From Alistipes sp. (GTDB lineage Bacteria > Bacteroidota > Bacteroidia > Bacteroidales > Rikenellaceae), in assembly GCA_017623115.1 (NCBI GenBank), contig JAGAPT010000052.1, positions 51,558-115,557 on the forward strand: a stretch of DNA of 64,000 nucleotides. Direction: 5' to 3'. This document shows positions 1-64,000 of the stretch, piece by piece (the stretch's first letter is position 1; every line of letters begins with the position of its first letter). Under the pieces are notes generated by a model. It saw nothing but the letters and a program-made list of their open reading frames with translations, had not been told where the DNA came from and ran no database searches. The position numbers and the translations under genes are program-made.

Positions 1-304
1 GAATGATGACATTCTGTCCGAGCATGTTTTTTTTGCCCATGACCGTGCCGACACCTACAGCGATGATGGCAATCGGAATGGCGGCCTCGAAGACCTGGCC
101 CACTTTCAATCCGAGGTAGGCGGCTGCGGCCGAGAAGATGATGGCCATCACGAGACCCATACCGACCGAATAGGGGGTAATCTCTTTGGGAGCGGATGCC
201 GTCGGCATCACCGGCTCATAGTGTTCGCCCGGTTGAAGTTCGCGGTAGGCGTTTTCGGGCAACGAAGTTTTCTGCTGTTCCTGCATGGTTTGGAAACGCT
301 TCAT
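1..304 (-). CDS. OPT family oligopeptide transporter, N-terminal part (runs off the window)
   Basis: About 101 residues are present from an ATG at 304 and the gene continues past base 1. A hydrophilic N-terminus (MKRFQTMQEQQ) and a Pro-Gly-rich stretch lead into a first membrane segment around YSVGMGLVMAIIFSAAAAYL. Then comes LKVGQVFEAAIPIAI, which I recognise as typical of the OPT family, whose members import oligopeptides or metal chelates across the inner membrane. A second in-frame ATG at residue 7 is possible. The MazG-like gene ends 44 bases upstream on the same strand, so the two may be co-transcribed. The substrate cannot be deduced from this fragment. Confidence 0.75.
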   Translation of the reverse strand, partial: MKRFQTMQEQQKTSLPENAYRELQPGEHYEPVMPTASAPKEITPYSVGMGLVMAIIFSAAAAYLGLKVGQVFEAAIPIAIIAVGVGTVMGKKNMLGQNVII

Positions 305-348
305 GTTGAATTGTGAATGGTTGAATGTCGTTGGACGATGGCTATCGA

Positions 349-675
349 TTAACGATTGTCGCCGCTGCCTGTCAGCTTGTGGCGGTTCATGCGCGAGCGC
401 AGTTTGTCGACGTTGGTCTGGGCTACCTCGTCGAGCGAATAACCCAAATCGTGCGAGAGGGTAGCGCAGTACCACAGCACATCGCCAATCTCCTTCATGA
501 TTTCAGCCTTGATTTCGGGCGTAAACTCCTTTTGCGAGTCACGAATCACCTTTTTCACCTTGTCGGCCACTTCGCCTGCTTCGCCCGTCAGACCGAGCGT
601 TGGGTAGATGATACGGCTATCTTCGGGATAGATGGCCGTTTCGAGGGCATGTGCCTGATATTCGTTGAGTGTCAT
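349..675 (-). CDS. MazG-like nucleotide pyrophosphohydrolase
   Basis: 108 residues, all-alpha MazG/iMazG type. The metal-binding pattern is visible as GEAGEVADKVKK (about residues 31-42) followed by EIMKEIGDVLWY (about 58-69), i.e. the ExxE and ExxD motifs. Such proteins hydrolyse nucleoside triphosphates to monophosphates and pyrophosphate, usually as house-cleaning of non-canonical or excess nucleotides in the cytoplasm. Length is normal for single-domain iMazG. It has its own well-formed promoter (714-745) and lies just upstream of an OPT transporter gene. The preferred substrate is unknown. Confidence 0.85.
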   Translation of the reverse strand: MTLNEYQAHALETAIYPEDSRIIYPTLGLTGEAGEVADKVKKVIRDSQKEFTPEIKAEIMKEIGDVLWYCATLSHDLGYSLDEVAQTNVDKLRSRMNRHKLTGSGDNR

Positions 676-713
676 AGTTTATGAGTGTTTTTTTGTAAAA
701 TTCAATAATCGCT

Positions 714-745
714 CAAAAATAAGAATTATTTTTGGAATAGACAAA
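714..745 (-). promoter_or_regulatory. Bacteroidetes-type promoter of the MazG-like gene
   Basis: On the minus strand TTTG (745-742), 20 bases, then TATTTTTG (721-714). This matches the -33/-7 pattern of the Bacteroidetes housekeeping sigma factor. It would start transcription near 707, about 30 bases before the ATG at 675. The -33 box lies inside the murF terminator stem. Confidence 0.7.
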
Positions 746-774
746 ACGACCTGCTGTCAGCAAGTCGTTTTGTC
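740..774 (-). terminator. Stem-loop terminator after murF
   Basis: GACAAAACGAC pairs with GTCGTTTTGTC, and the inner TGCTG/CAGCA pairs across a one-base loop, giving about 17 bp with one mismatch. It lies 13 bases after the murF stop. A T-run lies inside the 3' arm rather than after it, so efficiency is uncertain. Confidence 0.65.
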
Positions 775-786
775 GGTTTTAGCACC

Positions 787-2019
787 TTACAGCAGGGGAA
801 TGGTTCGCTCCAACCCAATGGAGTGTGACCCCTTGATTAAAATCAGAGCCTCGGTGGGTGGCGTATCGTGCAGCCATTGGCAGAGGACGTCGCAACGATC
901 GAAGCAGACCATCGGGGTGCGGGCGGTCGTGGCTGCGCGTGTGAACTCTTCGCCGACTAACCACACTTCGGCAGCTGTATCGGTTACCTCGTCAAGGATG
1001 GCGCGGTGCTCCTCCTCGGCCCAAGCCCCCAATTCCCGCATGTCGCCCAAAATCAGGATGCGTCGTTTGTGTGCCCCGAGTGGTTCGTTGAGGAAATTGC
1101 GAATCGAGGCCTGCATACTCGACGGGTTGGCATTGTAGCAATCGACAATGAGCGTATTGCGCTCTGTCTGCATGCGTTGCGAGCGGTTGTTGTCGGGCTG
1201 ATAGGAGCCGATGGCTTGCTGCATAGCCGTAAGCGGAATGCTGAAATAGGCACCTACGGCCACGGCAGCCGCTACGTTGTAGCGGTTGAAATCGCCCTCC
1301 AAATGGTGCTCGATACCCTCGGCAAGTTGCGCCGCATAGTGGATAACGGTGAGGGTAGGGCGTTCCTCGGCCATCGCCTTCAACATGGCGTCATCCTGGC
1401 GCACAAAGGCTGTGCCTCCTGTCGAGGCCAGATAATCGTAGAGTTCGCCTTTGCCCCGACGCACCCCCTCGACTCCGCCAAATCCTTCGAGGTGGGCACG
1501 CCCTACGTTGGTCAACAGACCGAAGTCGGGCTCGGCTATTTCGCATAGGCGGGCAATCTCTTCGCAGGCACTGGCCCCCATCTCCACGATGCCGAACTCC
1601 GTTTCGGTGGTCATGGCAAGCAGCGTCAGCGGAACGCCGATGTGGTTGTTGAGGTTGCCTCGGGTGGCGTAGATGTGATATTTTTGCGCCAACACGCGGC
1701 TGACAAGCTCTTTTGTTGTGGTTTTGCCGTTTGAGCCGGCGATGGCCAAAATCGGAATCTGCAAGGTGCGACGATGCTCACGAGCCAACTCCTGCAGGGC
1801 GGTCAGTACATCTTCGACCACGACATAACGCTCATCCGTAGCCACCGTCGGGTCATCCACCACGGCTGCCACAGCCCCCTTTGCGAGTGCGTCGGCGGCA
1901 AAGCGATTGCCGTCAAACGAGGCGCCTCGCAGGGCAAAGAAGAGCGACCCGGGCGTGATGCGACGGGTATCGGTCGAGATGGCTGGATGGGCTTGAAAGA
2001 GGTCGTATAACTTCGACAT
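787..2019 (-). CDS. murF: UDP-N-acetylmuramoyl-tripeptide--D-alanyl-D-alanine ligase
   Basis: 410 residues from the ATG at 2019. An upstream in-frame start at 2040 would overlap manC and adds only MRSTFNP. MurF adds D-Ala-D-Ala to the UDP-MurNAc-tripeptide, the last cytoplasmic step of peptidoglycan precursor synthesis. The Mur-ligase ATP site is visible as GSNGKTT (residues 95-101). An N-terminal substrate-binding region contains TDTRRITPGSLFFAL (about 16-30). A GEL-type lysine region and a C-terminal DCYNANPSSM motif are also present. Length is slightly below the usual 430-460. The start lies 4 bases after the manC stop, so it is co-transcribed with manC. Confidence 0.95.
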   Translation of the reverse strand: MSKLYDLFQAHPAISTDTRRITPGSLFFALRGASFDGNRFAADALAKGAVAAVVDDPTVATDERYVVVEDVLTALQELAREHRRTLQIPILAIAGSNGKTTTKELVSRVLAQKYHIYATRGNLNNHIGVPLTLLAMTTETEFGIVEMGASACEEIARLCEIAEPDFGLLTNVGRAHLEGFGGVEGVRRGKGELYDYLASTGGTAFVRQDDAMLKAMAEERPTLTVIHYAAQLAEGIEHHLEGDFNRYNVAAAVAVGAYFSIPLTAMQQAIGSYQPDNNRSQRMQTERNTLIVDCYNANPSSMQASIRNFLNEPLGAHKRRILILGDMRELGAWAEEEHRAILDEVTDTAAEVWLVGEEFTRAATTARTPMVCFDRCDVLCQWLHDTPPTEALILIKGSHSIGLERTIPLL

Positions 2020-2023
2020 AGGA

Positions 2024-3100
2024 TTAAATGTGCTTCTCACCCTTTTGGAACTTCACTTCGTCGATGAATTTTTTGATGCGCTGCTCCTCCGAGCGCGGGC
2101 AAATCATCAGCACATCCTCCGTGTCGACAATAATATACTCCTTCAATCCGCTGATGACGGCAATCTTCTCACCGGGCAACGAGACAATCGACGAGCGGGT
2201 GTCGTAAAAGAAACAGTTGTCGCTCGGAGCGGCATTGGCATAGCGATCTTTGCGTGAATGCTGGTAGACCGAACCCCATGTGCCCACATCGCTCCAGCCG
2301 AAGTCGCCACAGCGTACATAGACGTTGTCGGCCTTCTCCATCACGCCATAGTCAATCGAGATGGCTCGACACTCCGCAAAGACCCGCTCGACGGCTTGCT
2401 CCTCCTCGGGTGTACCCAGCGCCGGCATCAAGTCGTTGAAGAGCGTATGGTGCTCGGGAAGATATTGCTCAAAGGCCTTGACAATGCTCTTTACGCGCCA
2501 GATGAAGATGCCCGAATTCCAGACAAATTCACCGCACTGAAGGAAGGTTTGCGCCAACTCCAGGTCGGGCTTCTCGGTGAAACATTTCACCTTCGAGAGG
2601 GGTTGGTTGTCCGACACCTGAATGTAGCCGTAGCCCGTATCGGGGCGTGTCGGACGGATACCGATGGTAACTAATGCATCCCGCGCGGCTGCAAACGTGA
2701 GCCCCTCGTCGATGATGGCACGGAACTCCTCCTCGTTCAGAACCAAATGATCCGACGGGGTGACGACCATCTCGGCCTCCGGGTCGATTTTCAGCAGCGA
2801 ATAGGCGGCATAGGCGATGCAGGGAGCCGTGTTGCGCCCAATGGGCTCACACAACACCTGCTCGGGTTTCAGTTCGGGCAGATGCTCCAGGACCAACGCC
2901 TTGTAGCGGCGGTTGGTAACCACCAGGAAGTGCTCCGCGGGAATCAGCTTTGCAAATCGCTCGAAGGTGTGGCGGATAAACGACTTCCCCGTGCCGAGGA
3001 TATCGAGAAACTGCTTGGGCATCGCTTGGCGGCTTTTAGGCCAAAAACGTGCGCCGATGCCACCGGCCATAATGATGCAATATTGGTTGTTCTGTGTCAT
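2024..3100 (-). CDS. manC: Mannose-1-phosphate guanylyltransferase
   Basis: 358 residues. The protein makes GDP-mannose from mannose-1-phosphate and GTP, a donor for surface glycans and the precursor of GDP-fucose. The nucleotidyltransferase signature MAGGIGARFWPKSR followed by PKQF is at residues 11-31. Internal motifs are VTPSDHLV and the FTEKP segment. It is the short form: the phosphomannose isomerase cupin domain found in long type II enzymes is absent. It is first gene of a manC-murF pair, with a -7 box at 3126-3133. Confidence 0.9.
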   Translation of the reverse strand: MTQNNQYCIIMAGGIGARFWPKSRQAMPKQFLDILGTGKSFIRHTFERFAKLIPAEHFLVVTNRRYKALVLEHLPELKPEQVLCEPIGRNTAPCIAYAAYSLLKIDPEAEMVVTPSDHLVLNEEEFRAIIDEGLTFAAARDALVTIGIRPTRPDTGYGYIQVSDNQPLSKVKCFTEKPDLELAQTFLQCGEFVWNSGIFIWRVKSIVKAFEQYLPEHHTLFNDLMPALGTPEEEQAVERVFAECRAISIDYGVMEKADNVYVRCGDFGWSDVGTWGSVYQHSRKDRYANAAPSDNCFFYDTRSSIVSLPGEKIAVISGLKEYIIVDTEDVLMICPRSEEQRIKKFIDEVKFQKGEKHI

Positions 3101-3125
3101 AGCGGTATCATCCGATTCAACTATA

Positions 3126-3133
3126 CAAATATA
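3126..3133 (-). promoter_or_regulatory. -7 box upstream of manC
   Basis: TATATTTG on the minus strand, 25 bases before the manC ATG. No convincing TTTG lies 18-21 bases upstream of it, so only the -7 element is called. Confidence 0.45.
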
Positions 3134-3164
3134 ACACTATTTTTTCAAACATTCCTACCAAAAT

Positions 3165-3196
3165 GAAAAAAAGAGACCGCTCGAGCAGGCTCTTTT
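3165..3196 (-). terminator. Rho-independent terminator after pflA
   Basis: On the minus strand AAAAGAG and CTCTTTT arms with imperfect inner pairing surround TGCTCGAGC, followed by a run of seven T. It lies about 20 bases after the pflA stop at 3218. Confidence 0.6.
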
Positions 3197-3217
3197 ATCC
3201 ATCGAATAATCGTTCGT

Positions 3218-3946
3218 CTAATTGACAAACACAGTGGCGAAGTACTCCTCGAAGAGCGCGCGGGCTGCATCGAGCTGTGCCGGCGTATTCTCTTTGACGC
3301 CACGCAGACGATACTCCCATCCCAAGGCATCGTATTTGTGCGCTCCGAGGGTGTGGTAGGGGAGAATCTCCACCCGCTCCAGCATGCGGTAGGAACCGAA
3401 ATGGGCTCCCAACGCGCGGATGTCGGCCTCGCGGTCGCTATACCCCGGTACCAGCACATAGCGCAACCAGAAGGGGCGATTGTGCGCCTCCAGCCAGGCG
3501 GCAGTTTGCAGGGTGTGCTCGTTGCTTCGCTCGGTGATGAGGCGATGTTGCGCGGCATCGAACTCCTTGACATCCAGCAACACCAAGTCGGTCAACGAGA
3601 AGAGTTCCTCGACCGCCTCGTTCCAGATGCTGCCGTTTGTGTCGAGGCAGATGTGGATGCCCTCCTCTTTCAGGCGACGGAACAAGGGCAGTAACGCTTC
3701 AGCCTGCAACGTGGGCTCTCCGCCACTGAAGGTGATGCCGCCCCGCTTGCCAAAAAAGGGTTTCTGGCTGACCGCCATTGCGAGGATGTGCTCAACCGAG
3801 GTCTCGGTGCTCTCCCCGCGCAGGTCAATCGTGTCGGGGTTAGCGCAATAGGCGCAACGGAAGTTGCACCCTTGCAGGAATACCACCAAACGAATGCCGG
3901 GACCATCGAAGGTCCCCAGCGATTCGTAGGAGTGTACGCGAATCAT
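3218..3946 (-). CDS. pflA: Pyruvate formate-lyase activating enzyme (radical SAM)
   Basis: 242 residues. The radical-SAM cluster motif CxxxCxxC is at C27, C31 and C34 (GCNFRCAYC), preceded by the typical GTFDGPGIRLVVF. FSGGEPTLQ follows as the SAM-binding GGE motif. The enzyme uses SAM and a 4Fe-4S cluster to install the glycyl radical on PflB under anaerobic conditions. It starts 21 bases after the pflB stop, so it is the second gene of a pflB-pflA operon, and a terminator follows. Confidence 0.95.
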   Translation of the reverse strand: MIRVHSYESLGTFDGPGIRLVVFLQGCNFRCAYCANPDTIDLRGESTETSVEHILAMAVSQKPFFGKRGGITFSGGEPTLQAEALLPLFRRLKEEGIHICLDTNGSIWNEAVEELFSLTDLVLLDVKEFDAAQHRLITERSNEHTLQTAAWLEAHNRPFWLRYVLVPGYSDREADIRALGAHFGSYRMLERVEILPYHTLGAHKYDALGWEYRLRGVKENTPAQLDAARALFEEYFATVFVN

Positions 3947-3967
3947 AGCGATTGCCGTGTTGGGTGA

Positions 3968-6214
3968 TTACATGCGCTCGTGGAAACTACGCGAGATAAC
4001 CTCCAACTGATGCTCGCGGCTCAGTTTGATGAAGTTCACGGCGTAGCCCGATACGCGGATGGTCAACTGCGGATACTTCTCGGGGTGCTCCATGGCGTCG
4101 AGCAGCATCTCGCGGTTCAGGACATTCACGTTGAGGTGGTGTGCACCCTTCGTGAAGTAACCATCCATGAGCGTCACGAGGTTCTCGATGCGGGTCGGCT
4201 CATCGACACCAAGCGATTTGGGAACAATCGAGAAGGTGTTGCTGATACCGTCCTGCGAGTCGCGGTAACGCAGCTTGGCCACCGACGACAGCGAAGCAAT
4301 GGCGCCACTCTTGTCGCGTCCGTGCATCGGGTTGGCACCCGGAGCAAAGGCAACACCCTTCTGGCGACCATCGGGCGTAGCACCCGTCTTCTTGCCGTAC
4401 ATGACATTCGAAGTAATCGTAAGCAGCGAAAGCGTCGGACGAGCATTCTTGTAGACGGGGTGCTTCTTGAGCTCCTCGTTGAAGAAGTAGATGAGGTCTA
4501 CACCGAGGTGGTCGACACGGTCATCGTTGTTACCGAAGCAGGGGAACTCCTTCTCGATTTCGAACGATTCGGTGAGGCCCATCTCGTTGCGCTTAACCGT
4601 TACCTTGCCATATTTGATGGCCGAGAGCGAGTCGAGGGCAATTGACAGACCGGCAACGCCATAGGCGAGGTTGATGCGCGGGTTGGTGTCGATGAGGGCC
4701 ATCTGCGCCTTCTCGTAGTAGTATTTGTCGTGCATGTAGTGGATGATGTTCATCGCATCGTTGTAGACACGAGCTACCTCCGTGAGTACCTTCTTGTAGT
4801 TCGACAGCACCTCCTCATAGTTCAAGAGGTCGCCCATCAAGGTCGGGATACCCTTCACGATTTGTGTGCCGGTATTCTCGCAACGACCACCGTTGATGGC
4901 CAACAGCAACGCCTTGGCGAGGTTACAACGGGCACCGAAGAACTGAATCTGCTGACCGATGGCTTGATACGATACACAGCAAGCGATGCCGTAGTCGTCG
5001 CAGAAACGCACCTCGCGCATCAGCGTATCGTTCTCGTACTGAATCGACGAAGTGTCAATCGAGACCTTGGCGCAGAACTCCTTGAAGCCGTCGGGCAGCT
5101 CGGGGCTCCACAGCACGGTCATATTCGGCTCGGGCGAAGGACCGAGGTTGTAGAGCGTCTGCAGGAAGCGGAACGAGGTCTTCGTCACCTTCGTGCGACC
5201 ATCGTTGAAGCGGCCACCGATCGCCTCGGTAATCCAGGTCGGGTCACCGGCAAAGATGTCGTTGTAGGACTGCATGCGCAGGTGACGAATCATGCGCAGT
5301 TTGATGACAAACTGGTCGATGAGCTCTTGTGCGAAGTGCTCATCGATGTGCCCTTTGTCCAGGTCGTATTGGATGTAGATGTCGAGGAACGACGACACGT
5401 TACCGAGCGACATGGCGGCACCATCCTGCTCCTTTACGGCAGCCAAGTAGGCCATGTAGACCCACTGCACAGCCTCCTGGGCCGAGGTGGCCGGACGGCT
5501 CAGGTCGAGCCCGTAGTACTCGCCCATCGTGCGCATATCCTTCAATGCCTTGATTTGCTCGGCTACCTCCTCGCGCAGACGAATCGTGGCGTCGGACATC
5601 GGGCTGGTCAGTTTCTTCAAATCCTGTTGCTTGGCCTCAATCAGACGATCCGTGCCATAGAGGGCCAGACGGCGATAGTCGCCGATGATGCGACCACGGG
5701 CGTAGTTGTCCGGCAGACCGGTCAGGAAGCCCAGCGAGCGGAACGTGCGAATCTCTTCGGTGTAGACGTCGAAGACACCGTCGTTGTGCGTCTTGCGATA
5801 GTGGGTGAAGATATCCTTGACCTTCTCGTCAACCTCGACACCCTGCTCGCGGCAGGCACGCGACACGACGTTGATGCCACCGAATGGTTTGATGGCACGT
5901 TTGAGCAGTTCGTCGGTCTGCAAGCCGACGATGAGCTCGTTCTCGCGGTCGATATAGCCGGCACCATGTGAGGTGATGGTCGATACGGTCTTGTTATCCA
6001 GCGAACGTACACCACCGCGTGCACGCTCCTCCTCGAGTGCCTCAAGGCATTTATTCCAAACCTTCTTGGTGCGCTCGGTCGGTCCTACCAAAAACGAGGC
6101 ATCGCCATAATAGGGAGTGATGTTGGTCTGTACGAAGTTGGCAACATTGATTTCGTTGCTCCACAGACCCTCTTTGAAATGGGTGTAGATTTCCATAATA
6201 TCTATATTTGACAA
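3968..6214 (-). CDS. pflB: Formate acetyltransferase (pyruvate formate-lyase)
   Basis: 748 residues, full length. Converts pyruvate and CoA to acetyl-CoA and formate in anaerobic fermentation. The catalytic Cys pair C412-C413 lies in [14 protein letters not shown]. The radical-bearing glycine is G723 in RVSGYAVNF, 25 residues from the C-terminus, as in the family. The ATG at 6214 opens [18 protein letters not shown], and a perfect promoter lies 26 bases upstream. pflA follows immediately. Confidence 0.97.
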
Positions 6215-6239
6215 GTAACCTAACTAAAATATTCGGCCA

Positions 6240-6270
6240 CAAAGATAATATATTTGTATGAAGGTGCAAA
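6240..6270 (-). promoter_or_regulatory. Promoter of pflB-pflA
   Basis: Minus strand TTTG (6270-6267), exactly 19 bases, then TATCTTTG (6247-6240). This is a perfect match to the Bacteroidetes promoter pattern. The predicted start is near 6233, giving a leader of about 20 bases. Confidence 0.85.
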
Positions 6271-6405
6271 ATTTGACTACTCTTGTTGCTAAAAATACCA
6301 ATAAAAAGGGATGGGCTTTTTTCGGGGAGTGGCGTGTGCCGAAAAATCACCGGTGCCGAGGTGTACTTTTTTCGGGTTCTGTGCAAGATTCTCATAATAA
6401 TTTTG

Positions 6406-6413
6406 TAAATTTG
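6406..6413 (+). promoter_or_regulatory. -7 box upstream of pssA
   Basis: TAAATTTG, 33 bases before the pssA ATG. No good TTTG lies at the right distance upstream. The rest of the 6271-6446 gap shows nothing else I can support. Confidence 0.45.
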
Positions 6414-6446
6414 CAACCTATTGTGTGGCTAAAATTTTGCAAAACC

Positions 6447-7154
6447 ATGAAAATACGCCTCTTTACCATACCGAATCTGTTGACACTTTCGAATCTGCTC
6501 TGCGGTGCTTTGGCTGTAGTAGCAACCCTTGTACATGGCAACCTGACGCTCGCTTTCTGGCTCATTGCAGCGGCGGCCGTGTGTGACTTCTTCGATGGTA
6601 TGGTGGCGCGTGCTTTGGGTATCAGCGGCCCGATGGGTATTCAACTCGACTCGCTGGCTGACGATATTTCGTTCGGCCTTGCCCCTGCAACCATCCTGTT
6701 TCTCCTCTTTGGACGGGTAAATGGAGGTGTGTTGCCCGAGTGGATGGGCTATACGGTCTTCCTCTTCTCGGCCTTTGCTGCTCTGCGTTTGGCAAAATTC
6801 AATATCGACGAAGCGCAACACACCGAGTTTCGAGGTCTCCCGACCCCTGCTGCCACGCTCTTTGTCGTGAGTTTGGGCTGGTCCATCGAGCATGCCGGCA
6901 TCTGCGCCAATCTCCAGGCTTGGGGCGTACTGATTGCTGCATGGGTGTTTGCGTTGCTGATGATTTGCAATGTGCCGATGTTCTCGCTCAAATTTGCCGG
7001 TTTTGGCTGGCGAGGAAATGAGGTGCGCTATCTCTTTTTGGTCGTGTCGGTCGCATTGTTGCTGCTTTTTAGCGTGGAGGCCTTCCTGCTGATTATTCCT
7101 GCCTATGTGGTTGTTTCGGGCGTGTTGGCGGTGATAAAAGGCTCGAAGTCATAA
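6447..7154 (+). CDS. pssA: CDP-diacylglycerol--serine O-phosphatidyltransferase
   Basis: 235 residues from the ATG at 6447 (MKIRLFTIPNLLTLSNLLCG). The frame stays open upstream but that extension has no family similarity and covers the promoter. The CDP-alcohol phosphatidyltransferase signature DG-x2-AR-x8-G-x3-D-x3-D is complete in the segment from CDFFDGMVAR to QLDSLAD. Multiple membrane segments follow. The enzyme makes phosphatidylserine, precursor of phosphatidylethanolamine, in the inner membrane. It is transcribed divergently from pflB. Confidence 0.92.
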   Translation: MKIRLFTIPNLLTLSNLLCGALAVVATLVHGNLTLAFWLIAAAAVCDFFDGMVARALGISGPMGIQLDSLADDISFGLAPATILFLLFGRVNGGVLPEWMGYTVFLFSAFAALRLAKFNIDEAQHTEFRGLPTPAATLFVVSLGWSIEHAGICANLQAWGVLIAAWVFALLMICNVPMFSLKFAGFGWRGNEVRYLFLVVSVALLLLFSVEAFLLIIPAYVVVSGVLAVIKGSKS

Positions 7155-7157
7155 GTT

Positions 7158-7188
7158 TTTGCATTTTGAAAATTTTTTATTAACTTTG
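7158..7188 (+). promoter_or_regulatory. Promoter of the putative porin gene
   Basis: TTTG (7158-7161), exactly 19 bases, TAACTTTG (7181-7188). This perfect Bacteroidetes promoter sits directly behind the pssA stop. The predicted start is near 7195, about 18 bases before the ATG at 7213. Confidence 0.85.
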
Positions 7189-7212
7189 CCCCGATTTTTG
7201 CCCGATAGTTGC

Positions 7213-9363
7213 ATGATGTTGCGTGGTTTACGATGGATAGGATGCTTGCTCTGCTGCCTGTGTTGGATAGGTGGCGGGGAGGTTGTTGCACAGAACATCA
7301 GTGCTCGAGATATTATGCGGGCACAACGCAACGGACAAGGTGGTAACCTCTATGGATCAAATCCTTACGAGGATACCTCGACGGGTGAAGAGGGCGAAGA
7401 GGGTGCTACGCAGCAGGATACGACGAAGAAGGAGAAACGCATCAAAAAGCCGCTCGAATCCTACTTCTTCGATGATTCGATTCGCGCCTTGCCCAACTTC
7501 CGTTGGAACGTGAGCGATCGTTTCAATCGTGTCAAACTCATGCCGATGGATACGACGCTTACGGATTTCCGCATCGACTATCCGTTCAATCGGGAGGATG
7601 TGGGCGACATAGCCCAGGGAGCCTTGGGTCAAACCTCGTTGCCGATTAACTATTTCCGTCGGCCTGCGAACTTTGATTTCACCTTTGCGCAGCCCTACTA
7701 CGCCTATACCTACGACATGACCAATGTGCCCTTCTACAATGTGAAGCGGCCCGTGACCCGCCTAACTTACATCGAGTCGGGTCAGAAACGTTTCCGCGAG
7801 GAGCAGTTCAACATCACGCATGCCCAGAACATCTCCCCCTCGACGGGCTTCAATGTCGATTATAAGGCGCGGGGTACACGAGGCCAATACGACCGTCAGC
7901 GCACGAAGAACCACAACCTTTCGGTGGCGGTAAATCATACGGGACGTCGCTACTCGGTACACGCAGGCTACTATAACAACCACATCGAGCAGGAGGAGAA
8001 TGGTGGTGTGGTAGGCGAGTGGGCCATTGCCGATACCACCTTCCAGATGCCGTCGGGTGTGCCGATGAAGTTGGCGGATGCCGAGGCGGAGAACATCTAT
8101 CGCAACAACGGATTCTATGTCGTGCAGACCTATGGTATTCCGTTGCAGCGATTGACCGATACGGACTTCTCGATGGCACCCTTGTCGGCCGTCTATGTGG
8201 GACATGCCTTTGAATATACGGCGTGGAGCAAGACCTACTCCGATATTCGGGCCGAGTACACCAACGAACGAGACCACCGCGATGAAAATGGCGAATTTGT
8301 TTCATCGACCGGTGAATATTATAAAGACTGGTATATCAATCCCGAGATGACGCGCGACTCGTTGTATGAGCGTCGCATCTCGAACCGACTGTTTGTGCAG
8401 GCCCAGCCATGGGATCGCGATGGTGTGGTGGGAACGCTCGATGCAGGTGTGGGCATCGACATGTACACCTATTCGCAGTTTGGGATAGATGACTATCTCT
8501 CGGGCAAATACAGCAAACAGAAGGAGACAGCCTACTATGTCTATGGAGCTGTCAGTGGCAAAATTAAGAAGTATGTCGATTGGGATGCGAATTTGAAATT
8601 CTTCCCGAGCGGCTACCGAGGCGGAGATTTGCAGGTTGGAGGCCATGTGGCTCTCAAAGGTAAACTCCGCGGTGAACCCCTGATTCTCGACGGACGCTTC
8701 TCGCTGGAGCGTCGCACGCCAAGCTATTGGCAGGAGAATCTCTACTCGAACCACTATATGTGGTCCTCTCCTCTCAGTAAGGAGACTGAAACCCGATTTG
8801 AGGTATCGTTGCAGGTGCCTGGCTTCGCCTTCGAGGCGGGGTTGTGGCAGAGTGTTGTGTCGAACCAAATCTATTATGGTCCCGATGCGCACGTTGCCCA
8901 GGCAACGGATGAGGTATCGCTTTCGGGGGTGTATCTGCGCAAAGATTTCCGCCTTGGCGGACTTCATTTGGACAACAGGGTATTGTTGCAGTGGAGCACG
9001 GACGAAGAGGTCGTACCGGTTCCTCTTGCCGCGGCTTACCTCTCGTATTACTACGAATTCTGGGTAACCCGCAATGTACTGCGCGTACAGCTGGGTCTTG
9101 ATGGGCACTTCAATACGAAGTATTACGCCCCGTCGTATGACCCTGCGCTCTCGGCGTATTACAACCAGCGAGAGATGGAGGTGGGTGGTTATCCCTACCT
9201 CGATGCTTTCCTGATGGCAAAGTGGAAACGCATGCGTATTTTCATTAAATACCAACACTTGAACAAGGGTTTGGTCGGCAACGGAGCCTATTTCGGAGCC
9301 GCCGGCTATCCGCTCAATCCGGGCATGTTCAAACTCGGTATTTCGTGGGGCTTCTACGATTAA
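7213..9363 (+). CDS. Putative porin / large outer-membrane beta-barrel protein
   Basis: 716 residues from the ATG at 7213 (a second ATG follows directly). Starting here places the gene correctly behind its promoter. A hydrophobic signal peptide ends at about VVAQ. After a short acidic, low-complexity segment (EDTSTGEEGEEG) the sequence is rich in alternating aromatic strands, ending in FKLGISWGFYD with an aromatic-terminated last strand as in outer-membrane barrels. I recognise it as the Bacteroidetes 'putative porin' family near pssA, but transported substrates are unknown. The next gene starts 45 bases downstream. Confidence 0.7.
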   Translation: MMLRGLRWIGCLLCCLCWIGGGEVVAQNISARDIMRAQRNGQGGNLYGSNPYEDTSTGEEGEEGATQQDTTKKEKRIKKPLESYFFDDSIRALPNFRWNVSDRFNRVKLMPMDTTLTDFRIDYPFNREDVGDIAQGALGQTSLPINYFRRPANFDFTFAQPYYAYTYDMTNVPFYNVKRPVTRLTYIESGQKRFREEQFNITHAQNISPSTGFNVDYKARGTRGQYDRQRTKNHNLSVAVNHTGRRYSVHAGYYNNHIEQEENGGVVGEWAIADTTFQMPSGVPMKLADAEAENIYRNNGFYVVQTYGIPLQRLTDTDFSMAPLSAVYVGHAFEYTAWSKTYSDIRAEYTNERDHRDENGEFVSSTGEYYKDWYINPEMTRDSLYERRISNRLFVQAQPWDRDGVVGTLDAGVGIDMYTYSQFGIDDYLSGKYSKQKETAYYVYGAVSGKIKKYVDWDANLKFFPSGYRGGDLQVGGHVALKGKLRGEPLILDGRFSLERRTPSYWQENLYSNHYMWSSPLSKETETRFEVSLQVPGFAFEAGLWQSVVSNQIYYGPDAHVAQATDEVSLSGVYLRKDFRLGGLHLDNRVLLQWSTDEEVVPVPLAAAYLSYYYEFWVTRNVLRVQLGLDGHFNTKYYAPSYDPALSAYYNQREMEVGGYPYLDAFLMAKWKRMRIFIKYQHLNKGLVGNGAYFGAAGYPLNPGMFKLGISWGFYD

Positions 9364-9408
9364 CACGTGCTGTTCGCAACGGGAAAGCTGCCCGCAAATG
9401 AACCATGT

Positions 9409-10104
9409 ATGTTAAAAAAGACACTTTTAGTTTTTACGTTCTTTTCCTTTTTGACGCTTTTTTGCGGTACGCATGACCGCCTCGATGCTACGACACGTCT
9501 GTTCGCGCCGATGATGGCTGCTGACTTCGAGGATAACTCGCTGCTTGCCGAGGGCGAGTACGCGATTTCGGTCTATGACAACCTGTTCCGCAATATCAGT
9601 GAGCGTGAGGGCAACGATTGGCGATTGTTGTCGGCCATAGCCTATCACGAATCACGTTTTATGCCTGCGCTCCGCTCGAAGAGTGGTGCACGTGGCATCA
9701 TGCAGATTATGCCGTCGGTGGCACGCCAGTTTCAGATTGACCCCGATAAATTGGGCGATTTGAAGACCAATATCTGGTTGGCAAACCGACTGCTCAACGA
9801 ACTCTCGAAGATGATGCGCCTGCCGGCCGAAATCCCTGCCGAGGATCGTTTGAGCCTGATTTTGGCCGCCTATAACGGAGGTATTGGCCATGTCAGTGAT
9901 GCGCGTCGTCTGGCGCGTGCACACGGTGCTAATCCCAATGCGTGGAGCGATGTGGCTCGCTACCTCGAGTTGAAGGCACAGCCCGAATACTATCAGCACG
10001 AGGTGGTGCGCAATGGCCGTTTCACGGGCTATAAGCAGACGGCAGCCTATGTGCAAGATGTGCAAAACCGCTACGCGCGTTATCGCAATCGCGTAGCCCG
10101 CTAA
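9409..10104 (+). CDS. Lytic transglycosylase (SLT domain, MltF-like)
   Basis: 231 residues from the ATG at 9409 (MLKKTLLVFTFFSF). An N-terminal hydrophobic segment acts as signal or anchor. The SLT fold is marked by AIAYHESRFMPALRSKSGARG with catalytic Glu81 in HESRF, then GIMQIMP and LAAYNGGIGHV. It cleaves glycan strands to 1,6-anhydromuropeptides in the periplasm. It resembles the catalytic half of MltF without the amino-acid-binding domain. It probably belongs to the same transcript as the porin gene upstream and is followed by a strong stem-loop. Confidence 0.88.
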   Translation: MLKKTLLVFTFFSFLTLFCGTHDRLDATTRLFAPMMAADFEDNSLLAEGEYAISVYDNLFRNISEREGNDWRLLSAIAYHESRFMPALRSKSGARGIMQIMPSVARQFQIDPDKLGDLKTNIWLANRLLNELSKMMRLPAEIPAEDRLSLILAAYNGGIGHVSDARRLARAHGANPNAWSDVARYLELKAQPEYYQHEVVRNGRFTGYKQTAAYVQDVQNRYARYRNRVAR

Positions 10105-10115
10105 TGGAAATAAGG

Positions 10116-10144
10116 ACAAGGCATCCGATGGAAGGATGCCTTGT
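10116..10144 (+). terminator. Strong stem-loop between the transglycosylase and the UpxY-like gene
   Basis: ACAAGGCATCC (10116-10126) pairs perfectly with GGATGCCTTGT (10134-10144) around a 7-base loop. No T-run follows, so it may be a terminator of the upstream gene, an attenuator or a processing site. It ends 16 bases before the chosen start of the NusG-like gene. Confidence 0.6.
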
Positions 10145-10160
10145 TGTGTATGATAACGTC

Positions 10161-10709
10161 ATGATACAGACCGATGAACAACCGAAGTGGTTTGCGATGC
10201 GAGCCACCTATCGACGCGAACTGATTGCCCAACGGGCATTGGAGGCCGCTTCGATTGTGAGTTTTGTTCCCATGCGCTACGAACTAAAGATGGAGCGTGG
10301 TCGCCGGCGTCGTCGGTTGGTTCCGGCCATCCATAACCTGATTTTCGTGCAGGCCACACCTTCGGTCTTGCAGGCTGTGAAGGCAAAGATGCCCTACCTG
10401 CAATATATGATGCGTCGGGTCGAGGGACAGGCGCAGGGCGAGAAAATCGTGGTGCCTGATGCCCAGATGGAGGCCTTTATGGCGGCTGCCGGTTCGCTCG
10501 ATGAGGGAATGACCTACCTCGGGCCACAAGAGGTGTCATTAGAAAAGGGGTTGCACGTTCGCATCCACGGAGGGCCTTGTGATGGGCGAGAGGGATACCT
10601 GGTGAAGGTCCCCGGCTATCGAAACCGACGCGTTGTCGTGGCTATCGAAGGGGTTGTGGCGGTGGCATTAGCCGAGGTCAAACCGGAACAAATCGAAGTT
10701 CTTTCCTAA
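10161..10709 (+). CDS. UpxY-type NusG paralogue (transcription antiterminator)
   Basis: 182 residues from the ATG at 10161. An in-frame ATG at 10104, overlapping the previous stop, would add 19 residues across the stem-loop. The N-terminal NGN-like domain is visible in PKWFAMRATYRRELIAQ and LIFVQATPSVLQ. The C-terminal KOW segment has KGLHVRIHGGPCDGREG and RRVVVAIEG. Members of this family bind RNA polymerase and relieve premature termination, usually in the operon they head, commonly capsule loci. Here no operon follows: a strong terminator comes within 40 bases and the next gene is on the other strand. It is therefore an orphan copy whose targets must lie elsewhere. Confidence 0.8.
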   Translation: MIQTDEQPKWFAMRATYRRELIAQRALEAASIVSFVPMRYELKMERGRRRRRLVPAIHNLIFVQATPSVLQAVKAKMPYLQYMMRRVEGQAQGEKIVVPDAQMEAFMAAAGSLDEGMTYLGPQEVSLEKGLHVRIHGGPCDGREGYLVKVPGYRNRRVVVAIEGVVAVALAEVKPEQIEVLS

Positions 10710-10710
10710 G

Positions 10711-10749
10711 AAAAACGAGGTTGCAGGGGATTGCAACCTCGTTTTTTTT
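10711..10749. terminator. Bidirectional terminator between the UpxY-like and S9 peptidase genes
   Basis: ACGAGGTTGCA (10715-10725) pairs with TGCAACCTCGT (10732-10742) and is flanked by A-rich and T-rich runs on the two sides. It serves both convergent genes. Confidence 0.85.
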
Positions 10750-10765
10750 ATGGTGTCAGATGATT

Positions 10766-12874
10766 CTATTTCACATATTTGTCGAGCCATCCGAAGAACT
10801 CACGGTTCCAGACGAGCGAGTTCTGGGGTTTGAAGACCTGATGAGCTTCGTTCTCGAACGACACGAGGCGCGAGGGAATACCTTTCAGGCGAGCAGCTGT
10901 GAAGGCCTCGAGCGACTGCGTGTAGGGGATACGGAAGTCGTATTCGCCCGTGATAATCAGCATCGGCGTATCCCAATTGTTGACGAATTTGTGGGGCGAG
11001 TTGGCATAAGAGCGTTGAGCTGTCGCATTCTGGGTCTCCCAGTAAGCCCCTCCGTAGTCGTTGTTGACAAACCACAGCTCCTCGGTGTGGCCGTACATCG
11101 ACTCGAAGTTGAAGATGCCACAGTGGGCAATGAAGGCCTTGAAACGCTTCTCGTGGCAACCGGCCAGGAAGTAGACCGAATAACCGCCATACGAAGCCCC
11201 GACACAACCCAGTCGCTCCTCGTCAGCCCACGGCTCTTTGGCCACATCGTCGATGGCTGCCAAATAGTCGCGGATGTTCTGACCCGAGTAATCGCCCGAG
11301 ATTTGGTCGAGCCACTCTTGTCCGAATGAGGGCAAACCTCGGCGATTGGGGGCTACCACCACATAACCTTGTGCGGCCATCAGCTGGAAGTTCCAGCGGT
11401 AGCTCCAGAATTGCGATACGACGCTCTGCGGACCACCTTGGCAGTAGAGGAGCGTCGGATACTTCTTCGTCGGGTCGAAGTCGGGCGGCAGAATCACCCA
11501 TGTGAGCATCTGCTTGCCGTCGGTCGTCTTTACCCAGCGTTTCTCGACCTTGCCCATCGTGATGTGGTCGTAGATGGGTTTGTTGATGGCCGAAATCTGC
11601 TCCATGGCACCATTCGTGGGGTCAATCGCGAAGAATTCGGTGGCCATCGAGATGGTGCAGACCTCGGCCGCCATCTTACCATTGGCGAAGGTAAAGGCGT
11701 TGATGTCGTGGTCGCCGGCCGTGAGTACGGCTACGGCAGGGGTATTCAGCCCGACACGGCACACTTGGTGCGTTGCCTCAATCGGAGCGATGAAGTAGAG
11801 TTGCTCCTCGCCATCCCAGACCACATTGGTGGCGTTGTAGTCGAAGTCGGCCGTCAGGTCGCGCATCGCACCCGTTGCCACCTCGTAGACGAACAGACGC
11901 TCCTTATCCGACTCGTTTCCGGCACGGCGCATCGAGCGGAAGGCGATGTATGCGTCGTTGGGCGACCATACCGGATATTTGTCGTAGCCGGGCATCACGT
12001 CACGAGCCTCTTCGTTGGGTTTGCAGATGTTGGTCGTTTGTCCGGAGGCTACGTCGTAGAGGTAGATATCCGAGTCGGTCGATACGGCATATGCCGTGCC
12101 TGCAAGGGGTTTTCCGGTGTAGGCCAATACCGTTCCGGCATTGTTCCAACTGATCTCGGCCATATCGAAGTAGGGGGCAAGCGGGGCATCCCAGGCAGCC
12201 TCGGCACCGATGATGTCGACACCCTCGGCCAGCGAGCCGTTGGTGAGGTCGGCTACGAAGATGTGGCGATGGTCGCCCTCTTCCCAATAATCCCAGTGGC
12301 GGACCATCAGGTCGTCATAGATGCGGGCCTTCGATTTGTCCATATCCTTGTGAATGTCGGCCGAGCGACGATCGGCAACGTGTACCGTGCGTACATACCA
12401 GGCACGCTCACCGGTCGGAGCAATGCCGTAGCCCTCGATGTCGAAACCGAAATCGGATACCTGTTGCGGATGCGTGCCGTCGGCATTCATCTGCCAGAGC
12501 TGCATCGAACCCGAGCGGTCGGAGAGGAAATAGATGTGCTTGCCGTCGGCACTCCACTGCGGAGCCGTATTTTGCGAGGTGCGGTCGGTCAATTGATGCA
12601 CCTCCTTCGTGGCGAGCTCCTCGACCCATAAGGTGGTGCTGCCTCGATTTTCGGCCATGTTGTAATCGGTCTGCGCATAGAGCAACCATGCTCCATCGGG
12701 CGAGAGCGATGATTGGCTTGCGCGGCTCATCTTCCACATCACCTCGGGAGTCAGACGCCCCTCGGCCATCTCGGCCGCTGTCAATGCATTGTCGATTGTA
12801 AGCGGAGCAGGTCGTTTCTCGCACGACGACACTCCCATAGCTGCAATAGCCATCATGAGCAGGAATTTTTTCAT
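10766..12874 (-). CDS. S9 family prolyl oligopeptidase / dipeptidyl peptidase, lipoprotein
   Basis: 702 residues from the ATG at 12874 (MKKFLLMMAIAAMGVSSC). The open frame upstream overlaps the divergent NUDIX gene and is not plausible. The lipobox VSSC predicts a lipoprotein. The N-terminal half is a beta-propeller with repeated Trp/Asp-rich blades (WSADGKHIYFLSDRSG, WSPNDAYIAF). The C-terminal alpha/beta hydrolase has nucleophile Ser561 in GASYGG, Asp646 in GEYDFR and His678 in NEAHQVF. It resembles DPP5 or acyl-aminoacyl peptidases, which trim peptides in the periplasm during amino-acid fermentation. Confidence 0.92.
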   Translation of the reverse strand: MKKFLLMMAIAAMGVSSCEKRPAPLTIDNALTAAEMAEGRLTPEVMWKMSRASQSSLSPDGAWLLYAQTDYNMAENRGSTTLWVEELATKEVHQLTDRTSQNTAPQWSADGKHIYFLSDRSGSMQLWQMNADGTHPQQVSDFGFDIEGYGIAPTGERAWYVRTVHVADRRSADIHKDMDKSKARIYDDLMVRHWDYWEEGDHRHIFVADLTNGSLAEGVDIIGAEAAWDAPLAPYFDMAEISWNNAGTVLAYTGKPLAGTAYAVSTDSDIYLYDVASGQTTNICKPNEEARDVMPGYDKYPVWSPNDAYIAFRSMRRAGNESDKERLFVYEVATGAMRDLTADFDYNATNVVWDGEEQLYFIAPIEATHQVCRVGLNTPAVAVLTAGDHDINAFTFANGKMAAEVCTISMATEFFAIDPTNGAMEQISAINKPIYDHITMGKVEKRWVKTTDGKQMLTWVILPPDFDPTKKYPTLLYCQGGPQSVVSQFWSYRWNFQLMAAQGYVVVAPNRRGLPSFGQEWLDQISGDYSGQNIRDYLAAIDDVAKEPWADEERLGCVGASYGGYSVYFLAGCHEKRFKAFIAHCGIFNFESMYGHTEELWFVNNDYGGAYWETQNATAQRSYANSPHKFVNNWDTPMLIITGEYDFRIPYTQSLEAFTAARLKGIPSRLVSFENEAHQVFKPQNSLVWNREFFGWLDKYVK

Positions 12875-12878
12875 TTTC

Positions 12879-12909
12879 GTTGCGGTTTTCCTATTTATTT
12901 GTAAATTTG
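12879..12909 (+). promoter_or_regulatory. Promoter of the NUDIX gene cluster
   Basis: GTTG (12879-12882), 19 bases, TAAATTTG (12902-12909). A near match to the Bacteroidetes pattern, 25 bases before the ATG at 12935. The only gap between the divergent S9 peptidase and NUDIX genes is this 60-base stretch. Confidence 0.65.
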
Positions 12910-12934
12910 TAGTCAAAAGGTTTGTTAGATTGGT

Positions 12935-13525
12935 ATGATTGTTTACTTTCAAGATAAGTATTTGATATTTAGCAGGGTAGCATCCTCTCCGGAGGCGTTT
13001 GTGCTGTCGGCCGACGCGCTTGGAGAGCAGCAACGAGCGAAGATACTGAAAATTTTTGAAACGCACAATACGATTGAACTCCTGACCGAGACTCCCGAGG
13101 CGACGTTTGCCCGTTTTGCCGAGGAGTTTGCGCAGATTGAGGCGGCCGGAGGATTGGTGCGCCATGAGCGTGATGGGGCAGTCCTGATGATCTATCGCAA
13201 CGAGCGTTGGGATTTACCCAAAGGACATGTCGAGCCGGGAGAGGAGCTTGCCGTCGCAGCCTTGCGGGAGGTCGAAGAGGAGACCGGTGTGCAGGCACAG
13301 ATAGGGCCGAGGCTGTGTGAGACGTGGCATGCCTACTATTTTCCGTTGACCGAGCGTTGGGAGTTGAAACGCACCCATTGGTTTCGGATGACGGCATCGG
13401 AAGCGGTGCTGATGCCGCAGACCGAAGAGGGTATTGCACAGGTCGAGTGGGTGAGTCTCGAGCAGCTTGATGAACGATTGGCGCAGAGTTATCCGACGAT
13501 TCGTAGCGTTTTTCAGGCAGAGTGA
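12935..13525 (+). CDS. NUDIX hydrolase
   Basis: 196 residues. The Nudix box Gx5Ex7REUxEExGU is complete at residues 97-119 (GHVEPGEE then REVEEETG). The N-terminal 75 residues are family-specific and contain no motif I recognise. Such enzymes hydrolyse nucleoside diphosphates linked to another moiety. The substrate is not deducible. It is the first gene of a probable NUDIX, BamA-like, L,D-transpeptidase operon with gaps of 19 and 12 bases. Confidence 0.9.
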   Translation: MIVYFQDKYLIFSRVASSPEAFVLSADALGEQQRAKILKIFETHNTIELLTETPEATFARFAEEFAQIEAAGGLVRHERDGAVLMIYRNERWDLPKGHVEPGEELAVAALREVEEETGVQAQIGPRLCETWHAYYFPLTERWELKRTHWFRMTASEAVLMPQTEEGIAQVEWVSLEQLDERLAQSYPTIRSVFQAE

Positions 13526-13544
13526 TTGACGGATAGTTACATTG

Positions 13545-15407
13545 ATGAGGTGTGGGGCACGATATGTGATGGGGCTGTGGCTGCTTGTGGTGTGGCCACT
13601 CTTCGTGTGTGCGCAGCAGAAGCCGAAGATGACCGAATCGCCGACCGCCTTTTCGCGGGACATCGTGATGCAACCCGACACGTTGGACAGCGTGGAGATG
13701 GAGCGTATCGCACGCACGAACCGCATGTACGACAGCCTGCGTGTGAAGAGTGAACGCCGTTGGATGTCGCGCCTGATTTACAAATCGCTCTTCCGCTCCG
13801 ATACAAAAGTCGAGGAGGAGAAGGGTGAGGTGCGTGACGAGACGGCGCTTGTATCTCCCTATCAGGGGTTTTTGATTAATGATATTCGCATTTTGCGTCA
13901 CAACCCGTTCGAGCCGGATGGAAATTGGCTCGAGCGTGCCGCCAATAATACCCACATGTTGACACGAGAGCGTATTATCCGGCGCGATTTACTCTTCAAG
14001 GTGGGCGATGTGGTCGACCCGCAAATCATTGCCCGCAATAAGCAATTGCTCCAATCACGTTCCTATATCTCCGATGTCGACATCATGGTGATCCCCAATC
14101 TGTCGAAACCCGGTACGGTCGATATTTTGGTCGAGACACGTGATAAATGGACCATCGACATCGATGGCAGTATCGGCAGCGGAGAGGGCACGTTGGGCCT
14201 TTCGGAGTCGAACCTGCTGGGTCGAGGTCATAAGATTCGGGTGGAGACCAACCTCGAAATGCCCAATTTCGGCTACGAAGGGAATGTCATCGAATACGAG
14301 ATTCCCAATATGTGGGGTTCGTTCTATCGTTTTACGACTGCCGTAGGTCGTCGCTTCGACTGCTCGGTGTTGGAGGTGGGGGTCGAGAAGGAGTTCCTGC
14401 GACCTGTGGACTACGAATTTGGTGTTACCTATGCGGGTAACAAGTACGAACACCACCTGCAGATGCTCGATACGACGGTACTGGTGCGCAAGCGTGATTT
14501 CAACATCTGGGGAGGTGTGACCCATCCCATTCAATCGTTGGCCTCGAACGGCTATGTTGCGGCCCGCTACAATCGCAACCGATACCCATTGCGACCCGAT
14601 GATACGGCTCCTCGCAACAACCCCGATTTGCACGGATACGACGCAGTCTTATTCTCGGCCGGTCTTTATCGCGAGCACTTCTACTCATCGGATTTGATTT
14701 ACGCCTATGGAAGCCGTGAGTATCTGGCATCGGGTTTCAAAAGCGAGTTGACGGCTGGTTATACGTGGGAAGAGTTTGACGATAAATACTATATCGGTAC
14801 TTCGCAGATGTTCGGTGGTTTTATCGACCGATTCGGATTTTTGAAGGGAGGCTTCGATTTGGGAGGTTTCATCAATAGCCGAAATGGCTATTGGAACCGC
14901 ATCACGCTGAATGCCAAAGTGGGGTGGTTCTCCAATCTGTGGCACCATCATCGAACGCATATCCGCCAATATGTCAGCGTGGGGTATACGCAGGGATGGA
15001 ATCGATTTTCGGGTTCGGGAGAGCAGATTGAGTTTACCAAACTTCAAGGCCTGAATGTCCTCGATGAGGATGTGTTGGGTACAACCCGCCTCGTGGTGAA
15101 TACCGAGACGATTATCTTTACCCCCTATGAGCCACTGGGCTTTAAGACGGTGCTGTTCGCCTTTGCCGATGGTGGATTCCTCGGATTCCACGACAATGTC
15201 TTCCGCAACGATGCCTTTGGCTCGATAGGGTTAGGTGTGCGTTTCCGCAACGAGCGAATCGTGTTGGGCACGGTGCAGATTCGTCTGGGTGTAGCCTTTG
15301 GCCCTGCCGGCTTTGCCGAGAGCCGTTACCTGCGTCTGTCGCGTGAGACGCAGCTGCCACACTATCGCTTTAATCCCGAACGCCCCGAGTTTGTAACCTT
15401 TCAATAA
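13545..15407 (+). CDS. BamA/TamA-superfamily outer-membrane protein with a POTRA domain
   Basis: 620 residues from the ATG at 13545. A hydrophobic signal segment (LWLLVVWPLFVCAQ) is followed by a charged linker. One POTRA-like unit lies at about residues 130-185 (TRERIIRRDLLFKVGD, RNKQLLQSRSYISDVDI). The rest is a beta-barrel with SESNLLGRGHKIRV and the D15-like closing region containing GLGVRFRNERI. The C-terminal residues FVTFQ do not give a classic terminal Phe. With only one clear POTRA it is not BamA itself but a related surface-antigen family. It may insert or export surface components. Its partners are unknown. Confidence 0.75.
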   Translation: MRCGARYVMGLWLLVVWPLFVCAQQKPKMTESPTAFSRDIVMQPDTLDSVEMERIARTNRMYDSLRVKSERRWMSRLIYKSLFRSDTKVEEEKGEVRDETALVSPYQGFLINDIRILRHNPFEPDGNWLERAANNTHMLTRERIIRRDLLFKVGDVVDPQIIARNKQLLQSRSYISDVDIMVIPNLSKPGTVDILVETRDKWTIDIDGSIGSGEGTLGLSESNLLGRGHKIRVETNLEMPNFGYEGNVIEYEIPNMWGSFYRFTTAVGRRFDCSVLEVGVEKEFLRPVDYEFGVTYAGNKYEHHLQMLDTTVLVRKRDFNIWGGVTHPIQSLASNGYVAARYNRNRYPLRPDDTAPRNNPDLHGYDAVLFSAGLYREHFYSSDLIYAYGSREYLASGFKSELTAGYTWEEFDDKYYIGTSQMFGGFIDRFGFLKGGFDLGGFINSRNGYWNRITLNAKVGWFSNLWHHHRTHIRQYVSVGYTQGWNRFSGSGEQIEFTKLQGLNVLDEDVLGTTRLVVNTETIIFTPYEPLGFKTVLFAFADGGFLGFHDNVFRNDAFGSIGLGVRFRNERIVLGTVQIRLGVAFGPAGFAESRYLRLSRETQLPHYRFNPERPEFVTFQ

Positions 15408-15419
15408 TGGATGTAGGTG

Positions 15420-15950
15420 ATGAAGAGGAGTTTGCGTATCGGCTTGTTGTTCTTGATGTGGTTGTTCCCGAGCGGATGTCGTACCATGCACTCGTGCTCC
15501 GGCTCGGGGGCGAGTTACCTGATTGTCTCGAAGCAGACCATGAGCCTCACGCTTTACAATGGCCGAGGAGAAGCCGTTTTCGAATATCCGATAGCCTGCG
15601 GATTGGTTGCGGGCAATAAGGTCGAGGCGGGCGATATGCGCACGCCGGAGGGCGTATTCTATGTACAAGAGATACGGGATGCAGCCGATTGGAAACACGA
15701 TTTTGGCGATGGCAAAGGGTGGATAGCAGGTGCCTATGGTCCCTATTTTATTCGGCTCTACACGCCGCCCCATAGCGGTATCGGCATCCATGGCACACAT
15801 CTCCCATCCTCTATCGGAGCACGCGCAACCGAAGGGTGTGTACGCCTGCGGAATGAGGATGTGCGAGCCTTGATACCCTATATTCGTGTGGGAATGCTGG
15901 TCGAGATTACCCCTGACTATCGCTTGCCGCAAGGGATTTCCTGCGATTAG
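15420..15950 (+). CDS. L,D-transpeptidase (YkuD) family protein
   Basis: 176 residues from the ATG at 15420, with a GTG one codon upstream. A hydrophobic N-terminus ends in FPSGC (Cys20), a possible lipobox. The catalytic signature is H124-G-T followed by TEGCVRLRNED with nucleophile Cys140 and Arg142, matching the YkuD pattern. It probably cross-links peptidoglycan (3-3 bonds) or attaches proteins to it in the periplasm. Its stop overlaps the stop of the convergent beta-barrel gene by 4 bases. Confidence 0.9.
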   Translation: MKRSLRIGLLFLMWLFPSGCRTMHSCSGSGASYLIVSKQTMSLTLYNGRGEAVFEYPIACGLVAGNKVEAGDMRTPEGVFYVQEIRDAADWKHDFGDGKGWIAGAYGPYFIRLYTPPHSGIGIHGTHLPSSIGARATEGCVRLRNEDVRALIPYIRVGMLVEITPDYRLPQGISCD

Positions 15951-16759
15951 TAGCGACGCGCCATCTTCTTTTTATTCCACAGGTGGATGTTCATGCCGAA
16001 GTGGATATCGGCGATGTTGAGGCGGAAACGCATCTTGGCGGCTCGTCGCTGGCCCGTTGGATTTCCGGCCTCGTCGAACTGCTCTACCTGGGTGTATTGA
16101 ACACCACCCAAGCCCACCGATACGGTGGCACATACCGAGGGAAAGATGTAGACGGCCACACCCGGATTAAATCCGATTTTCAGTTTCAGATTTTCACTTT
16201 TGGTATAGCGCATGGTGTTACCTGCGTTGTTGACAAACTCGCTGGTGCCCATCTGTGCAGCACCCTCGATTTCGGCAAAGAGACCAAACTGCCCTTTGGG
16301 GTCGATGGCGACATAGGCACGGTGGAATAGAGCCACCGAATAACTATCGCTGCGCATCTCCATGCCGCTCACGTTGAGGGTGATGTCGTTCTGCTCACCC
16401 AAATCGAGGTCGAGATTTCCCAGATTGCCATCTACATATTGGTAGCCTAAGCGAAGGCCGATACAGCGATTGTCGCGGTAGAAATAGCCGAAGAAGGGCT
16501 TGACGGTGGTCAGCGCGCCGTCGACATTGACATTGGCCAGGTAGACCATGAAGTCGGAATCCTCACTCGAAATGGTGCCATAGGAGGCCGTGAGTCCGAG
16601 CATAAACTCCCCCTTGTAGCCGAAGACATTCTCCGGGGCATTGATTTGTCGGTCGATGCGTCGCTTTTTGGGAAGTACACTGACCGACTCCTGGGCAAAG
16701 GCACTACCTGAAACGAGGAGCAGGAGGCCGAGAATCACTATTCTTTGCATCGTTTTCAT
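15947..16759 (-). CDS. Outer-membrane beta-barrel protein (paralogue of the gene at 16763)
   Basis: 270 residues. A signal peptide ends near SAFAQE. The mature chain has alternating strands typical of an 8-12 stranded barrel (FMLGLTASYGTIS, CIGLRLGYQYVDG). It lies 3 bases after its paralogue and shares the layout: signal peptide, short linker, NIFxP or KRRxDxQ segment, barrel, and an internal VSVGLGG.YTQVEQ-like strand matching VNVGVMGISYTDVDQ of the neighbour. An in-frame ATG lies at codon 4. No specific function can be assigned. There is no OmpA domain. Confidence 0.7.
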   Translation of the reverse strand: MKTMQRIVILGLLLLVSGSAFAQESVSVLPKKRRIDRQINAPENVFGYKGEFMLGLTASYGTISSEDSDFMVYLANVNVDGALTTVKPFFGYFYRDNRCIGLRLGYQYVDGNLGNLDLDLGEQNDITLNVSGMEMRSDSYSVALFHRAYVAIDPKGQFGLFAEIEGAAQMGTSEFVNNAGNTMRYTKSENLKLKIGFNPGVAVYIFPSVCATVSVGLGGVQYTQVEQFDEAGNPTGQRRAAKMRFRLNIADIHFGMNIHLWNKKKMARRY

Positions 16760-16762
16760 CGC

Positions 16763-17557
16763 TTATAGGTAAAAGGATACGCCCAAGCCAATCGAGAGCA
16801 GGTTTACTTTGAAATTCATGCTGCTGGTACGGCGGCTGCCCACTTCGACCTGGTTGTGTACCTGGTCGACATCGGTGTAGCTGATACCCATCACGCCGAC
16901 ATTGACCTCGATGGCTACGTCGTTGGTAGCAAAGGCAATCAAACCGGGCGATACACCGAACGAGAGGGTATAACCTCGCTCATAGGTGCCTCGTACAGGC
17001 TGGTCGGCGGCGAAGATGGATTGTGTGCCGCCCGCACCGAGCGATATCTCATTGAAGATGGCAAAACGCTTGCTGCGGCCAAGCGGAATGTATTGTCGCC
17101 AGATAGCCGAGACGGTATAGGTGTGGGTTACGGCTTTGAAATCATCGACAAAGATCTCGGTGCCGGTCTCATCGTCACCGAATTTCAGGTCGGCATTGTC
17201 GATGGTCTGGTTCGTGCGCGAATAGACACCACGTACACCGATGGCCATGTTGTTGCTGATGGCGTAAGCTATCAGCGGGCTGACACGCACGTTGTAACCC
17301 TTCGACTCGATATCCTCGATGATGGCGAACGTATAGTTGTCGTTATCGTGAATCGAGAAGGAGGCTGCGGCTCCCAAAATCCACTGACCTTTCGGGATAA
17401 AGATGTTTTTCGTGTCGGTCACGCCACGCTGGCTGATACGCTCGGCCACCGAGAGGGAATCGACCGTGGCACGAGGTTGCTGCGCCGAGGCTGCAAAGGT
17501 TGCGAACAACGCAACCAGCACCGCTGCCAATCGGGTATATGGGGTTGAAATTTTCAT
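16763..17557 (-). CDS. Outer-membrane beta-barrel protein
   Basis: 264 residues. A signal peptide ends at about FAASAQQ. The mature protein begins with a Ser/Arg-rich stretch and NIFIPKGQWILGAAASFS, then barrel strands ending in SIGLGVSFYL with terminal aromatic-hydrophobic residues. The first gene of a two-gene paralogous operon with the gene at 15947-16759. It has a promoter at 17579-17609. The function is unknown. Confidence 0.7.
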   Translation of the reverse strand: MKISTPYTRLAAVLVALFATFAASAQQPRATVDSLSVAERISQRGVTDTKNIFIPKGQWILGAAASFSIHDNDNYTFAIIEDIESKGYNVRVSPLIAYAISNNMAIGVRGVYSRTNQTIDNADLKFGDDETGTEIFVDDFKAVTHTYTVSAIWRQYIPLGRSKRFAIFNEISLGAGGTQSIFAADQPVRGTYERGYTLSFGVSPGLIAFATNDVAIEVNVGVMGISYTDVDQVHNQVEVGSRRTSSMNFKVNLLSIGLGVSFYL

Positions 17558-17578
17558 ATGTTACGGCAAAGTATCGGA

Positions 17579-17609
17579 CAAATATAGGTAAAAGATATGC
17601 CCCGACAGA
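17579..17609 (-). promoter_or_regulatory. Promoter of the beta-barrel pair
   Basis: Minus strand TCTG (17609-17606), 19 bases, TATATTTG (17586-17579). One mismatch in the -33 box. It lies 21 bases before the ATG at 17557. Confidence 0.6.
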
Positions 17610-17759
17610 ATAAATTCAACGAATAGCGGATTTTTCATCACGAATAACCTTTTCTTGGCTTCGAGCGGGCGAAAATCGTGTTCGTGGGGAAAAATGGCGG
17701 GTTGATGATGAAACGCTCGGAGGTGGTTGAATTTATTTCCTATACTAATCGGATGCATC

Positions 17760-17767
17760 TATTTTTG
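17760..17767 (+). promoter_or_regulatory. -7 box of the surface lipoprotein operon
   Basis: TATTTTTG, 19 bases before the ATG at 17787, with no matching -33 box. The 17610-17759 stretch otherwise shows no gene or repeat I can support. Confidence 0.45.
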
Positions 17768-17786
17768 CATACGAGAAAGTGTGTAT

Positions 17787-19697
17787 ATGAATTTGAAGAA
17801 CAAGATATGCTATCTGCTACTCACCCTGACGATGAGCCTCGGCGTGTCGTGTAATGACGCGTCTGTGGAGCGGGAGGAGATGCTTCCTTCTGAGTCGACC
17901 GGGTTACGGCTACGTGTGGCCGACCAAGCCTCGGGACGCACCGTGATGGGTGAGGATGGAGGAGCATCGCAGGAGACACGTTGGGCTGTAGGAGATAAGG
18001 TGGCTGTGTGGGCACAATCCACCTCGGCAACCGATTTTACGCTCGATGCCACCTCTTTTACCTTTGCAACCTACAACGCCGAGTACTCCTCGGCCGATTT
18101 TCTGGCCGATGCCCCTGCGATGGCTGAAGATACCTACCGCTACTACGCGCTCTATCCTCTCCCCGGAAGCCGTAACGATACGGAGGTGAGTTATACGTTG
18201 CCTACGGCACAAAGCGGAGCCTATGACCCTGCACTCGATGTGATGACGGCCACGACCACGGGCAATGCGTTGCTCCCTCGCAGTGGCAATCAGCATGTGA
18301 TTCCATGGGACGAGCCTACGCTCTCCTTTTCGCACCTCTTCCACTTGGTGCGTATTCGTATTCCCGAAGGAAAGAACAACCTCGAACTGCCGATTAAACG
18401 CCTCGTTATCACCTTCCCGCAGGCGGTGGTCGGCACGGTGACGTTCGACGTGAAAGACCCTGCCAATACGGCTACTTGGAGCAATCTGTCGAATCAGATT
18501 ACAGTCGATTTGGCCGATAATCAACTCTTTGATGCGGGTAAGGGCTATGTGTGGCTGCATGTCAAACCCGGAACTCTGCAGGGTGAACTCTCGTTCCAAG
18601 CCTATAACGAGGCCGGCGTTGTGTCGGAAACGATTTCGACCTATGTCGACAAATCGCTCGATCCGCAGCGCATCACACCGATTGCGCTGACCATTCCCCA
18701 GTCGCCATTTGCTCCGTTTACCTATATCGATATTCGTCAAACGGGGAACAATCTGGGCGAAGATTGGCAGACGATGACCATCAGCGGTTACCAATTCCTG
18801 GTGCCCTTCTCCGAGACGACCGCCTCGTCGGTGCAGTTTACGCCCAATGCAAGCAATAGTTATAAGATTGCCGTATGTGCCAATCCTGCGACGATGGGAG
18901 GAGCATCCATCCCCATCCGCTATGAATCGGAGCATACGCTCTTCGATGATCCGGTAACTTTACCTGCCACGGTCGCTGAAACGGGTTATAATACAATCAA
19001 CAAGGTGGTTCCCTACCTCTTGGAGGAGGATTTTACAGGTGCACCGGCATCGCAGAGCAACGATACCTTTAAGGTGGAAGCCAGAAGTAATACCGATGTG
19101 ACCGGTGTCGCTTTGGGCGGTAGTTTGACGGGGTGGAATGCCTCGCGCTATCAGGTCTTTGCCAATCAATATGCCCGTATCGGTGTCCGTTATGAATGTG
19201 GTGCCTATATCGTAGGACGCTATTGTGGTCGATTGGATACACCTCCGTTGACAAAGTTGAAAACAGGTGCCAATGCCGTCATCAAGGTTACCTTCGATAT
19301 GGGTTGTTATGTCCCCAATAAGGGCTATTTGCGCACCGGCGTTTTTTCCAGTGGAACATGGGATGATAGTGATAATAAAATGTCTTATTGTATGACCGGA
19401 TCGCATACCAATGCATCGAATCCGATAAAAGGTCAAAATCAGAATGATGTGGCGGATCAATTTACCCTTGCTCACACCTTTGAGCGCATGTGTGACGAGA
19501 CGGGCGATACCGGTTCGTTTACCGAGAATGCTTTCCCGCATAAAGGTATGTCGTTTGTGGTTTCCGCCGCAGATAATACAACCCGTGTCTGCTGGTGGGC
19601 TTTGACAGACCGTAGCGATAGTGTGCTTGGTAAAAACTGCCACTATTATTTCTATATCGATAACATCAAGATTTCGATTGACAACAGCGTCGAATAA
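17787..19697 (+). CDS. Fimbrillin-like surface lipoprotein
   Basis: 636 residues from the ATG at 17787 (MNLKNKICYLL). The lipobox region LGVSC predicts a lipoprotein. Residues about 40-300 look like a fimbrillin/Mfa-like domain: an ASGRTVMGED-type start, TRWAVGDKVAVWA, YYALYPLPG, and FSHLFHLVRIRI in the middle, a pattern typical of FimA/Mfa1-like subunits. The C-terminal half (from about 390) is a separate beta-rich domain ending HYYFYIDNIKISI, similar in style to choice-of-anchor or PCMD modules. It heads a five-gene operon of lipoproteins. Possible roles are as structural or anchoring component of a surface appendage. Confidence 0.6.
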   Translation: MNLKNKICYLLLTLTMSLGVSCNDASVEREEMLPSESTGLRLRVADQASGRTVMGEDGGASQETRWAVGDKVAVWAQSTSATDFTLDATSFTFATYNAEYSSADFLADAPAMAEDTYRYYALYPLPGSRNDTEVSYTLPTAQSGAYDPALDVMTATTTGNALLPRSGNQHVIPWDEPTLSFSHLFHLVRIRIPEGKNNLELPIKRLVITFPQAVVGTVTFDVKDPANTATWSNLSNQITVDLADNQLFDAGKGYVWLHVKPGTLQGELSFQAYNEAGVVSETISTYVDKSLDPQRITPIALTIPQSPFAPFTYIDIRQTGNNLGEDWQTMTISGYQFLVPFSETTASSVQFTPNASNSYKIAVCANPATMGGASIPIRYESEHTLFDDPVTLPATVAETGYNTINKVVPYLLEEDFTGAPASQSNDTFKVEARSNTDVTGVALGGSLTGWNASRYQVFANQYARIGVRYECGAYIVGRYCGRLDTPPLTKLKTGANAVIKVTFDMGCYVPNKGYLRTGVFSSGTWDDSDNKMSYCMTGSHTNASNPIKGQNQNDVADQFTLAHTFERMCDETGDTGSFTENAFPHKGMSFVVSAADNTTRVCWWALTDRSDSVLGKNCHYYFYIDNIKISIDNSVE

Positions 19698-19739
19698 ACA
19701 ACATAAACATTATAAAACACTCAAAAACAAAACAAACAG

Positions 19740-20627
19740 ATGAAAAGTACATGGATTCTTCCGCTGTTTGCAGTCGCCATGGTGGCTGTGGGTTGTAGTT
19801 CGGACAATGCGCCCGGACTTCCTGAAAGCGGACAGGGAAAGGTGCAATTCGACTGCCAGACGTCGGGTGAAGTAGCCCACGTCGAGGCACGTGCAACGAC
19901 GGGTTTTCAGCTCCCCGCGGAGGTGATACCTGCAGCCGATGCCTTTGCGTTGACCCTCAAAGGTGTTTACACCGAGAAGGTCGATGAAGCAACGACGGCC
20001 GAACGTGCTTATGAGAAGAGTTGGCAGACTTTGGCCGACTACCAATTGGAGGCTCCTGAACTCGAGGCCGGTATCTACGATGCTGCGCTGGGTCACTACG
20101 CAAACAGCTATGAGGCGACGGTAAGTTATGGCGACCCCACGGTTGAGGGAGAGGGCAAAGCCTGCTTTACGGGTTGCTCGGTGGATGCGACGGGTGCGGC
20201 TGCTCCCTTCGTGCTCTATGCCGGCAAGCCTATTACAGTACCGGTAGTGGCCAAACTCTCGAACAGCTGCTTTACGCTGGAGGTGACGGAGTGGATGCTC
20301 AACTACTACACGAATGTCGAGCTCACGATTCATACGGCAACGGGCGAGTTTACCTTCAAGCCGACGACGACGGCCTCCTCGACGCTGATTTTCGTGAAGC
20401 CCAACCAGCAACTTTCGCTCAGCGGTAAGGCTGTGAAGGCACAGAACGGGGTAGAGGTAACCTTCCCGAAGACAACCATCGGTACCTCGACCGTGAAGGC
20501 CGAGACGCACTATGCCGTGAAGGTGGACCACTCGACGGCCGGTAGCGGTGCATTGAGCATCTCCTTCGACGGTAGCTTTACGGATGTGCCGGCCGAGGAT
20601 GTGGAGTTGAATCCCGACGAGAACTAA
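19740..20627 (+). CDS. DUF4493-type surface lipoprotein
   Basis: 295 residues. MKSTWILPLFAVAMVAVGC gives a clear lipobox (AVGC) followed by SSDN. The body shows the DUF4493 layout: a first strand KVQFDCQTSGEV, FALTLKG, an early YEAGIYDA-like strand and CSVDATGAAAPF, then NSCFTLEVTEWMLNYYTNVELTI. It is the shortest member of the family in this operon, consisting of this domain alone. It lies 42 bases after the fimbrillin-like gene. The molecular role is not established. Confidence 0.65.
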   Translation: MKSTWILPLFAVAMVAVGCSSDNAPGLPESGQGKVQFDCQTSGEVAHVEARATTGFQLPAEVIPAADAFALTLKGVYTEKVDEATTAERAYEKSWQTLADYQLEAPELEAGIYDAALGHYANSYEATVSYGDPTVEGEGKACFTGCSVDATGAAAPFVLYAGKPITVPVVAKLSNSCFTLEVTEWMLNYYTNVELTIHTATGEFTFKPTTTASSTLIFVKPNQQLSLSGKAVKAQNGVEVTFPKTTIGTSTVKAETHYAVKVDHSTAGSGALSISFDGSFTDVPAEDVELNPDEN

Positions 20628-20658
20628 TCACGCGGAAAAATAAAAATAGGTGAACACT

Positions 20659-22575
20659 ATGAAACAATATCTGAAAAGTCTGTTGCTGGTCGCTGTGGCG
20701 GCATGTGCAGCAGCCTGCAGCATGGATAAACTCTCGACGACGCCCGAGGGCGGTGATGCCGAGAAGGGTTATCTGCAGATTGGCGGTGTGGTAGTCAATG
20801 CCGACACCGAGAATACAGAGATTGGTGGTGGCGGTCGTGCTGTATCGGAGGCCGATGGCAACTACTACCTCGAAGTGATTGATAAGACCACCGGTGGTGC
20901 GGTTTGGTCGGGAACGTATGCCAGCCTGCGCGAGAATGGTGCCGTGAAGAATATCGGCCTTGAGCCGGGTACCTATGTGGTCTATGCCTACCAGAGTGCC
21001 GATAAGCGTCCGGCTGCAGGTGTGGCTGCCGATGCTCCCTACTATGCCGGTCATTCGGAGGATGTAACCATCGTCACGAAGCAGACCCAGTCGGTGTCGG
21101 TAACGTGCCGCCTGGCCAACATTCTGACCACGGTGGAACTTTCGGCCGACCTGAAGGCGGTCTTTAAGCCCTACGACAGCACGTCGGAGATGCGTCTTAA
21201 GACCAATGTCGAGGTGGGTACGGCATCGCTAAAGAATGAATACACCTTCGAGGCCGCTTCGACCCATACCTCGCCGCTGGTTTACTTCCGCGATGAGGCC
21301 GGTGTGAACAATTCGGCCGGTAACACGATGAGCATCGTGCTTTCGGGTGACTACTATACGGGTGACCCCGTGGATGCCATCGAGGGTCGTCCCGATGAGA
21401 CGTTGTGGAAGCATGTGAAGATGGCCAAGACCATCACCAATGTGCGTGCTGCGCAGTGGCGTAAGATCTCGATCGACATCGACCACAACACGACCGGTAC
21501 GGCTCAGTTTACCTTCACCATCGAGAGCTACCTCTACGATGATGAGATTACGGTGGATGTCGTAACGCTCTATGCCGACCTGAATATCGAGGAGGCAATT
21601 CCGGATGACGATGTCGATGATCCGGCTGCTCCGTCGGTAACCATCAATGGCCAGACCGACCTGAACTACCAGATCAACGGTTCGATGTTCGATGAGACGC
21701 AGAACATCTGGACGAAGTGGCTCTCGCTCAACATTGCACCGAACGATGGTACGAGCGTACAGGAGATTTATGCCGTCTTCGCTTCGACGAATACGACGCT
21801 GCTGCCCGCTATGGAGGCCAAGGGCTTTACGGAGGGTCGTGTGGCACTCTTCCCGACCAATGCCGCTACGGACTACGCAACGGTTTCGGCCGATGGTAAG
21901 ACCGTGACGCTGTTGCAGAATGGTATGTCGACCCTCTACAAATACGCGGGTACGCATACGGTAAGCGTCTACACGGTCGACAGCGAGAATCGCAAGAAGC
22001 ACACCGATATCATCATCACGGTGACGGGCGGTGCTGTTGTAGGCCCGACGATTACCTGGACGGCCAATGGTGTTCCGGCATCGACGCTGCTCATCGAGAG
22101 CGGTTCGGAGACGGCCGATGCTACGGTGAACTCGTCGACGGGTCTGACGGGCCTCTCGGTGAAGATTATCAGTGACGTGCTCACCCCCGAGGAGTTGGGT
22201 AACTTCAATTTGGCTCCCGAGATGGATCTCTTCAATCCCGCTACGGCTATCATGGAGACCCGCCTGCGTGCCTTCGGATTCCTGCCGATCGATACCGAGG
22301 CCTTCGATCCTTCGCTGGCCAAAGAGGCGATGGCTGCCGGTGATGATAAATATCGCCTCTTCGATCCCGCAACCGGCCTGCGCAAAGATGGTGTGGAGAG
22401 CCCCTTGAAGGGTAATCAGGAGGTGAAGTTCAGTGTAACGGAGTTCCTCTCGCTGTTGGCGGCTCTCGATAATGTCGATAACACCCAGTATAAGTCAACC
22501 AACCTCTTCGAACTTACAGCAAGTGACGAGAGCGGCACGAACACTGCGCCGATGACGATTAATGTGAAACGATAA
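20659..22575 (+). CDS. Large DUF4493-type surface lipoprotein
   Basis: 638 residues from the ATG at 20659. A GTG three codons upstream is less likely. The lipobox CAAAC follows MKQYLKSLLLVAVA. Residues about 25-310 match the DUF4493 layout (VYAYQSADKRPA, VSVTCRLANILTTVELS). From about 325 onward there are two or more Ig-like or beta-sandwich segments separated by DDDVDDPAAP and TITWTANGVPAS. Codon choice is strongly biased, with preferred third positions throughout, which could mean high expression. It lies 31 bases after the previous gene. Confidence 0.65.
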   Translation: MKQYLKSLLLVAVAACAAACSMDKLSTTPEGGDAEKGYLQIGGVVVNADTENTEIGGGGRAVSEADGNYYLEVIDKTTGGAVWSGTYASLRENGAVKNIGLEPGTYVVYAYQSADKRPAAGVAADAPYYAGHSEDVTIVTKQTQSVSVTCRLANILTTVELSADLKAVFKPYDSTSEMRLKTNVEVGTASLKNEYTFEAASTHTSPLVYFRDEAGVNNSAGNTMSIVLSGDYYTGDPVDAIEGRPDETLWKHVKMAKTITNVRAAQWRKISIDIDHNTTGTAQFTFTIESYLYDDEITVDVVTLYADLNIEEAIPDDDVDDPAAPSVTINGQTDLNYQINGSMFDETQNIWTKWLSLNIAPNDGTSVQEIYAVFASTNTTLLPAMEAKGFTEGRVALFPTNAATDYATVSADGKTVTLLQNGMSTLYKYAGTHTVSVYTVDSENRKKHTDIIITVTGGAVVGPTITWTANGVPASTLLIESGSETADATVNSSTGLTGLSVKIISDVLTPEELGNFNLAPEMDLFNPATAIMETRLRAFGFLPIDTEAFDPSLAKEAMAAGDDKYRLFDPATGLRKDGVESPLKGNQEVKFSVTEFLSLLAALDNVDNTQYKSTNLFELTASDESGTNTAPMTINVKR

Positions 22576-22581
22576 CAGCGC

Positions 22582-24870
22582 ATGACGACTATGAAAAAGT
22601 TTGTGAAATATATCTTTCTTGCAGGGGTAGCCTTCATGGCTGCCGCCTGCGAGCAGGAGCCCGAAACAACGGCAAATGAGGGCTCGGTAAGTTTCGATAT
22701 TCAGATGTCGGCCGAGGCGCGTGCGGTCAATGCAGGCGATTTTACGCCCGAGACATTGAAGGTGCGTATCTATCGTGAGGATGGCCAGCTGATTCGTCGC
22801 TACACCTCGATGGCTGAGATTCCCGATTACCTCTATCTGGTAGCCGGTGAGTACTCGGTGAAGGTCGAGGGTGGTGATGCAAAGCATGTGGCCTTCAAGG
22901 AGCCTGTCACCGAGGATGAGCGCAAGCAGCTGCTCTGCTACCTTGGTCAGCAGCCCTTCACGGTGAAGGCGCATCAAAACCAGCCGGTTTCGGTGAATTG
23001 CCCGACCATCAACTCGAAAATCAATGTCGGTTTCGATACCTCGGACAGCGCATTGGACGATACGGGTCGCAAGAAGTATGAGAACCGCCTGTTGAGCGAC
23101 GTGAAGATTACGGTGGCTGCCGTAACGACGAGTGCTACGACGGTTGCCGACTTCAAGACGGCGGTTTCGGAGGCTGAGGCTCCGCAGCTGGTCTTTGACG
23201 GCTCGGGTGCCGGTTACTTCCTCATGCCCGAGGGTGTGTCGACGCTCGCTTGGTCGTTCGAGGCAACGCACGCCACGGATGGTGCTGTGGCACAGGTGGG
23301 TAAAGTGTCGTCGGCCATCGAGGCCGGTAAGGCCTATACGGTCAACTTCTACTACACCCGTACTCCCGATGGCTATGCCGGTATCACGGTCTATGTCGAC
23401 GATACGATGGATGAAATCGAGGATGACTTCGACTTCAAGCCCCAGCCTGAGATTTCGGGTGCCGGTGTCGATTTGGAGGGTGTGAATGTCTACCTGACGG
23501 GTAACACGGTGTCGCTCGCCTGCGAGTCGATTAACGACCTTAAGAAACTGACGCTGGGCGGTGTAGCCTTCTTCGAGAATGGCGCAGTCGTTCCCGGTGC
23601 GATCCCCGGCCTGACGGCTACGAGCAGCGAGGCTACGAAGGTAACCTTCACGCTGTCGCCCGAGTACTTCGCTACGTTGAAGGGTGCTGACCAGGCACTG
23701 ACCTTCGCGATGACCGATACGGGTGGCGAGTATATGCAGGTGCTCAACTATAAGATGCAGGGTCTGATGATTGGTGCGGGTGAGCAGGCCTATGACCTGT
23801 GGAACAATACGGCAACCATCTCGGCCTACATTCCCGAGGCGGGTACGTCGAGTGTCGTGATTCGCTACCACCGTGCCGATTCGGATACGTGGCACGAGAT
23901 GACGGCTACGAAGCAGGCCGATGGTACGACCTGGACGGCAACGACTCCTGCAGCTACGTGGCCTGCTGCCATCCAGAATCGCAATGGTCACACGATCTAC
24001 AAGCCCGATACGGCACTCGGCATCTATGCTGACAATGCCTATGAGTATGTGCTGGTGGTAGATGGTACGGAGAGCGATCGTTATACCTTTACGCCGACCG
24101 TCAGCCAGACTATCCCCTACGCCACGTTCGATGATTCCGGATTGGCTTGCTACGGCAACGATACGGGTGTAGCTCCCTTCTGGGGTAGTGGTAACAACTC
24201 GTTTACCAATTCAGATCCGCTGTGCCGCTTTGCGACCTATGGCGGTATGCAGGGTTCGGGTTGTGCTCGCCTTTCGTCGTGTGCAGCAGGTGCTTTTGGT
24301 GTGACGATGTTGGCTGCCGGTAACCTCTTTACGGGAACCTTCAACAAGCCTTCGACGACCGGTACCGTGTCGTTTGGTGTGAACTACAACTGGAAGGCAC
24401 GTCCGACGGCTCTGAAACTGAAGGTATGGCATCAGTTGGGTAATACGGACCGCGACGATAAGAATGCCGGATTCCTGGCCAATGGCGACCCTGATGAGGC
24501 AAGTATTCTTGTTGCCATCATCGACTGGGGCAGCCGCCACAAGGTAACCTCGGGTACGGGTGAGCCGACCGGTATGTGGTCGCCCGAGGATGGTGCCGAT
24601 GCTGTCTCGGAGGGTAAGATTATTGGTTATGGTGTAGCCTATCCGACCGGTACGTCGACCGAGAGCGGCATGGTGGATTATGAGGTGCCGCTGGCCTTCT
24701 ACGATACGACGGCCAAGCCGAGCAGCAACTATACGCTGGTTATCTCGATTGCCACGAGCCGCTATGGTGACTACATGAACGGATGCTCGAACAGCGATAT
24801 GTATGTCGACGATATACGTTGGAGCTATGCTTCGACTTTCGAGCGCACGTTTAGCGCAACAACCTTCTAA
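22582..24870 (+). CDS. DUF4493 plus PCMD-domain surface lipoprotein
   Basis: 762 residues from the ATG at 22582; an ATG at codon 4 (22591) gives the canonical MKKFVKYIFLAGVAFMAAAC start, and either could be used. The lipobox AAAC is followed by EQEPE. The DUF4493 domain covers about residues 30-270 (YLYLVAGEYSVKVEGG, VNCPTINSKINVGFD). A middle beta-sandwich follows. The last 250 residues form a PCMD-like (putative carbohydrate metabolism) domain ending YVDDIRWSYA. The start lies 6 bases after the previous stop, so it is co-transcribed and possibly coupled. Confidence 0.7.
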   Translation: MTTMKKFVKYIFLAGVAFMAAACEQEPETTANEGSVSFDIQMSAEARAVNAGDFTPETLKVRIYREDGQLIRRYTSMAEIPDYLYLVAGEYSVKVEGGDAKHVAFKEPVTEDERKQLLCYLGQQPFTVKAHQNQPVSVNCPTINSKINVGFDTSDSALDDTGRKKYENRLLSDVKITVAAVTTSATTVADFKTAVSEAEAPQLVFDGSGAGYFLMPEGVSTLAWSFEATHATDGAVAQVGKVSSAIEAGKAYTVNFYYTRTPDGYAGITVYVDDTMDEIEDDFDFKPQPEISGAGVDLEGVNVYLTGNTVSLACESINDLKKLTLGGVAFFENGAVVPGAIPGLTATSSEATKVTFTLSPEYFATLKGADQALTFAMTDTGGEYMQVLNYKMQGLMIGAGEQAYDLWNNTATISAYIPEAGTSSVVIRYHRADSDTWHEMTATKQADGTTWTATTPAATWPAAIQNRNGHTIYKPDTALGIYADNAYEYVLVVDGTESDRYTFTPTVSQTIPYATFDDSGLACYGNDTGVAPFWGSGNNSFTNSDPLCRFATYGGMQGSGCARLSSCAAGAFGVTMLAAGNLFTGTFNKPSTTGTVSFGVNYNWKARPTALKLKVWHQLGNTDRDDKNAGFLANGDPDEASILVAIIDWGSRHKVTSGTGEPTGMWSPEDGADAVSEGKIIGYGVAYPTGTSTESGMVDYEVPLAFYDTTAKPSSNYTLVISIATSRYGDYMNGCSNSDMYVDDIRWSYASTFERTFSATTF

Positions 24871-24891
24871 TTGGAGCTAAAAACGATTCCT

Positions 24892-26490
24892 ATGCGCCTC
24901 ATAACCTGCATAGCAACGGTTCTTTTCGGTGTGAGCAGCCTCACCTCGTGCATCAAGAACGATATTCCCTACCCGGTAGTGGAGTTGGCGATCTTGAGTT
25001 ACGAAGGTGTGGGCTTCCGCTCCGAGATTGATCCGCTGAAACAAACCGTAACCCTGCACCTCGAGGAGACCACCGACCCGACAGCGGTCGAGGTAACCTC
25101 GGCAACGGTCACCGAGCAGGCTACGACCTCGCGTCCGTTGACCGGCCTCTTTGATATGCGGGCTCCATTGCAGGTAACCTTGTCGCTCTATCAGGATTAC
25201 CTGTGGACGATTCGGGCCGTACAACCCATCGAACGCTACTTCACGGTGCGTGGACAGGTGGGTGCCACGGAGATTGATACGGAGAGCCGCACGGCAACGG
25301 TCTATGTGGCTAAAGGTACCAATCTGCAACAAATCGAGGTGCAGACCCTCAAACTGGGCCCTGCCGAGGTGACGACGATGACCCCCTCGAAGGAGGAGTT
25401 GAAAGACTTCCGCTCGGTGCGCTACGTCTATCTGAACTACCCGGCCTTGAAGGGTACGACCGAGCGTTGGCAGCTCTATGTCCGTGAGACAGATGTCAAG
25501 GTGCAACTTACACAGGTCGATGCATGGGCTACGGTGGCCTACCTCTATGGTGCAGCCCAGGAGGGTACAAAGGTGGGCTTCCGCTATCGTCGTGCGGGTA
25601 CGACCCTGTGGAATGAAGCACCACAGGTTGAACAATCGGGCGGTGTCTTCACGACTCGTATTACAGGCTTGGAGCCCGAGAGCGAGTATGAGTTTGTCGC
25701 CTATTCGAATGAGGATGAGTCGCCGGTGGTCAGTCGTCAGACCGAGCAGGTGGTGCCGCTGCACAACGGAGGTTTCGAGGAGTGGTGCACGATTGATGAT
25801 ATTGTCTATCCCTTCAAGGATGCCGACTCGCCCTATTGGGCTACGGGAAATGTGGGTGCGAGCATCGTCAATGTAACCCTCACGGAGGCGGTAACCGATA
25901 TCCGCCCGGGCTCGAGTGGTAAGGTGGCCGCACGCCTTACGTCGAAGTATGCCAGCGTGCTGGGCGTGGGTAAATTTGCTGCCGGTAACCTCTATATCGG
26001 TAAGTATGTCCGCAACGATGGTACAAACGGTATCGTGCACTTCGGACGGCCCTTTACGGCGCGTCCTGTGGCGTTGCGTGGCTGGATGAAGTATAATCTC
26101 GGGTTGATTGACCGCATTCAGCACCTGCCTCCGGGCGAGACGCTGGAGGTCGGCGACCCCGATACGGGTATGATTTATATCGCCTTGGGTGATTGGTCGC
26201 CGTCGGTCTATGGCGGTACAGCCGAGAGCCCGATCGAGATTGCTACGCGCCGCATTCAGGAGACAGCCTTTGATCCGCACAGTGAGGCGGTCATCGGCTA
26301 TGGTGAATTGGCACTGCATGAGAGTGTCGGGGAGTGGACCGAGTTCACGATTCCGATTGAGTATGTCGCCACCGATCGCATTCCGACCCACCTGATGATT
26401 GTCTGCTCGGCCTCGCGCTTGGGTGACTACTTCACGGGTAGCACGAAGAGTGTGATGTGGGTGGATGATTTTGAGTTGGTTTACGAGTAA
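24892..26490 (+). CDS. PCMD-domain surface lipoprotein
   Basis: 532 residues from the ATG at 24892, preceded by TTGGAGCT. The lipobox LTSC is followed by IKNDIPYP, a pattern I associate with the PCMD family. The first 280 residues contain repeated beta-sandwich units (VELAILSYEGVGF, YFTVRGQVGATEID, VQLTQVDAWATVAYLYG). The C-terminal 250 residues are a PCMD domain (NGGFEEWC, ending MWVDDFELVYE) clearly related to the end of the preceding gene product. Last gene of the operon, followed by a strong terminator. Confidence 0.72.
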   Translation: MRLITCIATVLFGVSSLTSCIKNDIPYPVVELAILSYEGVGFRSEIDPLKQTVTLHLEETTDPTAVEVTSATVTEQATTSRPLTGLFDMRAPLQVTLSLYQDYLWTIRAVQPIERYFTVRGQVGATEIDTESRTATVYVAKGTNLQQIEVQTLKLGPAEVTTMTPSKEELKDFRSVRYVYLNYPALKGTTERWQLYVRETDVKVQLTQVDAWATVAYLYGAAQEGTKVGFRYRRAGTTLWNEAPQVEQSGGVFTTRITGLEPESEYEFVAYSNEDESPVVSRQTEQVVPLHNGGFEEWCTIDDIVYPFKDADSPYWATGNVGASIVNVTLTEAVTDIRPGSSGKVAARLTSKYASVLGVGKFAAGNLYIGKYVRNDGTNGIVHFGRPFTARPVALRGWMKYNLGLIDRIQHLPPGETLEVGDPDTGMIYIALGDWSPSVYGGTAESPIEIATRRIQETAFDPHSEAVIGYGELALHESVGEWTEFTIPIEYVATDRIPTHLMIVCSASRLGDYFTGSTKSVMWVDDFELVYE

Positions 26491-26516
26491 CACCGCACTC
26501 GCAATCGTTAGCATAA

Positions 26517-26560
26517 AGATACACGGGTATTGTTTTGAATACCCGTGTATCTTTTTTTTG
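26517..26560 (+). terminator. Rho-independent terminator of the lipoprotein operon
   Basis: ATACACGGGTATT (26519-26531) pairs perfectly with AATACCCGTGTAT (26538-26550), extended by AG/CT at the base, then eight T. Textbook form. Confidence 0.92.
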
Positions 26561-26580
26561 TGAGGGGCATTGATTTACCG

Positions 26581-26608
26581 AAACTCCCAAAAATCCCAAA
26601 ACCTCCCC
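26581..26608. repeat. AACTCCCAAAA-type short repeat
   Basis: Three imperfect units of (A)ACTCCC(AAAA) in a row (AAACTCCC, AAAAATCCC, AAAACCTCCC). The same unit recurs in the miaB-helicase gap at 50728-50761. It sits between the terminator and the -7 box of the racemase-like gene. Confidence 0.6.
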
Positions 26609-26637
26609 TGAAAATAGGTTTTTTCCGAAAAAAGTTG

Positions 26638-26645
26638 TAAATTTG
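26638..26645 (+). promoter_or_regulatory. -7 box of the racemase-like gene
   Basis: TAAATTTG, 43 bases before the ATG at 26689. No good -33 element is visible. Confidence 0.45.
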
Positions 26646-26688
26646 ATAATTCATCGAAACTATAAACAACTTAAAAACCAATAAACCT

Positions 26689-27345
26689 ATGATTCGTGTA
26701 GTTGCCGTGCATACGGCTATGGCGCTCGTCGAGCCGCTCACAAAGCTCTTCAAGGAGCATCTTCCCGAGGTAAAACTCAACCACATTGCCGATGATTCGC
26801 TCATTCAGGAGGTCATTGCCAACAACGAGGTGACGCCTGCCGTGCGTCGTCGTCTGATCAGCTACTACAATGCTGCGGCCGATGCCGGTGCCGATGTGGT
26901 CTTCAACTGCTGCTCGTCGGTGGGCAAGGTGGCCGAGATGGGCGACCTCATTGCCCCCATCAAGGTCTTTCGCATCGATGGCCCGATGGCCGAGAAGGCG
27001 GTGCGTGAGGGCAAGAAAATCGGTGTCATAGCGACGCTTCCCACGACCCTTGAACCGACCGTGGCTCTGTTGCGTGATAAGGCGGCCGAGGCAGGTGTTG
27101 AGATTGAGGTGGTCGAGGGGCTTGCCAAGGGTGCTTTTGGTGCTGACAAAGCAACCCACGACGGACTCATCGAGCAGGAGGCTGTGAAGTTGGCCGACGA
27201 GGTCGATGTGATTGTGCTGGCGCAGGGTTCGATGGCCGCTATGGAGGAGAAACTGCGTGCGATGACGGGTAAGCTGGTGCTGTCGAGCCCGCTGCTCGGT
27301 GTCGAAGGGCTCAAAGCCTATCTCAAGGAGGTTGGATTAATCTAA
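26689..27345 (+). CDS. Aspartate/glutamate racemase-superfamily protein lacking the second catalytic Cys
   Basis: 218 residues. The superfamily fold is shown by MIRVVAVHTAMALVEP, the first active-site loop DVVFNCCSS (C74-C75), GKKIGVIATLPTT and DEVDVIVLAQGSM. In racemases the second loop carries a Cys in a GCT-type motif; here the equivalent is Q179-G180-S181, with no Cys. Family members with one Cys do other chemistry, for example arylmalonate decarboxylase, so racemisation is doubtful. It is followed 12 bases later by an MFS transporter and faces a kinase-BKACE operon. Substrate unknown, likely a small hydroxy or keto acid. Confidence 0.75.
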   Translation: MIRVVAVHTAMALVEPLTKLFKEHLPEVKLNHIADDSLIQEVIANNEVTPAVRRRLISYYNAAADAGADVVFNCCSSVGKVAEMGDLIAPIKVFRIDGPMAEKAVREGKKIGVIATLPTTLEPTVALLRDKAAEAGVEIEVVEGLAKGAFGADKATHDGLIEQEAVKLADEVDVIVLAQGSMAAMEEKLRAMTGKLVLSSPLLGVEGLKAYLKEVGLI

Positions 27346-27357
27346 ACGCACGCCAGC

Positions 27358-28599
27358 ATGAAGAAACGGAATATTGTCCTGCTGCTGTTGGTGCTCATCA
27401 GCGTCGTTACGTTCCTCGACCGCATCAACATTACGATGGCATCGCAGGATATCATGACCGAGCTGGGGCTCAGCGAGTCGCAGTGGGGTTGGGTGCTGTC
27501 GGTCTTTACGATTTCGTATGGCCTGATGCAGGTTCCTCTCGGTGTGTGGGGCGATAAACGGGGTTACCGCCTCGTGTTGGCTCTCATCGTGCTCTGGTGG
27601 TCGCTCTTTACGGGTCTGACGGGTCTGGCATGGAGTTTCGGCTCGTTGTTGGTGATCCGCTTTATGTTCGGTATTGGCGAGGCCGGCTCCTATCCTTGTA
27701 TGACGGGTGTGGTCGTGAAGTGGTATAAGCAACACGAGACCTCGACTGCACAAGGCTACATTTGGGCAGCCAGCCGTATGGGTGGTGCGCTCACGCCCTT
27801 CATTGTGTTGCCGGTGCTGACCCTGCTCGGCTGGCATTGGGCCTTCTATCTGTTGGCGGCCGTGGGCGTTGTCTGGGCTGCAGGATGGTACTTCTGGTTC
27901 CGTGATAAACCGGCCGAAGTGAAAGGCATTACCGATGAGGAGTTGGCGACGCTCCCCGAGGCTGCCCGGCAGGAGATTAAGAAGGTGGCTATTCCGTGGC
28001 GACGGATGATGCAGAATCGCCAATTCTGGCTCATTTTGGCCATGTACTTCTTCTATGCGTGGGGTAGCTGGTTCTTCTTCTCGTGGTTCCCGCGCTTTAT
28101 GGAGGTGGGTCGTGGCTTCGATAAGAGCGAGCTGACCTACGTCATCGCCATACCCTTTGTGATGTCGATGGTGGGCAACATTGCCGGTGGCTACCTCTCC
28201 TCAAAACTCTCGCTGAAATATGGCCTGAAGGTGGGCCGTCGCCTGCTGGGTGTGGGCGGCTTGGCCGTTTCGGCACTCTTCATGTTCCTGGCCGCCTTTA
28301 TTCCGGGTAAGACCGAGGTCTTTATCTTCCTCTCATTGGCCTTTGGCGTTATCGACTTGATGTTGCCCTCGGCATGGGCTATTTGTAGCGACATCGGTGG
28401 CCGCTACTCGGGTGCTGTGTCGGGTGCCATGAATACGGCGGGTAATATCGGTGGTTTTGTGTGCGCTACGGCCTTTGGTTACCTGATAGAGGCTACGGGT
28501 AATTACAACGTACCCCTCTTCGTGATTACAGCCATGTTGGCGATCTCTGCGCTGCTGTTCTTCGCCATCAATCCTACGAAACAACTGGTGGAGGAGTAA
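27358..28599 (+). CDS. MFS transporter, ACS (anion:cation symporter) family
   Basis: 413 residues with twelve predicted membrane segments. The opening LDRINITMASQDIMTELGL and GDKRGYR between helices 2 and 3 are typical of the ACS group that imports sugar acids such as galactonate, glucarate or hexuronates. It is in an operon with the racemase-like gene, consistent with uptake of an organic or sugar acid that is then processed by the cytoplasmic enzymes nearby. The substrate itself cannot be read from the sequence. Confidence 0.85.
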   Translation: MKKRNIVLLLLVLISVVTFLDRINITMASQDIMTELGLSESQWGWVLSVFTISYGLMQVPLGVWGDKRGYRLVLALIVLWWSLFTGLTGLAWSFGSLLVIRFMFGIGEAGSYPCMTGVVVKWYKQHETSTAQGYIWAASRMGGALTPFIVLPVLTLLGWHWAFYLLAAVGVVWAAGWYFWFRDKPAEVKGITDEELATLPEAARQEIKKVAIPWRRMMQNRQFWLILAMYFFYAWGSWFFFSWFPRFMEVGRGFDKSELTYVIAIPFVMSMVGNIAGGYLSSKLSLKYGLKVGRRLLGVGGLAVSALFMFLAAFIPGKTEVFIFLSLAFGVIDLMLPSAWAICSDIGGRYSGAVSGAMNTAGNIGGFVCATAFGYLIEATGNYNVPLFVITAMLAISALLFFAINPTKQLVEE

Positions 28600-28621
28600 C
28601 CATAAGAGAAATTGAAAGCAT

Positions 28622-28657
28622 GAGGGGCTGCTCAACCATGACGTTGAGCAGCCCCTC
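28622..28657. terminator. Bidirectional stem-loop between convergent transporter and kinase genes
   Basis: GAGGGGCTGCTCAAC (28622-28636) pairs perfectly with GTTGAGCAGCCCCTC (28643-28657) around a 6-base loop. There is no clear T-run on either side. Confidence 0.75.
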
Positions 28658-28673
28658 GTTCTGTCAGGGTGAG

Positions 28674-30080
28674 TTAAGCGCGCAGTCGCTCTACCACCTC
28701 GCGTAGGGTTTCTACCGCCCCCACATTACCGGGGAAGATGACATACCGCATTTGGGGGAAGGGCCCCTTGCTATCGGTACGGATAGTCGGGATACCGGCT
28801 GCTGCCTGTCCCTCGACACGCGCCATGCGCACGGCTAAACTATGTGTCAGAATGTCGTGTGAGGTGATACCGCCCTTCGATACCAGAAAATCGGGATGGA
28901 AGGGGAGGGAGCGTACGGCTTCGACCAGGAATTGGGATATTTTGATGCCCAAGGCTTGGCGTTGTGCCACATCGTTGCATCGTACCTCCTTGCGGGAGGT
29001 GTAGAGCACGGGGATGATACCTGCATTGTAGTGCGTTTGTGCCTGCTGCATGGTACGCTGCATGAGTGTCGGGTCATCGTTGAGAATCGCCTCGACGTCA
29101 ATCTCGATACCGGCAACATGGGGTGAGGCGAGTAACGCTAGCAATTGCTCGGTACTCTTCTTGACGTGGGAACCTACGACCACCACACCTTGCGCCCCCT
29201 TTGTGGGTGCTGCGACATATCCCTGCTCTTCGATGCCGCTCAAGGCCTTCGGGAGCGACGAGGAACTGCGGATAATGCCATATTGCTCCTGCTTGTCGGG
29301 CGTAAACTGCAACAAGATCGCTTTGGCCAAGACACCTAAATCGCCGTAGTCGAGCGAGTCGAAGGAGATGCAGCGTGCAGCAGCGTGTTGCTGCAGTCGG
29401 GAGGCTATTGCCTCGGGTGTTGTCGAGCGCAACTCCGTTAAGGTGATGTGCATGAGTTCCTCCGTGCGGATAGTTCCACGGCCCTTTTCGACGATATATT
29501 CGGTCAGTCGGGCGTTTTGGTAGCCAAAGACGTTGTCGCGTGCAAATTCGGTTTCGTTGACCGGAATCAGCTCCTCGTTGTTGCGCATGTAGTGTACCCC
29601 TTCGATGGTCATGCGCCCGGCCTCGAAGAAAGAGGGGATGAAGAGCAACGGGAAACAGGGCTCCAGATGTTGTTCGGCAAGTACCGTCCGTATCGTATCT
29701 GGTTCGGCGGGGAAGTGGCCGCGTAGCGTCGAGTCGCTACGGCTGATAAAGAGCAGGTTGTAGTGCAACGTGCGGTTAGCTTCCAACACCGCCTCGACGG
29801 CCTGGCGTACCACCTTGCGAGCATCCTCTTCGGTCATGGCCCGACTATTGACCAGCAGGTAGAAGAAAGGTTCCTCGTCCTGCAACGCCTCGGTGATATG
29901 TGCTACGTTCGGCTCGGTGAGAAACAGACATCCGTGCACGGTCTGGATACCCGTCGGATCGTCGTCGATGACCACGATACGGATGCGTCGTTCGAGTAGC
30001 AACGCACGAATCTCCTGCGGGCAAACCTGCCTTGCAGGGGATGCGTAGCGTGTTAGCATATCTTGGTAGGAGAGGGCCAT
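28674..30080 (-). CDS. DUF1537 four-carbon acid sugar kinase family protein
   Basis: 468 residues. The N-terminal substrate-binding half has VIDDDPTGIQT (about 36-46) and the family motif SRSDSTLRGHF. The C-terminal nucleotide-binding half has GVVVVGSHVKKSTEQL and SKGGITSHD. Family members phosphorylate erythronate, threonate or 3-oxo tetronates with ATP. Usual partners (PdxA2-type dehydrogenase, class II aldolase, OtnI) are absent here. Its ATG abuts the BKACE stop with no gap, so it is translationally coupled to that gene and probably acts in the same pathway. Confidence 0.9.
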   Translation of the reverse strand: MALSYQDMLTRYASPARQVCPQEIRALLLERRIRIVVIDDDPTGIQTVHGCLFLTEPNVAHITEALQDEEPFFYLLVNSRAMTEEDARKVVRQAVEAVLEANRTLHYNLLFISRSDSTLRGHFPAEPDTIRTVLAEQHLEPCFPLLFIPSFFEAGRMTIEGVHYMRNNEELIPVNETEFARDNVFGYQNARLTEYIVEKGRGTIRTEELMHITLTELRSTTPEAIASRLQQHAAARCISFDSLDYGDLGVLAKAILLQFTPDKQEQYGIIRSSSSLPKALSGIEEQGYVAAPTKGAQGVVVVGSHVKKSTEQLLALLASPHVAGIEIDVEAILNDDPTLMQRTMQQAQTHYNAGIIPVLYTSRKEVRCNDVAQRQALGIKISQFLVEAVRSLPFHPDFLVSKGGITSHDILTHSLAVRMARVEGQAAAGIPTIRTDSKGPFPQMRYVIFPGNVGAVETLREVVERLRA

Positions 30081-30923
30081 CTATCCGCGCAATTTCGTGA
30101 TACCCAATATTTCACGAGCCTCGGCCGGTGTTGCCGGCTCACAGCCCAGCGCACGCACCAACTCCACCAGCTTCTTTACGAGGAAGGCGTTGCTTGGGGC
30201 GGTCTTTCCCTCTTCGTAGTAGAAACTATCCTCGAAACCGACACGTACCACGCTGGCACCCATTGCAATGGCGTAGCCCAGGAAATGCAGGTCCTTCATC
30301 GAGTCGTTGTTGAGGCCCCACTCGGCACCCTGCTCCATGAGCGAAACCATATAACCCAGGTTGCGAGGTGTGTCGCTCAAGTTGCTGGCTGTGCCCGTAC
30401 CCAAGCAGAAGTTGTAGTGCATCGGGCGGTCGAGCACTCCCTCGTCAGCCAACTTCGAGCAGGTCTCCACCATGCTCAAATCGAAAATCTCCATTTCGGG
30501 AACCACCTTTGTCTCCCGCATGCGACCGGCCCAGTAGCGAATTTCGGGCAACGTGTTTACATAGACGCTTTCGCCGAAGTTCACCGAGCCCATGTTGAGG
30601 GAAGCCACCTCGACACGCGGCTCGTTGAGGCATACGCTGCGCTCCTCGAGTGAAAGGGTCGAGAGCCCACCTGTCGAGCCCTGAATCACGATGTCGCTCT
30701 TGGCGGCAATCAGGTCGAGGGTCTGGCTGAAGGTTGTGAGGTCAAAGGTCTGTTCGCCCGTGAGGTCACGCACGTGCAGGTGTACCATCGAGGCTCCCTC
30801 GGCAGCACACGCTGCGACATCCTCGGCAATCTCCTCGGGTGTCAGCGGATTTTTCGAGCCCTCGGGTACGGGTTTCCCCACATGACATACGGGGGCTACG
30901 GTAACAACGATTTTACGTTTCAT
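30081..30923 (-). CDS. BKACE family (DUF849) beta-keto acid cleavage enzyme
   Basis: 280 residues. The family motif VHLHVRD with metal-binding His48 and His50 is present, as are VITVAP-type KIVVTVAP, IQGSTGG, ASLNMGSVNFG and VRVGFEDSFYY. BKACE enzymes use acetyl-CoA to cleave beta-keto acids, for example 3-keto-5-aminohexanoate in lysine fermentation, releasing acetoacetate and an acyl-CoA. The typical lysine-fermentation genes are not present, so the substrate is probably different. It heads a two-gene operon with the DUF1537 kinase under a promoter at 30946-30975. Confidence 0.9.
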   Translation of the reverse strand: MKRKIVVTVAPVCHVGKPVPEGSKNPLTPEEIAEDVAACAAEGASMVHLHVRDLTGEQTFDLTTFSQTLDLIAAKSDIVIQGSTGGLSTLSLEERSVCLNEPRVEVASLNMGSVNFGESVYVNTLPEIRYWAGRMRETKVVPEMEIFDLSMVETCSKLADEGVLDRPMHYNFCLGTGTASNLSDTPRNLGYMVSLMEQGAEWGLNNDSMKDLHFLGYAIAMGASVVRVGFEDSFYYEEGKTAPSNAFLVKKLVELVRALGCEPATPAEAREILGITKLRG

Positions 30924-30945
30924 AGGTTGCGTGTTTTAGTTTCTA

Positions 30946-30975
30946 CAAAGATACGATTTTCGGGGGAATATCAAA
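30946..30975 (-). promoter_or_regulatory. Promoter of the BKACE-kinase operon
   Basis: Minus strand TTTG (30975-30972), 18 bases, TATCTTTG (30953-30946). It lies 22 bases before the ATG at 30923. Confidence 0.75.
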
Positions 30976-30989
30976 ATGCCGTGGCGCAT

Positions 30990-31023
30990 AAAAAAACGAG
31001 TTGCACGAATATCGTGCAACTCG
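30990..31023 (-). terminator. Rho-independent terminator of the DUF3575 operon
   Basis: CGAGTTGCACGA (30997-31008) pairs perfectly with TCGTGCAACTCG (31012-31023), 12 bp with a 3-base loop. On the minus strand it is followed by seven T. It is separated from the last stop (31135) by the tandem repeat region. Confidence 0.9.
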
Positions 31024-31040
31024 CTATATATATAAATATA

Positions 31041-31115
31041 GGTATTCCTGCTTAATAGCAGCGCCTCCTTTTAATAACGGAACGCCTGGGAATAACAGAC
31101 TCCCACTTAATAGCC
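31041..31115. repeat. Four-unit degenerate 18-19 nt tandem repeat
   Basis: Units at 31041-31059, 31060-31078, 31079-31096 and 31097-31115. Read on the minus strand each starts G(C/T)TATT: GCTATTAAGCAGG, GTTATTAAAAGG, GTTATTCCCAGG, GGCTATTAAGTGGG. The first unit can fold as CTGC-TTAATA-GCAG and the last two as GGGA/TCCC. It lies in the 3' untranslated region between the last DUF6562 stop and the terminator. Confidence 0.6.
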
Positions 31116-31134
31116 CCCCCCCTCAGCCGATTGT

Positions 31135-32055
31135 TTAGGGAACGGGGATGTAGTTGACCACTCGATTGCCGCTCGTGGCATCGTAGGAGGTCAGCAGCGA
31201 TCCCATGATGTTGGTGGCGTGGTTGCGTTCCATCGTGACGGCCGTGAAGGGCTCCGTGCCGACATATTTGTCGTGAGCCAGATTGCGGAATTTCAACGAT
31301 ACGTTGACCGCTCCCTGCGGCGTAGCCGGCAAGAGGTATGCCGAAGCGATGTATTTGTAGGTGTTGCCTTTGACCTCGATAGTCGCATCTGCACCGCTAT
31401 GTGGTGTTGCCCAATCGAAGGTGATATCGGTCAGTGTGCCTGCAGGAGCACCATACTCATCACCTCCGAAGAAGTCCAGACGTGCATAACTCTGCGTGGA
31501 GAGTTGTGTTTCGTGTAGGTCAAAACCCAACGCTGCGGCAGCGTCATAGTCAGAGATACCGATGTTCAGTTGTGCGAAGGGACGCTTGAGTTCGATGCGT
31601 TCCGGCGTTCCGCTTTGGTTGACCTGATAGCCCTTGCGCACAAAGATAAAGGCATCGCGTTGCTCGTCGTTACCTGTCAGGTGGTTATTCCAATCGATGG
31701 CTACATAGCCCGCCTCGGGATGGAAGGTGTAGGGAGCACGCTCAGCCTGCACCCAGAATACAATGTCGTAGGTGAAACCCGAAATCAACGGCAGGGTGAG
31801 GATTGTACTCTCGGAGAATGGCATCGGCTCACCAAGATTCGAGGAGATAGCCTCGTTGTTTCCCTGCTCGTAGATAGCATAATAGAGGCGATTGGCAGTC
31901 ATGCCATCGGCGACCCCGCGAAACGAGATGTCGACCGGCAGGGTCGGGATGAAGGTTACGGCAACCTCCTTTTGTTGCGTCTCCGTGTGCTCGCTACAAG
32001 CAATGAACAACATCGCAAGCACTCCGAATATCATGGGGCGAAACAGGTGTTTCAT
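31135..32055 (-). CDS. DUF6562 surface lipoprotein, fimbria-like locus
   Basis: 306 residues from the ATG at 32055; another ATG directly precedes it. MKHLFRPMIFGVLAMLFIAC gives a lipobox (FIAC). The DUF6562 pattern is recognisable: LYYAIYEQGNNEAIS, FTYDIVFWVQAERAPYTF, RDAFIFVRKG, ELKRPFAQLNIGISDYDAA and an end ATNIMGSLLT. Similar proteins accompany fimbrial anchor genes in Bacteroidales. It is the third gene of the DUF3575 operon, 15 bases after its neighbour. The exact role is unknown. Confidence 0.7.
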   Translation of the reverse strand: MKHLFRPMIFGVLAMLFIACSEHTETQQKEVAVTFIPTLPVDISFRGVADGMTANRLYYAIYEQGNNEAISSNLGEPMPFSESTILTLPLISGFTYDIVFWVQAERAPYTFHPEAGYVAIDWNNHLTGNDEQRDAFIFVRKGYQVNQSGTPERIELKRPFAQLNIGISDYDAAAALGFDLHETQLSTQSYARLDFFGGDEYGAPAGTLTDITFDWATPHSGADATIEVKGNTYKYIASAYLLPATPQGAVNVSLKFRNLAHDKYVGTEPFTAVTMERNHATNIMGSLLTSYDATSGNRVVNYIPVP

Positions 32056-32070
32056 CATAATTTGTACGTC

Positions 32071-33129
32071 TTAATCAACAATATAATCGTAGTCCTCCCC
32101 GTCAAAATCGGGATCGATGCCGACACCACCACCGGCCGAAGCGGTCAGGAAGGCTCCGCGTACGGTGGTTAACTTACTGCGTGTGATGGGTACCTCGACG
32201 TAGTTGGGTATCGAGGTGATGTGTGTGCCATCTTTGTCATAGGCGTGCAGTCGAATCCAAACCGACGATGATGTACCATTGACAAAGACATAGTCGAATC
32301 CCAACTCGGCCTCGTCGCCTCCCAGCAGGGTAATCTTCGAGTCGAAGGTCTGCCCTGGCTCGTAGGTGCGGCTCGGTTTGTTGCGGTGGATGTCGAATAC
32401 ATAGGGCATCCAGCTCTCATACTCGAAGACGATGCGGAAATCATCGAAATCGACACGCGATGAGGCTGAACGACCCTCCTTGGCTGCCAGCTTGTTGCGC
32501 AGGTCGACCACATATTGGGCAAACTCCTCGAGGTCGGTGGTGATGAAATTAAACTTGGCCAGCGGGCGATGCATCTGAATCGTGGCATCGATGTAGTGGT
32601 CAGTCGAGGTCTCGAGGACAGGAACATCGATGTCTACCTCGCCTACAAAAGCATCGCGCATATCGTTGTTGGCGACGTGGTTGCCCTCCGAGTCGGTCAG
32701 CAACGTCACGGTGGTGAAGTTGTCCGTTTGATAGAATTTGTGTGCCGTCGAGCCTTGGTCGGTGTAATCGGCCCAGGCAATCAGGCGATATGAACCGCCT
32801 CCGGCGATGGCAATCGTCTCCTCATGGTCGAGATTCAACACATCATCCTTCGTGAAGGTAAACTGATAGTCGGGAGCCTCCGTATTGTAGTTGCCGTTGT
32901 CGTCGAGCAGGAAGGCGCGTACCTGATAGCGTACATCATAATCCTCGAACGAGGAGGAGGTACGTCCGGTATAGGGAACCTCTTGGTAGAGGGGCATAGC
33001 TGTATCGAAGAGCAACTTGAGTCGCACCTGAACCGGTTTGTAGGGCCCCGGCCACTCATGTACCTTGCACCCTGTGCAGGCCAAGAGCAGGAGCACTCCC
33101 GTTAAGAGATATGTAGTGATATGCTTCAT
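32071..33129 (-). CDS. DUF6562-like surface lipoprotein, fimbria-like locus
   Basis: 352 residues. MKHITTYLLTGVLLLLACTGC contains a lipobox (CTGC), then KVHEWPGPYKP, a pattern seen in FimB/Mfa2-like anchors. The body has GSYRLIAWADYTD, MRDAFVGEV and MHRPLAKFNFITTDL, parallel to the motifs of the next gene product, so the two are distant paralogues. The C-terminus is acidic (DPDFDGEDYDYIVD). It starts 5 bases after the DUF3575 gene. It may be a minor or anchoring subunit; this is inference from context. Confidence 0.62.
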   Translation of the reverse strand: MKHITTYLLTGVLLLLACTGCKVHEWPGPYKPVQVRLKLLFDTAMPLYQEVPYTGRTSSSFEDYDVRYQVRAFLLDDNGNYNTEAPDYQFTFTKDDVLNLDHEETIAIAGGGSYRLIAWADYTDQGSTAHKFYQTDNFTTVTLLTDSEGNHVANNDMRDAFVGEVDIDVPVLETSTDHYIDATIQMHRPLAKFNFITTDLEEFAQYVVDLRNKLAAKEGRSASSRVDFDDFRIVFEYESWMPYVFDIHRNKPSRTYEPGQTFDSKITLLGGDEAELGFDYVFVNGTSSSVWIRLHAYDKDGTHITSIPNYVEVPITRSKLTTVRGAFLTASAGGGVGIDPDFDGEDYDYIVD

Positions 33130-33134
33130 CTGTC

Positions 33135-34355
33135 CTATTTCTTGGAGTAGAAACTATACGAGAAGTTGACGGCAACATTGTCCAAGACAAACTTGGTGCG
33201 GTGGCGGTCGATGACTGCTCGCAGACCGTTCTTCTGGTTGTAAAACTTATCGTAGCGTACGTCGTAGAGACCGCATCCGGCCGTGAACTCCACCTTCCAG
33301 CGGTTGCTCTTGCTGATGGGCATGCGGTAGCCGACATTCAGACCTCCACCCCAAGCCGGCGTCTCTTTGTCGTGGTCTTGAATGCGGTATTTGCCGTTGA
33401 CGGCGTAGTTGTAGTAGACCAAGCCGAGGTGAGCACCCACGAAGAGACCATCCTCCTTGCCAAACCAATAGCGCACCTCGGGGTAGATACCGAACATGCG
33501 GAATTTGACTTTGTGCGAGAAGTAGTCCAGGCCCGAGAAGTAAATCGGCAGGTTGAACGACCAGTGCTCGGCCAAATCGACCTCGAAGGCGACATTGGGA
33601 ACCAACATAGCCCATCCGATGGCATTGCTCTTGATGAGCCATTCACGACGCCAGCCCTCCTCTTCGGGCAGCGGGTCCGCATGCACCTTGGTCGGAGTGA
33701 TGGCCATGGGCGGCAGGGGTGCTGTCAGATTCAGCGGCTGGGCATAGACCATATCTTCGGGAACATCAATGCCGAGCGAAACCACGATGTCGAATTTACG
33801 CAGGTAGGGGAAGAAGTGTTTCAACATGTAGTCCCACACCTTGCCCTCGTGGAGTCGTTTCATGCGCCATTTACAATCGATAGCCTCCTCTTCGCTCATC
33901 GTGCGGCCATCCGCCTCGTGCAGAATGGCGAGTACCTCCTCGCGATAGGGCATATCCGACGCCTCGACCATACGGGCCAATGAGGCGTAGTCCTCATTCA
34001 TGAGTACGACATTCTCTGCCCTGGGGGCGATGTTTACACGTTGACGCAGGTATGCGGTAATGGTCTCGGCGCGCTTTTCAGCCAGACGCTGGTTGTTCTC
34101 GACCTCACCCTCGGGCGACGCACCGGATTTGCAGATAACCTTTAGGATGGTCGTATCCGAACTATTCTCAATGGCTAAAACTCGCTCAATAAACGCCTCT
34201 ACGCGCTGCCCGTTATCCATGTAGGAGGCATCCCATGTGGCATGACCTTGGCGGAAATAGACCATCAGCGAGTCTTTGGCAAATTTCTGCTTAACCTCTT
34301 GAGCCGAGAGTGCCCAAGTGGACATCAAACAGAGCAGTATGAGTAGACGTTTCAT
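33135..34355 (-). CDS. DUF3575 outer-membrane protein with OmpA-like N-terminal segment
   Basis: 406 residues from the ATG at 34355; a TTG two codons upstream is less likely. A signal peptide ends near LSAQE. The N-terminal 150 residues resemble an OmpA/MotB-type fold (VYFRQGHATWDASYMDNG, RLAEKRAETITAYLRQR). The C-terminal 190 residues are a DUF3575 beta-barrel (NVAFEVDLAEHWSFNLPIYFS, GIYPEVRYWFG, final NVAVNFSYSFY). DUF3575 genes commonly head Bacteroidales fimbrial operons, and here two DUF6562 lipoproteins follow within 16 bases. It may anchor or export the appendage. Confidence 0.8.
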   Translation of the reverse strand: MKRLLILLCLMSTWALSAQEVKQKFAKDSLMVYFRQGHATWDASYMDNGQRVEAFIERVLAIENSSDTTILKVICKSGASPEGEVENNQRLAEKRAETITAYLRQRVNIAPRAENVVLMNEDYASLARMVEASDMPYREEVLAILHEADGRTMSEEEAIDCKWRMKRLHEGKVWDYMLKHFFPYLRKFDIVVSLGIDVPEDMVYAQPLNLTAPLPPMAITPTKVHADPLPEEEGWRREWLIKSNAIGWAMLVPNVAFEVDLAEHWSFNLPIYFSGLDYFSHKVKFRMFGIYPEVRYWFGKEDGLFVGAHLGLVYYNYAVNGKYRIQDHDKETPAWGGGLNVGYRMPISKSNRWKVEFTAGCGLYDVRYDKFYNQKNGLRAVIDRHRTKFVLDNVAVNFSYSFYSKK

Positions 34356-34488
34356 AGACAACGGATGCGCTTTCGTGTATTATTGTTCCTGACCTAACAA
34401 TCTCCTCCTCATTGGTGTAACAGCCTTTCGTGATGATTCTGACGCATAGGCTCCCGGTCTGGGGATGGAGTTGATATATACAGTCATG

Positions 34489-34520
34489 CAAAAATAGGGA
34501 AAAATCGGTGAATAGGCAAG
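34489..34520 (-). promoter_or_regulatory. Promoter of the DUF3575 operon
   Basis: Minus strand CTTG (34520-34517), 20 bases, TATTTTTG (34496-34489). The predicted start near 34482 leaves a leader of about 127 bases, long for this window, with room for regulation. The 34356-34647 gap otherwise holds only the inverted repeat at 34576-34603. Confidence 0.55.
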
Positions 34521-34575
34521 AAAATTTTGTGCTTTTTTTGATAAAAAAATGTTGGATAGTTCAGATTTCCCCATA

Positions 34576-34608
34576 TGTGCTAAAAAAAGAGCGATTTAGC
34601 ACATTTTT
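34576..34608. terminator. Possible stem-loop terminator downstream of fucP
   Basis: TGTGCTAAA (34576-34584) pairs with TTTAGCACA (34595-34603), 9 bp with a 10-base loop. It lies 45 bases after the FucP stop on the minus strand. A T-run follows on the plus strand and also lies inside the loop on the minus strand, so orientation and role are uncertain. Confidence 0.35.
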
Positions 34609-34647
34609 GTACCAAATCACTCCTTCTTTTCGGGAACTAATACTTAC

Positions 34648-35958
34648 TTAACGTACTTCGCGGGCTGTTGAGAATCCGTAGTACATCACGACCAGGAAAC
34701 AGAGGAGCGGCAGGATGAACGAGATATTCACTGCCGGCCAACCCAAGAGCATGCCTTGGTCGATAATCATGGCCTGTACGGGCGGCAGTACCGAGCCGCC
34801 CAGGATCGCCATAATCAGACCGGCAGCACCAAATTTGGCATCTTCGCCCATCCCCTCGAGGGCAATGCCGTAGATGGTGGGGAACATGAGCGACATGCAG
34901 GCTGAAACGGCTACCAGGCAGTACAATCCCACACGGCCGTCGATGGCAATCACACCGGCTGTAAAGGCCGTGGCAGCAATAGCCAAGATGGCCAGCAGGC
35001 GTCCCGGATGGATGTATTTGAGCAGGAAGGTGCAGACGAAACGGCTCGAGCAGAAGATAATCATGGCGATGATGTTGTAGCGTTGCGAGAGCACCTCGGC
35101 AGCCTTTTCGGCCATGCCTTCGGCCATGAATACGCGCGTGCCATACTGAATGATGAAGGTCCAGCACATGATTTGCGCACCGACATAGGCAAACTGGGCA
35201 ATCACACCATTGCGGTAGCGTTTCTGCAGGAAGATACGCTTGAGCGTCTTGAAAAGACCATCCTGCTTTGAACTCTCCTGTACCTTGGGCATGCGCACCA
35301 ACCAAATCAGCAGGAACATTGCTGCAATGACGGCACCGATAATCAAGTAAGGGGTGATGAGCACCTGCAGGTCGGCCTGCTTCATCGCCTCAAACTCTAC
35401 GTCGGTCAATTCGGCACGACCGGCCGTGTCAAGCGGATTGAGTTTGGCCTGGATGAAGTTCATCGCCACATACATACCGATGAGCGAACCCATTGGGTTG
35501 AAGGCCTGTGCCAGATTCAGACGTCGTGTAGCCGTTGCCTCCGAGCCCATCGAGAGGATGTAGGGGTTGGCACTCGTCTCAAGGAACGACAGACCGCATG
35601 TGAGGATGAAATAGGCCATCAGGAAGGGATAGTAACTACCGGTCATCTTCGCGGGGAAGAAGAGGAAGGCGCCAATGGCATAGAGACCCAGACCCATCAG
35701 GATGCCCGCCTTGTAGGAGTAGCGGCGGATGAACATGGCAGCCGGGAAGGCCATGGCGAAATAGCCGCCATAGAAGGCTACCTGCACCAATGCGCCATCC
35801 GTTACGCTCATGCGGAAAATCTTCGAGAAGGCCTTGACCATCGGGTTGGTGATGTCGTTGGCAAAGCCCCATAGGGCGAAGCACGAGGTAATCAGCATAA
35901 ACGGAATGAGATAGTTCACGCCGTTGTGCTTCAGAATCGATTCTTTGATTTTGTTCAT
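34648..35958 (-). CDS. FucP-type sugar:H+ symporter (MFS)
   Basis: 436 residues with twelve predicted membrane segments. FucP family hallmarks are visible: LITSCFALWGFANDITNPMV in helix 1, GYFAMAFPAAMFIRRYSYK, and GLSFLETSANPYILSMG, followed by RRLNLAQAFNPMG. Family members carry L-fucose, glucose/galactose or N-acetylglucosamine. Last gene of the operon that includes the UroD-like methyltransferases and a hexuronate-type transporter, 34 bases after ybaK. The true substrate may be a modified sugar. Confidence 0.88.
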   Translation of the reverse strand: MNKIKESILKHNGVNYLIPFMLITSCFALWGFANDITNPMVKAFSKIFRMSVTDGALVQVAFYGGYFAMAFPAAMFIRRYSYKAGILMGLGLYAIGAFLFFPAKMTGSYYPFLMAYFILTCGLSFLETSANPYILSMGSEATATRRLNLAQAFNPMGSLIGMYVAMNFIQAKLNPLDTAGRAELTDVEFEAMKQADLQVLITPYLIIGAVIAAMFLLIWLVRMPKVQESSKQDGLFKTLKRIFLQKRYRNGVIAQFAYVGAQIMCWTFIIQYGTRVFMAEGMAEKAAEVLSQRYNIIAMIIFCSSRFVCTFLLKYIHPGRLLAILAIAATAFTAGVIAIDGRVGLYCLVAVSACMSLMFPTIYGIALEGMGEDAKFGAAGLIMAILGGSVLPPVQAMIIDQGMLLGWPAVNISFILPLLCFLVVMYYGFSTAREVR

Positions 35959-35992
35959 GTTTAGGTTATTGTTTTGTGTGTTGATTTGTTCG

Positions 35993-36475
35993 TTATTCGG
36001 TCAGGTCAGCCCATTCGGCTCCCGTGAAGCGGAGGAGCTCCTGGGGAGCAATACGCAGTTGCAGACCGCGTACTCCCGCGCTGATGTAGATGTGGTCGAA
36101 CGAGGTGGCCGAGGTGTGTATATAGGTCGAAAAACGCTTCTTCATGCCGATGGGCGAGCACCCGCCACGAATATAGCCTGTGGTGGGCAGCAACTCCTTC
36201 ATCGGAATCATGGCTACGCTTTTGTTGCCCGATACCTTGGCGGCCTTCTTGAGGTTGACTTCACCATCGCCCGGGATGACGCATACGAGGTGTCCCGTGC
36301 GGTCGCCTTTGAGAATTAACGTCTTGAATACCTGCTCGATGGGCTCCCCTAACTGCTCGGCTACATGCGTGGCGGCCAGGTTGTTTTCGTCCACCTCGTA
36401 GGGTACCAGTTCGTAGGCGATGCCGGCTCGGTCGAGCAGGCGGGCAGCATTTGTCTTCTCGATTTTCTTTGCCAT
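35993..36475 (-). CDS. ybaK: Cys-tRNA(Pro)/Cys-tRNA(Cys) deacylase, YbaK/EbsC family
   Basis: 160 residues from the ATG at 36475, which overlaps the stop of the upstream transporter gene as TAATG; a longer start would overlap that gene further. YbaK motifs are present: ERILKG-like LILKGDRTGHLVCVIPGD, KKAAKVSGNKSVAMI, and GYIRGGCSPIGMKKRF. The enzyme hydrolyses mischarged Cys-tRNA(Pro) in the cytoplasm. Its place in a sugar-transport operon is probably incidental coupling. Confidence 0.92.
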   Translation of the reverse strand: MAKKIEKTNAARLLDRAGIAYELVPYEVDENNLAATHVAEQLGEPIEQVFKTLILKGDRTGHLVCVIPGDGEVNLKKAAKVSGNKSVAMIPMKELLPTTGYIRGGCSPIGMKKRFSTYIHTSATSFDHIYISAGVRGLQLRIAPQELLRFTGAEWADLTE

Positions 36476-37767
36476 TATGCCAAGGTCTTTTTCGGAAGCA
36501 GCAGTTGCAGGATGAGCCATGCGGCGAGGTAGGCTAACCCGGCCATCAGGAAGACCACAAAGTAACTGCCGGTCAACTCCAATACATTACCCACAGCCGA
36601 GGCAGCCATGACACCACCCACCGAGCCGGCAAAACCGGCCAGCGAGGTCATTGTAGCCACACGGCTCTTGGGGTAGTAATCCGAGACAAGCGTGTAGATA
36701 TTTGAGGCCCAGCCTTGGTGTGCGAAGCAGGCTATCGAGATGATGCCGATGGCTATCCAGAGGGCTGCATTGGCCTCACACCATCCATTGACCTGTGGAA
36801 TGAGCAGCACGGGGACTACCAGCAGGGCGCAGGTCAGCAGAGCCGCCTTACGCGAGAAGGCCACCGAATGCCCCTTCTCGATGAGGGACGAGGAGAGGTA
36901 GCCGCCAAAGATGCCGCCGAATGAGGAGAAGGTGTAGATGATAATCAGCGGCAGAACCATCTGCTGGATGTTTACGCCGTAACTCTTCTCCATGAAGTCG
37001 GGTGTCCAAAAGAGGAAGAACCACCAGACCCAGTCGCAGACGAAACGCGAGAGGGTGATACCGAGCGTGGCACGTTGACGTAGCAGTTCGCCCCAGGCGA
37101 TTTTCTCTTCGACAACCGCCTCGGATGCCGTTGCATCGTCTTGGTGGATATAGGCCAACTCGGCTGCTCCGACTCGTTTCGATTGGTGGGGCAGACGGTA
37201 GATGAAGAGCCAGGCCACCATCCAGATGAAGCCCAGCGAGCCGGTTACGATGAAGGCGATTTGCCATCCGTAGGCCACCGTGAGCCCCGTGACGATGATG
37301 GGTGAGAGGACAGCACCGATGTTGCTGCCCGAATTGAAGATGCCGGTGGCCAAGGCACGTTCACGCTTGGGAAACCATTCGGCTGTTGCCTTGATGGCAG
37401 CCGGGAAGTTGGCACTCTCGCCAATGCCGAGCAGGAAGCGAGCCAAACCGAATCCGAGGGCTCCACGAGCAGCGGCATGCAGACATCCGGCCAAGGACCA
37501 GACAGCAATGGCCAGCGCATAGGAGATGCGTGTGCCGAAGCGGTCGATGAGGCGGCCGATGAAGAGCAGACCAATGGCATAGGCGGCCTGGAAGGCTGAT
37601 ACGATATAGCCGTAGTCGGCCTCCGAGAGGTTGATTTCGTCGGCAATGACGGGCTTCAGCATACCCAGTACCTGCCGGTCGATGTAGTTGATGGTCGTGG
37701 CGAAGAAGAGCAATGCCACTACCGACCAGCGGTATTTTCCGATGTTGGAGGGTTGGTTTACTGGCAT
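36475..37767 (-). CDS. MFS transporter, ACS family, ExuT-like (hexuronate type)
   Basis: 430 residues, twelve predicted membrane segments. TTINYIDRQVLGMLKPVI, GRLIDRFGTR, LGIGESANFPAAIKATAEWFPKRERA and GIFNSGSNIGAVLSP are the hallmark segments of ExuT/hexuronate carriers. The ATG at 37767 overlaps the end of the upstream UroD-like gene by 10 bases, so translation is coupled. It pairs with a FucP-type symporter in the same operon. The substrate is inferred only by family. Confidence 0.85.
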   Translation of the reverse strand: MPVNQPSNIGKYRWSVVALLFFATTINYIDRQVLGMLKPVIADEINLSEADYGYIVSAFQAAYAIGLLFIGRLIDRFGTRISYALAIAVWSLAGCLHAAARGALGFGLARFLLGIGESANFPAAIKATAEWFPKRERALATGIFNSGSNIGAVLSPIIVTGLTVAYGWQIAFIVTGSLGFIWMVAWLFIYRLPHQSKRVGAAELAYIHQDDATASEAVVEEKIAWGELLRQRATLGITLSRFVCDWVWWFFLFWTPDFMEKSYGVNIQQMVLPLIIIYTFSSFGGIFGGYLSSSLIEKGHSVAFSRKAALLTCALLVVPVLLIPQVNGWCEANAALWIAIGIISIACFAHQGWASNIYTLVSDYYPKSRVATMTSLAGFAGSVGGVMAASAVGNVLELTGSYFVVFLMAGLAYLAAWLILQLLLPKKTLA

Positions 37768-38891
37768 ATCTCGTGAATTTTACGATAGACATCTGCCTGC
37801 TCCTCAGGTGTTTCGCAGTAGGTTACCACGATGAGCTTCATGCCCGGTCGCCACAAGGCTTGCACCTTCTCGGTGACTACTTCGGCCGGACCTACGATGC
37901 GGGCGTTGAGCACTACGCCGGTGCCGGCAAAGGCCTCGGCAAATCCCTCGACGGGGTTGGCTCCCGGGTCTGTGGCGAGCGAGAAGGCTCCGTCGGCCAT
38001 GCGAATACCCTCGATGCGGGCAATCTCCTCCTTCTTGTCCGACCAGTTGCCGCACGAGTGGAAGACGGTGCCTCCGAAGCGGTTTCCGGCACGTTGCATG
38101 GCCGGTACGGCGACGGGAAAGTAGAGGTCGGGCGAGAGCATCGTCACCGTGTCGTCGCTCATGCCCAAGCCGTCGAACATGCGGCTCGAGGCGAAGCCGT
38201 GGCCGGGCTTGACGAGTGCCTCGCCGATTAACTTGCGTTGCGCTTCGGTAAAGTCGGCCAGGAGGTCGGCCGTGCGCTCCATGGCGATGGTCATCGAATC
38301 GGGGTCGAGGTAGAAATCGAGGTAGAACTGATTCGAGTCGATGATGTTGCTGAGCGTATTCAGCGGTGATTGTACGTCGCAGTAAGACATTGGAATTTCG
38401 CCCTTTGTGCGGTCGAGGAAGTACTCGACCATCTCCAACGTATGACGACCGATGGGGGTCTCGGCCACGGGGCAGAAGGGGGCGGCAACCAACTCGGCTG
38501 TCGAGCCAAATTTACCATCCACAGCGGGTGCTAATCCGGGCTCCCAGCGGTAGTCGAATCCGTAGGCCGAGGCGACTGTTCCCAAGCCATACCACGGCTC
38601 GATGAAGTTGGGAATGTCGGCCTCGAAGCGCATCGACTGCTCCAGAGCACCCAGTTGCCATGCAAGGGATCTCTTCGGGTCGTGGCAATCTTCGGCGAAG
38701 ACCTCCTTGACACGCATGCGGCGATAGACTAATACGCCCTCATCGGCCTCCCAAAAGGCTTTGCAACGCTCGTCAAGTGCAGCGGCATAATCGGCATAAC
38801 GCGCTCGGTCAAATTTTTCGGGTGCAATCGGTTGTACGGTGGTGGCCTGCGAATCGGCCAGGCTGGTATTGAATGTGTCTTTTGTAGCCAT
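37758..38891 (-). CDS. UroD-superfamily methyltransferase-like protein (MtaA-like)
   Basis: 377 residues from the ATG at 38891. An upstream in-frame start would lie in the flanking repeat. The TIM-barrel UroD/MtaA fold is recognisable. The zinc-binding pattern of methylcobalamin methyltransferases is present: H278-x-C280-G in FHSCGNW and C359 in VVTYCE. That favours a methyltransferase over true uroporphyrinogen decarboxylase, whose Arg- and Asp-rich motifs are not seen. No corrinoid-binding protein gene lies nearby. It is coupled to the ExuT-like transporter downstream, suggesting a role on an imported substrate. Confidence 0.72.
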   Translation of the reverse strand: MATKDTFNTSLADSQATTVQPIAPEKFDRARYADYAAALDERCKAFWEADEGVLVYRRMRVKEVFAEDCHDPKRSLAWQLGALEQSMRFEADIPNFIEPWYGLGTVASAYGFDYRWEPGLAPAVDGKFGSTAELVAAPFCPVAETPIGRHTLEMVEYFLDRTKGEIPMSYCDVQSPLNTLSNIIDSNQFYLDFYLDPDSMTIAMERTADLLADFTEAQRKLIGEALVKPGHGFASSRMFDGLGMSDDTVTMLSPDLYFPVAVPAMQRAGNRFGGTVFHSCGNWSDKKEEIARIEGIRMADGAFSLATDPGANPVEGFAEAFAGTGVVLNARIVGPAEVVTEKVQALWRPGMKLIVVTYCETPEEQADVYRKIHEICQ

Positions 38892-38901
38892 AAGGGGTAA
38901 T

Positions 38902-38933
38902 AGAGTAAAGAGGAGAGAGCAAAGAGCAAAGAG
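38902..38933 (+). repeat. Purine-rich AGAGCAAAGAG repeat, left copy flanking the four-helix-bundle gene
   Basis: A run of AGAGTAAAG, AGGAGAG, AGCAAAG, AGCAAAGAG units. It forms an inverted pair with 39356-39386 and shares a 26-base identical segment with the solo copy at 50558-50621. It lies just upstream of the start of the UroD-like gene at 38891. Confidence 0.8.
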
Positions 38934-38962
38934 AATCATGCAAAAGCTCCCATCCTGCGTTG

Positions 38963-39349
38963 TTAAAGATTACTATTTTTTTCTTTGTTTAGATTTAATT
39001 TTGCGGTTTTTATGCTTGCGGTCAGTAAAGCTATGATTTCCTTCAAATCGCTATTTAATTCTTCGAAACATGCTTGGTCAATCATTTCGCTTTCAACTAA
39101 AATCTCCAGCCAATATTGCGTTTCATCAGCCTCTTTTAATGCAATGGATAGTTTGCTGATAAAATCGGCCTTGCTTTGTGCATTCCAACATTCTCGCGTA
39201 TTTGCACCAATAGCAGTTCCACTACGCAATACTTGTCGTGAGATAATGTATTCTTTTTTTTCGGCAATCAAAGTATTGGAAAAGCGAATGATTTTAACTG
39301 CAAATCTTTTTGTTTTCTGAAAAGTGATACTATCGTGATGGTTAACCAT
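38963..39349 (-). CDS. Four-helix bundle protein (23S rRNA intervening-sequence protein family)
   Basis: 128 residues. I recognise the IVP family (PF05635-like) from SGTAIGANTRECWNAQSKADFISKLSIALKEADETQYWLEIL, presented in parts: SGTAIGANTRE, KADFISKLSIALKEADE and TQYWLEIL. The predicted structure is almost all helical. The family occurs inside 23S rRNA insertions and scattered in Bacteroidetes intergenic regions, and is related to Avd of diversity-generating retroelements. The gene is conspicuously AT-rich next to its GC-richer neighbours, lies 8 bases after the upstream UroD-like stop, and is bracketed by inverted purine-rich repeats. Function unknown. Confidence 0.88.
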   Translation of the reverse strand: MVNHHDSITFQKTKRFAVKIIRFSNTLIAEKKEYIISRQVLRSGTAIGANTRECWNAQSKADFISKLSIALKEADETQYWLEILVESEMIDQACFEELNSDLKEIIALLTASIKTAKLNLNKEKNSNL

Positions 39350-39355
39350 ACCTAT

Positions 39356-39386
39356 CTTTACTCTTTACTCTTTGCTCTTTCCTCTC
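39356..39386 (-). repeat. Purine-rich repeat, right copy (inverted relative to 38902-38933)
   Basis: On the minus strand GAGAGGAAAGAGCAAAGAG then TAAAGAGTAAAG. It overlaps the 3' end of the UroD-like gene at 39358, encoding its last residues EERAKSKE and its stop. Confidence 0.8.
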
Positions 39387-40431
39387 GGATGTTTTCTGCA
39401 ATACGATAAATCTCTTTTACACGTTCGTCGCGTACATTGCCATCCATGTTGACGCAGCAGATGCCGGTGCGATAGAGGTCACCCGAGGCTGCGACGCGCG
39501 TGGTGATAATCTTAAGCAACTCCTCCGACGAGTAGTCGTTGATCTCCACGGGATTCAGGCGCAGGCTGAAGAATACCTCGGGAAGTGCCTCGCGCAGCAG
39601 CGCAACATCGCCACCCCAACCCAGGTCGAGGAATTGTAGGTTCGGAAGTTGGGCGAATTGGGCTGCATGACGATGCGGGTCACGACCGCAGTAGTGGATG
39701 CCGTAGGGCTGGTATTTTGCACTCCATGCGAGGTCTATCGGGAGCAACAACTCCTCGTAATCCTGCTCCGAAATCATCGTGTGGCTGCACTCGGAGTGGA
39801 TGTAGAGCGGCTCGTCCATGAAACGGGCGATGCGGTTGACCGAGATGGATGAGGAGCCTGTTTGGCTCTGGATGTAACTGAAAAATCGCTCTACGACACG
39901 GCCGATCTGTGCAAAATAGGCCTTCGTGCCTTCGGGATCCATCATCATATCCATCAGCACCTGCTCGCCTTTGAGGTCGATGGCCAGATTCAGTACACCG
40001 CCCCAATTGATGTCGCCCGTCACATAGCCGTATCGGGCTTTGAGTTGTTCGATGAGGTGTTGCAACCGCTTGAATGCGGGGCTTTTGAAGGGAGCCTCCT
40101 CGTCGATGGTGAGCTCCTCGCGGTGGGCGCAGATAACCTGCGGAGCCGTGTCAGCACCATATTCGATGCGGCAACCGAGCATCTCCGACAGGAGGAAGCC
40201 TGCGGCCAGATGCACGGCTCCGATTTCGGGTCGTTCCTCGGCGTGGTGAGCACCCAGGCCACAATCGCCAAAGCGTTCGTAGAGGGTACGCTCCATGAGC
40301 TGCTCGTCAGCAACACGACGACGGGGGTCGTAGAAGAAATCTTCGTCAAAGACGATGCCCGTGTGCTTGTTCCACCACGAGGGGTGGAAAACCACATCAA
40401 CGGGAAGCGGGGTAGAGGTCAGTGGTTTCAT
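39358..40431 (-). CDS. UroD-superfamily methyltransferase-like protein (second copy)
   Basis: 357 residues from the ATG at 40431. An upstream TTG would add five residues. Distant paralogue of the gene at 37758-38891. The zinc ligands appear as H246-x-C248-G in GIHYCGRD and C325-C326 in RTGICCVN. VDVVFHPSWWNKHTGIVFDEDFF and the DEPLYIHSECSHTMI segment are characteristic of this uncharacterised Bacteroidetes subgroup. The last eight residues are encoded by the purine-rich repeat, so the original C-terminus may have been replaced. First gene of the operon ending in fucP. Function unknown, probably cobalamin-linked methyl transfer. Confidence 0.7.
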   Translation of the reverse strand: MKPLTSTPLPVDVVFHPSWWNKHTGIVFDEDFFYDPRRRVADEQLMERTLYERFGDCGLGAHHAEERPEIGAVHLAAGFLLSEMLGCRIEYGADTAPQVICAHREELTIDEEAPFKSPAFKRLQHLIEQLKARYGYVTGDINWGGVLNLAIDLKGEQVLMDMMMDPEGTKAYFAQIGRVVERFFSYIQSQTGSSSISVNRIARFMDEPLYIHSECSHTMISEQDYEELLLPIDLAWSAKYQPYGIHYCGRDPHRHAAQFAQLPNLQFLDLGWGGDVALLREALPEVFFSLRLNPVEINDYSSEELLKIITTRVAASGDLYRTGICCVNMDGNVRDERVKEIYRIAENIREERAKSKE

Positions 40432-40565
40432 GGTTGTGGAATACAAATTGGTGCTAATTTACACATTTTTTCGTAAACTTTTCTGCTTTTTGTCAGAAAC
40501 AATTGTCGAAAACGATTTTATCATCAAAAATAGGCCGTTTGCTTTTCAATCCGCCGAACTTTGTT

Positions 40566-40573
40566 TATTTTTG
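40566..40573 (+). promoter_or_regulatory. -7 box of lnt
   Basis: TATTTTTG, 24 bases before the ATG at 40598. TTTT at 40543-40546 is at the right distance (19 bases) for a weak -33 box. Confidence 0.5.
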
Positions 40574-40597
40574 TCCTCAAATTTTCAACTGCCCGTT

Positions 40598-42178
40598 ATG
40601 TCGCGTCGAATCGTTGCTCTGCTTCTGTCGGTTCTCCTGCTCTCGGTGGGGTGGCTCGGCTTGTCGGGACTTCCTCTCCTGGTTGCTTTTGTACCTCTGC
40701 TCTGGATGAGTGCCCGTGAAGAGGCATCACGTCGCGGGTGGTGGCGGATGTTTGGTTGGGCATTGGCAACCTTTGTGTTGTGGAATGCGGCCACCGTGTG
40801 GTGGATTTGGCATGCAACACCCGTAGGGCCTATTGCGGCCACCATCGTCTCGTCGACGCTCAATATGATGGCCTTCATGCTCTACCACACTATCTCGAAG
40901 CGAGCCCCCAAAGCATTGGCCTATACGACCCTTGTCGCAGCGTGGATTGCTACCGAATATTGGTATACGGTGGGTGATGTGTCGTGGCCCTGGCTGGTGC
41001 TGGGTAACGGCTTCTCGCACGATGTGTGGGCCGTGCAGTGGTATGAATGGACAGGCGTTTGGGGCGGTTCGCTCTGGGTGTTGGTCTGCAATATCCTGAT
41101 TTTTGAGGCTTTGGAGCAGCGTACGATGCGCCGTTGGGTGGCAGTTGCGGGGGCTGTTGCGTTGCCGCTTGCTGTGTCGCTCGGCCTATGGTGGAGTTAC
41201 GAGGAACCACAAGGCGAATCGGTCGAGGTGAGTATCCTGCAACCCAATGTCGACTGCTATGATAAGTTCCATGGTGACGAACGGGCGCAAATTGCCAATA
41301 TCTTTGCCTTGTTGAAGGAGGTTCCTTCGACGGTCGATTTTATCCTGTTGCCCGAGACGGCCCTTCCGGGTTACTATACCGAGCCACATCTGTCCTTGGG
41401 TTATCCTCCGCGCGATGAGGCGGCTATCTGGCGACAATTGCGCGATACATTGCGTGCGAACTATCCGCAGGCGATGCTCGTAACGGGGACGAATACCCGT
41501 CGCTTCTACCCCGAGGGAGGTGCTACGCTGACGGCTCGCTCGTTTGGTGGTGGATTGAAGGGCGATATCTTCAATACGGCCGTAGGTGTCGATACGACAG
41601 CGCATAAACCGCTGCATCATAAAGGTCGGTTGGTGATTGGTGTTGAAAAGACTCCGCTTTGGATTTTCGATGTCCTGGATTTTCTGGTCATCGACCTGGG
41701 TGGTGTGGTTGGTCAAATCGGGCAGGGACAACGGGGTACGGTCTTCGAGCATCGAGGCATCCGCATGGGCCCGGCTATCTGCTACGAAGGTATCTATGGG
41801 GAGTTCTTCGGCGATTTTGTGCGCCGAGGAGCACAATATATGGCCATCCTCTCCAACGACGGCTGGTGGGGTGATACCCCCGGCTATCGCCACCTCTTCT
41901 CGATTTCACGGCTGCGTGCCATCGAGCATCGACGGGCCATTGCCCGCTCGGCCAATACCGGCCGTTCGGGGTTTATCTCGGCTCGTGGTGATGTGGGCAC
42001 GACCTTAGGCTGGGCGGAGCGTGGTGTGCTGACCGAGCGGGTGTCGCTGCGGGATGATTGCACCCTCTATACCCGTTATGGCGATCTCCTGGCTCGCATC
42101 GCCTGCTATGTAACGCTGCTCTGCGTACTCTATTATGTAGCCTATCGAGTCAAGCGTCGCAACTACCTGATTTCGTAA
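40598..42178 (+). CDS. lnt: Apolipoprotein N-acyltransferase
   Basis: 526 residues from the ATG at 40598 behind a -7 box. Several N-terminal membrane segments are followed by the nitrilase-like domain. The catalytic triad is Glu253 (LLPETALPGYY), Lys342 (HHKGRLVIG) and Cys395 (PAICYEGIYG). It N-acylates lipoproteins at the outer face of the inner membrane, the last step of lipoprotein maturation, which suits the many predicted lipoproteins in this window. folC follows 20 bases later. Confidence 0.93.
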   Translation: MSRRIVALLLSVLLLSVGWLGLSGLPLLVAFVPLLWMSAREEASRRGWWRMFGWALATFVLWNAATVWWIWHATPVGPIAATIVSSTLNMMAFMLYHTISKRAPKALAYTTLVAAWIATEYWYTVGDVSWPWLVLGNGFSHDVWAVQWYEWTGVWGGSLWVLVCNILIFEALEQRTMRRWVAVAGAVALPLAVSLGLWWSYEEPQGESVEVSILQPNVDCYDKFHGDERAQIANIFALLKEVPSTVDFILLPETALPGYYTEPHLSLGYPPRDEAAIWRQLRDTLRANYPQAMLVTGTNTRRFYPEGGATLTARSFGGGLKGDIFNTAVGVDTTAHKPLHHKGRLVIGVEKTPLWIFDVLDFLVIDLGGVVGQIGQGQRGTVFEHRGIRMGPAICYEGIYGEFFGDFVRRGAQYMAILSNDGWWGDTPGYRHLFSISRLRAIEHRRAIARSANTGRSGFISARGDVGTTLGWAERGVLTERVSLRDDCTLYTRYGDLLARIACYVTLLCVLYYVAYRVKRRNYLIS

Positions 42179-42198
42179 ATTCCCGTACACTTTATATT

Positions 42199-43488
42199 AT
42201 GAATTACACCCAAACCCTCGATTTTCTCTTCAATTCGCTCCCTGTCTTCGAGCAGAAAGGGGCTTCGGCCTATAAGCCGGGCTTGGAGCGCATCAGCGAG
42301 TTTTGTCGCCATCTGGGCAATCCGCAACGTAACTTCTTCACGATTCACGTGGCCGGTACCAACGGCAAAGGTTCGGTGTCGCACATGCTGGCTTCGATTC
42401 TGCAACAAGCCGGTTACCGCACCGGGCTCTTTACCTCACCCCATCTGCAGGATTTCCGTGAGCGCATCCGTGTCGATGGCGAGATGATACCCAAGCAGAA
42501 GGTGGTTAACTTCGTCGATAAACATCAGGCGAAAATGGTCGACCTGAAACTTTCATTCTTCGAGATGACGGCCGCTTTGGCCTTCGACTATTTCGCACAA
42601 GCCGATGTTGAGGTGGCGGTGATTGAAACCGGCCTTGGAGGTCGCCTCGATGCCACAAATATCATCCTGCCTGTCGTGAGTGTCATCACGAATATCGGGA
42701 TGGAGCATACCGCATTGTTGGGCGACACGTTGCCCAAGATTGCTGCCGAGAAGGGCGGTATCATCAAGAAGAGCATTCCGGTCATTATCGGTGAGGGCGA
42801 CGACCGCTACAATTCGACCTTCGAGGAGATTGCCGCCACGAATCGCTCGCGTGTGATTTATGCCGAGCAGGCCTTTACCTGTTGCTCGCAGTCGTTGGAG
42901 GGGAGTACGCAACGCTTCAGCCTCTGTCGTTCACGCGATGGCTATTGCTACGATTTGGAGCTGGATTTGATGGGCCTCTATCAGCGTCATAACCTGGTGA
43001 CGGCGGCTACCGTAGCCGACTTCCTGCACGAATCGACCCCGCTGACCATCTCGCGTCGTGCCTTTGTCGAGGGGGTTGCCTCGGCCGCCAAGGATACGGC
43101 TTTGATGGGTCGCTGGCAGAAACTGGGCGACCATCCGTTGATGATTTGCGATACGGGCCACAACGCCCATGGTATCAGCTGTGTGGCCGAGCAGATTGCT
43201 GCCACGCCTCACAAGAAGTTGATTTGCGTCATCGGCTTTGTGCGAGATAAGGATTTGGCGCATATCCTGCCGTTGCTGCCCAAGGAGGCCCATTACATCT
43301 TCACGGCAGCCAAGAGCGAACGTGCTGTGCCAGCTGATGAATTGACCGCCAAAGCGGCTATCTATGGCTTGCAGGGCGAGACTGTGGCCGATGTGAAGGA
43401 GGCGGTGGCCTATGCCCGCACGTTGGCCGAGGAGGAGGATATGATTTTCATCGGTGGCAGTACCTATGTCGTAGCCGAAGCGATGTAA
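42199..43488 (+). CDS. folC: Bifunctional folylpolyglutamate synthase / dihydrofolate synthase
   Basis: 429 residues from the ATG at 42199 (MNYTQTLDFLFNSLPVFEQKG). The longer frame overlaps lnt and is unsupported. The P-loop GTNGKGSV is at residues 53-60, and the family motifs GLYTSPHL-like GLFTSPHLQDFRERI and ETGLGGRLDATN follow. The C-terminal Mur-ligase-like domain has MICDTGHNAHG. It adds glutamate to dihydropteroate or folates in the cytoplasm. A stem-loop follows. Confidence 0.95.
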   Translation: MNYTQTLDFLFNSLPVFEQKGASAYKPGLERISEFCRHLGNPQRNFFTIHVAGTNGKGSVSHMLASILQQAGYRTGLFTSPHLQDFRERIRVDGEMIPKQKVVNFVDKHQAKMVDLKLSFFEMTAALAFDYFAQADVEVAVIETGLGGRLDATNIILPVVSVITNIGMEHTALLGDTLPKIAAEKGGIIKKSIPVIIGEGDDRYNSTFEEIAATNRSRVIYAEQAFTCCSQSLEGSTQRFSLCRSRDGYCYDLELDLMGLYQRHNLVTAATVADFLHESTPLTISRRAFVEGVASAAKDTALMGRWQKLGDHPLMICDTGHNAHGISCVAEQIAATPHKKLICVIGFVRDKDLAHILPLLPKEAHYIFTAAKSERAVPADELTAKAAIYGLQGETVADVKEAVAYARTLAEEEDMIFIGGSTYVVAEAM

Positions 43489-43509
43489 CAAACTGCACAA
43501 CAGATACTG

Positions 43510-43540
43510 CAAGGGCTGCCCACCATCGGGGCAGCCCTTG
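43510..43540. terminator. Stem-loop terminator between folC and the LytTR regulator
   Basis: CAAGGGCTGCCC (43510-43521) pairs perfectly with GGGCAGCCCTTG (43529-43540) with a 7-base loop, then TGTTGTTT. It serves both convergent genes. Confidence 0.8.
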
Positions 43541-43546
43541 TGTTGT

Positions 43547-44338
43547 TTATAGATTCTTGTAGGTGCGTTCGATGTATTGCTGGAAGGCCTCCTTGTAATT
43601 CTCGCCAATGGGCACAAACAATTTCTCATCGAGATAGATGCGTCCACGTACATAGCTGCGGATGCGCCCCAGATTGACGATGTAGGAGCGATGCACACGC
43701 ATGAACTGCTCCGAGGGGAGCGATGCCTCCATGTTCTTGATGCGGTAGAGGGTGGTGATTTTTGAACCATCTGCCAGGTGAATCCGCACATATTCTCCCT
43801 CGCTTTCGATGTAGAGAATCTCCGAGGTGCGCAGCAACGACACCTTATAGTCGGCCTTCACCGAGATAAACTCCTTGTCGTCGCTCGGCATGGGTGTCGG
43901 CTGCGTGGGCGTAACAGGCGCAACGCTATCCGGTGTAGGTGTGGCGCTGGGCGGTTGGGAGGTGGCATTTTGCCCATATTTTAACTCATAGAGCGCATAG
44001 GCCTTGGCTACAGCCCGACTGAAATCGGCAAAACTGAAGGGCTTGAGCAGGTAGTCGACCGCATCCAAACGAAATCCTTCGACGGCATACTCCGAGTAGG
44101 CGGTCGTGAAGATAATCATGGGGCGTGTGATGAGCGAGCGCACGAAATCGACGCCGTTGAGGTCGGGCATATTGATGTCGACGAACATTAGGTCGATGGG
44201 CTGTATCGCAGCGATGCGCTGTGCTTCAAGCGGATTGTTCGATGCGGCCACCAACTCCAGATAGGGGACTTTCTCGATGTATTTCTCGATTTGACGCAGT
44301 GCCAACGGCTCGTCGTCAATGGCCAGACATTTAAGCAT
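43547..44338 (-). CDS. LytTR-family response regulator
   Basis: 263 residues. The N-terminal receiver domain has phospho-acceptor Asp54 (FVDINMPDL), Thr79 and Lys99 (YLLKPFSF). A Pro/Thr-rich linker (about 125-155) follows. The C-terminal LytTR DNA-binding domain has EGEYVRIHLADGSKITTLY and FMRVHRSYIVNLGRI. It is overlapped by 8 bases by the cognate kinase gene and probably controls a small set of promoters in response to an envelope or nutrient signal. The signal is unknown. Confidence 0.93.
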   Translation of the reverse strand: MLKCLAIDDEPLALRQIEKYIEKVPYLELVAASNNPLEAQRIAAIQPIDLMFVDINMPDLNGVDFVRSLITRPMIIFTTAYSEYAVEGFRLDAVDYLLKPFSFADFSRAVAKAYALYELKYGQNATSQPPSATPTPDSVAPVTPTQPTPMPSDDKEFISVKADYKVSLLRTSEILYIESEGEYVRIHLADGSKITTLYRIKNMEASLPSEQFMRVHRSYIVNLGRIRSYVRGRIYLDEKLFVPIGENYKEAFQQYIERTYKNL

Positions 44339-45377
44339 GGAGGGTCGGTATTACGAGTTTAACGGTGTAGTTATTACGCTCTTGATGCGTCTCCAGAGTA
44401 TACCCCTCGACCCCATAGGTCAGATCAAGGCGTTTGCGGACGTTCTCCATGCCGATGCCGGTCGAGATGGGCCGCTCTTCGTTGTCGTGGAAGCTGTTGC
44501 TGATCAGCGTCGTGAGTGAGCCGTCGGCATAAAAGACCGAGATATGAATGTAGGATTTATGTCGGTAACTAACCCCGTGTTTGAAGGCATTCTCGACAAA
44601 GACGATGAGCAGCAGGGGCGGAATCGAAACCCCCTCGGGGAGTTCGTTGGGGTGGTCTAATGTGATTTCTACCTCGTTGCTGTAGCGAATCCGCATCAGG
44701 TCGATGTAGTTGCGCAGGAATTGCATGTCGCTGGCAAGCGATACGATGGCCTTCTCCGAGTCGTACAATACATAACGCATCATCTTCGAGAGGTCGATGA
44801 CCGCTGTCTTGGCCACCTCGCTGTCGATGTCGATGAGCGCGTGGATGTTGTTAAGCGTATTCATGAAGAAGTGCGGGTTGATCTGATAGGTCAGCGCATT
44901 CATCTCGGCTCGCAGATGCTCCTGCTTGAGCACCTCCATCTGTTGCTCGTCACGCAGCGATTGATAGAGCAGCTTGATGCCGCCATTCGTACCATTCATG
45001 AAGAGCGCAAAGAGCACGTTCCAATAGATTTCGTGGTTGGTGATGGCATCACGCTGAGCAACATACGACGCCTCGTTCATCACAGCCTGCTGATAGAGGT
45101 GTACGATGGTGAAGGCCGTTACGACCAAGACGAGGTTGGTTAGCAGATAGGGAATCGGCTTACGGCGCAATAGATAACGCGGTGCTATCAGGTAGTTGTG
45201 TACGAGGAAGATCGTCAGATAGGGGATGAGTTGTCGCCAGACAATCCACGCCTCCTCCAGATTGACATGCATCTCGGAGAGCATCTGCGAGTTGAGGACC
45301 GGCACCAAGATGATGGCTGTCCAGACCAGCAGGTAGAGCAGATTCTCGCCAATAGCGTGTTTATTTCCGATTTTCAT
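44331..45377 (-). CDS. LytS-like sensor histidine kinase
   Basis: 348 residues. About four N-terminal membrane segments without a large periplasmic domain. The phosphoacceptor is His169 in QINPHFFMNTLNNI, the N box is FVENAFKHGVSYR, and the G box is ISTGIGMENVRKRL. It phosphorylates the LytTR regulator whose gene starts before its own stop. The lack of a sensor domain suggests signal reception within the membrane. Confidence 0.92.
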   Translation of the reverse strand: MKIGNKHAIGENLLYLLVWTAIILVPVLNSQMLSEMHVNLEEAWIVWRQLIPYLTIFLVHNYLIAPRYLLRRKPIPYLLTNLVLVVTAFTIVHLYQQAVMNEASYVAQRDAITNHEIYWNVLFALFMNGTNGGIKLLYQSLRDEQQMEVLKQEHLRAEMNALTYQINPHFFMNTLNNIHALIDIDSEVAKTAVIDLSKMMRYVLYDSEKAIVSLASDMQFLRNYIDLMRIRYSNEVEITLDHPNELPEGVSIPPLLLIVFVENAFKHGVSYRHKSYIHISVFYADGSLTTLISNSFHDNEERPISTGIGMENVRKRLDLTYGVEGYTLETHQERNNYTVKLVIPTLHA

Positions 45378-45403
45378 GATGTGTACATACTGATAGGTGG
45401 ATA

Positions 45404-45434
45404 CAAAAGTAGTAAAATTCTCCCATAAATGAAA
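45404..45434 (-). promoter_or_regulatory. Promoter of the kinase-regulator operon
   Basis: Minus strand TTTC (45434-45431), 19 bases, TACTTTTG (45411-45404). One mismatch in the -33 box. It lies 26 bases before the ATG at 45377. Confidence 0.68.
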
Positions 45435-45462
45435 AAAGCCACCTTTTTCTTGGTGGCTTTTT
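45432..45462 (-). terminator. Terminator of the acyl-CoA ligase gene
   Basis: AAAAAGCCACC (45433-45443) pairs perfectly with GGTGGCTTTTT (45452-45462); the minus strand continues with T. It overlaps the -33 box of the kinase operon. Confidence 0.85.
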
Positions 45463-45481
45463 CATGCGTGTATTGCTTCGG

Positions 45482-47182
45482 CTATTTGCTGAGCAGCGTT
45501 TGGTCGTAGAGGTAACGCTTGATCGAGCGTTTCGGGGTCTTCTCAAACTCCTTCGGGTGGAGGACCACCTCGGCCAGACGTTGATAGGCAGCCAGCGTCT
45601 TGTTCAACTCCTTCATGTTGTTCTGCATAATTTCGGGCAGCGACTCGCGGGCAACACCCTCCTTCTCGGCCAACTCGTAGTCGGGCACAACGAGTGCCTT
45701 CAGACGACCGCCGCCACTATCCAGCACGAGCGATTCGAGCACCATGTACATGTTATTGAGTTGATCCTCGATCTCCTCGGGGTAGATGTTCTGGCCATTT
45801 GCCGAGAGAATCATCGTCTTCGAGCGGCCGCGGATGTAGAGCGTACCATCGGGATCCATCGTACCCATGTCGCCCGTATGCAACCAGCCATCCTTCTCGA
45901 GCACCTTCTTCGTGGCCTCGGGATTCTTGTAGTAGCCCTTCATGACGTGGCCGCCACGAATCAAAATCTCACCGGCCACCTTCTCCGGATCGTCCGAGTC
46001 GATTTTACACTCCAAACGTGCCGAGATATAGCGGCCGCAGGAACTCGACTTATATTCCGGTGCAGGGGTAAAGCTGATGAGCGGGCCGCACTCGGTCATG
46101 CCGTAGCCGACCGTCAACGGGAAGTTGATCTTGCGCAGGAAGGCCTCGGTCTCCTGATTCATCGGAGCACCTCCGACAATAAAGAGTCTGCATTCGCCAC
46201 CAAAGGTATCCATCAATTTCTTGCGAATGACCGAGTAGATAGCCGTGTTGATGAGGGGCACCTTCATGGCAATCGACATGGGACCCTTCTCGAGCATCGG
46301 CTGAATCTGCTTGCGGTAGATCTTCTCCAGGATGAGGGGCACGGTCAGGATAACATTCGGACGGACATTGCTCAACGCCTCAATCAGAATCTTGGGCGAG
46401 GGCATCTTACCGAGCAATGTGACGTGCATACCGCGTGCCATGGAGGCCAGGAAGTCGAATGCACAACCAAAGGCATGGGCCAACGGCAGGAACGAAAGGA
46501 TGCGGAATCCTTTCTGGAAATAGAGCTCTCCATCCTCGGGGTTGGTGGCCTCGAAAGCCATTAATACATTACCCGTAAGGTTCTCGCAGGTGAGCATAAC
46601 GCCCTTCGAGTAGCCCGTCGTGCCGGAGGTGTAGTTCAGCAACACGACCTGATCGTCCTCCACCTCGACGTATTTGATATCCTCGACGTTGAAGCCCAGC
46701 GGATAGGCCTTGCGATAGGCCTTCTTGATATCCTTCTGGAAATTCGTCAGTTTGTCCCCCTTACGCTCGTAGACAGGGCTGAAATCCGTCAACGAGAAGA
46801 CCGCCTCGATTTTCTCGATTTGGTCGGGCTCGATGTTGTCCCAGAATTTGTCGCCCAGGAAGAGCAGGCGGCTCTCCGAGTGGTTGATGATGTGTACGAT
46901 ATCGGTCGGCGCAAAGTCCTGCAGAATCGGCACGATAACAGCTCCGTAAGTCACCGTTGCGAGCCACGTGATACACCAGCGGGGGTTGTTGCGACCAATC
47001 AATGCAATCTTGTCGCCCTGCTTGATGTTGGCCTCTTTGAACAGGAGGTGCAATTTGGCAATCTCCTTGGCCAATTCGTAGTAGGAGAAGGTCTCCCCCT
47101 TGAAATAGTCGGTCAGGGCCGACATCTCGCGGTGTTCGCGGAAACTGTTCTCAAAGATTTTGATAAAGTTGTTTTGTACCAT
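45482..47182 (-). CDS. Long-chain acyl-CoA synthetase (AMP-binding)
   Basis: 566 residues. The AMP-binding motif is at residues 183-194 (NYTSGTTGYSKG). GYGMTECGP, LHTGDMGTMDPDGTLYIRGR and KRSIKRYLY follow as A5, A7-A8 and A10 motifs. It activates fatty acids as acyl-CoA at the inner membrane. It lies 40 bases after plsY on the same strand, so exogenous fatty acid may be fed to phospholipid synthesis. The chain-length preference is not deducible. Confidence 0.92.
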   Translation of the reverse strand: MVQNNFIKIFENSFREHREMSALTDYFKGETFSYYELAKEIAKLHLLFKEANIKQGDKIALIGRNNPRWCITWLATVTYGAVIVPILQDFAPTDIVHIINHSESRLLFLGDKFWDNIEPDQIEKIEAVFSLTDFSPVYERKGDKLTNFQKDIKKAYRKAYPLGFNVEDIKYVEVEDDQVVLLNYTSGTTGYSKGVMLTCENLTGNVLMAFEATNPEDGELYFQKGFRILSFLPLAHAFGCAFDFLASMARGMHVTLLGKMPSPKILIEALSNVRPNVILTVPLILEKIYRKQIQPMLEKGPMSIAMKVPLINTAIYSVIRKKLMDTFGGECRLFIVGGAPMNQETEAFLRKINFPLTVGYGMTECGPLISFTPAPEYKSSSCGRYISARLECKIDSDDPEKVAGEILIRGGHVMKGYYKNPEATKKVLEKDGWLHTGDMGTMDPDGTLYIRGRSKTMILSANGQNIYPEEIEDQLNNMYMVLESLVLDSGGGRLKALVVPDYELAEKEGVARESLPEIMQNNMKELNKTLAAYQRLAEVVLHPKEFEKTPKRSIKRYLYDQTLLSK

Positions 47183-47222
47183 GTTGGGTGGTATTTAAGA
47201 TTTCTTGATGATGGGTTTCGGG

Positions 47223-47987
47223 TTATTTGTTGTCCTCCATAAACTCGTCGACGAGCTCTTCAACCACCTCTTCGAGTGATTGCTCTTCGGCTTGTTGAGC
47301 CTCGGCCTGGTGTTGTTGCGCCTCGCGCACCTTGCGCGATTTCCAAACGTAGATTTTCGACTCCGTGCCCTCACGCAGACGCTTGATGTTCTTGCGGTGG
47401 GTGAAGATGAGCAGGATGGCTACAATGACCGAGAAGATGATGAAGGGTGGCAGGTGACCCACCTTCGGCGAGATGAGCGTAAAGATGGGGTAGAAGACAC
47501 CGGCCGTCATCGAGGCCAGCGATACGTAGTGGGTGACCATCAGTACGATAAGCCATACGCCCAGGCAGAGCAACACCAACGGTGCATTGACCGCCATTAC
47601 ACCACCGACGAGCGTTGCGACGCCCTTACCGCCTCGGAAGTTGGCGAAGATGGGGAAGATATGACCCAATACGGCACACGAGAGGGCTGCAAAGCGCATA
47701 ATGTAGAACCAATTCTCGTTGGGGGCCGTAGCGAAGAAGTCATCGTATTTGACCAAATCGACAATCGTCACGGCCACGAATCCCTTCAGGAAGTCGAGGG
47801 CAAAGACCGGAATGGCTGCCCGCTTACCCAACACGCGCAACATGTTGGTCGTGCCGGCATTTTTCGAGCCGTGTTCGCGAATATCGATGCCATAATACTT
47901 CTTTCCAATCCATACTGCGCTGGGAATCGATCCCAAGACATACGCCAAAATCAGCAACGTGGCGACAATATAATAGGTCAAAATCAT
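47223..47987 (-). CDS. plsY: Acyl-phosphate:glycerol-3-phosphate acyltransferase
   Basis: 254 residues from the ATG at 47987. The upstream open frame covers promoter repeats and is not coding. PlsY motifs are present: LGSIPSAVWIGK, GSKNAGTTNMLRVLG and FRGGKGVAT, with about five membrane segments. The protein has an unusual Gln/Glu-rich C-terminal tail of about 45 residues (HQAEAQQAEEQ, EELVDEFMED) beyond the usual 200. It makes lysophosphatidic acid from acyl-phosphate, the first acylation of glycerolipid synthesis. A promoter array precedes it. Confidence 0.93.
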   Translation of the reverse strand: MILTYYIVATLLILAYVLGSIPSAVWIGKKYYGIDIREHGSKNAGTTNMLRVLGKRAAIPVFALDFLKGFVAVTIVDLVKYDDFFATAPNENWFYIMRFAALSCAVLGHIFPIFANFRGGKGVATLVGGVMAVNAPLVLLCLGVWLIVLMVTHYVSLASMTAGVFYPIFTLISPKVGHLPPFIIFSVIVAILLIFTHRKNIKRLREGTESKIYVWKSRKVREAQQHQAEAQQAEEQSLEEVVEELVDEFMEDNK

Positions 47988-48002
47988 AAGCGAAACAGTA
48001 AA

Positions 48003-48077
48003 TTCGGTGCAAATATACGAAAAAAAAAGCAATTTAGTGCAAAAATAACTATATTCAGTGTAAATATACGAAAAAAA
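48003..48077 (-). repeat. Threefold promoter-like repeat upstream of plsY
   Basis: Units at 48003-48026 and 48054-48077 match at 22 of 24 positions (GTGCAAATATACGA core on the plus strand). A shorter, diverged unit begins at 48033. On the minus strand the units yield -7 boxes TATATTTG (48017-48010) and TATTTTTG (48047-48040) and a degenerate TATATTTA (48068-48061). Either serial promoters or repeated operators. Confidence 0.6.
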
Positions 48078-48140
48078 GTATGAAACCAACTATAAAGATA
48101 AAAAAACCAACCGAGCAGGTCTGATTTCGGATAAAAAGTG

Positions 48141-48148
48141 TATCTTTG
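48141..48148 (+). promoter_or_regulatory. -7 box of the YitT-family gene
   Basis: TATCTTTG, 34 bases before the ATG at 48183. No TTTG lies at the standard spacing. Confidence 0.5.
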
Positions 48149-48182
48149 TGCTGTTTTCTTCATTTGGCTAATAAGGCGATTT

Positions 48183-49172
48183 ATGCAGACGAATAAGGCT
48201 CTCTCTTCGCTTACCTCATGGCGGTGGTGGCGTTCATTACTCTTGATATTTTTAGGGTGTAGCATCATGGGTACAGCCTATGTGCTCTTTATCAACCCCT
48301 ATAATTTTGTACCGGGCGGTGTCTATGGCTTGGCCATCGTGATGCACAACATCTTCCCGTCGATACAGGTGGGTACCTTCGGCTATATGTTCGATATCCC
48401 GCTCATGATTACCGCCCTCATCATCTTTGGCGGCAAATTCGGTGCTCGCACGGTGATGGCTGCAGCCTACACGCCGGGCTTCATGAACTTCCTGACACAG
48501 CTGGTCTATCCGACACAGGAGGCCGTCGAGTCGCTCGACCCGCAACTGCTGCTCGGGGGTAATCTCAACCTCTCGAATGATTTGCTGGTAGCATGTATGC
48601 TGGGTGCTATTCTCACGGGTGTAGGTATGGGTATCGTGGTACGCCAGCAGGCCACTACGGGCGGTACGGATATCGTGGCGATGCTGTTGCAGAAGTATGC
48701 CGGCATCAAATTCTCGACCGGTATCTTCTTTGCCGACGGATTTGTGGTGATGGCCGGTCTGTTGGTCATCGGCTTTGGTCTGTTCCTCGACGCGCCCGAC
48801 CCCTCGGGTTGGCTGCTGACCATCTATTCGCTCATCATCATCTATGCCTCGTCGCGCGTGTTGGCCTACATGCTCGATGGTGCTTCGTATGATAAATTGC
48901 TCTTTATCATTACCGATCGGCATGCGGAACTGAAAAAATTCATCATCGAGGATTTGGACCGCAGTGCTACTTATATTCGTTCGCGTGGTATGTACACCGA
49001 TGCCGAACGTGATATGATTTTTCTGGTCATCAGTCGTAAGGAGGTGCGTCGTGTACAGCAACAAATCAAGCAGATTGACCCGCGTGCCTTCTTGGTGGTA
49101 ACCGATGCCTACGACACCTATGGCGAGGGCTTTAAGGCCTTCCCCGAGGATGGTGAGATACAGGCCGAGTAA
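48183..49172 (+). CDS. YitT family membrane protein (DUF2179)
   Basis: 329 residues from the ATG at 48183. The upstream start would lie ahead of the predicted transcription start. Five to six membrane segments (FINPYNFVPGGVYGLAIVMHN, GIVVRQQATTGGTDIVAMLLQK) make up the YitT domain. The C-terminal 90 residues are a DUF2179 cytoplasmic domain (SYDKLLFIITDRHAELKKFI, TEAERDMIFLVI-type). Function unknown; no neighbour clarifies it. Transcribed divergently from plsY. Confidence 0.85.
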   Translation: MQTNKALSSLTSWRWWRSLLLIFLGCSIMGTAYVLFINPYNFVPGGVYGLAIVMHNIFPSIQVGTFGYMFDIPLMITALIIFGGKFGARTVMAAAYTPGFMNFLTQLVYPTQEAVESLDPQLLLGGNLNLSNDLLVACMLGAILTGVGMGIVVRQQATTGGTDIVAMLLQKYAGIKFSTGIFFADGFVVMAGLLVIGFGLFLDAPDPSGWLLTIYSLIIIYASSRVLAYMLDGASYDKLLFIITDRHAELKKFIIEDLDRSATYIRSRGMYTDAERDMIFLVISRKEVRRVQQQIKQIDPRAFLVVTDAYDTYGEGFKAFPEDGEIQAE

Positions 49173-49194
49173 CTTCAATATTCAGGATTAAAAT

Positions 49195-50559
49195 TTGAAA
49201 CCTTTGAATACGATTTCATATAATCAACTGCGCCCCTTGACGGGTGAAGGTCGTCGCCTCTTCATCGAGACCTATGGCTGTCAGATGAATGTGGGTGATA
49301 CGGAGATTATCATCTCGATTCTGCAGCAACACGGCTATATCTACACCGAGACGCAGGCCGAGGCCGATGTGGTGCTGATTAACACCTGCTCGGTGCGCGA
49401 TAATGCCGAGCAGCGCATCTGGGGACGTCTCTCCGAGATGCGTCGACTCAAGAAGAGCAAACCCTCGCTCATCGTCGGCATTGTCGGCTGCATGGCCGAG
49501 CGACTGAAGGAGCAACTGCTCGAGGGGAATACGGGTGTCGACATTGTTGCCGGCCCCGATGCCTACCGCGACCTGCCGAATCTGCTGAAGGCGGCCGAGG
49601 CGGGTGAACGAGGTGTGAATGTCCTCCTCTCGGCCGAGGAGACCTATGCCGAGATTGCCCCTGTGCGCATCGATAAGAATGGCGTGAGTGGCTTTATCTC
49701 GATTATGCGTGGTTGCAATAACTTCTGCTCCTATTGCGTGGTCCCCTATACCCGAGGCCGTGAGCGTAGCCGCGATTGGCAGACGATTCTCTCCGAGGCG
49801 CGTCAGCTCTTCGAGAATGGCTACCGTGAGGTAACGCTGCTGGGGCAGAATGTCAACTCCTACCACTTCGACGAGGTTGATTTCCCCGAGTTGATGCGTC
49901 GTGTAGCAGAGGTGTCGCCGCTGTTGCGGGTGCGCTTTGCTACGTCGCACCCGAAGGATATGAGCGACCGTCTCTTGGAGGTGATGGCCTCGATGCCCAA
50001 TATCTGTCGGGCGATTCACCTGCCGGCACAGTCGGGCTCGACCTCGATGTTGGAGCGGATGAACCGTAAATATACCCGCGAGTGGTACCTCGACCGCATT
50101 GCGGCCATTCGTCGCTATATGCCCGATTGCGCCATCACAACCGACCTGATTGCCGGCTTCTCGGGTGAGACGGAGGAGGAGCATCAGGACACCTTGTCGC
50201 TGATGCGGGAGGTGGGCTACGATTTTGCCTTCATGTTCAAGTATTCGGAACGCCCCGGCACCTTTGCTTCGAAGCATCTGCCCGATGATGTGCCCGATGA
50301 GGTGAAGTCGCGTCGTTTGCAGGAGATTATCGCCTTGCAAAATGACCTTGGCTTGGAGAGTTATAAGCGTGATGTGGGCCAGGAGTTCGAGGTCTTGGTC
50401 GAAGGTGAGTCGCGTCGCAACAAGGAGCAACTCTTTGGTCGTACCTCACAAAATAAGGTGGTGGTCTTTGACCGTGGCGAATACAAGACGGGAGATTATG
50501 TACGGGTGCGCGTAACGGCTTGCACCTCGGCGACGCTGCTGGGCGAAGCGATTGAATAA
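49195..50559 (+). CDS. miaB: tRNA-2-methylthio-N6-dimethylallyladenosine synthase
   Basis: 454 residues. The MTTase N-terminal domain cysteines are C29 (ETYGCQMN), C65 (NTCSVRDNAE) and C99 (GCMAE). The radical-SAM cluster is C174-x3-C178-x2-C181 (CNNFCSYC). A TRAM domain ends the protein (VLVEGESRRN). The start is a TTG at 49195: a stop lies two codons upstream, and no in-frame ATG precedes the essential C29. A second TTG at 49204 is possible. It methylthiolates A37 of tRNAs reading UNN codons. A purine-rich repeat begins at its stop codon. Confidence 0.92.
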   Translation: MKPLNTISYNQLRPLTGEGRRLFIETYGCQMNVGDTEIIISILQQHGYIYTETQAEADVVLINTCSVRDNAEQRIWGRLSEMRRLKKSKPSLIVGIVGCMAERLKEQLLEGNTGVDIVAGPDAYRDLPNLLKAAEAGERGVNVLLSAEETYAEIAPVRIDKNGVSGFISIMRGCNNFCSYCVVPYTRGRERSRDWQTILSEARQLFENGYREVTLLGQNVNSYHFDEVDFPELMRRVAEVSPLLRVRFATSHPKDMSDRLLEVMASMPNICRAIHLPAQSGSTSMLERMNRKYTREWYLDRIAAIRRYMPDCAITTDLIAGFSGETEEEHQDTLSLMREVGYDFAFMFKYSERPGTFASKHLPDDVPDEVKSRRLQEIIALQNDLGLESYKRDVGQEFEVLVEGESRRNKEQLFGRTSQNKVVVFDRGEYKTGDYVRVRVTACTSATLLGEAIE

Positions 50560-50621
50560 AGAGGAAAGAGGAAAGAGGAAAGAGGAGAGAGCAAAGAGCA
50601 AAGAGGAAAGAGGAAAGAGGA
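50558..50621 (+). repeat. Purine-rich GAGGAAAG repeat, solo copy after miaB
   Basis: Starts at the stop codon of miaB with repeats of GAGGAAA, then GAGAGAGCAAAGAGCAAAGAG, then further GAGGAAA units. A 26-base segment is identical to the copy flanking the four-helix-bundle gene at 38908-38933, but no such gene is present here. Confidence 0.8.
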
Positions 50622-50727
50622 ACTTTGCGATTAAGGCGAGGGCAGAGACTGCTTGCGGGCTATGCCGAGCCGGAGCAAAGTCAAGCCTGCGCAGCAGGAT
50701 TAAAGAGCCTGTTTTGGGCGTACGCGC

Positions 50728-50761
50728 AAAACTCCCAAAACTCCCAAACTTCCCAAAACTC
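50728..50761 (+). repeat. AACTCCCAAAA repeat, second copy
   Basis: Four imperfect units of AAAACTCCC (also AAACTTCCC) in tandem. The 105 bases separating it from the purine-rich repeat contain GGCT-atgccg-AGCC and other short pairings but no gene. The same unit occurs at 26581-26608. Confidence 0.6.
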
Positions 50762-50786
50762 TTACAAAAACCGAAACAAAAGAACT

Positions 50787-52205
50787 ATGCGATTTGACGA
50801 ACTGAACCTTGAAGAGGAGATTCTGGATGGGTTGTGGGATATGCACTTCGAGGAGATGACTCCGGTGCAGGAGCATACCATTCCGGTCATTCTCGAAGGT
50901 CACGATATGATTGGCTGTGCCCAAACCGGTACCGGTAAAACGGCTGCCTATACGTTGCCACTCCTCAATCGATTGCTTCTGGAGGGCAACGAGGAGAATG
51001 TCGTAAAGGCCCTGATTATTGTGCCGACACGTGAGTTGGCCCAGCAGATTGACCAGCAATTCCAGGGCTTCTCCTACTACCTTCCCGTCTCGACAACGGT
51101 GGTTTACGGTGGTGGCGACGGCAAGGGCTGGGATGTGCAGAAGCGCGGTATGCTGATGGGCTCGGATGTGGTGATTGCCACGCCCGGCCGTATGATTGCC
51201 CACCTGCAAAACAGCGGAGTGGATCTCTCGCACGTCAGCTACCTGATTCTCGATGAGGCAGACCGCATGCTCGACATGGGTTTTGCGGATGATATTCTGA
51301 AGATTATCTCCTATATTCCGAAGGAGCGTCAGACGTTGCTCTTCTCGGCAACGCTTCCTCCGAAGATTCGTGAGTTGGCCAAAACCATCCTGCGCGAGCC
51401 TGTGGAGGTGAATATTGCCGTGTCGAAACCCAACGAGGCTATCGACCAATCGGCTTATGTCTGCTATGAGGCACAGAAGTTGGCCATCGTGCAGGAGTTG
51501 TTCAAGGAGGAACCCGACTATAAATCGCTTATCTTCTCCTCGTCGAAGCAGAAGGTGAAGGAGTTGGCACATACCTTGAAACGCATGCACCTGGATGTGG
51601 CTCCGATGCACTCGGATCTGGAGCAGGCAAAGCGTGAGGAGGTGATGCTCAACTATAAGAATGGCAAGGTGAAGATTTTGGTCGCCACGGATATTGTGGC
51701 CCGAGGTATCGATATCGAGGATATCGGCTTGGTCATCAACTACGATGTCCCTCACGACCCCGAAGATTATATCCACCGCATCGGTCGCACGGCTCGTGCA
51801 GCGGCTACCGGCTCGGCCATTACCTTTGTGAATGAGGAGGAGCAGGGTAAATTCCATCAGATTGAGAAGTTTATCGAGCGGGAGATACCGAAGCGGGAAC
51901 TGCCCGATGGGATGGAGGGGCCGAAATATGCCCCCTCGGAGAGTCGTGGCCGTGGCCGTGGCCGTGGTGGGCATGGTAGTGGCCGTAAGGGGCGCGGTGG
52001 GCGAAACCGTTCACGCGGTCAATCGAAAGAGCAATTTTCGGGTGAGCCGATGACGCAACCGGCACCGATGGATAACCATCATGGCGAGGGTCGTGGTGAG
52101 GGCAATCGTGGTACACGTGATCGCAAACGTCGCCATCGGGGAGGTCGTCGCCATCGCAAGCCGACTGATGCGCCGGGGGCACCTATGACAAATACCGAAT
52201 CATAA
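50787..52205 (+). CDS. DEAD-box RNA helicase
   Basis: 472 residues from the ATG at 50787. The frame stays open into the repeats upstream but those codons are repeat-derived. Motifs: Q-motif region FEEMTPVQEHTIP, Walker A AQTGTGKT (45-52), PTREL, ATPGR, DEAD at 156-159, SAT, and HRIGRTARA. The C-terminal 100 residues are rich in RG (RGRGRGRGG, KGRGG), an RNA-binding tail. It resembles RhlE/DbpA-type helicases and may act in ribosome assembly or mRNA decay. No specific target can be given. Confidence 0.92.
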   Translation: MRFDELNLEEEILDGLWDMHFEEMTPVQEHTIPVILEGHDMIGCAQTGTGKTAAYTLPLLNRLLLEGNEENVVKALIIVPTRELAQQIDQQFQGFSYYLPVSTTVVYGGGDGKGWDVQKRGMLMGSDVVIATPGRMIAHLQNSGVDLSHVSYLILDEADRMLDMGFADDILKIISYIPKERQTLLFSATLPPKIRELAKTILREPVEVNIAVSKPNEAIDQSAYVCYEAQKLAIVQELFKEEPDYKSLIFSSSKQKVKELAHTLKRMHLDVAPMHSDLEQAKREEVMLNYKNGKVKILVATDIVARGIDIEDIGLVINYDVPHDPEDYIHRIGRTARAAATGSAITFVNEEEQGKFHQIEKFIEREIPKRELPDGMEGPKYAPSESRGRGRGRGGHGSGRKGRGGRNRSRGQSKEQFSGEPMTQPAPMDNHHGEGRGEGNRGTRDRKRRHRGGRRHRKPTDAPGAPMTNTES

Positions 52206-52206
52206 T

Positions 52207-53478
52207 ATGTTGCGTACTGCGTTATATCGTCTGTTCTTGGTGGGTGTGCTCCTTGTGATGCACTCCTGCATCGCTTGGCGTTATATCGGTCATGGTACGG
52301 AGGGTATCGACGATTTCAAAACCTTCCCCACCGATACGATTCATGCCCCGAAGCACTCGTTTACCTTTGCCAAGGCCGAGCGATCGGTGCTCGACACGCT
52401 GCGACTGCCGGTGGAACGATGCAAAGAGCCGCTTACGTTGCGCCAGATGATAGACACGCTCGACAGCAAAGACCCTTCGGCCGGTATTGTCGTGGTGCGT
52501 AACGATACGATTCTCTTTGAGCACTACCGCGGTATGGTCGCTCCCGATAGCCCGACAACGGTCTTCTCGGTGACCAAGTCGGTTACCTCATTGCTGGTCG
52601 GTATGGCCATTGATAAGGGGTATATCGGCTCGGTGGAGGATGTTGTTACCGATTATCTGCCCGAACTAAAGGAGGCAGCACCCGAATTTCAGCGATTGAC
52701 AATCGAAAATCTGCTCGATATGCGCACGGGTCTGGCCTTCAGCGAGAACTACGACTCCAATCCGTTGAGTGGCATGGCTCGCCTGCACTATGGACGTGAT
52801 ATTCAGCGACAAATTCGCCAACAAACCTTTGAGGTAGAGCCCGACACCGAGTTCGAGTATAACTCGATGGCGACGGCTGTCTTGGGTGCGGTCTTGGAGC
52901 GTGCTACCGAACGCCGCTATGCCGACCTGCTGGAGGAGTGGGTATGGCAGCCGTTGGGCATGGAGTGTTATGCCCTGATGAACCTGGATGATAAGCAACA
53001 CCGCTTTGCCAAGGCCTATGGTGGTCTTTCGACTACACCACGTGATCTGGCTCGTTTCGGTCGTCTGTACCTGCATCGTGGAGCGTGGGAGGGCAAGCAG
53101 TTGGTTAGCGAGGCGTGGGTCGACCGCTCTTTCTCGGCTGATCGGGCTGCAGCGAACGGGTGGTATACGAACTCGTGGCGCACGGTCCCCGGGAAGCTGA
53201 ATCAGAAGGGCAAAAAGCAATTTGACAATCCGGCTGAATTGCCGGCCGTGATGCTTGCGGCGTATGAGGAGGGCCATCCGATTGAACGCATGCAGGCCGT
53301 GCAGAACGAGGATAAGACGTGGTCGGTGCGCATGGCTACGGAGTGTTTCTTCGCCTATGGTCTGCATGGGCAGGTGGTCTTTGTCGATCCTGCGAAACGG
53401 GTAATAGCCGTCTATATGGGTAGTGATCGAGTCGATTATTTCCCGACGCTGTTTTACCGCATGTCGCGCTATTTATAG
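52207..53478 (+). CDS. Beta-lactamase-fold serine hydrolase, lipoprotein
   Basis: 423 residues, starting 1 base after the helicase stop. A lipobox is visible in LVMHSC (Cys21). The class C/EstB-type active site is present: S121-V-T-K124, Tyr218 in EFEYNSM, and a GLHGQVVFVD segment near the C-terminus standing in for HxG. Such proteins range from esterases to D,D-carboxypeptidases and amidases; beta-lactamase activity is unlikely without other class C features. It may process cell-wall peptides or ester substrates in the periplasm. Confidence 0.85.
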   Translation: MLRTALYRLFLVGVLLVMHSCIAWRYIGHGTEGIDDFKTFPTDTIHAPKHSFTFAKAERSVLDTLRLPVERCKEPLTLRQMIDTLDSKDPSAGIVVVRNDTILFEHYRGMVAPDSPTTVFSVTKSVTSLLVGMAIDKGYIGSVEDVVTDYLPELKEAAPEFQRLTIENLLDMRTGLAFSENYDSNPLSGMARLHYGRDIQRQIRQQTFEVEPDTEFEYNSMATAVLGAVLERATERRYADLLEEWVWQPLGMECYALMNLDDKQHRFAKAYGGLSTTPRDLARFGRLYLHRGAWEGKQLVSEAWVDRSFSADRAAANGWYTNSWRTVPGKLNQKGKKQFDNPAELPAVMLAAYEEGHPIERMQAVQNEDKTWSVRMATECFFAYGLHGQVVFVDPAKRVIAVYMGSDRVDYFPTLFYRMSRYL

Positions 53479-53513
53479 AGAAACTATCTTGACAACCATA
53501 AAAGACCTGTAAG

Positions 53514-53930
53514 ATGAAAAAGTTGGGTATTATATTGACTGTGATGGTCGTCGTTGGATTGCTCATTTTTGGGTATTTCCGTTTCTACTTCGTCTTTGGA
53601 GAAGGAGTGAAGAGCGGCGAACTGAACTATGTGGTCTACAAAGGGCTCTTCTTCAAGACCTACGAGGGAAAACTCATTCAGTCGGGCATCCGTTCGAAGG
53701 CAGCCGGTACGATTCAAAGTTATGAGTTTGAGTTCTCGGTTGAGGATCCCGAGTTGGCCGAGCAGTTGATGCTGCAGAGCGGCCGCACGCTCGAACTCCA
53801 TTATAAGGAGTATTTCGGGGTCTTGCCGTGGCGTGGCTTTACGAAGTTTGTGGTCGACAGCATCATCTCCTCGGAACGTGTGCAGCCCGAGGTCGAGCCC
53901 GAAACAGCTACTCATGAAGTGAATCTATAA
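53514..53930 (+). CDS. Conserved small membrane-anchored protein, function unknown
   Basis: 138 residues. One N-terminal membrane segment (LGIILTVMVVVGLLIFGYF) followed by a soluble domain with SGELNYVVYKG, KTYEGKLIQSG and ELHYKEYFGVLPWRG. Similar short proteins in Bacteroidetes are sometimes labelled 6-phosphogluconate dehydrogenase in databases, but nothing here resembles that enzyme. It lies 35 bases after the serine hydrolase and 15 bases before the SagB-like gene. Role unknown. Confidence 0.7.
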   Translation: MKKLGIILTVMVVVGLLIFGYFRFYFVFGEGVKSGELNYVVYKGLFFKTYEGKLIQSGIRSKAAGTIQSYEFEFSVEDPELAEQLMLQSGRTLELHYKEYFGVLPWRGFTKFVVDSIISSERVQPEVEPETATHEVNL

Positions 53931-53945
53931 AAATCTCCGATACCG

Positions 53946-54620
53946 ATGAAACAACTGATTTTGATGGCTGCCGGCCTGCTGATGACGGCCTGCTGCTGCA
54001 ACCAACAACCTACGGAGGTGGAGCCTGTGGCTACCCCCGTGGTGTATGAAGCCGAAATACAACTCCCTGCACCGGACCTTACACGCGGTACGACCGTAGG
54101 CGAGGCGTTGGCCAATCGTCGTTCGTGGCGCGAATATAGTGTCGAGCAACTCTCCTTGGAGGAGTTGTCGGGTGTGCTTTATGCTGCAGCAGGCATCAAC
54201 CGCCCCGAGACGAAACGACTGACCGCCCCTTCGGCATTGGCACTCTATCCGATTCGGGTCTATGCCTTCTTTAAGGAGGGTATCTATCGCTACGAGGCCG
54301 AGGAACATAAACTCGTGCGCGTGAAGGAGGGTAACTATATGGCTGTGTTGGGTGCGCAACCTTTTGTGGCCGAGGCAGCCTTGAATTTGGTCTACGTGGC
54401 CGACCTGTCGGTCTATGCCGATAAACCGATTCCGGCCGAGAAGGTGCTCTACCTGTGTGGTCAGGATGCGGCAGGCTATGCCGAGAATGTCAACCTCTAT
54501 ACGGCCGGTACGGGGCTTCGCTCGATTACACGTGGTAGTGCCTCGGCCGAATTGCTGGCCGTGATCGGCCTCGATGCTGCGCAGTATGCCTTTGCGTTGG
54601 CCCAGTCGGTCGGAAAGTAA
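53946..54620 (+). CDS. SagB/ThcOx-type nitroreductase-fold lipoprotein
   Basis: 224 residues. MKQLILMAAGLLMTAC gives a lipobox with a CCC cluster following. The flavin-binding nitroreductase pattern is present: NRRSWREYSVEQLSLEELSGVLYAAAGINRP, split here as NRRSWREYS and ELSGVLYAAAGINRP, and late NLYTAGTGLRSITRG. SagB family proteins oxidise azolines in RiPP maturation, but no cyclodehydratase or precursor gene is seen. An exported lipoprotein form suggests a periplasmic flavoenzyme of unknown substrate. Confidence 0.8.
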   Translation: MKQLILMAAGLLMTACCCNQQPTEVEPVATPVVYEAEIQLPAPDLTRGTTVGEALANRRSWREYSVEQLSLEELSGVLYAAAGINRPETKRLTAPSALALYPIRVYAFFKEGIYRYEAEEHKLVRVKEGNYMAVLGAQPFVAEAALNLVYVADLSVYADKPIPAEKVLYLCGQDAAGYAENVNLYTAGTGLRSITRGSASAELLAVIGLDAAQYAFALAQSVGK

Positions 54621-54640
54621 CGAATCAACGAAAGAAACCC

Positions 54641-55927
54641 ATGCTATCCCAAGAAGAACGATGTAAGATTATCGCCCTCATCAATCGAGAGGTGATTCCG
54701 GCCATTGGCTGTACCGAGCCGATTGCTGTGGCGTTGTGTACAGCTCGTGCTACGGAGTTGTTGGGCTGTCGCCCCGAACGTATTGAGGTACAGTTGAGTG
54801 CCAATATCCTGAAAAATGCCATGGGTGTAGGTATCCCGGGCACAGGAATGATTGGTCTGCCGATTGCCATTGCGCTGGGTGCTCTGGTAGGTCGCTCGGC
54901 CTATCAATTGGAGGTGTTGCGTGATGTAACCTCCGAAGCGGTGGCGGAGGGTCGTCGGTTCATCGACGAACGCCGTATTGCCATTGCGCTCAAGGAGGGC
55001 GAGGTGGATAAACTCTATGTGGAGGTGCAGGCGATGGCTGATGGTCATCGAGCGACGGCGATCATTGCCGGTGGCCACACCTCGTTTGTCTACGAGGCGT
55101 GCGATGAACGAGTGGTGCTGGATGCTCAGCGAGGCTCGATTGCTGCGGAGGAGGAGCAGGAGGTGCCGTTGAGCCTGGCTCGTGTATGGGAGTTTGCCAT
55201 GGAGTCGCCCTTGGAGGAGTTGCGCTTTATTCTCGAAACGAAACGACTGAATAAGGCGGCTGCCGAGACCGCCTTCCGAGCCGATTACGGCCATGCTGTT
55301 GGGCGCACGATGCTGGCTGCCGGAGCAGGTGCCGTTATGGGCGATGGTATCTTCTCGCGCATTCTCTCCTATACCTCCTCGGCTTGCGATGCCCGCATGG
55401 CCGGTGCGATGATTCCGGTGATGAGTAACTCGGGCAGTGGTAATCAGGGTATCTCGGCTACGTTGCCCGTAGCGATTTATGCCGAGGAGATTGCTGCTAC
55501 CGAGGAGCAGACGATTCGGGCTTTGGCGTTGAGCCACCTGACAGTCATCTATATCAAACAGTCGTTGGGACGTCTGTCGGCACTTTGCGGTTGCGTAGTA
55601 GCGGCTACGGGTTCGAGTTGCGGTATCACCTATCTGATGGGGGGTGGTTATCCGCAGGTTGTGTCGGCCGTGAAGAATATGATTGCCAACCTGACCGGTA
55701 TGATCTGCGATGGGGCCAAGCCGAGTTGTGCAATGAAGGTGACGAGCGGTGTAGCTACGGCGGTGCTATCGGCCATGATGGCGATGGAGGGGCGTTGCGT
55801 AACCTCGGTGGAGGGAATCATCGAGGAGGATGTCGACCGTTCGATTCGTAACCTGACGCGCATCGGTCGGGATGGCATGAACGAAACGGACCGCATGGTA
55901 CTCGACATCATGACCCACAAGGCTTAA
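54641..55927 (+). CDS. UPF0597 / CyuA-like L-cysteine desulfidase or L-serine dehydratase family protein
   Basis: 428 residues. The 4Fe-4S ligand set is suggested by C24 (AIGCTEP), GSSCG and MICDGAKPSC near the C-terminus. GIPGTGMIGLPIA and GTLDAR-like SNSGSGNQGISATLPV are family segments. CyuA homologues degrade L-cysteine to pyruvate, sulfide and ammonia under anaerobic conditions. It is the last gene of a run starting with the helicase, with gaps of 15-35 bases, and a terminator follows. Substrate preference between Cys and Ser is unresolved. Confidence 0.88.
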   Translation: MLSQEERCKIIALINREVIPAIGCTEPIAVALCTARATELLGCRPERIEVQLSANILKNAMGVGIPGTGMIGLPIAIALGALVGRSAYQLEVLRDVTSEAVAEGRRFIDERRIAIALKEGEVDKLYVEVQAMADGHRATAIIAGGHTSFVYEACDERVVLDAQRGSIAAEEEQEVPLSLARVWEFAMESPLEELRFILETKRLNKAAAETAFRADYGHAVGRTMLAAGAGAVMGDGIFSRILSYTSSACDARMAGAMIPVMSNSGSGNQGISATLPVAIYAEEIAATEEQTIRALALSHLTVIYIKQSLGRLSALCGCVVAATGSSCGITYLMGGGYPQVVSAVKNMIANLTGMICDGAKPSCAMKVTSGVATAVLSAMMAMEGRCVTSVEGIIEEDVDRSIRNLTRIGRDGMNETDRMVLDIMTHKA

Positions 55928-55946
55928 TAGCACAGGGGTATAAAAT

Positions 55947-55977
55947 AGGGGAGAGCTCGCGCTCTCCCCTTTCTGTT
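55947..55977. terminator. Terminator between the CyuA-like gene and malic enzyme
   Basis: AGGGGAGAGC (55947-55956) pairs perfectly with GCTCTCCCCT (55961-55970), 4-base loop, then TTCTGTT. Confidence 0.8.
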
Positions 55978-57253
55978 ATCTGTCACAACGCATCTGCAAT
56001 GCTTGGTGATACGCATCCCAATCCTCAATCGTGTGTCGGGCTACTCCCGAGCGAATGGCAGCCTTGGCCACGGCTGTCGATACCCGCTCGTAAAGTCGGG
56101 GATCGAGTGCTTTGGGTAATAGGTACGTGCGTCCGAATGTGAGGTGGTCACTGTTGTATAGGCGCAACAATTCGTTGGGTATCTCCTCCTCGGCCAAGGC
56201 GGCAATCGCCTTGGCTGCAGCCTGCAACATCGCGTCGTTGATACGCATGGCCTGCGTGTCGAGGGCTCCACGTAGCAAGTAGGGGAATCCAAGCACATTA
56301 TTTACTTGATTCGGTACATCCGAACGTCCCGTGGCATAGAGCATATCGGGACGACATTGCGAGACGAGGGCGGGTGGCAACTCGGGATCGGGGTTAGCCA
56401 GCGCAAAGACCATGGGGTTAAGGGCCATCGTGGCAACCATGGCCGGTGTGAGCAAGCCGCCCTTCGAAACACCGATGAAGAGGTCGGCATCGACCAGTGC
56501 TTCTGCCAGCGTATGGATGCGCCGTGAGGTGGCATAGCGACGCTTCAGGTCGCTCAGCAACGGTCGGTCGTGCGTGATGACGCCTTGACTGTCGCACATC
56601 ACGAGTTGTGCGGCCGGTAGTCCCATGGCAAGGAGCATGTGGGCGCACCCGATGGCGGCAGCCCCTGCTCCGTTGATGACCACATGCAATTTTTCAAGTT
56701 GCTTGCCGACCACCTTGAGTCCATTGAGTACCGCAGCTGCTACCACCACAGCCGTGCCGTGTTGGTCGTCGTGGAGCAACGGAATCGAGAGTCGGGCACT
56801 CAATTCCCGCTCGATGTAGAAACACTCGGGAGCCTTGACATCCTCCAAAATGATGCCGCCCAGCCCCGGCTCCAATGCAGCGATGAGGTCGACCAGACGG
56901 TCAGGGTCATTTTCCCGTACTTCAAGGTCGATGGCATCGATGCCGGCCAACCCCTTCAAGAGCATGCACTTTCCCTCCATGACCGGTTTTGAGGCCTCGG
57001 GACCTTGGTTGCCTAATCCGAGAATGGCCGTTCCGTTGGAGATGACGGCAATCAGATTACCCTTGTTCGTGTACCGATAGATGGTTTCGGGACGCTCGGC
57101 AATGGCCCGTACGGGCAAGGCTACTCCGGGGGAGTAGGCAAGTGCAAGGTCGTGTGGCGTGCGAAGCGATTTGGTTACCTGTGTGCCTGTTTTGCCATGT
57201 GGCGGGGTACTGTGGTAGACGAGCGCCTCGTGCTCGTTGGGAGTCTGTTTCAT
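55976..57253 (-). CDS. Malate dehydrogenase (oxaloacetate-decarboxylating), short malic enzyme
   Basis: 425 residues from the ATG at 57253. It is the short form: no C-terminal phosphotransacetylase-like domain. Motifs: YSPGVALPV, NGTAILGLGNQGPEASKPVMEGK, LLHDDQHGTAVV and the Rossmann segment VINGAGAAAIGCAHML. It decarboxylates malate to pyruvate with reduction of NAD(P). Single gene flanked by terminators. No clear promoter motif was found in the 100-base gap to xylA. Confidence 0.92.
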   Translation of the reverse strand: MKQTPNEHEALVYHSTPPHGKTGTQVTKSLRTPHDLALAYSPGVALPVRAIAERPETIYRYTNKGNLIAVISNGTAILGLGNQGPEASKPVMEGKCMLLKGLAGIDAIDLEVRENDPDRLVDLIAALEPGLGGIILEDVKAPECFYIERELSARLSIPLLHDDQHGTAVVVAAAVLNGLKVVGKQLEKLHVVINGAGAAAIGCAHMLLAMGLPAAQLVMCDSQGVITHDRPLLSDLKRRYATSRRIHTLAEALVDADLFIGVSKGGLLTPAMVATMALNPMVFALANPDPELPPALVSQCRPDMLYATGRSDVPNQVNNVLGFPYLLRGALDTQAMRINDAMLQAAAKAIAALAEEEIPNELLRLYNSDHLTFGRTYLLPKALDPRLYERVSTAVAKAAIRSGVARHTIEDWDAYHQALQMRCDR

Positions 57254-57298
57254 GTGAGTATCAGTTTTGGCGGAGTGTTGCAAAAATCGGGCAGAAAC

Positions 57299-57325
57299 GC
57301 GAGGGGGGCTTACCCTCCCCCTCGC
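57299..57325 (-). terminator. Terminator after xylA
   Basis: GCGAGGGGG (57299-57307) pairs with CCCCCTCGC (57317-57325), loop 9 bases, on the minus strand followed by GTTTCTG. The T-run is weak. Confidence 0.6.
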
Positions 57326-57351
57326 TTAAAGGTTTTGTTTGTGAATAGGTC

Positions 57352-58662
57352 TTAGATATACATATTCACGATAGCCTCATAGAGCTCCTGCTTGCCGCTC
57401 TTCTGCTGCGGCTCATGGGTCAGGGCATACTCTGCTACCTCCTCAAGGGTCAGTTTACCCTCTTCGAACTCCTTACCCTTACCGCTTTCATACGAAGCGT
57501 AACGCTCGGCAACCATGGCATTGATGGGCGAGTTTTCAAGAATATCGGCAGCGATGAGCAGGGCGCGAGCCATGGCATCCATACCGGCAATGTGGGCAAT
57601 GAAGAGATCCTCGGAATCGGTCGAATTGCGACGTACCTTGGCATCGAAGTTCGTGCCGCCACCCTGCAAACCGCCACCACGAATGATGACCATCATGGCC
57701 TGCACCAACTCGTAGAGGTCGATGGGGAACTGGTCGGTATCCCAGCCATTCTGATAGTCGCCACGGTTGGCGTCAATCGAACCGAGCATGCCTGCATCTA
57801 CGGCGCACTGCAACTCGTGCTCGAAGGTATGGCCGGCCAGCGTAGCGTGGTTCACCTCGATGTTTACCTTGAAGTCCTCGGCCAGACCATTGGCACGCAA
57901 GAAGCCGATTACGGTCTCGGTGTCCACGTCATACTGGTGCTTCATCGGCTCCATCGGCTTGGGCTCGATGAGGAACGTACCCTTGAAACCCTGCTTGCGG
58001 GCATAGTCGCGGGCCATTGTGAGCATCGTAGCCAGGTGGCTCTTCTCGCGCTTCATGTCGGTATTCAGGAGCGACATGTAACCCTCGCGGCCACCCCAGA
58101 AGACATAGTTCTCACCACCCAACTCGATGGTAGCGTCAATGGCGTTCTTGATTTGGAACATGGCACGAGCCGCAGCATCGAAATCGGGGTTGGTCGAAGC
58201 ACCGTTCATGTAGCGGGCATGGCCAAATACATTTGCCGTACCCCACAGCAGCTTGATGCCCGTCTCGGCTTGCTTCTGCTTGGCGTAAGCTACAATCTCT
58301 TTCAGGTTCTCGGCATACTTCTTCGGATCGGGATCCTCATCCACGAGGTCTACATCGTGGAAGCAGTAATACTCGATGCCCATCTTCTGCATAAATTCAA
58401 ATCCGGCATCCATCTTTGCCTTGGCACGCTCGATCGGGCAGGCCGACTCGTTCCAGGGGAACTTCTTCGTGCCACCGCCAAACTGATCGGCACCCTCGGC
58501 GCAGAGCGTGTGCCACCAAGCCATCGAGAAACGGAGCCAATCCTTCATCTTACGGCCGGCTACGACCTGCTCGGGGTTGTAGTAGTGGAATGCCATCGGA
58601 TTCTTCGAATCCTTGCCCTCGAACGGAATCTGACCAATCTCGGGGAAATACTGTTTTGCCAT
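57352..58662 (-). CDS. xylA: Xylose isomerase
   Basis: 436 residues, normal length. Family signatures include [12 protein letters not shown] (active-site His-Asp), [30 protein letters not shown] and the metal-binding [14 protein letters not shown] region ([17 protein letters not shown]). It interconverts D-xylose and D-xylulose with two divalent metals in the cytoplasm. Its start lies 22 bases after xylB, so it is the second gene of an xylB-xylA operon, an order reversed from E. coli xylAB. Confidence 0.97.
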
Positions 58663-58684
58663 AGTTATATAAGTGTTTATTTGG

Positions 58685-60166
58685 TTATTGTAATCTTGCT
58701 TTTACGGCTGCTTTCCAAGCCTCGTAGGCCTCTTCGAGGGCTGCACGATCCTCCTCCTTGGGCTCTACGACCTCCAAGCACTGCAACGATGAGAAGGCCT
58801 CTTCGCGGCTCTTGTAGTAACCGGCACCCAACGCACCACCACGGGCTGCGCCGAGCGAGCCGTCGGTGTTGAAGAGCTCGATGCGCGCCCCCGTGAGCGT
58901 CGAGAGGGTCTGACGGAAGAGGGGCGAGAGGAAGAGGTTGGCCTTGCCGGCGCGAATCACATCGGGCTTCAAGCCCAGATCGCGCATCAGGTCGATGCCG
59001 TAGCGGAACGAGAAGGCGATGCCCTCCTGCGTAGCACGCAAAATATGCGCCGTGGAGTGGCGGTTCAGGTCAATCCCCACCATCGCAGCACCCGTCGTGC
59101 GGTTTTCCAGCACGCGCTCGGCACCATTGCCGAAGGGGAGCACCACCAGCCCGTCCGATCCTGCGGGAGCCTGCTCGGCGAGGGCATTCATTTCGGCGTA
59201 GTCGAGCGTCTGCTGCACCACATTGCGGCGCATCCACGAGTTGAGGATTCCCGTGCCGTTGATGCAGAGCAGAATGCCGTAGCGCGGCGTCTCGGGTGTA
59301 TGATTCACATGCACAAAGGTATTCACACGCGAAAGCGGGTCGGCCTTCGGCGTATCCACCACACCATAGACCACGCCGCTCGTGCCTCCCGTGGCGGCAA
59401 TCTCGCCTGCCTCCATTACATTGAGCGAGAAGGCGTTGTTGGGCTGGTCGCCGGCACGATAGGCAATAGGTGTACCCTCGGGGATACCGAGTAACTCCTC
59501 GGTCGCCTTATCCGTGCGAGCCTCGATGCCGATCGAAAGACCCGCCTCGGGAATCATGCTGTGCGGAATGCCGTAGTGGTCGGCTACGAAGTCGGCGCGA
59601 CGCTCCTCTTTGAAGTCCCAGAGAATCTGCTCCGAGAGACCGCTCACGGAGGTTGAGACGCGACCCGAGAGGCGGTAGGCGATGTAATCGCCCGGCAGAA
59701 TGAACTGATCTGCCTCGGCAAAGATTTCGGGCTCGTTGCGCTTCACCCACGCCAATTTCGATGCAGTGAAGTTACCCGGTGAGTTCAGGGCATGCTCCAA
59801 ACAGAAGTCGCGTCCGATTGCCTCCAACGCCTCGGCACCGATCTCTACGGCACGTGAGTCGCACCAGATGATCGCCTTGCGGAGCGGCTTGTGCGCCTTG
59901 TCGAGCACCACAAGACCGTGCATCTGGTAGGTGATACCAATCGAAACGACCTCGCTCATCGGGTGGTCGGCAGCGATTTTTTGAATGCCTTCAACGACAT
60001 ATTTCCACCACATCTCGGGGTCTTGCTCCGCCCAGCCGCTCTTCACAGCGTCGATGGGCATCTCCTGCTGCGGGTTGGTCGAGGAGGCTACACACGCGCC
60101 CGAAGCGATGTCGAGCAGCGAGACCTTGACCGACGAGGATCCGATATCAATTCCTAAACTCTTCAT
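58685..60166 (-). CDS. xylB: Xylulokinase
   Basis: 493 residues. FGGY family: phosphate loop [16 protein letters not shown] at the N-terminus, catalytic Asp in [10 protein letters not shown], and [12 protein letters not shown] nearby. It phosphorylates D-xylulose to D-xylulose-5-phosphate for the pentose phosphate pathway. First gene of the xylB-xylA operon, with a well-placed promoter and a perfect 12-bp inverted repeat in front (60228-60280). No xylose transporter or transcription factor is in this window. Confidence 0.95.
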
Positions 60167-60227
60167 GGTAGGTTATTTTCTGGTTCGTAGGGTTACTTTT
60201 CGTGCAGGCGAATACAGAGCGCCACAC

Positions 60228-60280
60228 TTTATCAAGGTAAAAATACGCTTTTATTTTTGATTGTGCAATACCTTGATAAA
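60228..60280 (-). promoter_or_regulatory. xylB-xylA promoter flanked by a perfect inverted repeat (putative operator)
   Basis: TTTATCAAGGTA (60228-60239) and its exact complement TACCTTGATAAA (60269-60280) are separated by 29 bases. Between and overlapping them on the minus strand are ATTG (60269-60266) and, after 20 bases, TATTTTTA (60245-60238). The arms therefore overlap both promoter elements, as expected for a repressor or activator binding pair. Confidence 0.68.
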
Positions 60281-60311
60281 AAAAACGCACCCCACCGGCT
60301 GTGGAGTGCGT
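60278..60311 (-). terminator. Rho-independent terminator after galM
   Basis: ACGCACCCCAC (60285-60295) pairs with GTGGAGTGCGT (60301-60311) with one mismatch, 5-base loop, then eight T on the minus strand. It abuts the xylB operator. Confidence 0.85.
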
Positions 60312-60332
60312 CTGAACGCGCTTGGGCGTTTG

Positions 60333-61388
60333 TTAGTTCATCGTCTCGAAACGATAGACAATCTTCTCGCAGTAGAGCTCGCCGGCCTCGAGCAGTGCCG
60401 AGGGGAAGGCGGGCTGATTCGGTGCATCGGGGTAGTTCTGGCACTCGATCGCCACGCCATCGTAATCCGCATAGCCCTTGCCCGACTTTGCGACGGGCGA
60501 CCCTTCGAGCCAATTACCCGTGTAGATCATCACACTCGGCTGCGACGAATAGACCTTCATCAAACGACCCGAAACGGTCGAGCGCAAGGCGCCCACTTCG
60601 CCCAGGATGTGCTTCTTCCAGCCATCGATCGGGAAGGGGTGGTCGTAGCCCTTGAAGTCGCGGATATGGTTGAACTCCGCGTCAATGCCGTCGCCAATGC
60701 GGCGGAAGGAGCGGAAGTCCTGTGCCGTGCCCTCCACGTCGAGCCACGTGCCCGTAGGAATCTGCGTAGGGCTCATCTCCAAGACGCGCGAGGTGTTGAG
60801 TTGCAACTCGTGGTCGAGCACCGTTCCCGACCCTTCGCCATTGAGGTTGAAGTAGGCGTGGTTGGTGAGGTTTACAACCGTCGTGCGGTCGCTTTTCGCC
60901 AGGTAGGTGATCTCCAACTGATTCTCCTCGTCGAAATCGAAAATCGCCTCGACAACCAACTCGCCCGGGAACTTCTGATCGCCATCTTCGCTCGTGAGCG
61001 ACATCACCACGCGGTTCGTCTCCACGCGGCTCTCCCAGACACGGTTGGCAAAGTTCTTCGTGCCGCCGTGCAGGTGGTTTTGGCCGTTGTTGATCTCCAA
61101 TTGGTACTTCTCGCCCTCGATTGTCATGCGACCCAGCGCAATGCGGTTGGCATAGCGACCGACGCTCTTGCCCATCGCAGGGCCGTCGAAGAAGTATCCC
61201 TCGGCATCGCGGTAGCCGAGCACAACATCGTCCATCTTGCCGTTGCGGTCGGGCACGACAACCGACAGAATCGTTGCGCCGTAGTTCGACAGCTGCACCG
61301 AAGCCCCGCTCTCGTTGCGCATCGTATAGCGGATGATCCCTTCGCCTTCGGGGGTCATGCCCCAAACCTCTTGTTCGATGGTCACCAT
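60333..61388 (-). CDS. galM: Aldose 1-epimerase (mutarotase)
   Basis: 351 residues from the ATG at 61388, one base after the gltX stop. The longer frame overlaps gltX. Family motifs: SNYGATILSVVVPDRNG, GRYANRIALGRM, NGQNHLHGG with the catalytic His, and VNLTNHAYFNLNGEG. The Glu near the C-terminus in GVAIECQNYPDAPNQP is the general base region. It interconverts alpha and beta anomers of aldoses such as galactose, glucose or xylose. Adjacent to the xyl operon, so it may assist xylose use, but it is transcribed with gltX and separated by a terminator. Confidence 0.95.
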   Translation of the reverse strand: MVTIEQEVWGMTPEGEGIIRYTMRNESGASVQLSNYGATILSVVVPDRNGKMDDVVLGYRDAEGYFFDGPAMGKSVGRYANRIALGRMTIEGEKYQLEINNGQNHLHGGTKNFANRVWESRVETNRVVMSLTSEDGDQKFPGELVVEAIFDFDEENQLEITYLAKSDRTTVVNLTNHAYFNLNGEGSGTVLDHELQLNTSRVLEMSPTQIPTGTWLDVEGTAQDFRSFRRIGDGIDAEFNHIRDFKGYDHPFPIDGWKKHILGEVGALRSTVSGRLMKVYSSQPSVMIYTGNWLEGSPVAKSGKGYADYDGVAIECQNYPDAPNQPAFPSALLEAGELYCEKIVYRFETMN

Positions 61389-61389
61389 A

Positions 61390-62922
61390 CTATTCGGCAG
61401 GTTGCAGATTTGCGAAGAGATTGTCGATACGTTGCAGGCACTCCTCCTTGCCGATGAAGGCCGTAACATCGTACATGCCCGGGCCCTTGCCGGCACCGAC
61501 CAACGCCAGACGCAGCGTATTCATCACCTGTCCCATGCCGTAGCCCTTCTCCTCGATCCAGCCGTGAACGATTTTCTCGGTATTTTCGAGCGAGAAATCC
61601 TCGATGGAGGCCAATACCTCGCGCACCTCCTTCAAGATGCGCGGGTTGTCGCCCTTCCAATATTTCTTGGCCTGCTTCTCCTCGTAGGCCGTGGGGGCTA
61701 CGAAGAAGAACGAGGTGAGGTCCCACAGGTCGGTGATGAGCTGCGCACGCTCCTTCATGATGCCGGCAGCCTTGCCTGCCACCTCATCCGATACCTCGAT
61801 GCCGTGCTCCCGCAAGATGGGCTGATAGACTGCCGCCAACTCGGCATCGCTCTTGTGGTGGAGATATTGGGCGTTGAACCACTTGGCCTTGTCGGGCTGG
61901 AAGCGGGCTCCCGACTTCGATACACGCTCGAGCGAGAAGCCGTCGATGAGCTCCTGCATCGAGAAGAGCTCCTGCTCCGTACCGGGGTTCCAGCCCAGCA
62001 GGGCGAGCATGTTGATGAAGGCCTCGGGATAGTAACCATCCTCGCGGTAACCACGTGCCGTGTCGCCCGTCGGCGAGGTCCAGAAGAGCGGGAAGACGGG
62101 AAAGCCCATCTTGTCGCCGTCGCGCTTCGAGAGCTTACCACCGCCGGTCGGCTTCAACAGCAGGGGCAGGTGGGCAAACTCGGGCTGCGAGTCGCTCCAA
62201 CCGAAGGCGCGGTAGAGCAGGTAGTGCAGCGGCAGCGAAGGGAGCCACTCCTCGCCACGAATCACATGCGAAATCTCCATCAGGTGGTCATCGACGATGT
62301 TGGCCAGGTGATAGGTCGGCAGTTGGTCGGCCGATTTGTAGAGCACCTTGTCGTCGAGCGTCGAGGTGTTGACCTCCACATGGCCACGGATCAGGTCGTC
62401 CATCTTGACCACCTCACCCACGGGCATCTTGAAACGAATTACCCACTGGTCGCCGCGTGCAATGCGCGCCTCGACCTCCTCCTTCGGAAGACGGAGCGAA
62501 GTCTCGAGCGTTTCACGCACCTCGTGGTTGTAGGCAAAGGCCTTGCCGGCCGCCTCGGCCTCCTTGCGGAGTGTGTCTAGGGCTTCGGCCGAGTCGAAGG
62601 CGTAGTAAGCCCATCCGGCCTCGACGAGTTGAAGTGCATATTTGAGGTAAATCTCCCGACGCTCGCTCTGGTGGTAGGGGGCATGCGGGCCACCGACACC
62701 AACACCCTCGTCGATTTCGATGCCGCACCAGCGGAGCGATTCGGCGATATACTCCTCGGCTCCGGGAACGAAGCGTTGTGAATCGGTATCCTCGATGCGA
62801 AGAATCATCTTGCCGCCATGCTTGCGGGCAAAAAGGTAGTTGTAGAGTGCCGTGCGCACACCACCGATGTGGAGTGGGCCCGTAGGGCTGGGTGCAAAAC
62901 GCACACGAACCGGTTTATTCAT
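61390..62922 (-). CDS. gltX: Glutamate--tRNA ligase
   Basis: 510 residues. The HIGH motif is in [11 protein letters not shown] (residues 11-21) and the KMSKS equivalent is KLSKR (263-267). A DTDSQR segment and the LEDTDP-type IEDTD motif are present. Charges tRNA(Glu) with glutamate in the cytoplasm. It lies 27 bases after ychF and is followed by galM after one base, so the three are likely one transcript. Confidence 0.96.
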
Positions 62923-62949
62923 GATATGTTTGTGTTTTTTTGATTAGAC

Positions 62950-64000
62950 TTACACATTGAAAAGGAAGTGCATAATATCACCATCCTGTACGACATACTC
63001 TTTACCCTCGATGCTCAATTTACCCACATCGCGGCAGGCCTTCTCCGAGCCGAGTGATACATAGTCGTCGTATTTGATGACCTCGGCACGGATGAATCCG
63101 CGCTCGAAGTCGGTGTGGATGACGCCGGCCGTCTGCGGAGCCTTCATCCCCTTGACGTAGGTCCAGGCGCGGCTCTCGTCGGCACCTGTCGTGAAGAAGG
63201 TTTCGAGGTTCAGCAGTTTGTAGGCCGCCTTGATCAGGCGTGCTACGCCCGATTCGGTCAGACCGAGGTCTTCGAGGAACATCTGTCGCTCGTCGTAACT
63301 CTCCAACTCGGCAATATCGGCCTCCGTGGCAGCGGCCACAATCAGCATCTCAGCCTTTTCGCCGGCAATGGCTGCCTTGACTGCTTCGGTGTGTTCGTTG
63401 CCCGTTACGGCACTCTTTTCGTCGACGTTGCAGACATAGAGCACCGGTTTGTCCGTCAAGAGATTCAGGTCGGCCACCAACTTGTGCTCTTCGGGGTCCA
63501 CCTCCAACTCGCGTGCGTTGCGACCCTCTTCGAGCAGTGCTTTGTATTGCAGGAGCAGTTCCACCGTGCGTTTGGCGGTGCGGTCACCACCTACGGCTGC
63601 CTGCTTCTGGGTCTTGGCCAGGCGATTCTCGATGGTTTCGAGGTCTTTGAGTTGCAACTCGGTGTCGATAACCCCCTTGTCGCGCACGGGGTCAATCGTG
63701 CCATCCACATGGGTAATGTTGGCATTCTCGAAACAGCGCAATACGTGGATGATGGCGTTCGTGTTGCGGATGTTGCCCAGGAATTTGTTGCCCAGACCCT
63801 CACCTTTCGAGGCTCCCTTCACCAGACCGGCAATGTCGACAATCTCGATGGTCGTGGGGATGACTCGTTTCGGGTTGTCGATTTCGGCCAGACGAATCAG
63901 TCGTTCGTCGGGTACGGACACTTGCCCCATTTGGGCGTCGATTGTACAGAACGGGAAGTTTGCCGCTTGTGCCTTTGCGCTGCTCAAGCAGTTGAAAAGA
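62950..64000 (-). CDS. ychF: Ribosome-binding ATPase YchF (Obg family), lacks its N-terminus in this window
   Basis: About 350 residues are visible; the first 15-20, including the P-loop GxPNVGKST, lie beyond base 64000. The visible frame continues upstream of the first possible start into LFNCLSSAKAQAANFPFCTI, typical of YchF. Later motifs: IEIVDIAGLVKGASKGEGLGNKFL, the NKxE-type region YVCNVDE and the C-terminal TGS-like domain ending IMHFLFNV. YchF binds ATP and associates with ribosomes, linked to oxidative stress response. Followed by gltX. Confidence 0.95.
   Translation of the reverse strand, partial: LFNCLSSAKAQAANFPFCTIDAQMGQVSVPDERLIRLAEIDNPKRVIPTTIEIVDIAGLVKGASKGEGLGNKFLGNIRNTNAIIHVLRCFENANITHVDGTIDPVRDKGVIDTELQLKDLETIENRLAKTQKQAAVGGDRTAKRTVELLLQYKALLEEGRNARELEVDPEEHKLVADLNLLTDKPVLYVCNVDEKSAVTGNEHTEAVKAAIAGEKAEMLIVAAATEADIAELESYDERQMFLEDLGLTESGVARLIKAAYKLLNLETFFTTGADESRAWTYVKGMKAPQTAGVIHTDFERGFIRAEVIKYDDYVSLGSEKACRDVGKLSIEGKEYVVQDGDIMHFLFNV

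Follow-up and report, generated by a model that had tools for sequence, protein, structure and literature searches.

The window, by which we mean the whole 64,000-nt stretch of Alistipes sp. DNA analyzed here, is part of a host genome (G000) of 2.19 Mb in 60 contigs. It contains a small gene that lies between two protein-coding genes of the same strand and is bracketed by short tandem repeats. The features of the locus are as follows.

37758-38891, minus strand: downstream neighbor, URO-D family, with a likely start at ATG 38891 from comparison with relatives
38892-39357: gap from the upstream stop codon to the downstream ATG, 466 nt
approximately 38892-39386: whole insert, counting the array in the tail of the upstream gene, from comparison with relatives
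38902-38933, plus strand: left array (the 3′ arm on the coding strand), tandem 7-nt units AGAGTAA/AGAGGAG/AGAGCAA
38963-39349, minus strand: IVP gene (four helix bundle, S23-type), 128 amino acid residues; PF05635, TIGR02436
39354-39385, minus strand: right array (the 5′ arm on the coding strand), units AGAGGAA, AGAGCAA, AGAGTAA and AGAGTAA
39358-40446, minus strand: upstream neighbor, 362 amino acid residues, its tail changed by the array

The small gene specifies a member of the 23S_rRNA_IVP family, since the curated cut-offs of both models are exceeded (PF05635: E = 2.1e-24, 86.2 bits versus 33.8; TIGR02436: E = 1.4e-29, 102.5 bits versus 24). The protein matches PDB 2rld at E = 9.2e-33; this structure and 2gsc, with five chains each, are its solved relatives. 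PF05635 was its sole Pfam match, both at E up to 0.001 and at E up to 1, with no catalytic domain; no transposase or nuclease family matched the protein, and the element encodes no Y1 (TnpA-like) transposase. A search for a second IVP gene in the host genome found only this one. The protein is kept by purifying selection, dN/dS being 0.04-0.17 in those pairs of relatives that have measurable dS (eight of 13), some of which are near saturation. The link between the IVP family and the Avd protein of diversity-generating retroelements, which the initial annotation had mentioned, is borne out as a remote relationship: with E allowed up to 1, Pfam bAvd matches four of the 11 members, the best of them at 9.4e-9. 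Unlike such retroelements, the host genome (a draft of 99.15% completeness) has no match to the reverse transcriptase family RVT_1 (PF00078), and a DGR-type cassette was rejected on this basis.

The initial annotation had described a small gene bracketed by inverted purine-rich repeats. The bracketing and the inversion were confirmed, one 25-nt pair being 92% complementary; the make-up of the repeats was corrected, as both arms prove to be tandem arrays of the 7-nt unit AGAGNAA in mutually inverted orientation. On the coding strand the left array reads CTCTTTG... and stops approximately 10 nt short of the downstream ATG. The two arms score 20.0 against each other, the highest value in 200 Markov-shuffled versions of the flanks being 14.5, and a chance inverted repeat is ruled out by these shuffles together with cross-paired flank controls. 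Scanning the 64-kb window with the pattern AGAGCAAAGAGCAAAGAG (at most three mismatches) gave 13 overlapping matches where 0.05 were expected, six of them in the two arms and seven in a third array at 50560-50619. This third array possesses approximately eight AGAGNAA units without an IVP gene and starts where a plus-strand frame reaches its stop codon.

The neighbors had been taken for two related UroD-like genes, which the Pfam and BLASTP searches do not confirm: only the downstream one matches URO-D (ORF 37758-38939, E = 1.2e-8), while the upstream one has no Pfam match at E 0.001 and shows no BLASTP similarity to its counterpart (E = 0.90). The longer version of the downstream frame, reaching to 38939, would run through the left array.

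Both flanking genes were searched against 150 genomes of the family, and six relatives gave strong matches to both. In five of these (G127, G145, G119, G114, and G144) the distance from the upstream stop to the downstream ATG is 1-5 nt, as compared with 466 nt in the window, from which it follows that the feature in the window is an insert, as had been surmised from its sequence. In the five relatives the last residues of the upstream protein are EELKTK, EELKTE, or EQIKNEQR, whereas in the window its tail and stop codon are encoded by the array; the suggestion that the right-hand repeat had supplied a new ending to this gene is thereby upheld. Presence of the gene at this exact place in all relatives, which would have spoken for vertical inheritance, is excluded, five of the six lacking the insert. 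In the sixth relative (G066) the two genes are separated by a different, G+C-rich and palindrome-like sequence of 918 nt, which is devoid of an IVP gene and in which some TTGAATT-type heptamers can be discerned by eye.

The insert has terminal inverted arms; a target-site duplication is represented at best by the 5-nt sequence TATGG, found at the start of the IVP gene (39346-39350) and again at 38888-38892. A match of five nucleotides is weak evidence, and the pair may be a trace of the target. Several identities were tried and rejected. The Rfam search of positions 38700-39700 gave no match over the gathering threshold, its sole match being a nematode snoRNA below the cut-off (E = 0.54), which disposes of a known RNA family as the identity of the insert; group I and II introns were discarded since no Rfam intron matched in this interval at E up to 1. 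Placement inside a 23S rRNA gene was likewise dismissed, the insert residing between two protein-coding frames that are conserved in relatives.

The presence of comparable arms around other IVP genes was assessed by local alignment of the upstream with the downstream flank, arms being called at a score of at least 15. The family set comprised 41 of the 45 places found over the PF05635 cut-off in the 150 genomes, four weak places (L176, L177, L178, and one in G140; E = 1e-8 to 6e-8) being left out. Arms were found at 33 of the 41 loci, the best period being 7 in all 33, so that the supposition that inverted repeats accompany this gene family beyond the window copy is sustained; when sites shared between genomes were counted once, using clusters of neighbors, arms were present at 21 of 25 sites. 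Eight of the 41 genes fall under the threshold, which counts against the reading favored below. Control genes yielded no arms in the case of lpxB (0/30) and a single hit among 49 genes of the window, namely the IVP gene itself. Flanks cross-paired between different family IVP genes reached the threshold in 15 of 246 combinations, and weak IVP homologs below the cut-off possessed arms in none of six cases.

This architecture extends well beyond the family. In a sample of the phylum, 157 of 198 genomes contain a match to the IVP family and 153 exceed the cut-off; among the best-scoring 30 loci, to which the test was confined, 12 have arms, some of period 8, and 18 miss the threshold, which again speaks against the favored reading. 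Cross-paired phylum flanks scored at least 15 in three of 180 cases. Among Cyanobacteria, 28 of 59 genomes gave a match (24 over the cut-off), and arms flank 18 of 25 loci, some being at least 60 nt long and 12 of the 18 having a best period of 7. A mixed set of phyla revealed arms at 22 of 28 loci (best period 7 in 15), including those of Flavobacterium, Planctomycetes, Acidobacteria, Omnitrophica, Geobacter, Anaerolineae, Collierbacteria, and a Methanophagales archaeon. The latter genomes were picked for the presence of an AGAGYAA array, unlike the cyanobacterial sample, and their arm rate may therefore be inflated; an IVP gene over the cut-off occurs in 27 of 30 genomes chosen for a heptamer array, to be compared with the 153 of 198 and 24 of 59 given above for the phylum and Cyanobacteria. 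The periods of the cyanobacterial and mixed arms are mostly 7 and otherwise often 8, and cross-paired flanks of these two sets together gave one hit in 159. This part of the test did not include loci L437-L440, which are below the cut-off, L388, which duplicates the match of L151, or L410.

The arm units differ among elements (TTAGTTG, AATTCAA, GTCAACC, AATTCAC, GAGTAAA, AGTGGTT, and AGACGAG are examples), although the two arms of any one element agree. Elements of differing units may reside in a single genome, as in G044, where three of five tested elements score at least 15. By comparison, two sister elements of G149, which occupy neighboring gaps, share 29 of 31 nt of array, although their synonymous sites are saturated and their overall DNA identity is 78% over 460 nt; this suggests that arms are homogenized within a genome. 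The signal peptide and the lipobox cysteine of the gene downstream seem, in both G149 copies, to be encoded by the 3′ arm (L212, G149:C18, approximately 640-700 and 1960-2020; for instance, ITSVICSLLSVLFISC).

IVP cassettes tend to lie in the sense direction of the genes around them. Neighbors on both sides are co-directional with the IVP gene at 28 of 41 loci in the family and 26 of 30 in the phylum, and the upstream neighbor alone at 35 of 37 and 28 of 28 callable loci, respectively; all four are raw counts free of a gene-strand baseline. Strands were called by amino acid log-odds; on test pieces, all of them drawn from its own training genes, this caller was correct in 29 of 30 and in 24 of 24 cases, and one call (L171) is contradicted by the translated lpxB and another (L175) looks wrong by eye. 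A caller based on ORF length, by which both neighbors were co-directional at 20 of the 41 loci of the family and at 26 of the 30 of the phylum, was dropped as unreliable in G+C-rich relatives.

The gap upstream of lpxB is a hot spot, with IVP cassettes in G066, G113, G077, G104, G121, and G064, inverted array pairs lacking an IVP gene in G072 and G081 (by eye), and elsewhere either IVP copies or a gap of few nucleotides. An open frame ends within 28 nt of lpxB at 22 of 30 loci, where array-like sequence is possible as well, for example in G089. In the tree the G113 copy stands apart from the rest with weak support, from which at least two arrivals at this gap appear likely. The nearest relatives of the window IVP (L168, L159, and L212; group support 94/88) adjoin other genes. 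Many IVP sites are common to several genomes, and present mobility may therefore be low, a point against the reading favored below. At a further locus (L164, G044:C14) the flanking sequence, read by eye, apparently places an IVP cassette between the two halves of a coaBC gene.

Dispersed heptamer arrays abound in genomes that possess a strong IVP gene. Of 27 such genomes, 24 had at least two matches to an AATTNNN array, versus 14 of 101 without an IVP match (Fisher, 3e-13), and within the genus the same test gave 15 of 17 versus five of 31 (1.4e-6). This comparison drew on the 150 family genomes, 22 with weak IVP matches (15 of them with at least two array matches) being left out.

The insert in the window is one copy of a widespread, compact, and selfish-looking DNA insert. 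To the reading that we favor we assign a probability of roughly 0.5: it would be the mRNA-borne counterpart of the intervening sequence (IVS) of 23S rRNA, that is, a cassette in which pairing of the arms loops out the IVP gene, and whose spread is driven by IVP. It draws upon the empty sites of the five relatives, the arms at IVP loci with their periods and controls, the co-directional neighbors, the association of arrays with IVP genes, and the differing locations of close IVP relatives. The 23S rRNA IVS containing an S23p/IVP gene shares with the window element the protein family and the location of the gene within inverted, stem-forming arms, and differs from it in that the window element lies between protein genes, has 7-nt arrays on both sides, and is accompanied by similar lone arrays elsewhere in the genome. 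According to the available text on a Coxiella 23S IVS (PMC4990558), its stem measures 28 bp, RNase III cleaves it in vitro, and tandem GACAGAT heptamers, two or three depending upon the strain, precede the S23p gene; the protein is, per the authors, probably not made in vivo. It is on account of this stem, the RNase III cutting, and the heptamers that we regard the window element as an mRNA-borne form.

The cassette, an IVP gene enclosed by mutually inverted tandem arrays whose units measure 7 nt (in some cases 8 nt), lies in sense orientation between the stop codon of one gene and the start codon of the next. As we picture it, in the transcript the arms would pair as a long helix with the IVP gene looped out, bringing the upstream stop and the downstream start back into proximity, which would explain why inserts are tolerated in tight operons; the same helix is a likely substrate for RNase III. 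The IVP protein probably binds the RNA of the arms or a single strand and, together with an enzymatic partner, could aid the spread of the element and, in trans, of lone arrays. When the RNA of the whole element was folded, the minimum free energy and the centroid structures both paired the arms around the gene, which speaks for this reading. The fold as a whole was only mildly better than those of shuffled sequences (z = -1.5, with five of 100 equally stable), which counts against it, as does the finding of no catalytic domain match in IVP and no RVT_1 match in the genome.

REP/REPIN-RAYT systems consist of a gene flanked by a short genome-specific repeat, which is also dispersed through the genome and occurs as inverted pairs. 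The initial annotation had pointed to such elements, and part of the likeness stood. In the host genome the AGAG array pattern gives 78 overlapping matches versus one for the reversed control, so that here too the repeat that flanks the gene recurs elsewhere in the genome. A 400-kb portion of G066 contains 31 period-7 arrays, 26 of which are composed of AAAATTC, the unit of its own IVP arms; block shuffles and periods 5 and 6 gave no arrays and period 8 gave one. The arm unit is thus dispersed in both genomes checked for it, G000 and G066, and the tracking of IVP genes by arrays is a further point of likeness. Together with the array pairs devoid of IVP at the lpxB site and the sister copies in neighboring gaps of G149, this dispersal favors a DNA-level mobile element of REP/RAYT logic, in which IVP and a host enzyme recognize hairpins of array DNA and move or copy them, the lone arrays and gene-less pairs being non-autonomous offspring. 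What did not stand is the Y1 transposase, which IVP is not, and the units are 7-nt tandem arrays rather than palindromic REPs. The sense orientation and the stop-to-start placement would moreover be unexpected of a strand-blind DNA transposon unless selected, the window protein matches no transposase or nuclease, and no clear target-site duplication exists beyond the weak TATGG pair. We consider this alternative rather unlikely, and the interpretation offered with the initial annotation is, overall, partly supported.

Most arrays in G000 and G066 lack an IVP gene. Subtracting the two element arms, an inverted pair on contig C7, and one site where contig C43 ends from the 30 array sites of G000 leaves 25 lone AGAG sites; 20 of these start between -11 and +14 nt from a stop codon, and 21 of 23 callable ones run in the sense direction of the preceding gene. 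Of the lone arrays in G066, by comparison, four of 29 have a stop codon on the sense side and 15 on the other strand, and 14 resemble 3′ arms ahead of a start codon; the placement at stop codons is thus clear in G000 and unclear in G066, and is not generalized here. A hairpin, CAAGNCTGC..GCAGG, is present at 16 of the 25 lone G000 sites (L120-L149, L259-L273), where it forms part of a composite intergenic repeat, often being followed, as judged by eye, by sequence resembling TTTTGGGCGTACTCGCAAAATTCCCAAAACTCCC.

On a passenger model the arrays would be repeats born of slippage and favored at gene ends, through termination or mRNA stability, with IVP genes merely tolerated between them. The prevalence and placement of the lone G000 arrays suit this model, as do nine of the 101 IVP-less genomes, which hold at least ten array matches and render the array-IVP link less than absolute. 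Slippage, however, yields direct and not inverted pairs, and arms match within elements (33/41) far more often than between them (15/246). Furthermore, stretches from contig ends, 40 in number at one per genome and seven of them shorter than 20 kb, revealed no arrays in 364 kb from 20 genomes lacking IVP, as against 20 arrays in 345 kb from 20 genomes possessing it, five of which account for them all. The passenger model is accordingly improbable. The strict test for inverted pairs found one among the 31 arrays of G066 and one among the 31 of G044, which is to be set against the reading we favor; the G044 arrays, of several units and accompanied by ten of period 8, come from 309 kb chosen to include IVP contigs.

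That the IVP gene and its arms form a host-serving module regulating the flanking operon, for example as an attenuator or a small RNA-binding regulator, would accord with sense placement beside co-directional genes and with purifying selection, but is very improbable given that the neighbors vary between sites and that five of the six relatives with both genes of the window junction have no insert at all.

Returning to the mRNA-borne IVS, a broader proposition can be put forward tentatively: IVP cassettes with inverted heptamer arms may constitute a separate, domain-spanning class of minimal mobile elements, in which IVP spreads the cassette and, in trans, host arrays of one or more genome-specific units. 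The IVSs of 23S rRNA would then be the few landings in rRNA, and its debris would make up a large part of those heptanucleotide repeats of bacteria that lack an explanation. The data tie together two old puzzles, the role of the S23/IVP protein and the prevalence of 7-nt tandem units, and make it feasible to test both in ordinary strains; should the mobility reading prove right, this would be a transposable system lacking a recognized transposase or reverse transcriptase.

The short tandemly repeated repetitive (STRR) sequences of cyanobacteria are heptamer tandem repeats. In the available text of PMC4679880, TAACTGA heptamer repeats are recorded from Beggiatoaceae, Cyanobacteria, and Bacteroidetes, and its introduction, citing Mrazek et al. 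2007, states that 7-nt units prevail among the longer tandem repeats of many bacterial genomes. STRR and TAACTGA repeats resemble the arrays of the window in being direct 7-nt intergenic arrays of scattered phylogeny and without a known mechanism. The available text of PMC4679880 draws no link to IVP genes, and the terms "S23" and "four helix" have no occurrences in it. IVP genes are reported, in the accessible portions of the respective papers, within 16S and 23S rRNA inserts of CPR bacteria (PMC11270868), and genes for four helix bundle proteins are listed as unique to a strain or as part of putative phage regions (PMC8700078, PMC5524665). IVP also figures among the abbreviations of a figure legend in a CRISPR discovery paper (PMC10910872), and we would guess that a heptamer array mistaken for a CRISPR array lies behind the mention. 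The literature searched, a collection without bioRxiv and with few subscription papers, yielded no description of IVP genes as being generally flanked by inverted heptamer arms, the nearest being the heptamers of the Coxiella IVS. A divergent IVP-like gene of approximately 190 amino acid residues in Alistipes sp. RGIG1820 (L410) has nearby, as read by eye, repeats of approximately 10 nt (CTTAAGGTTA) rather than 7.
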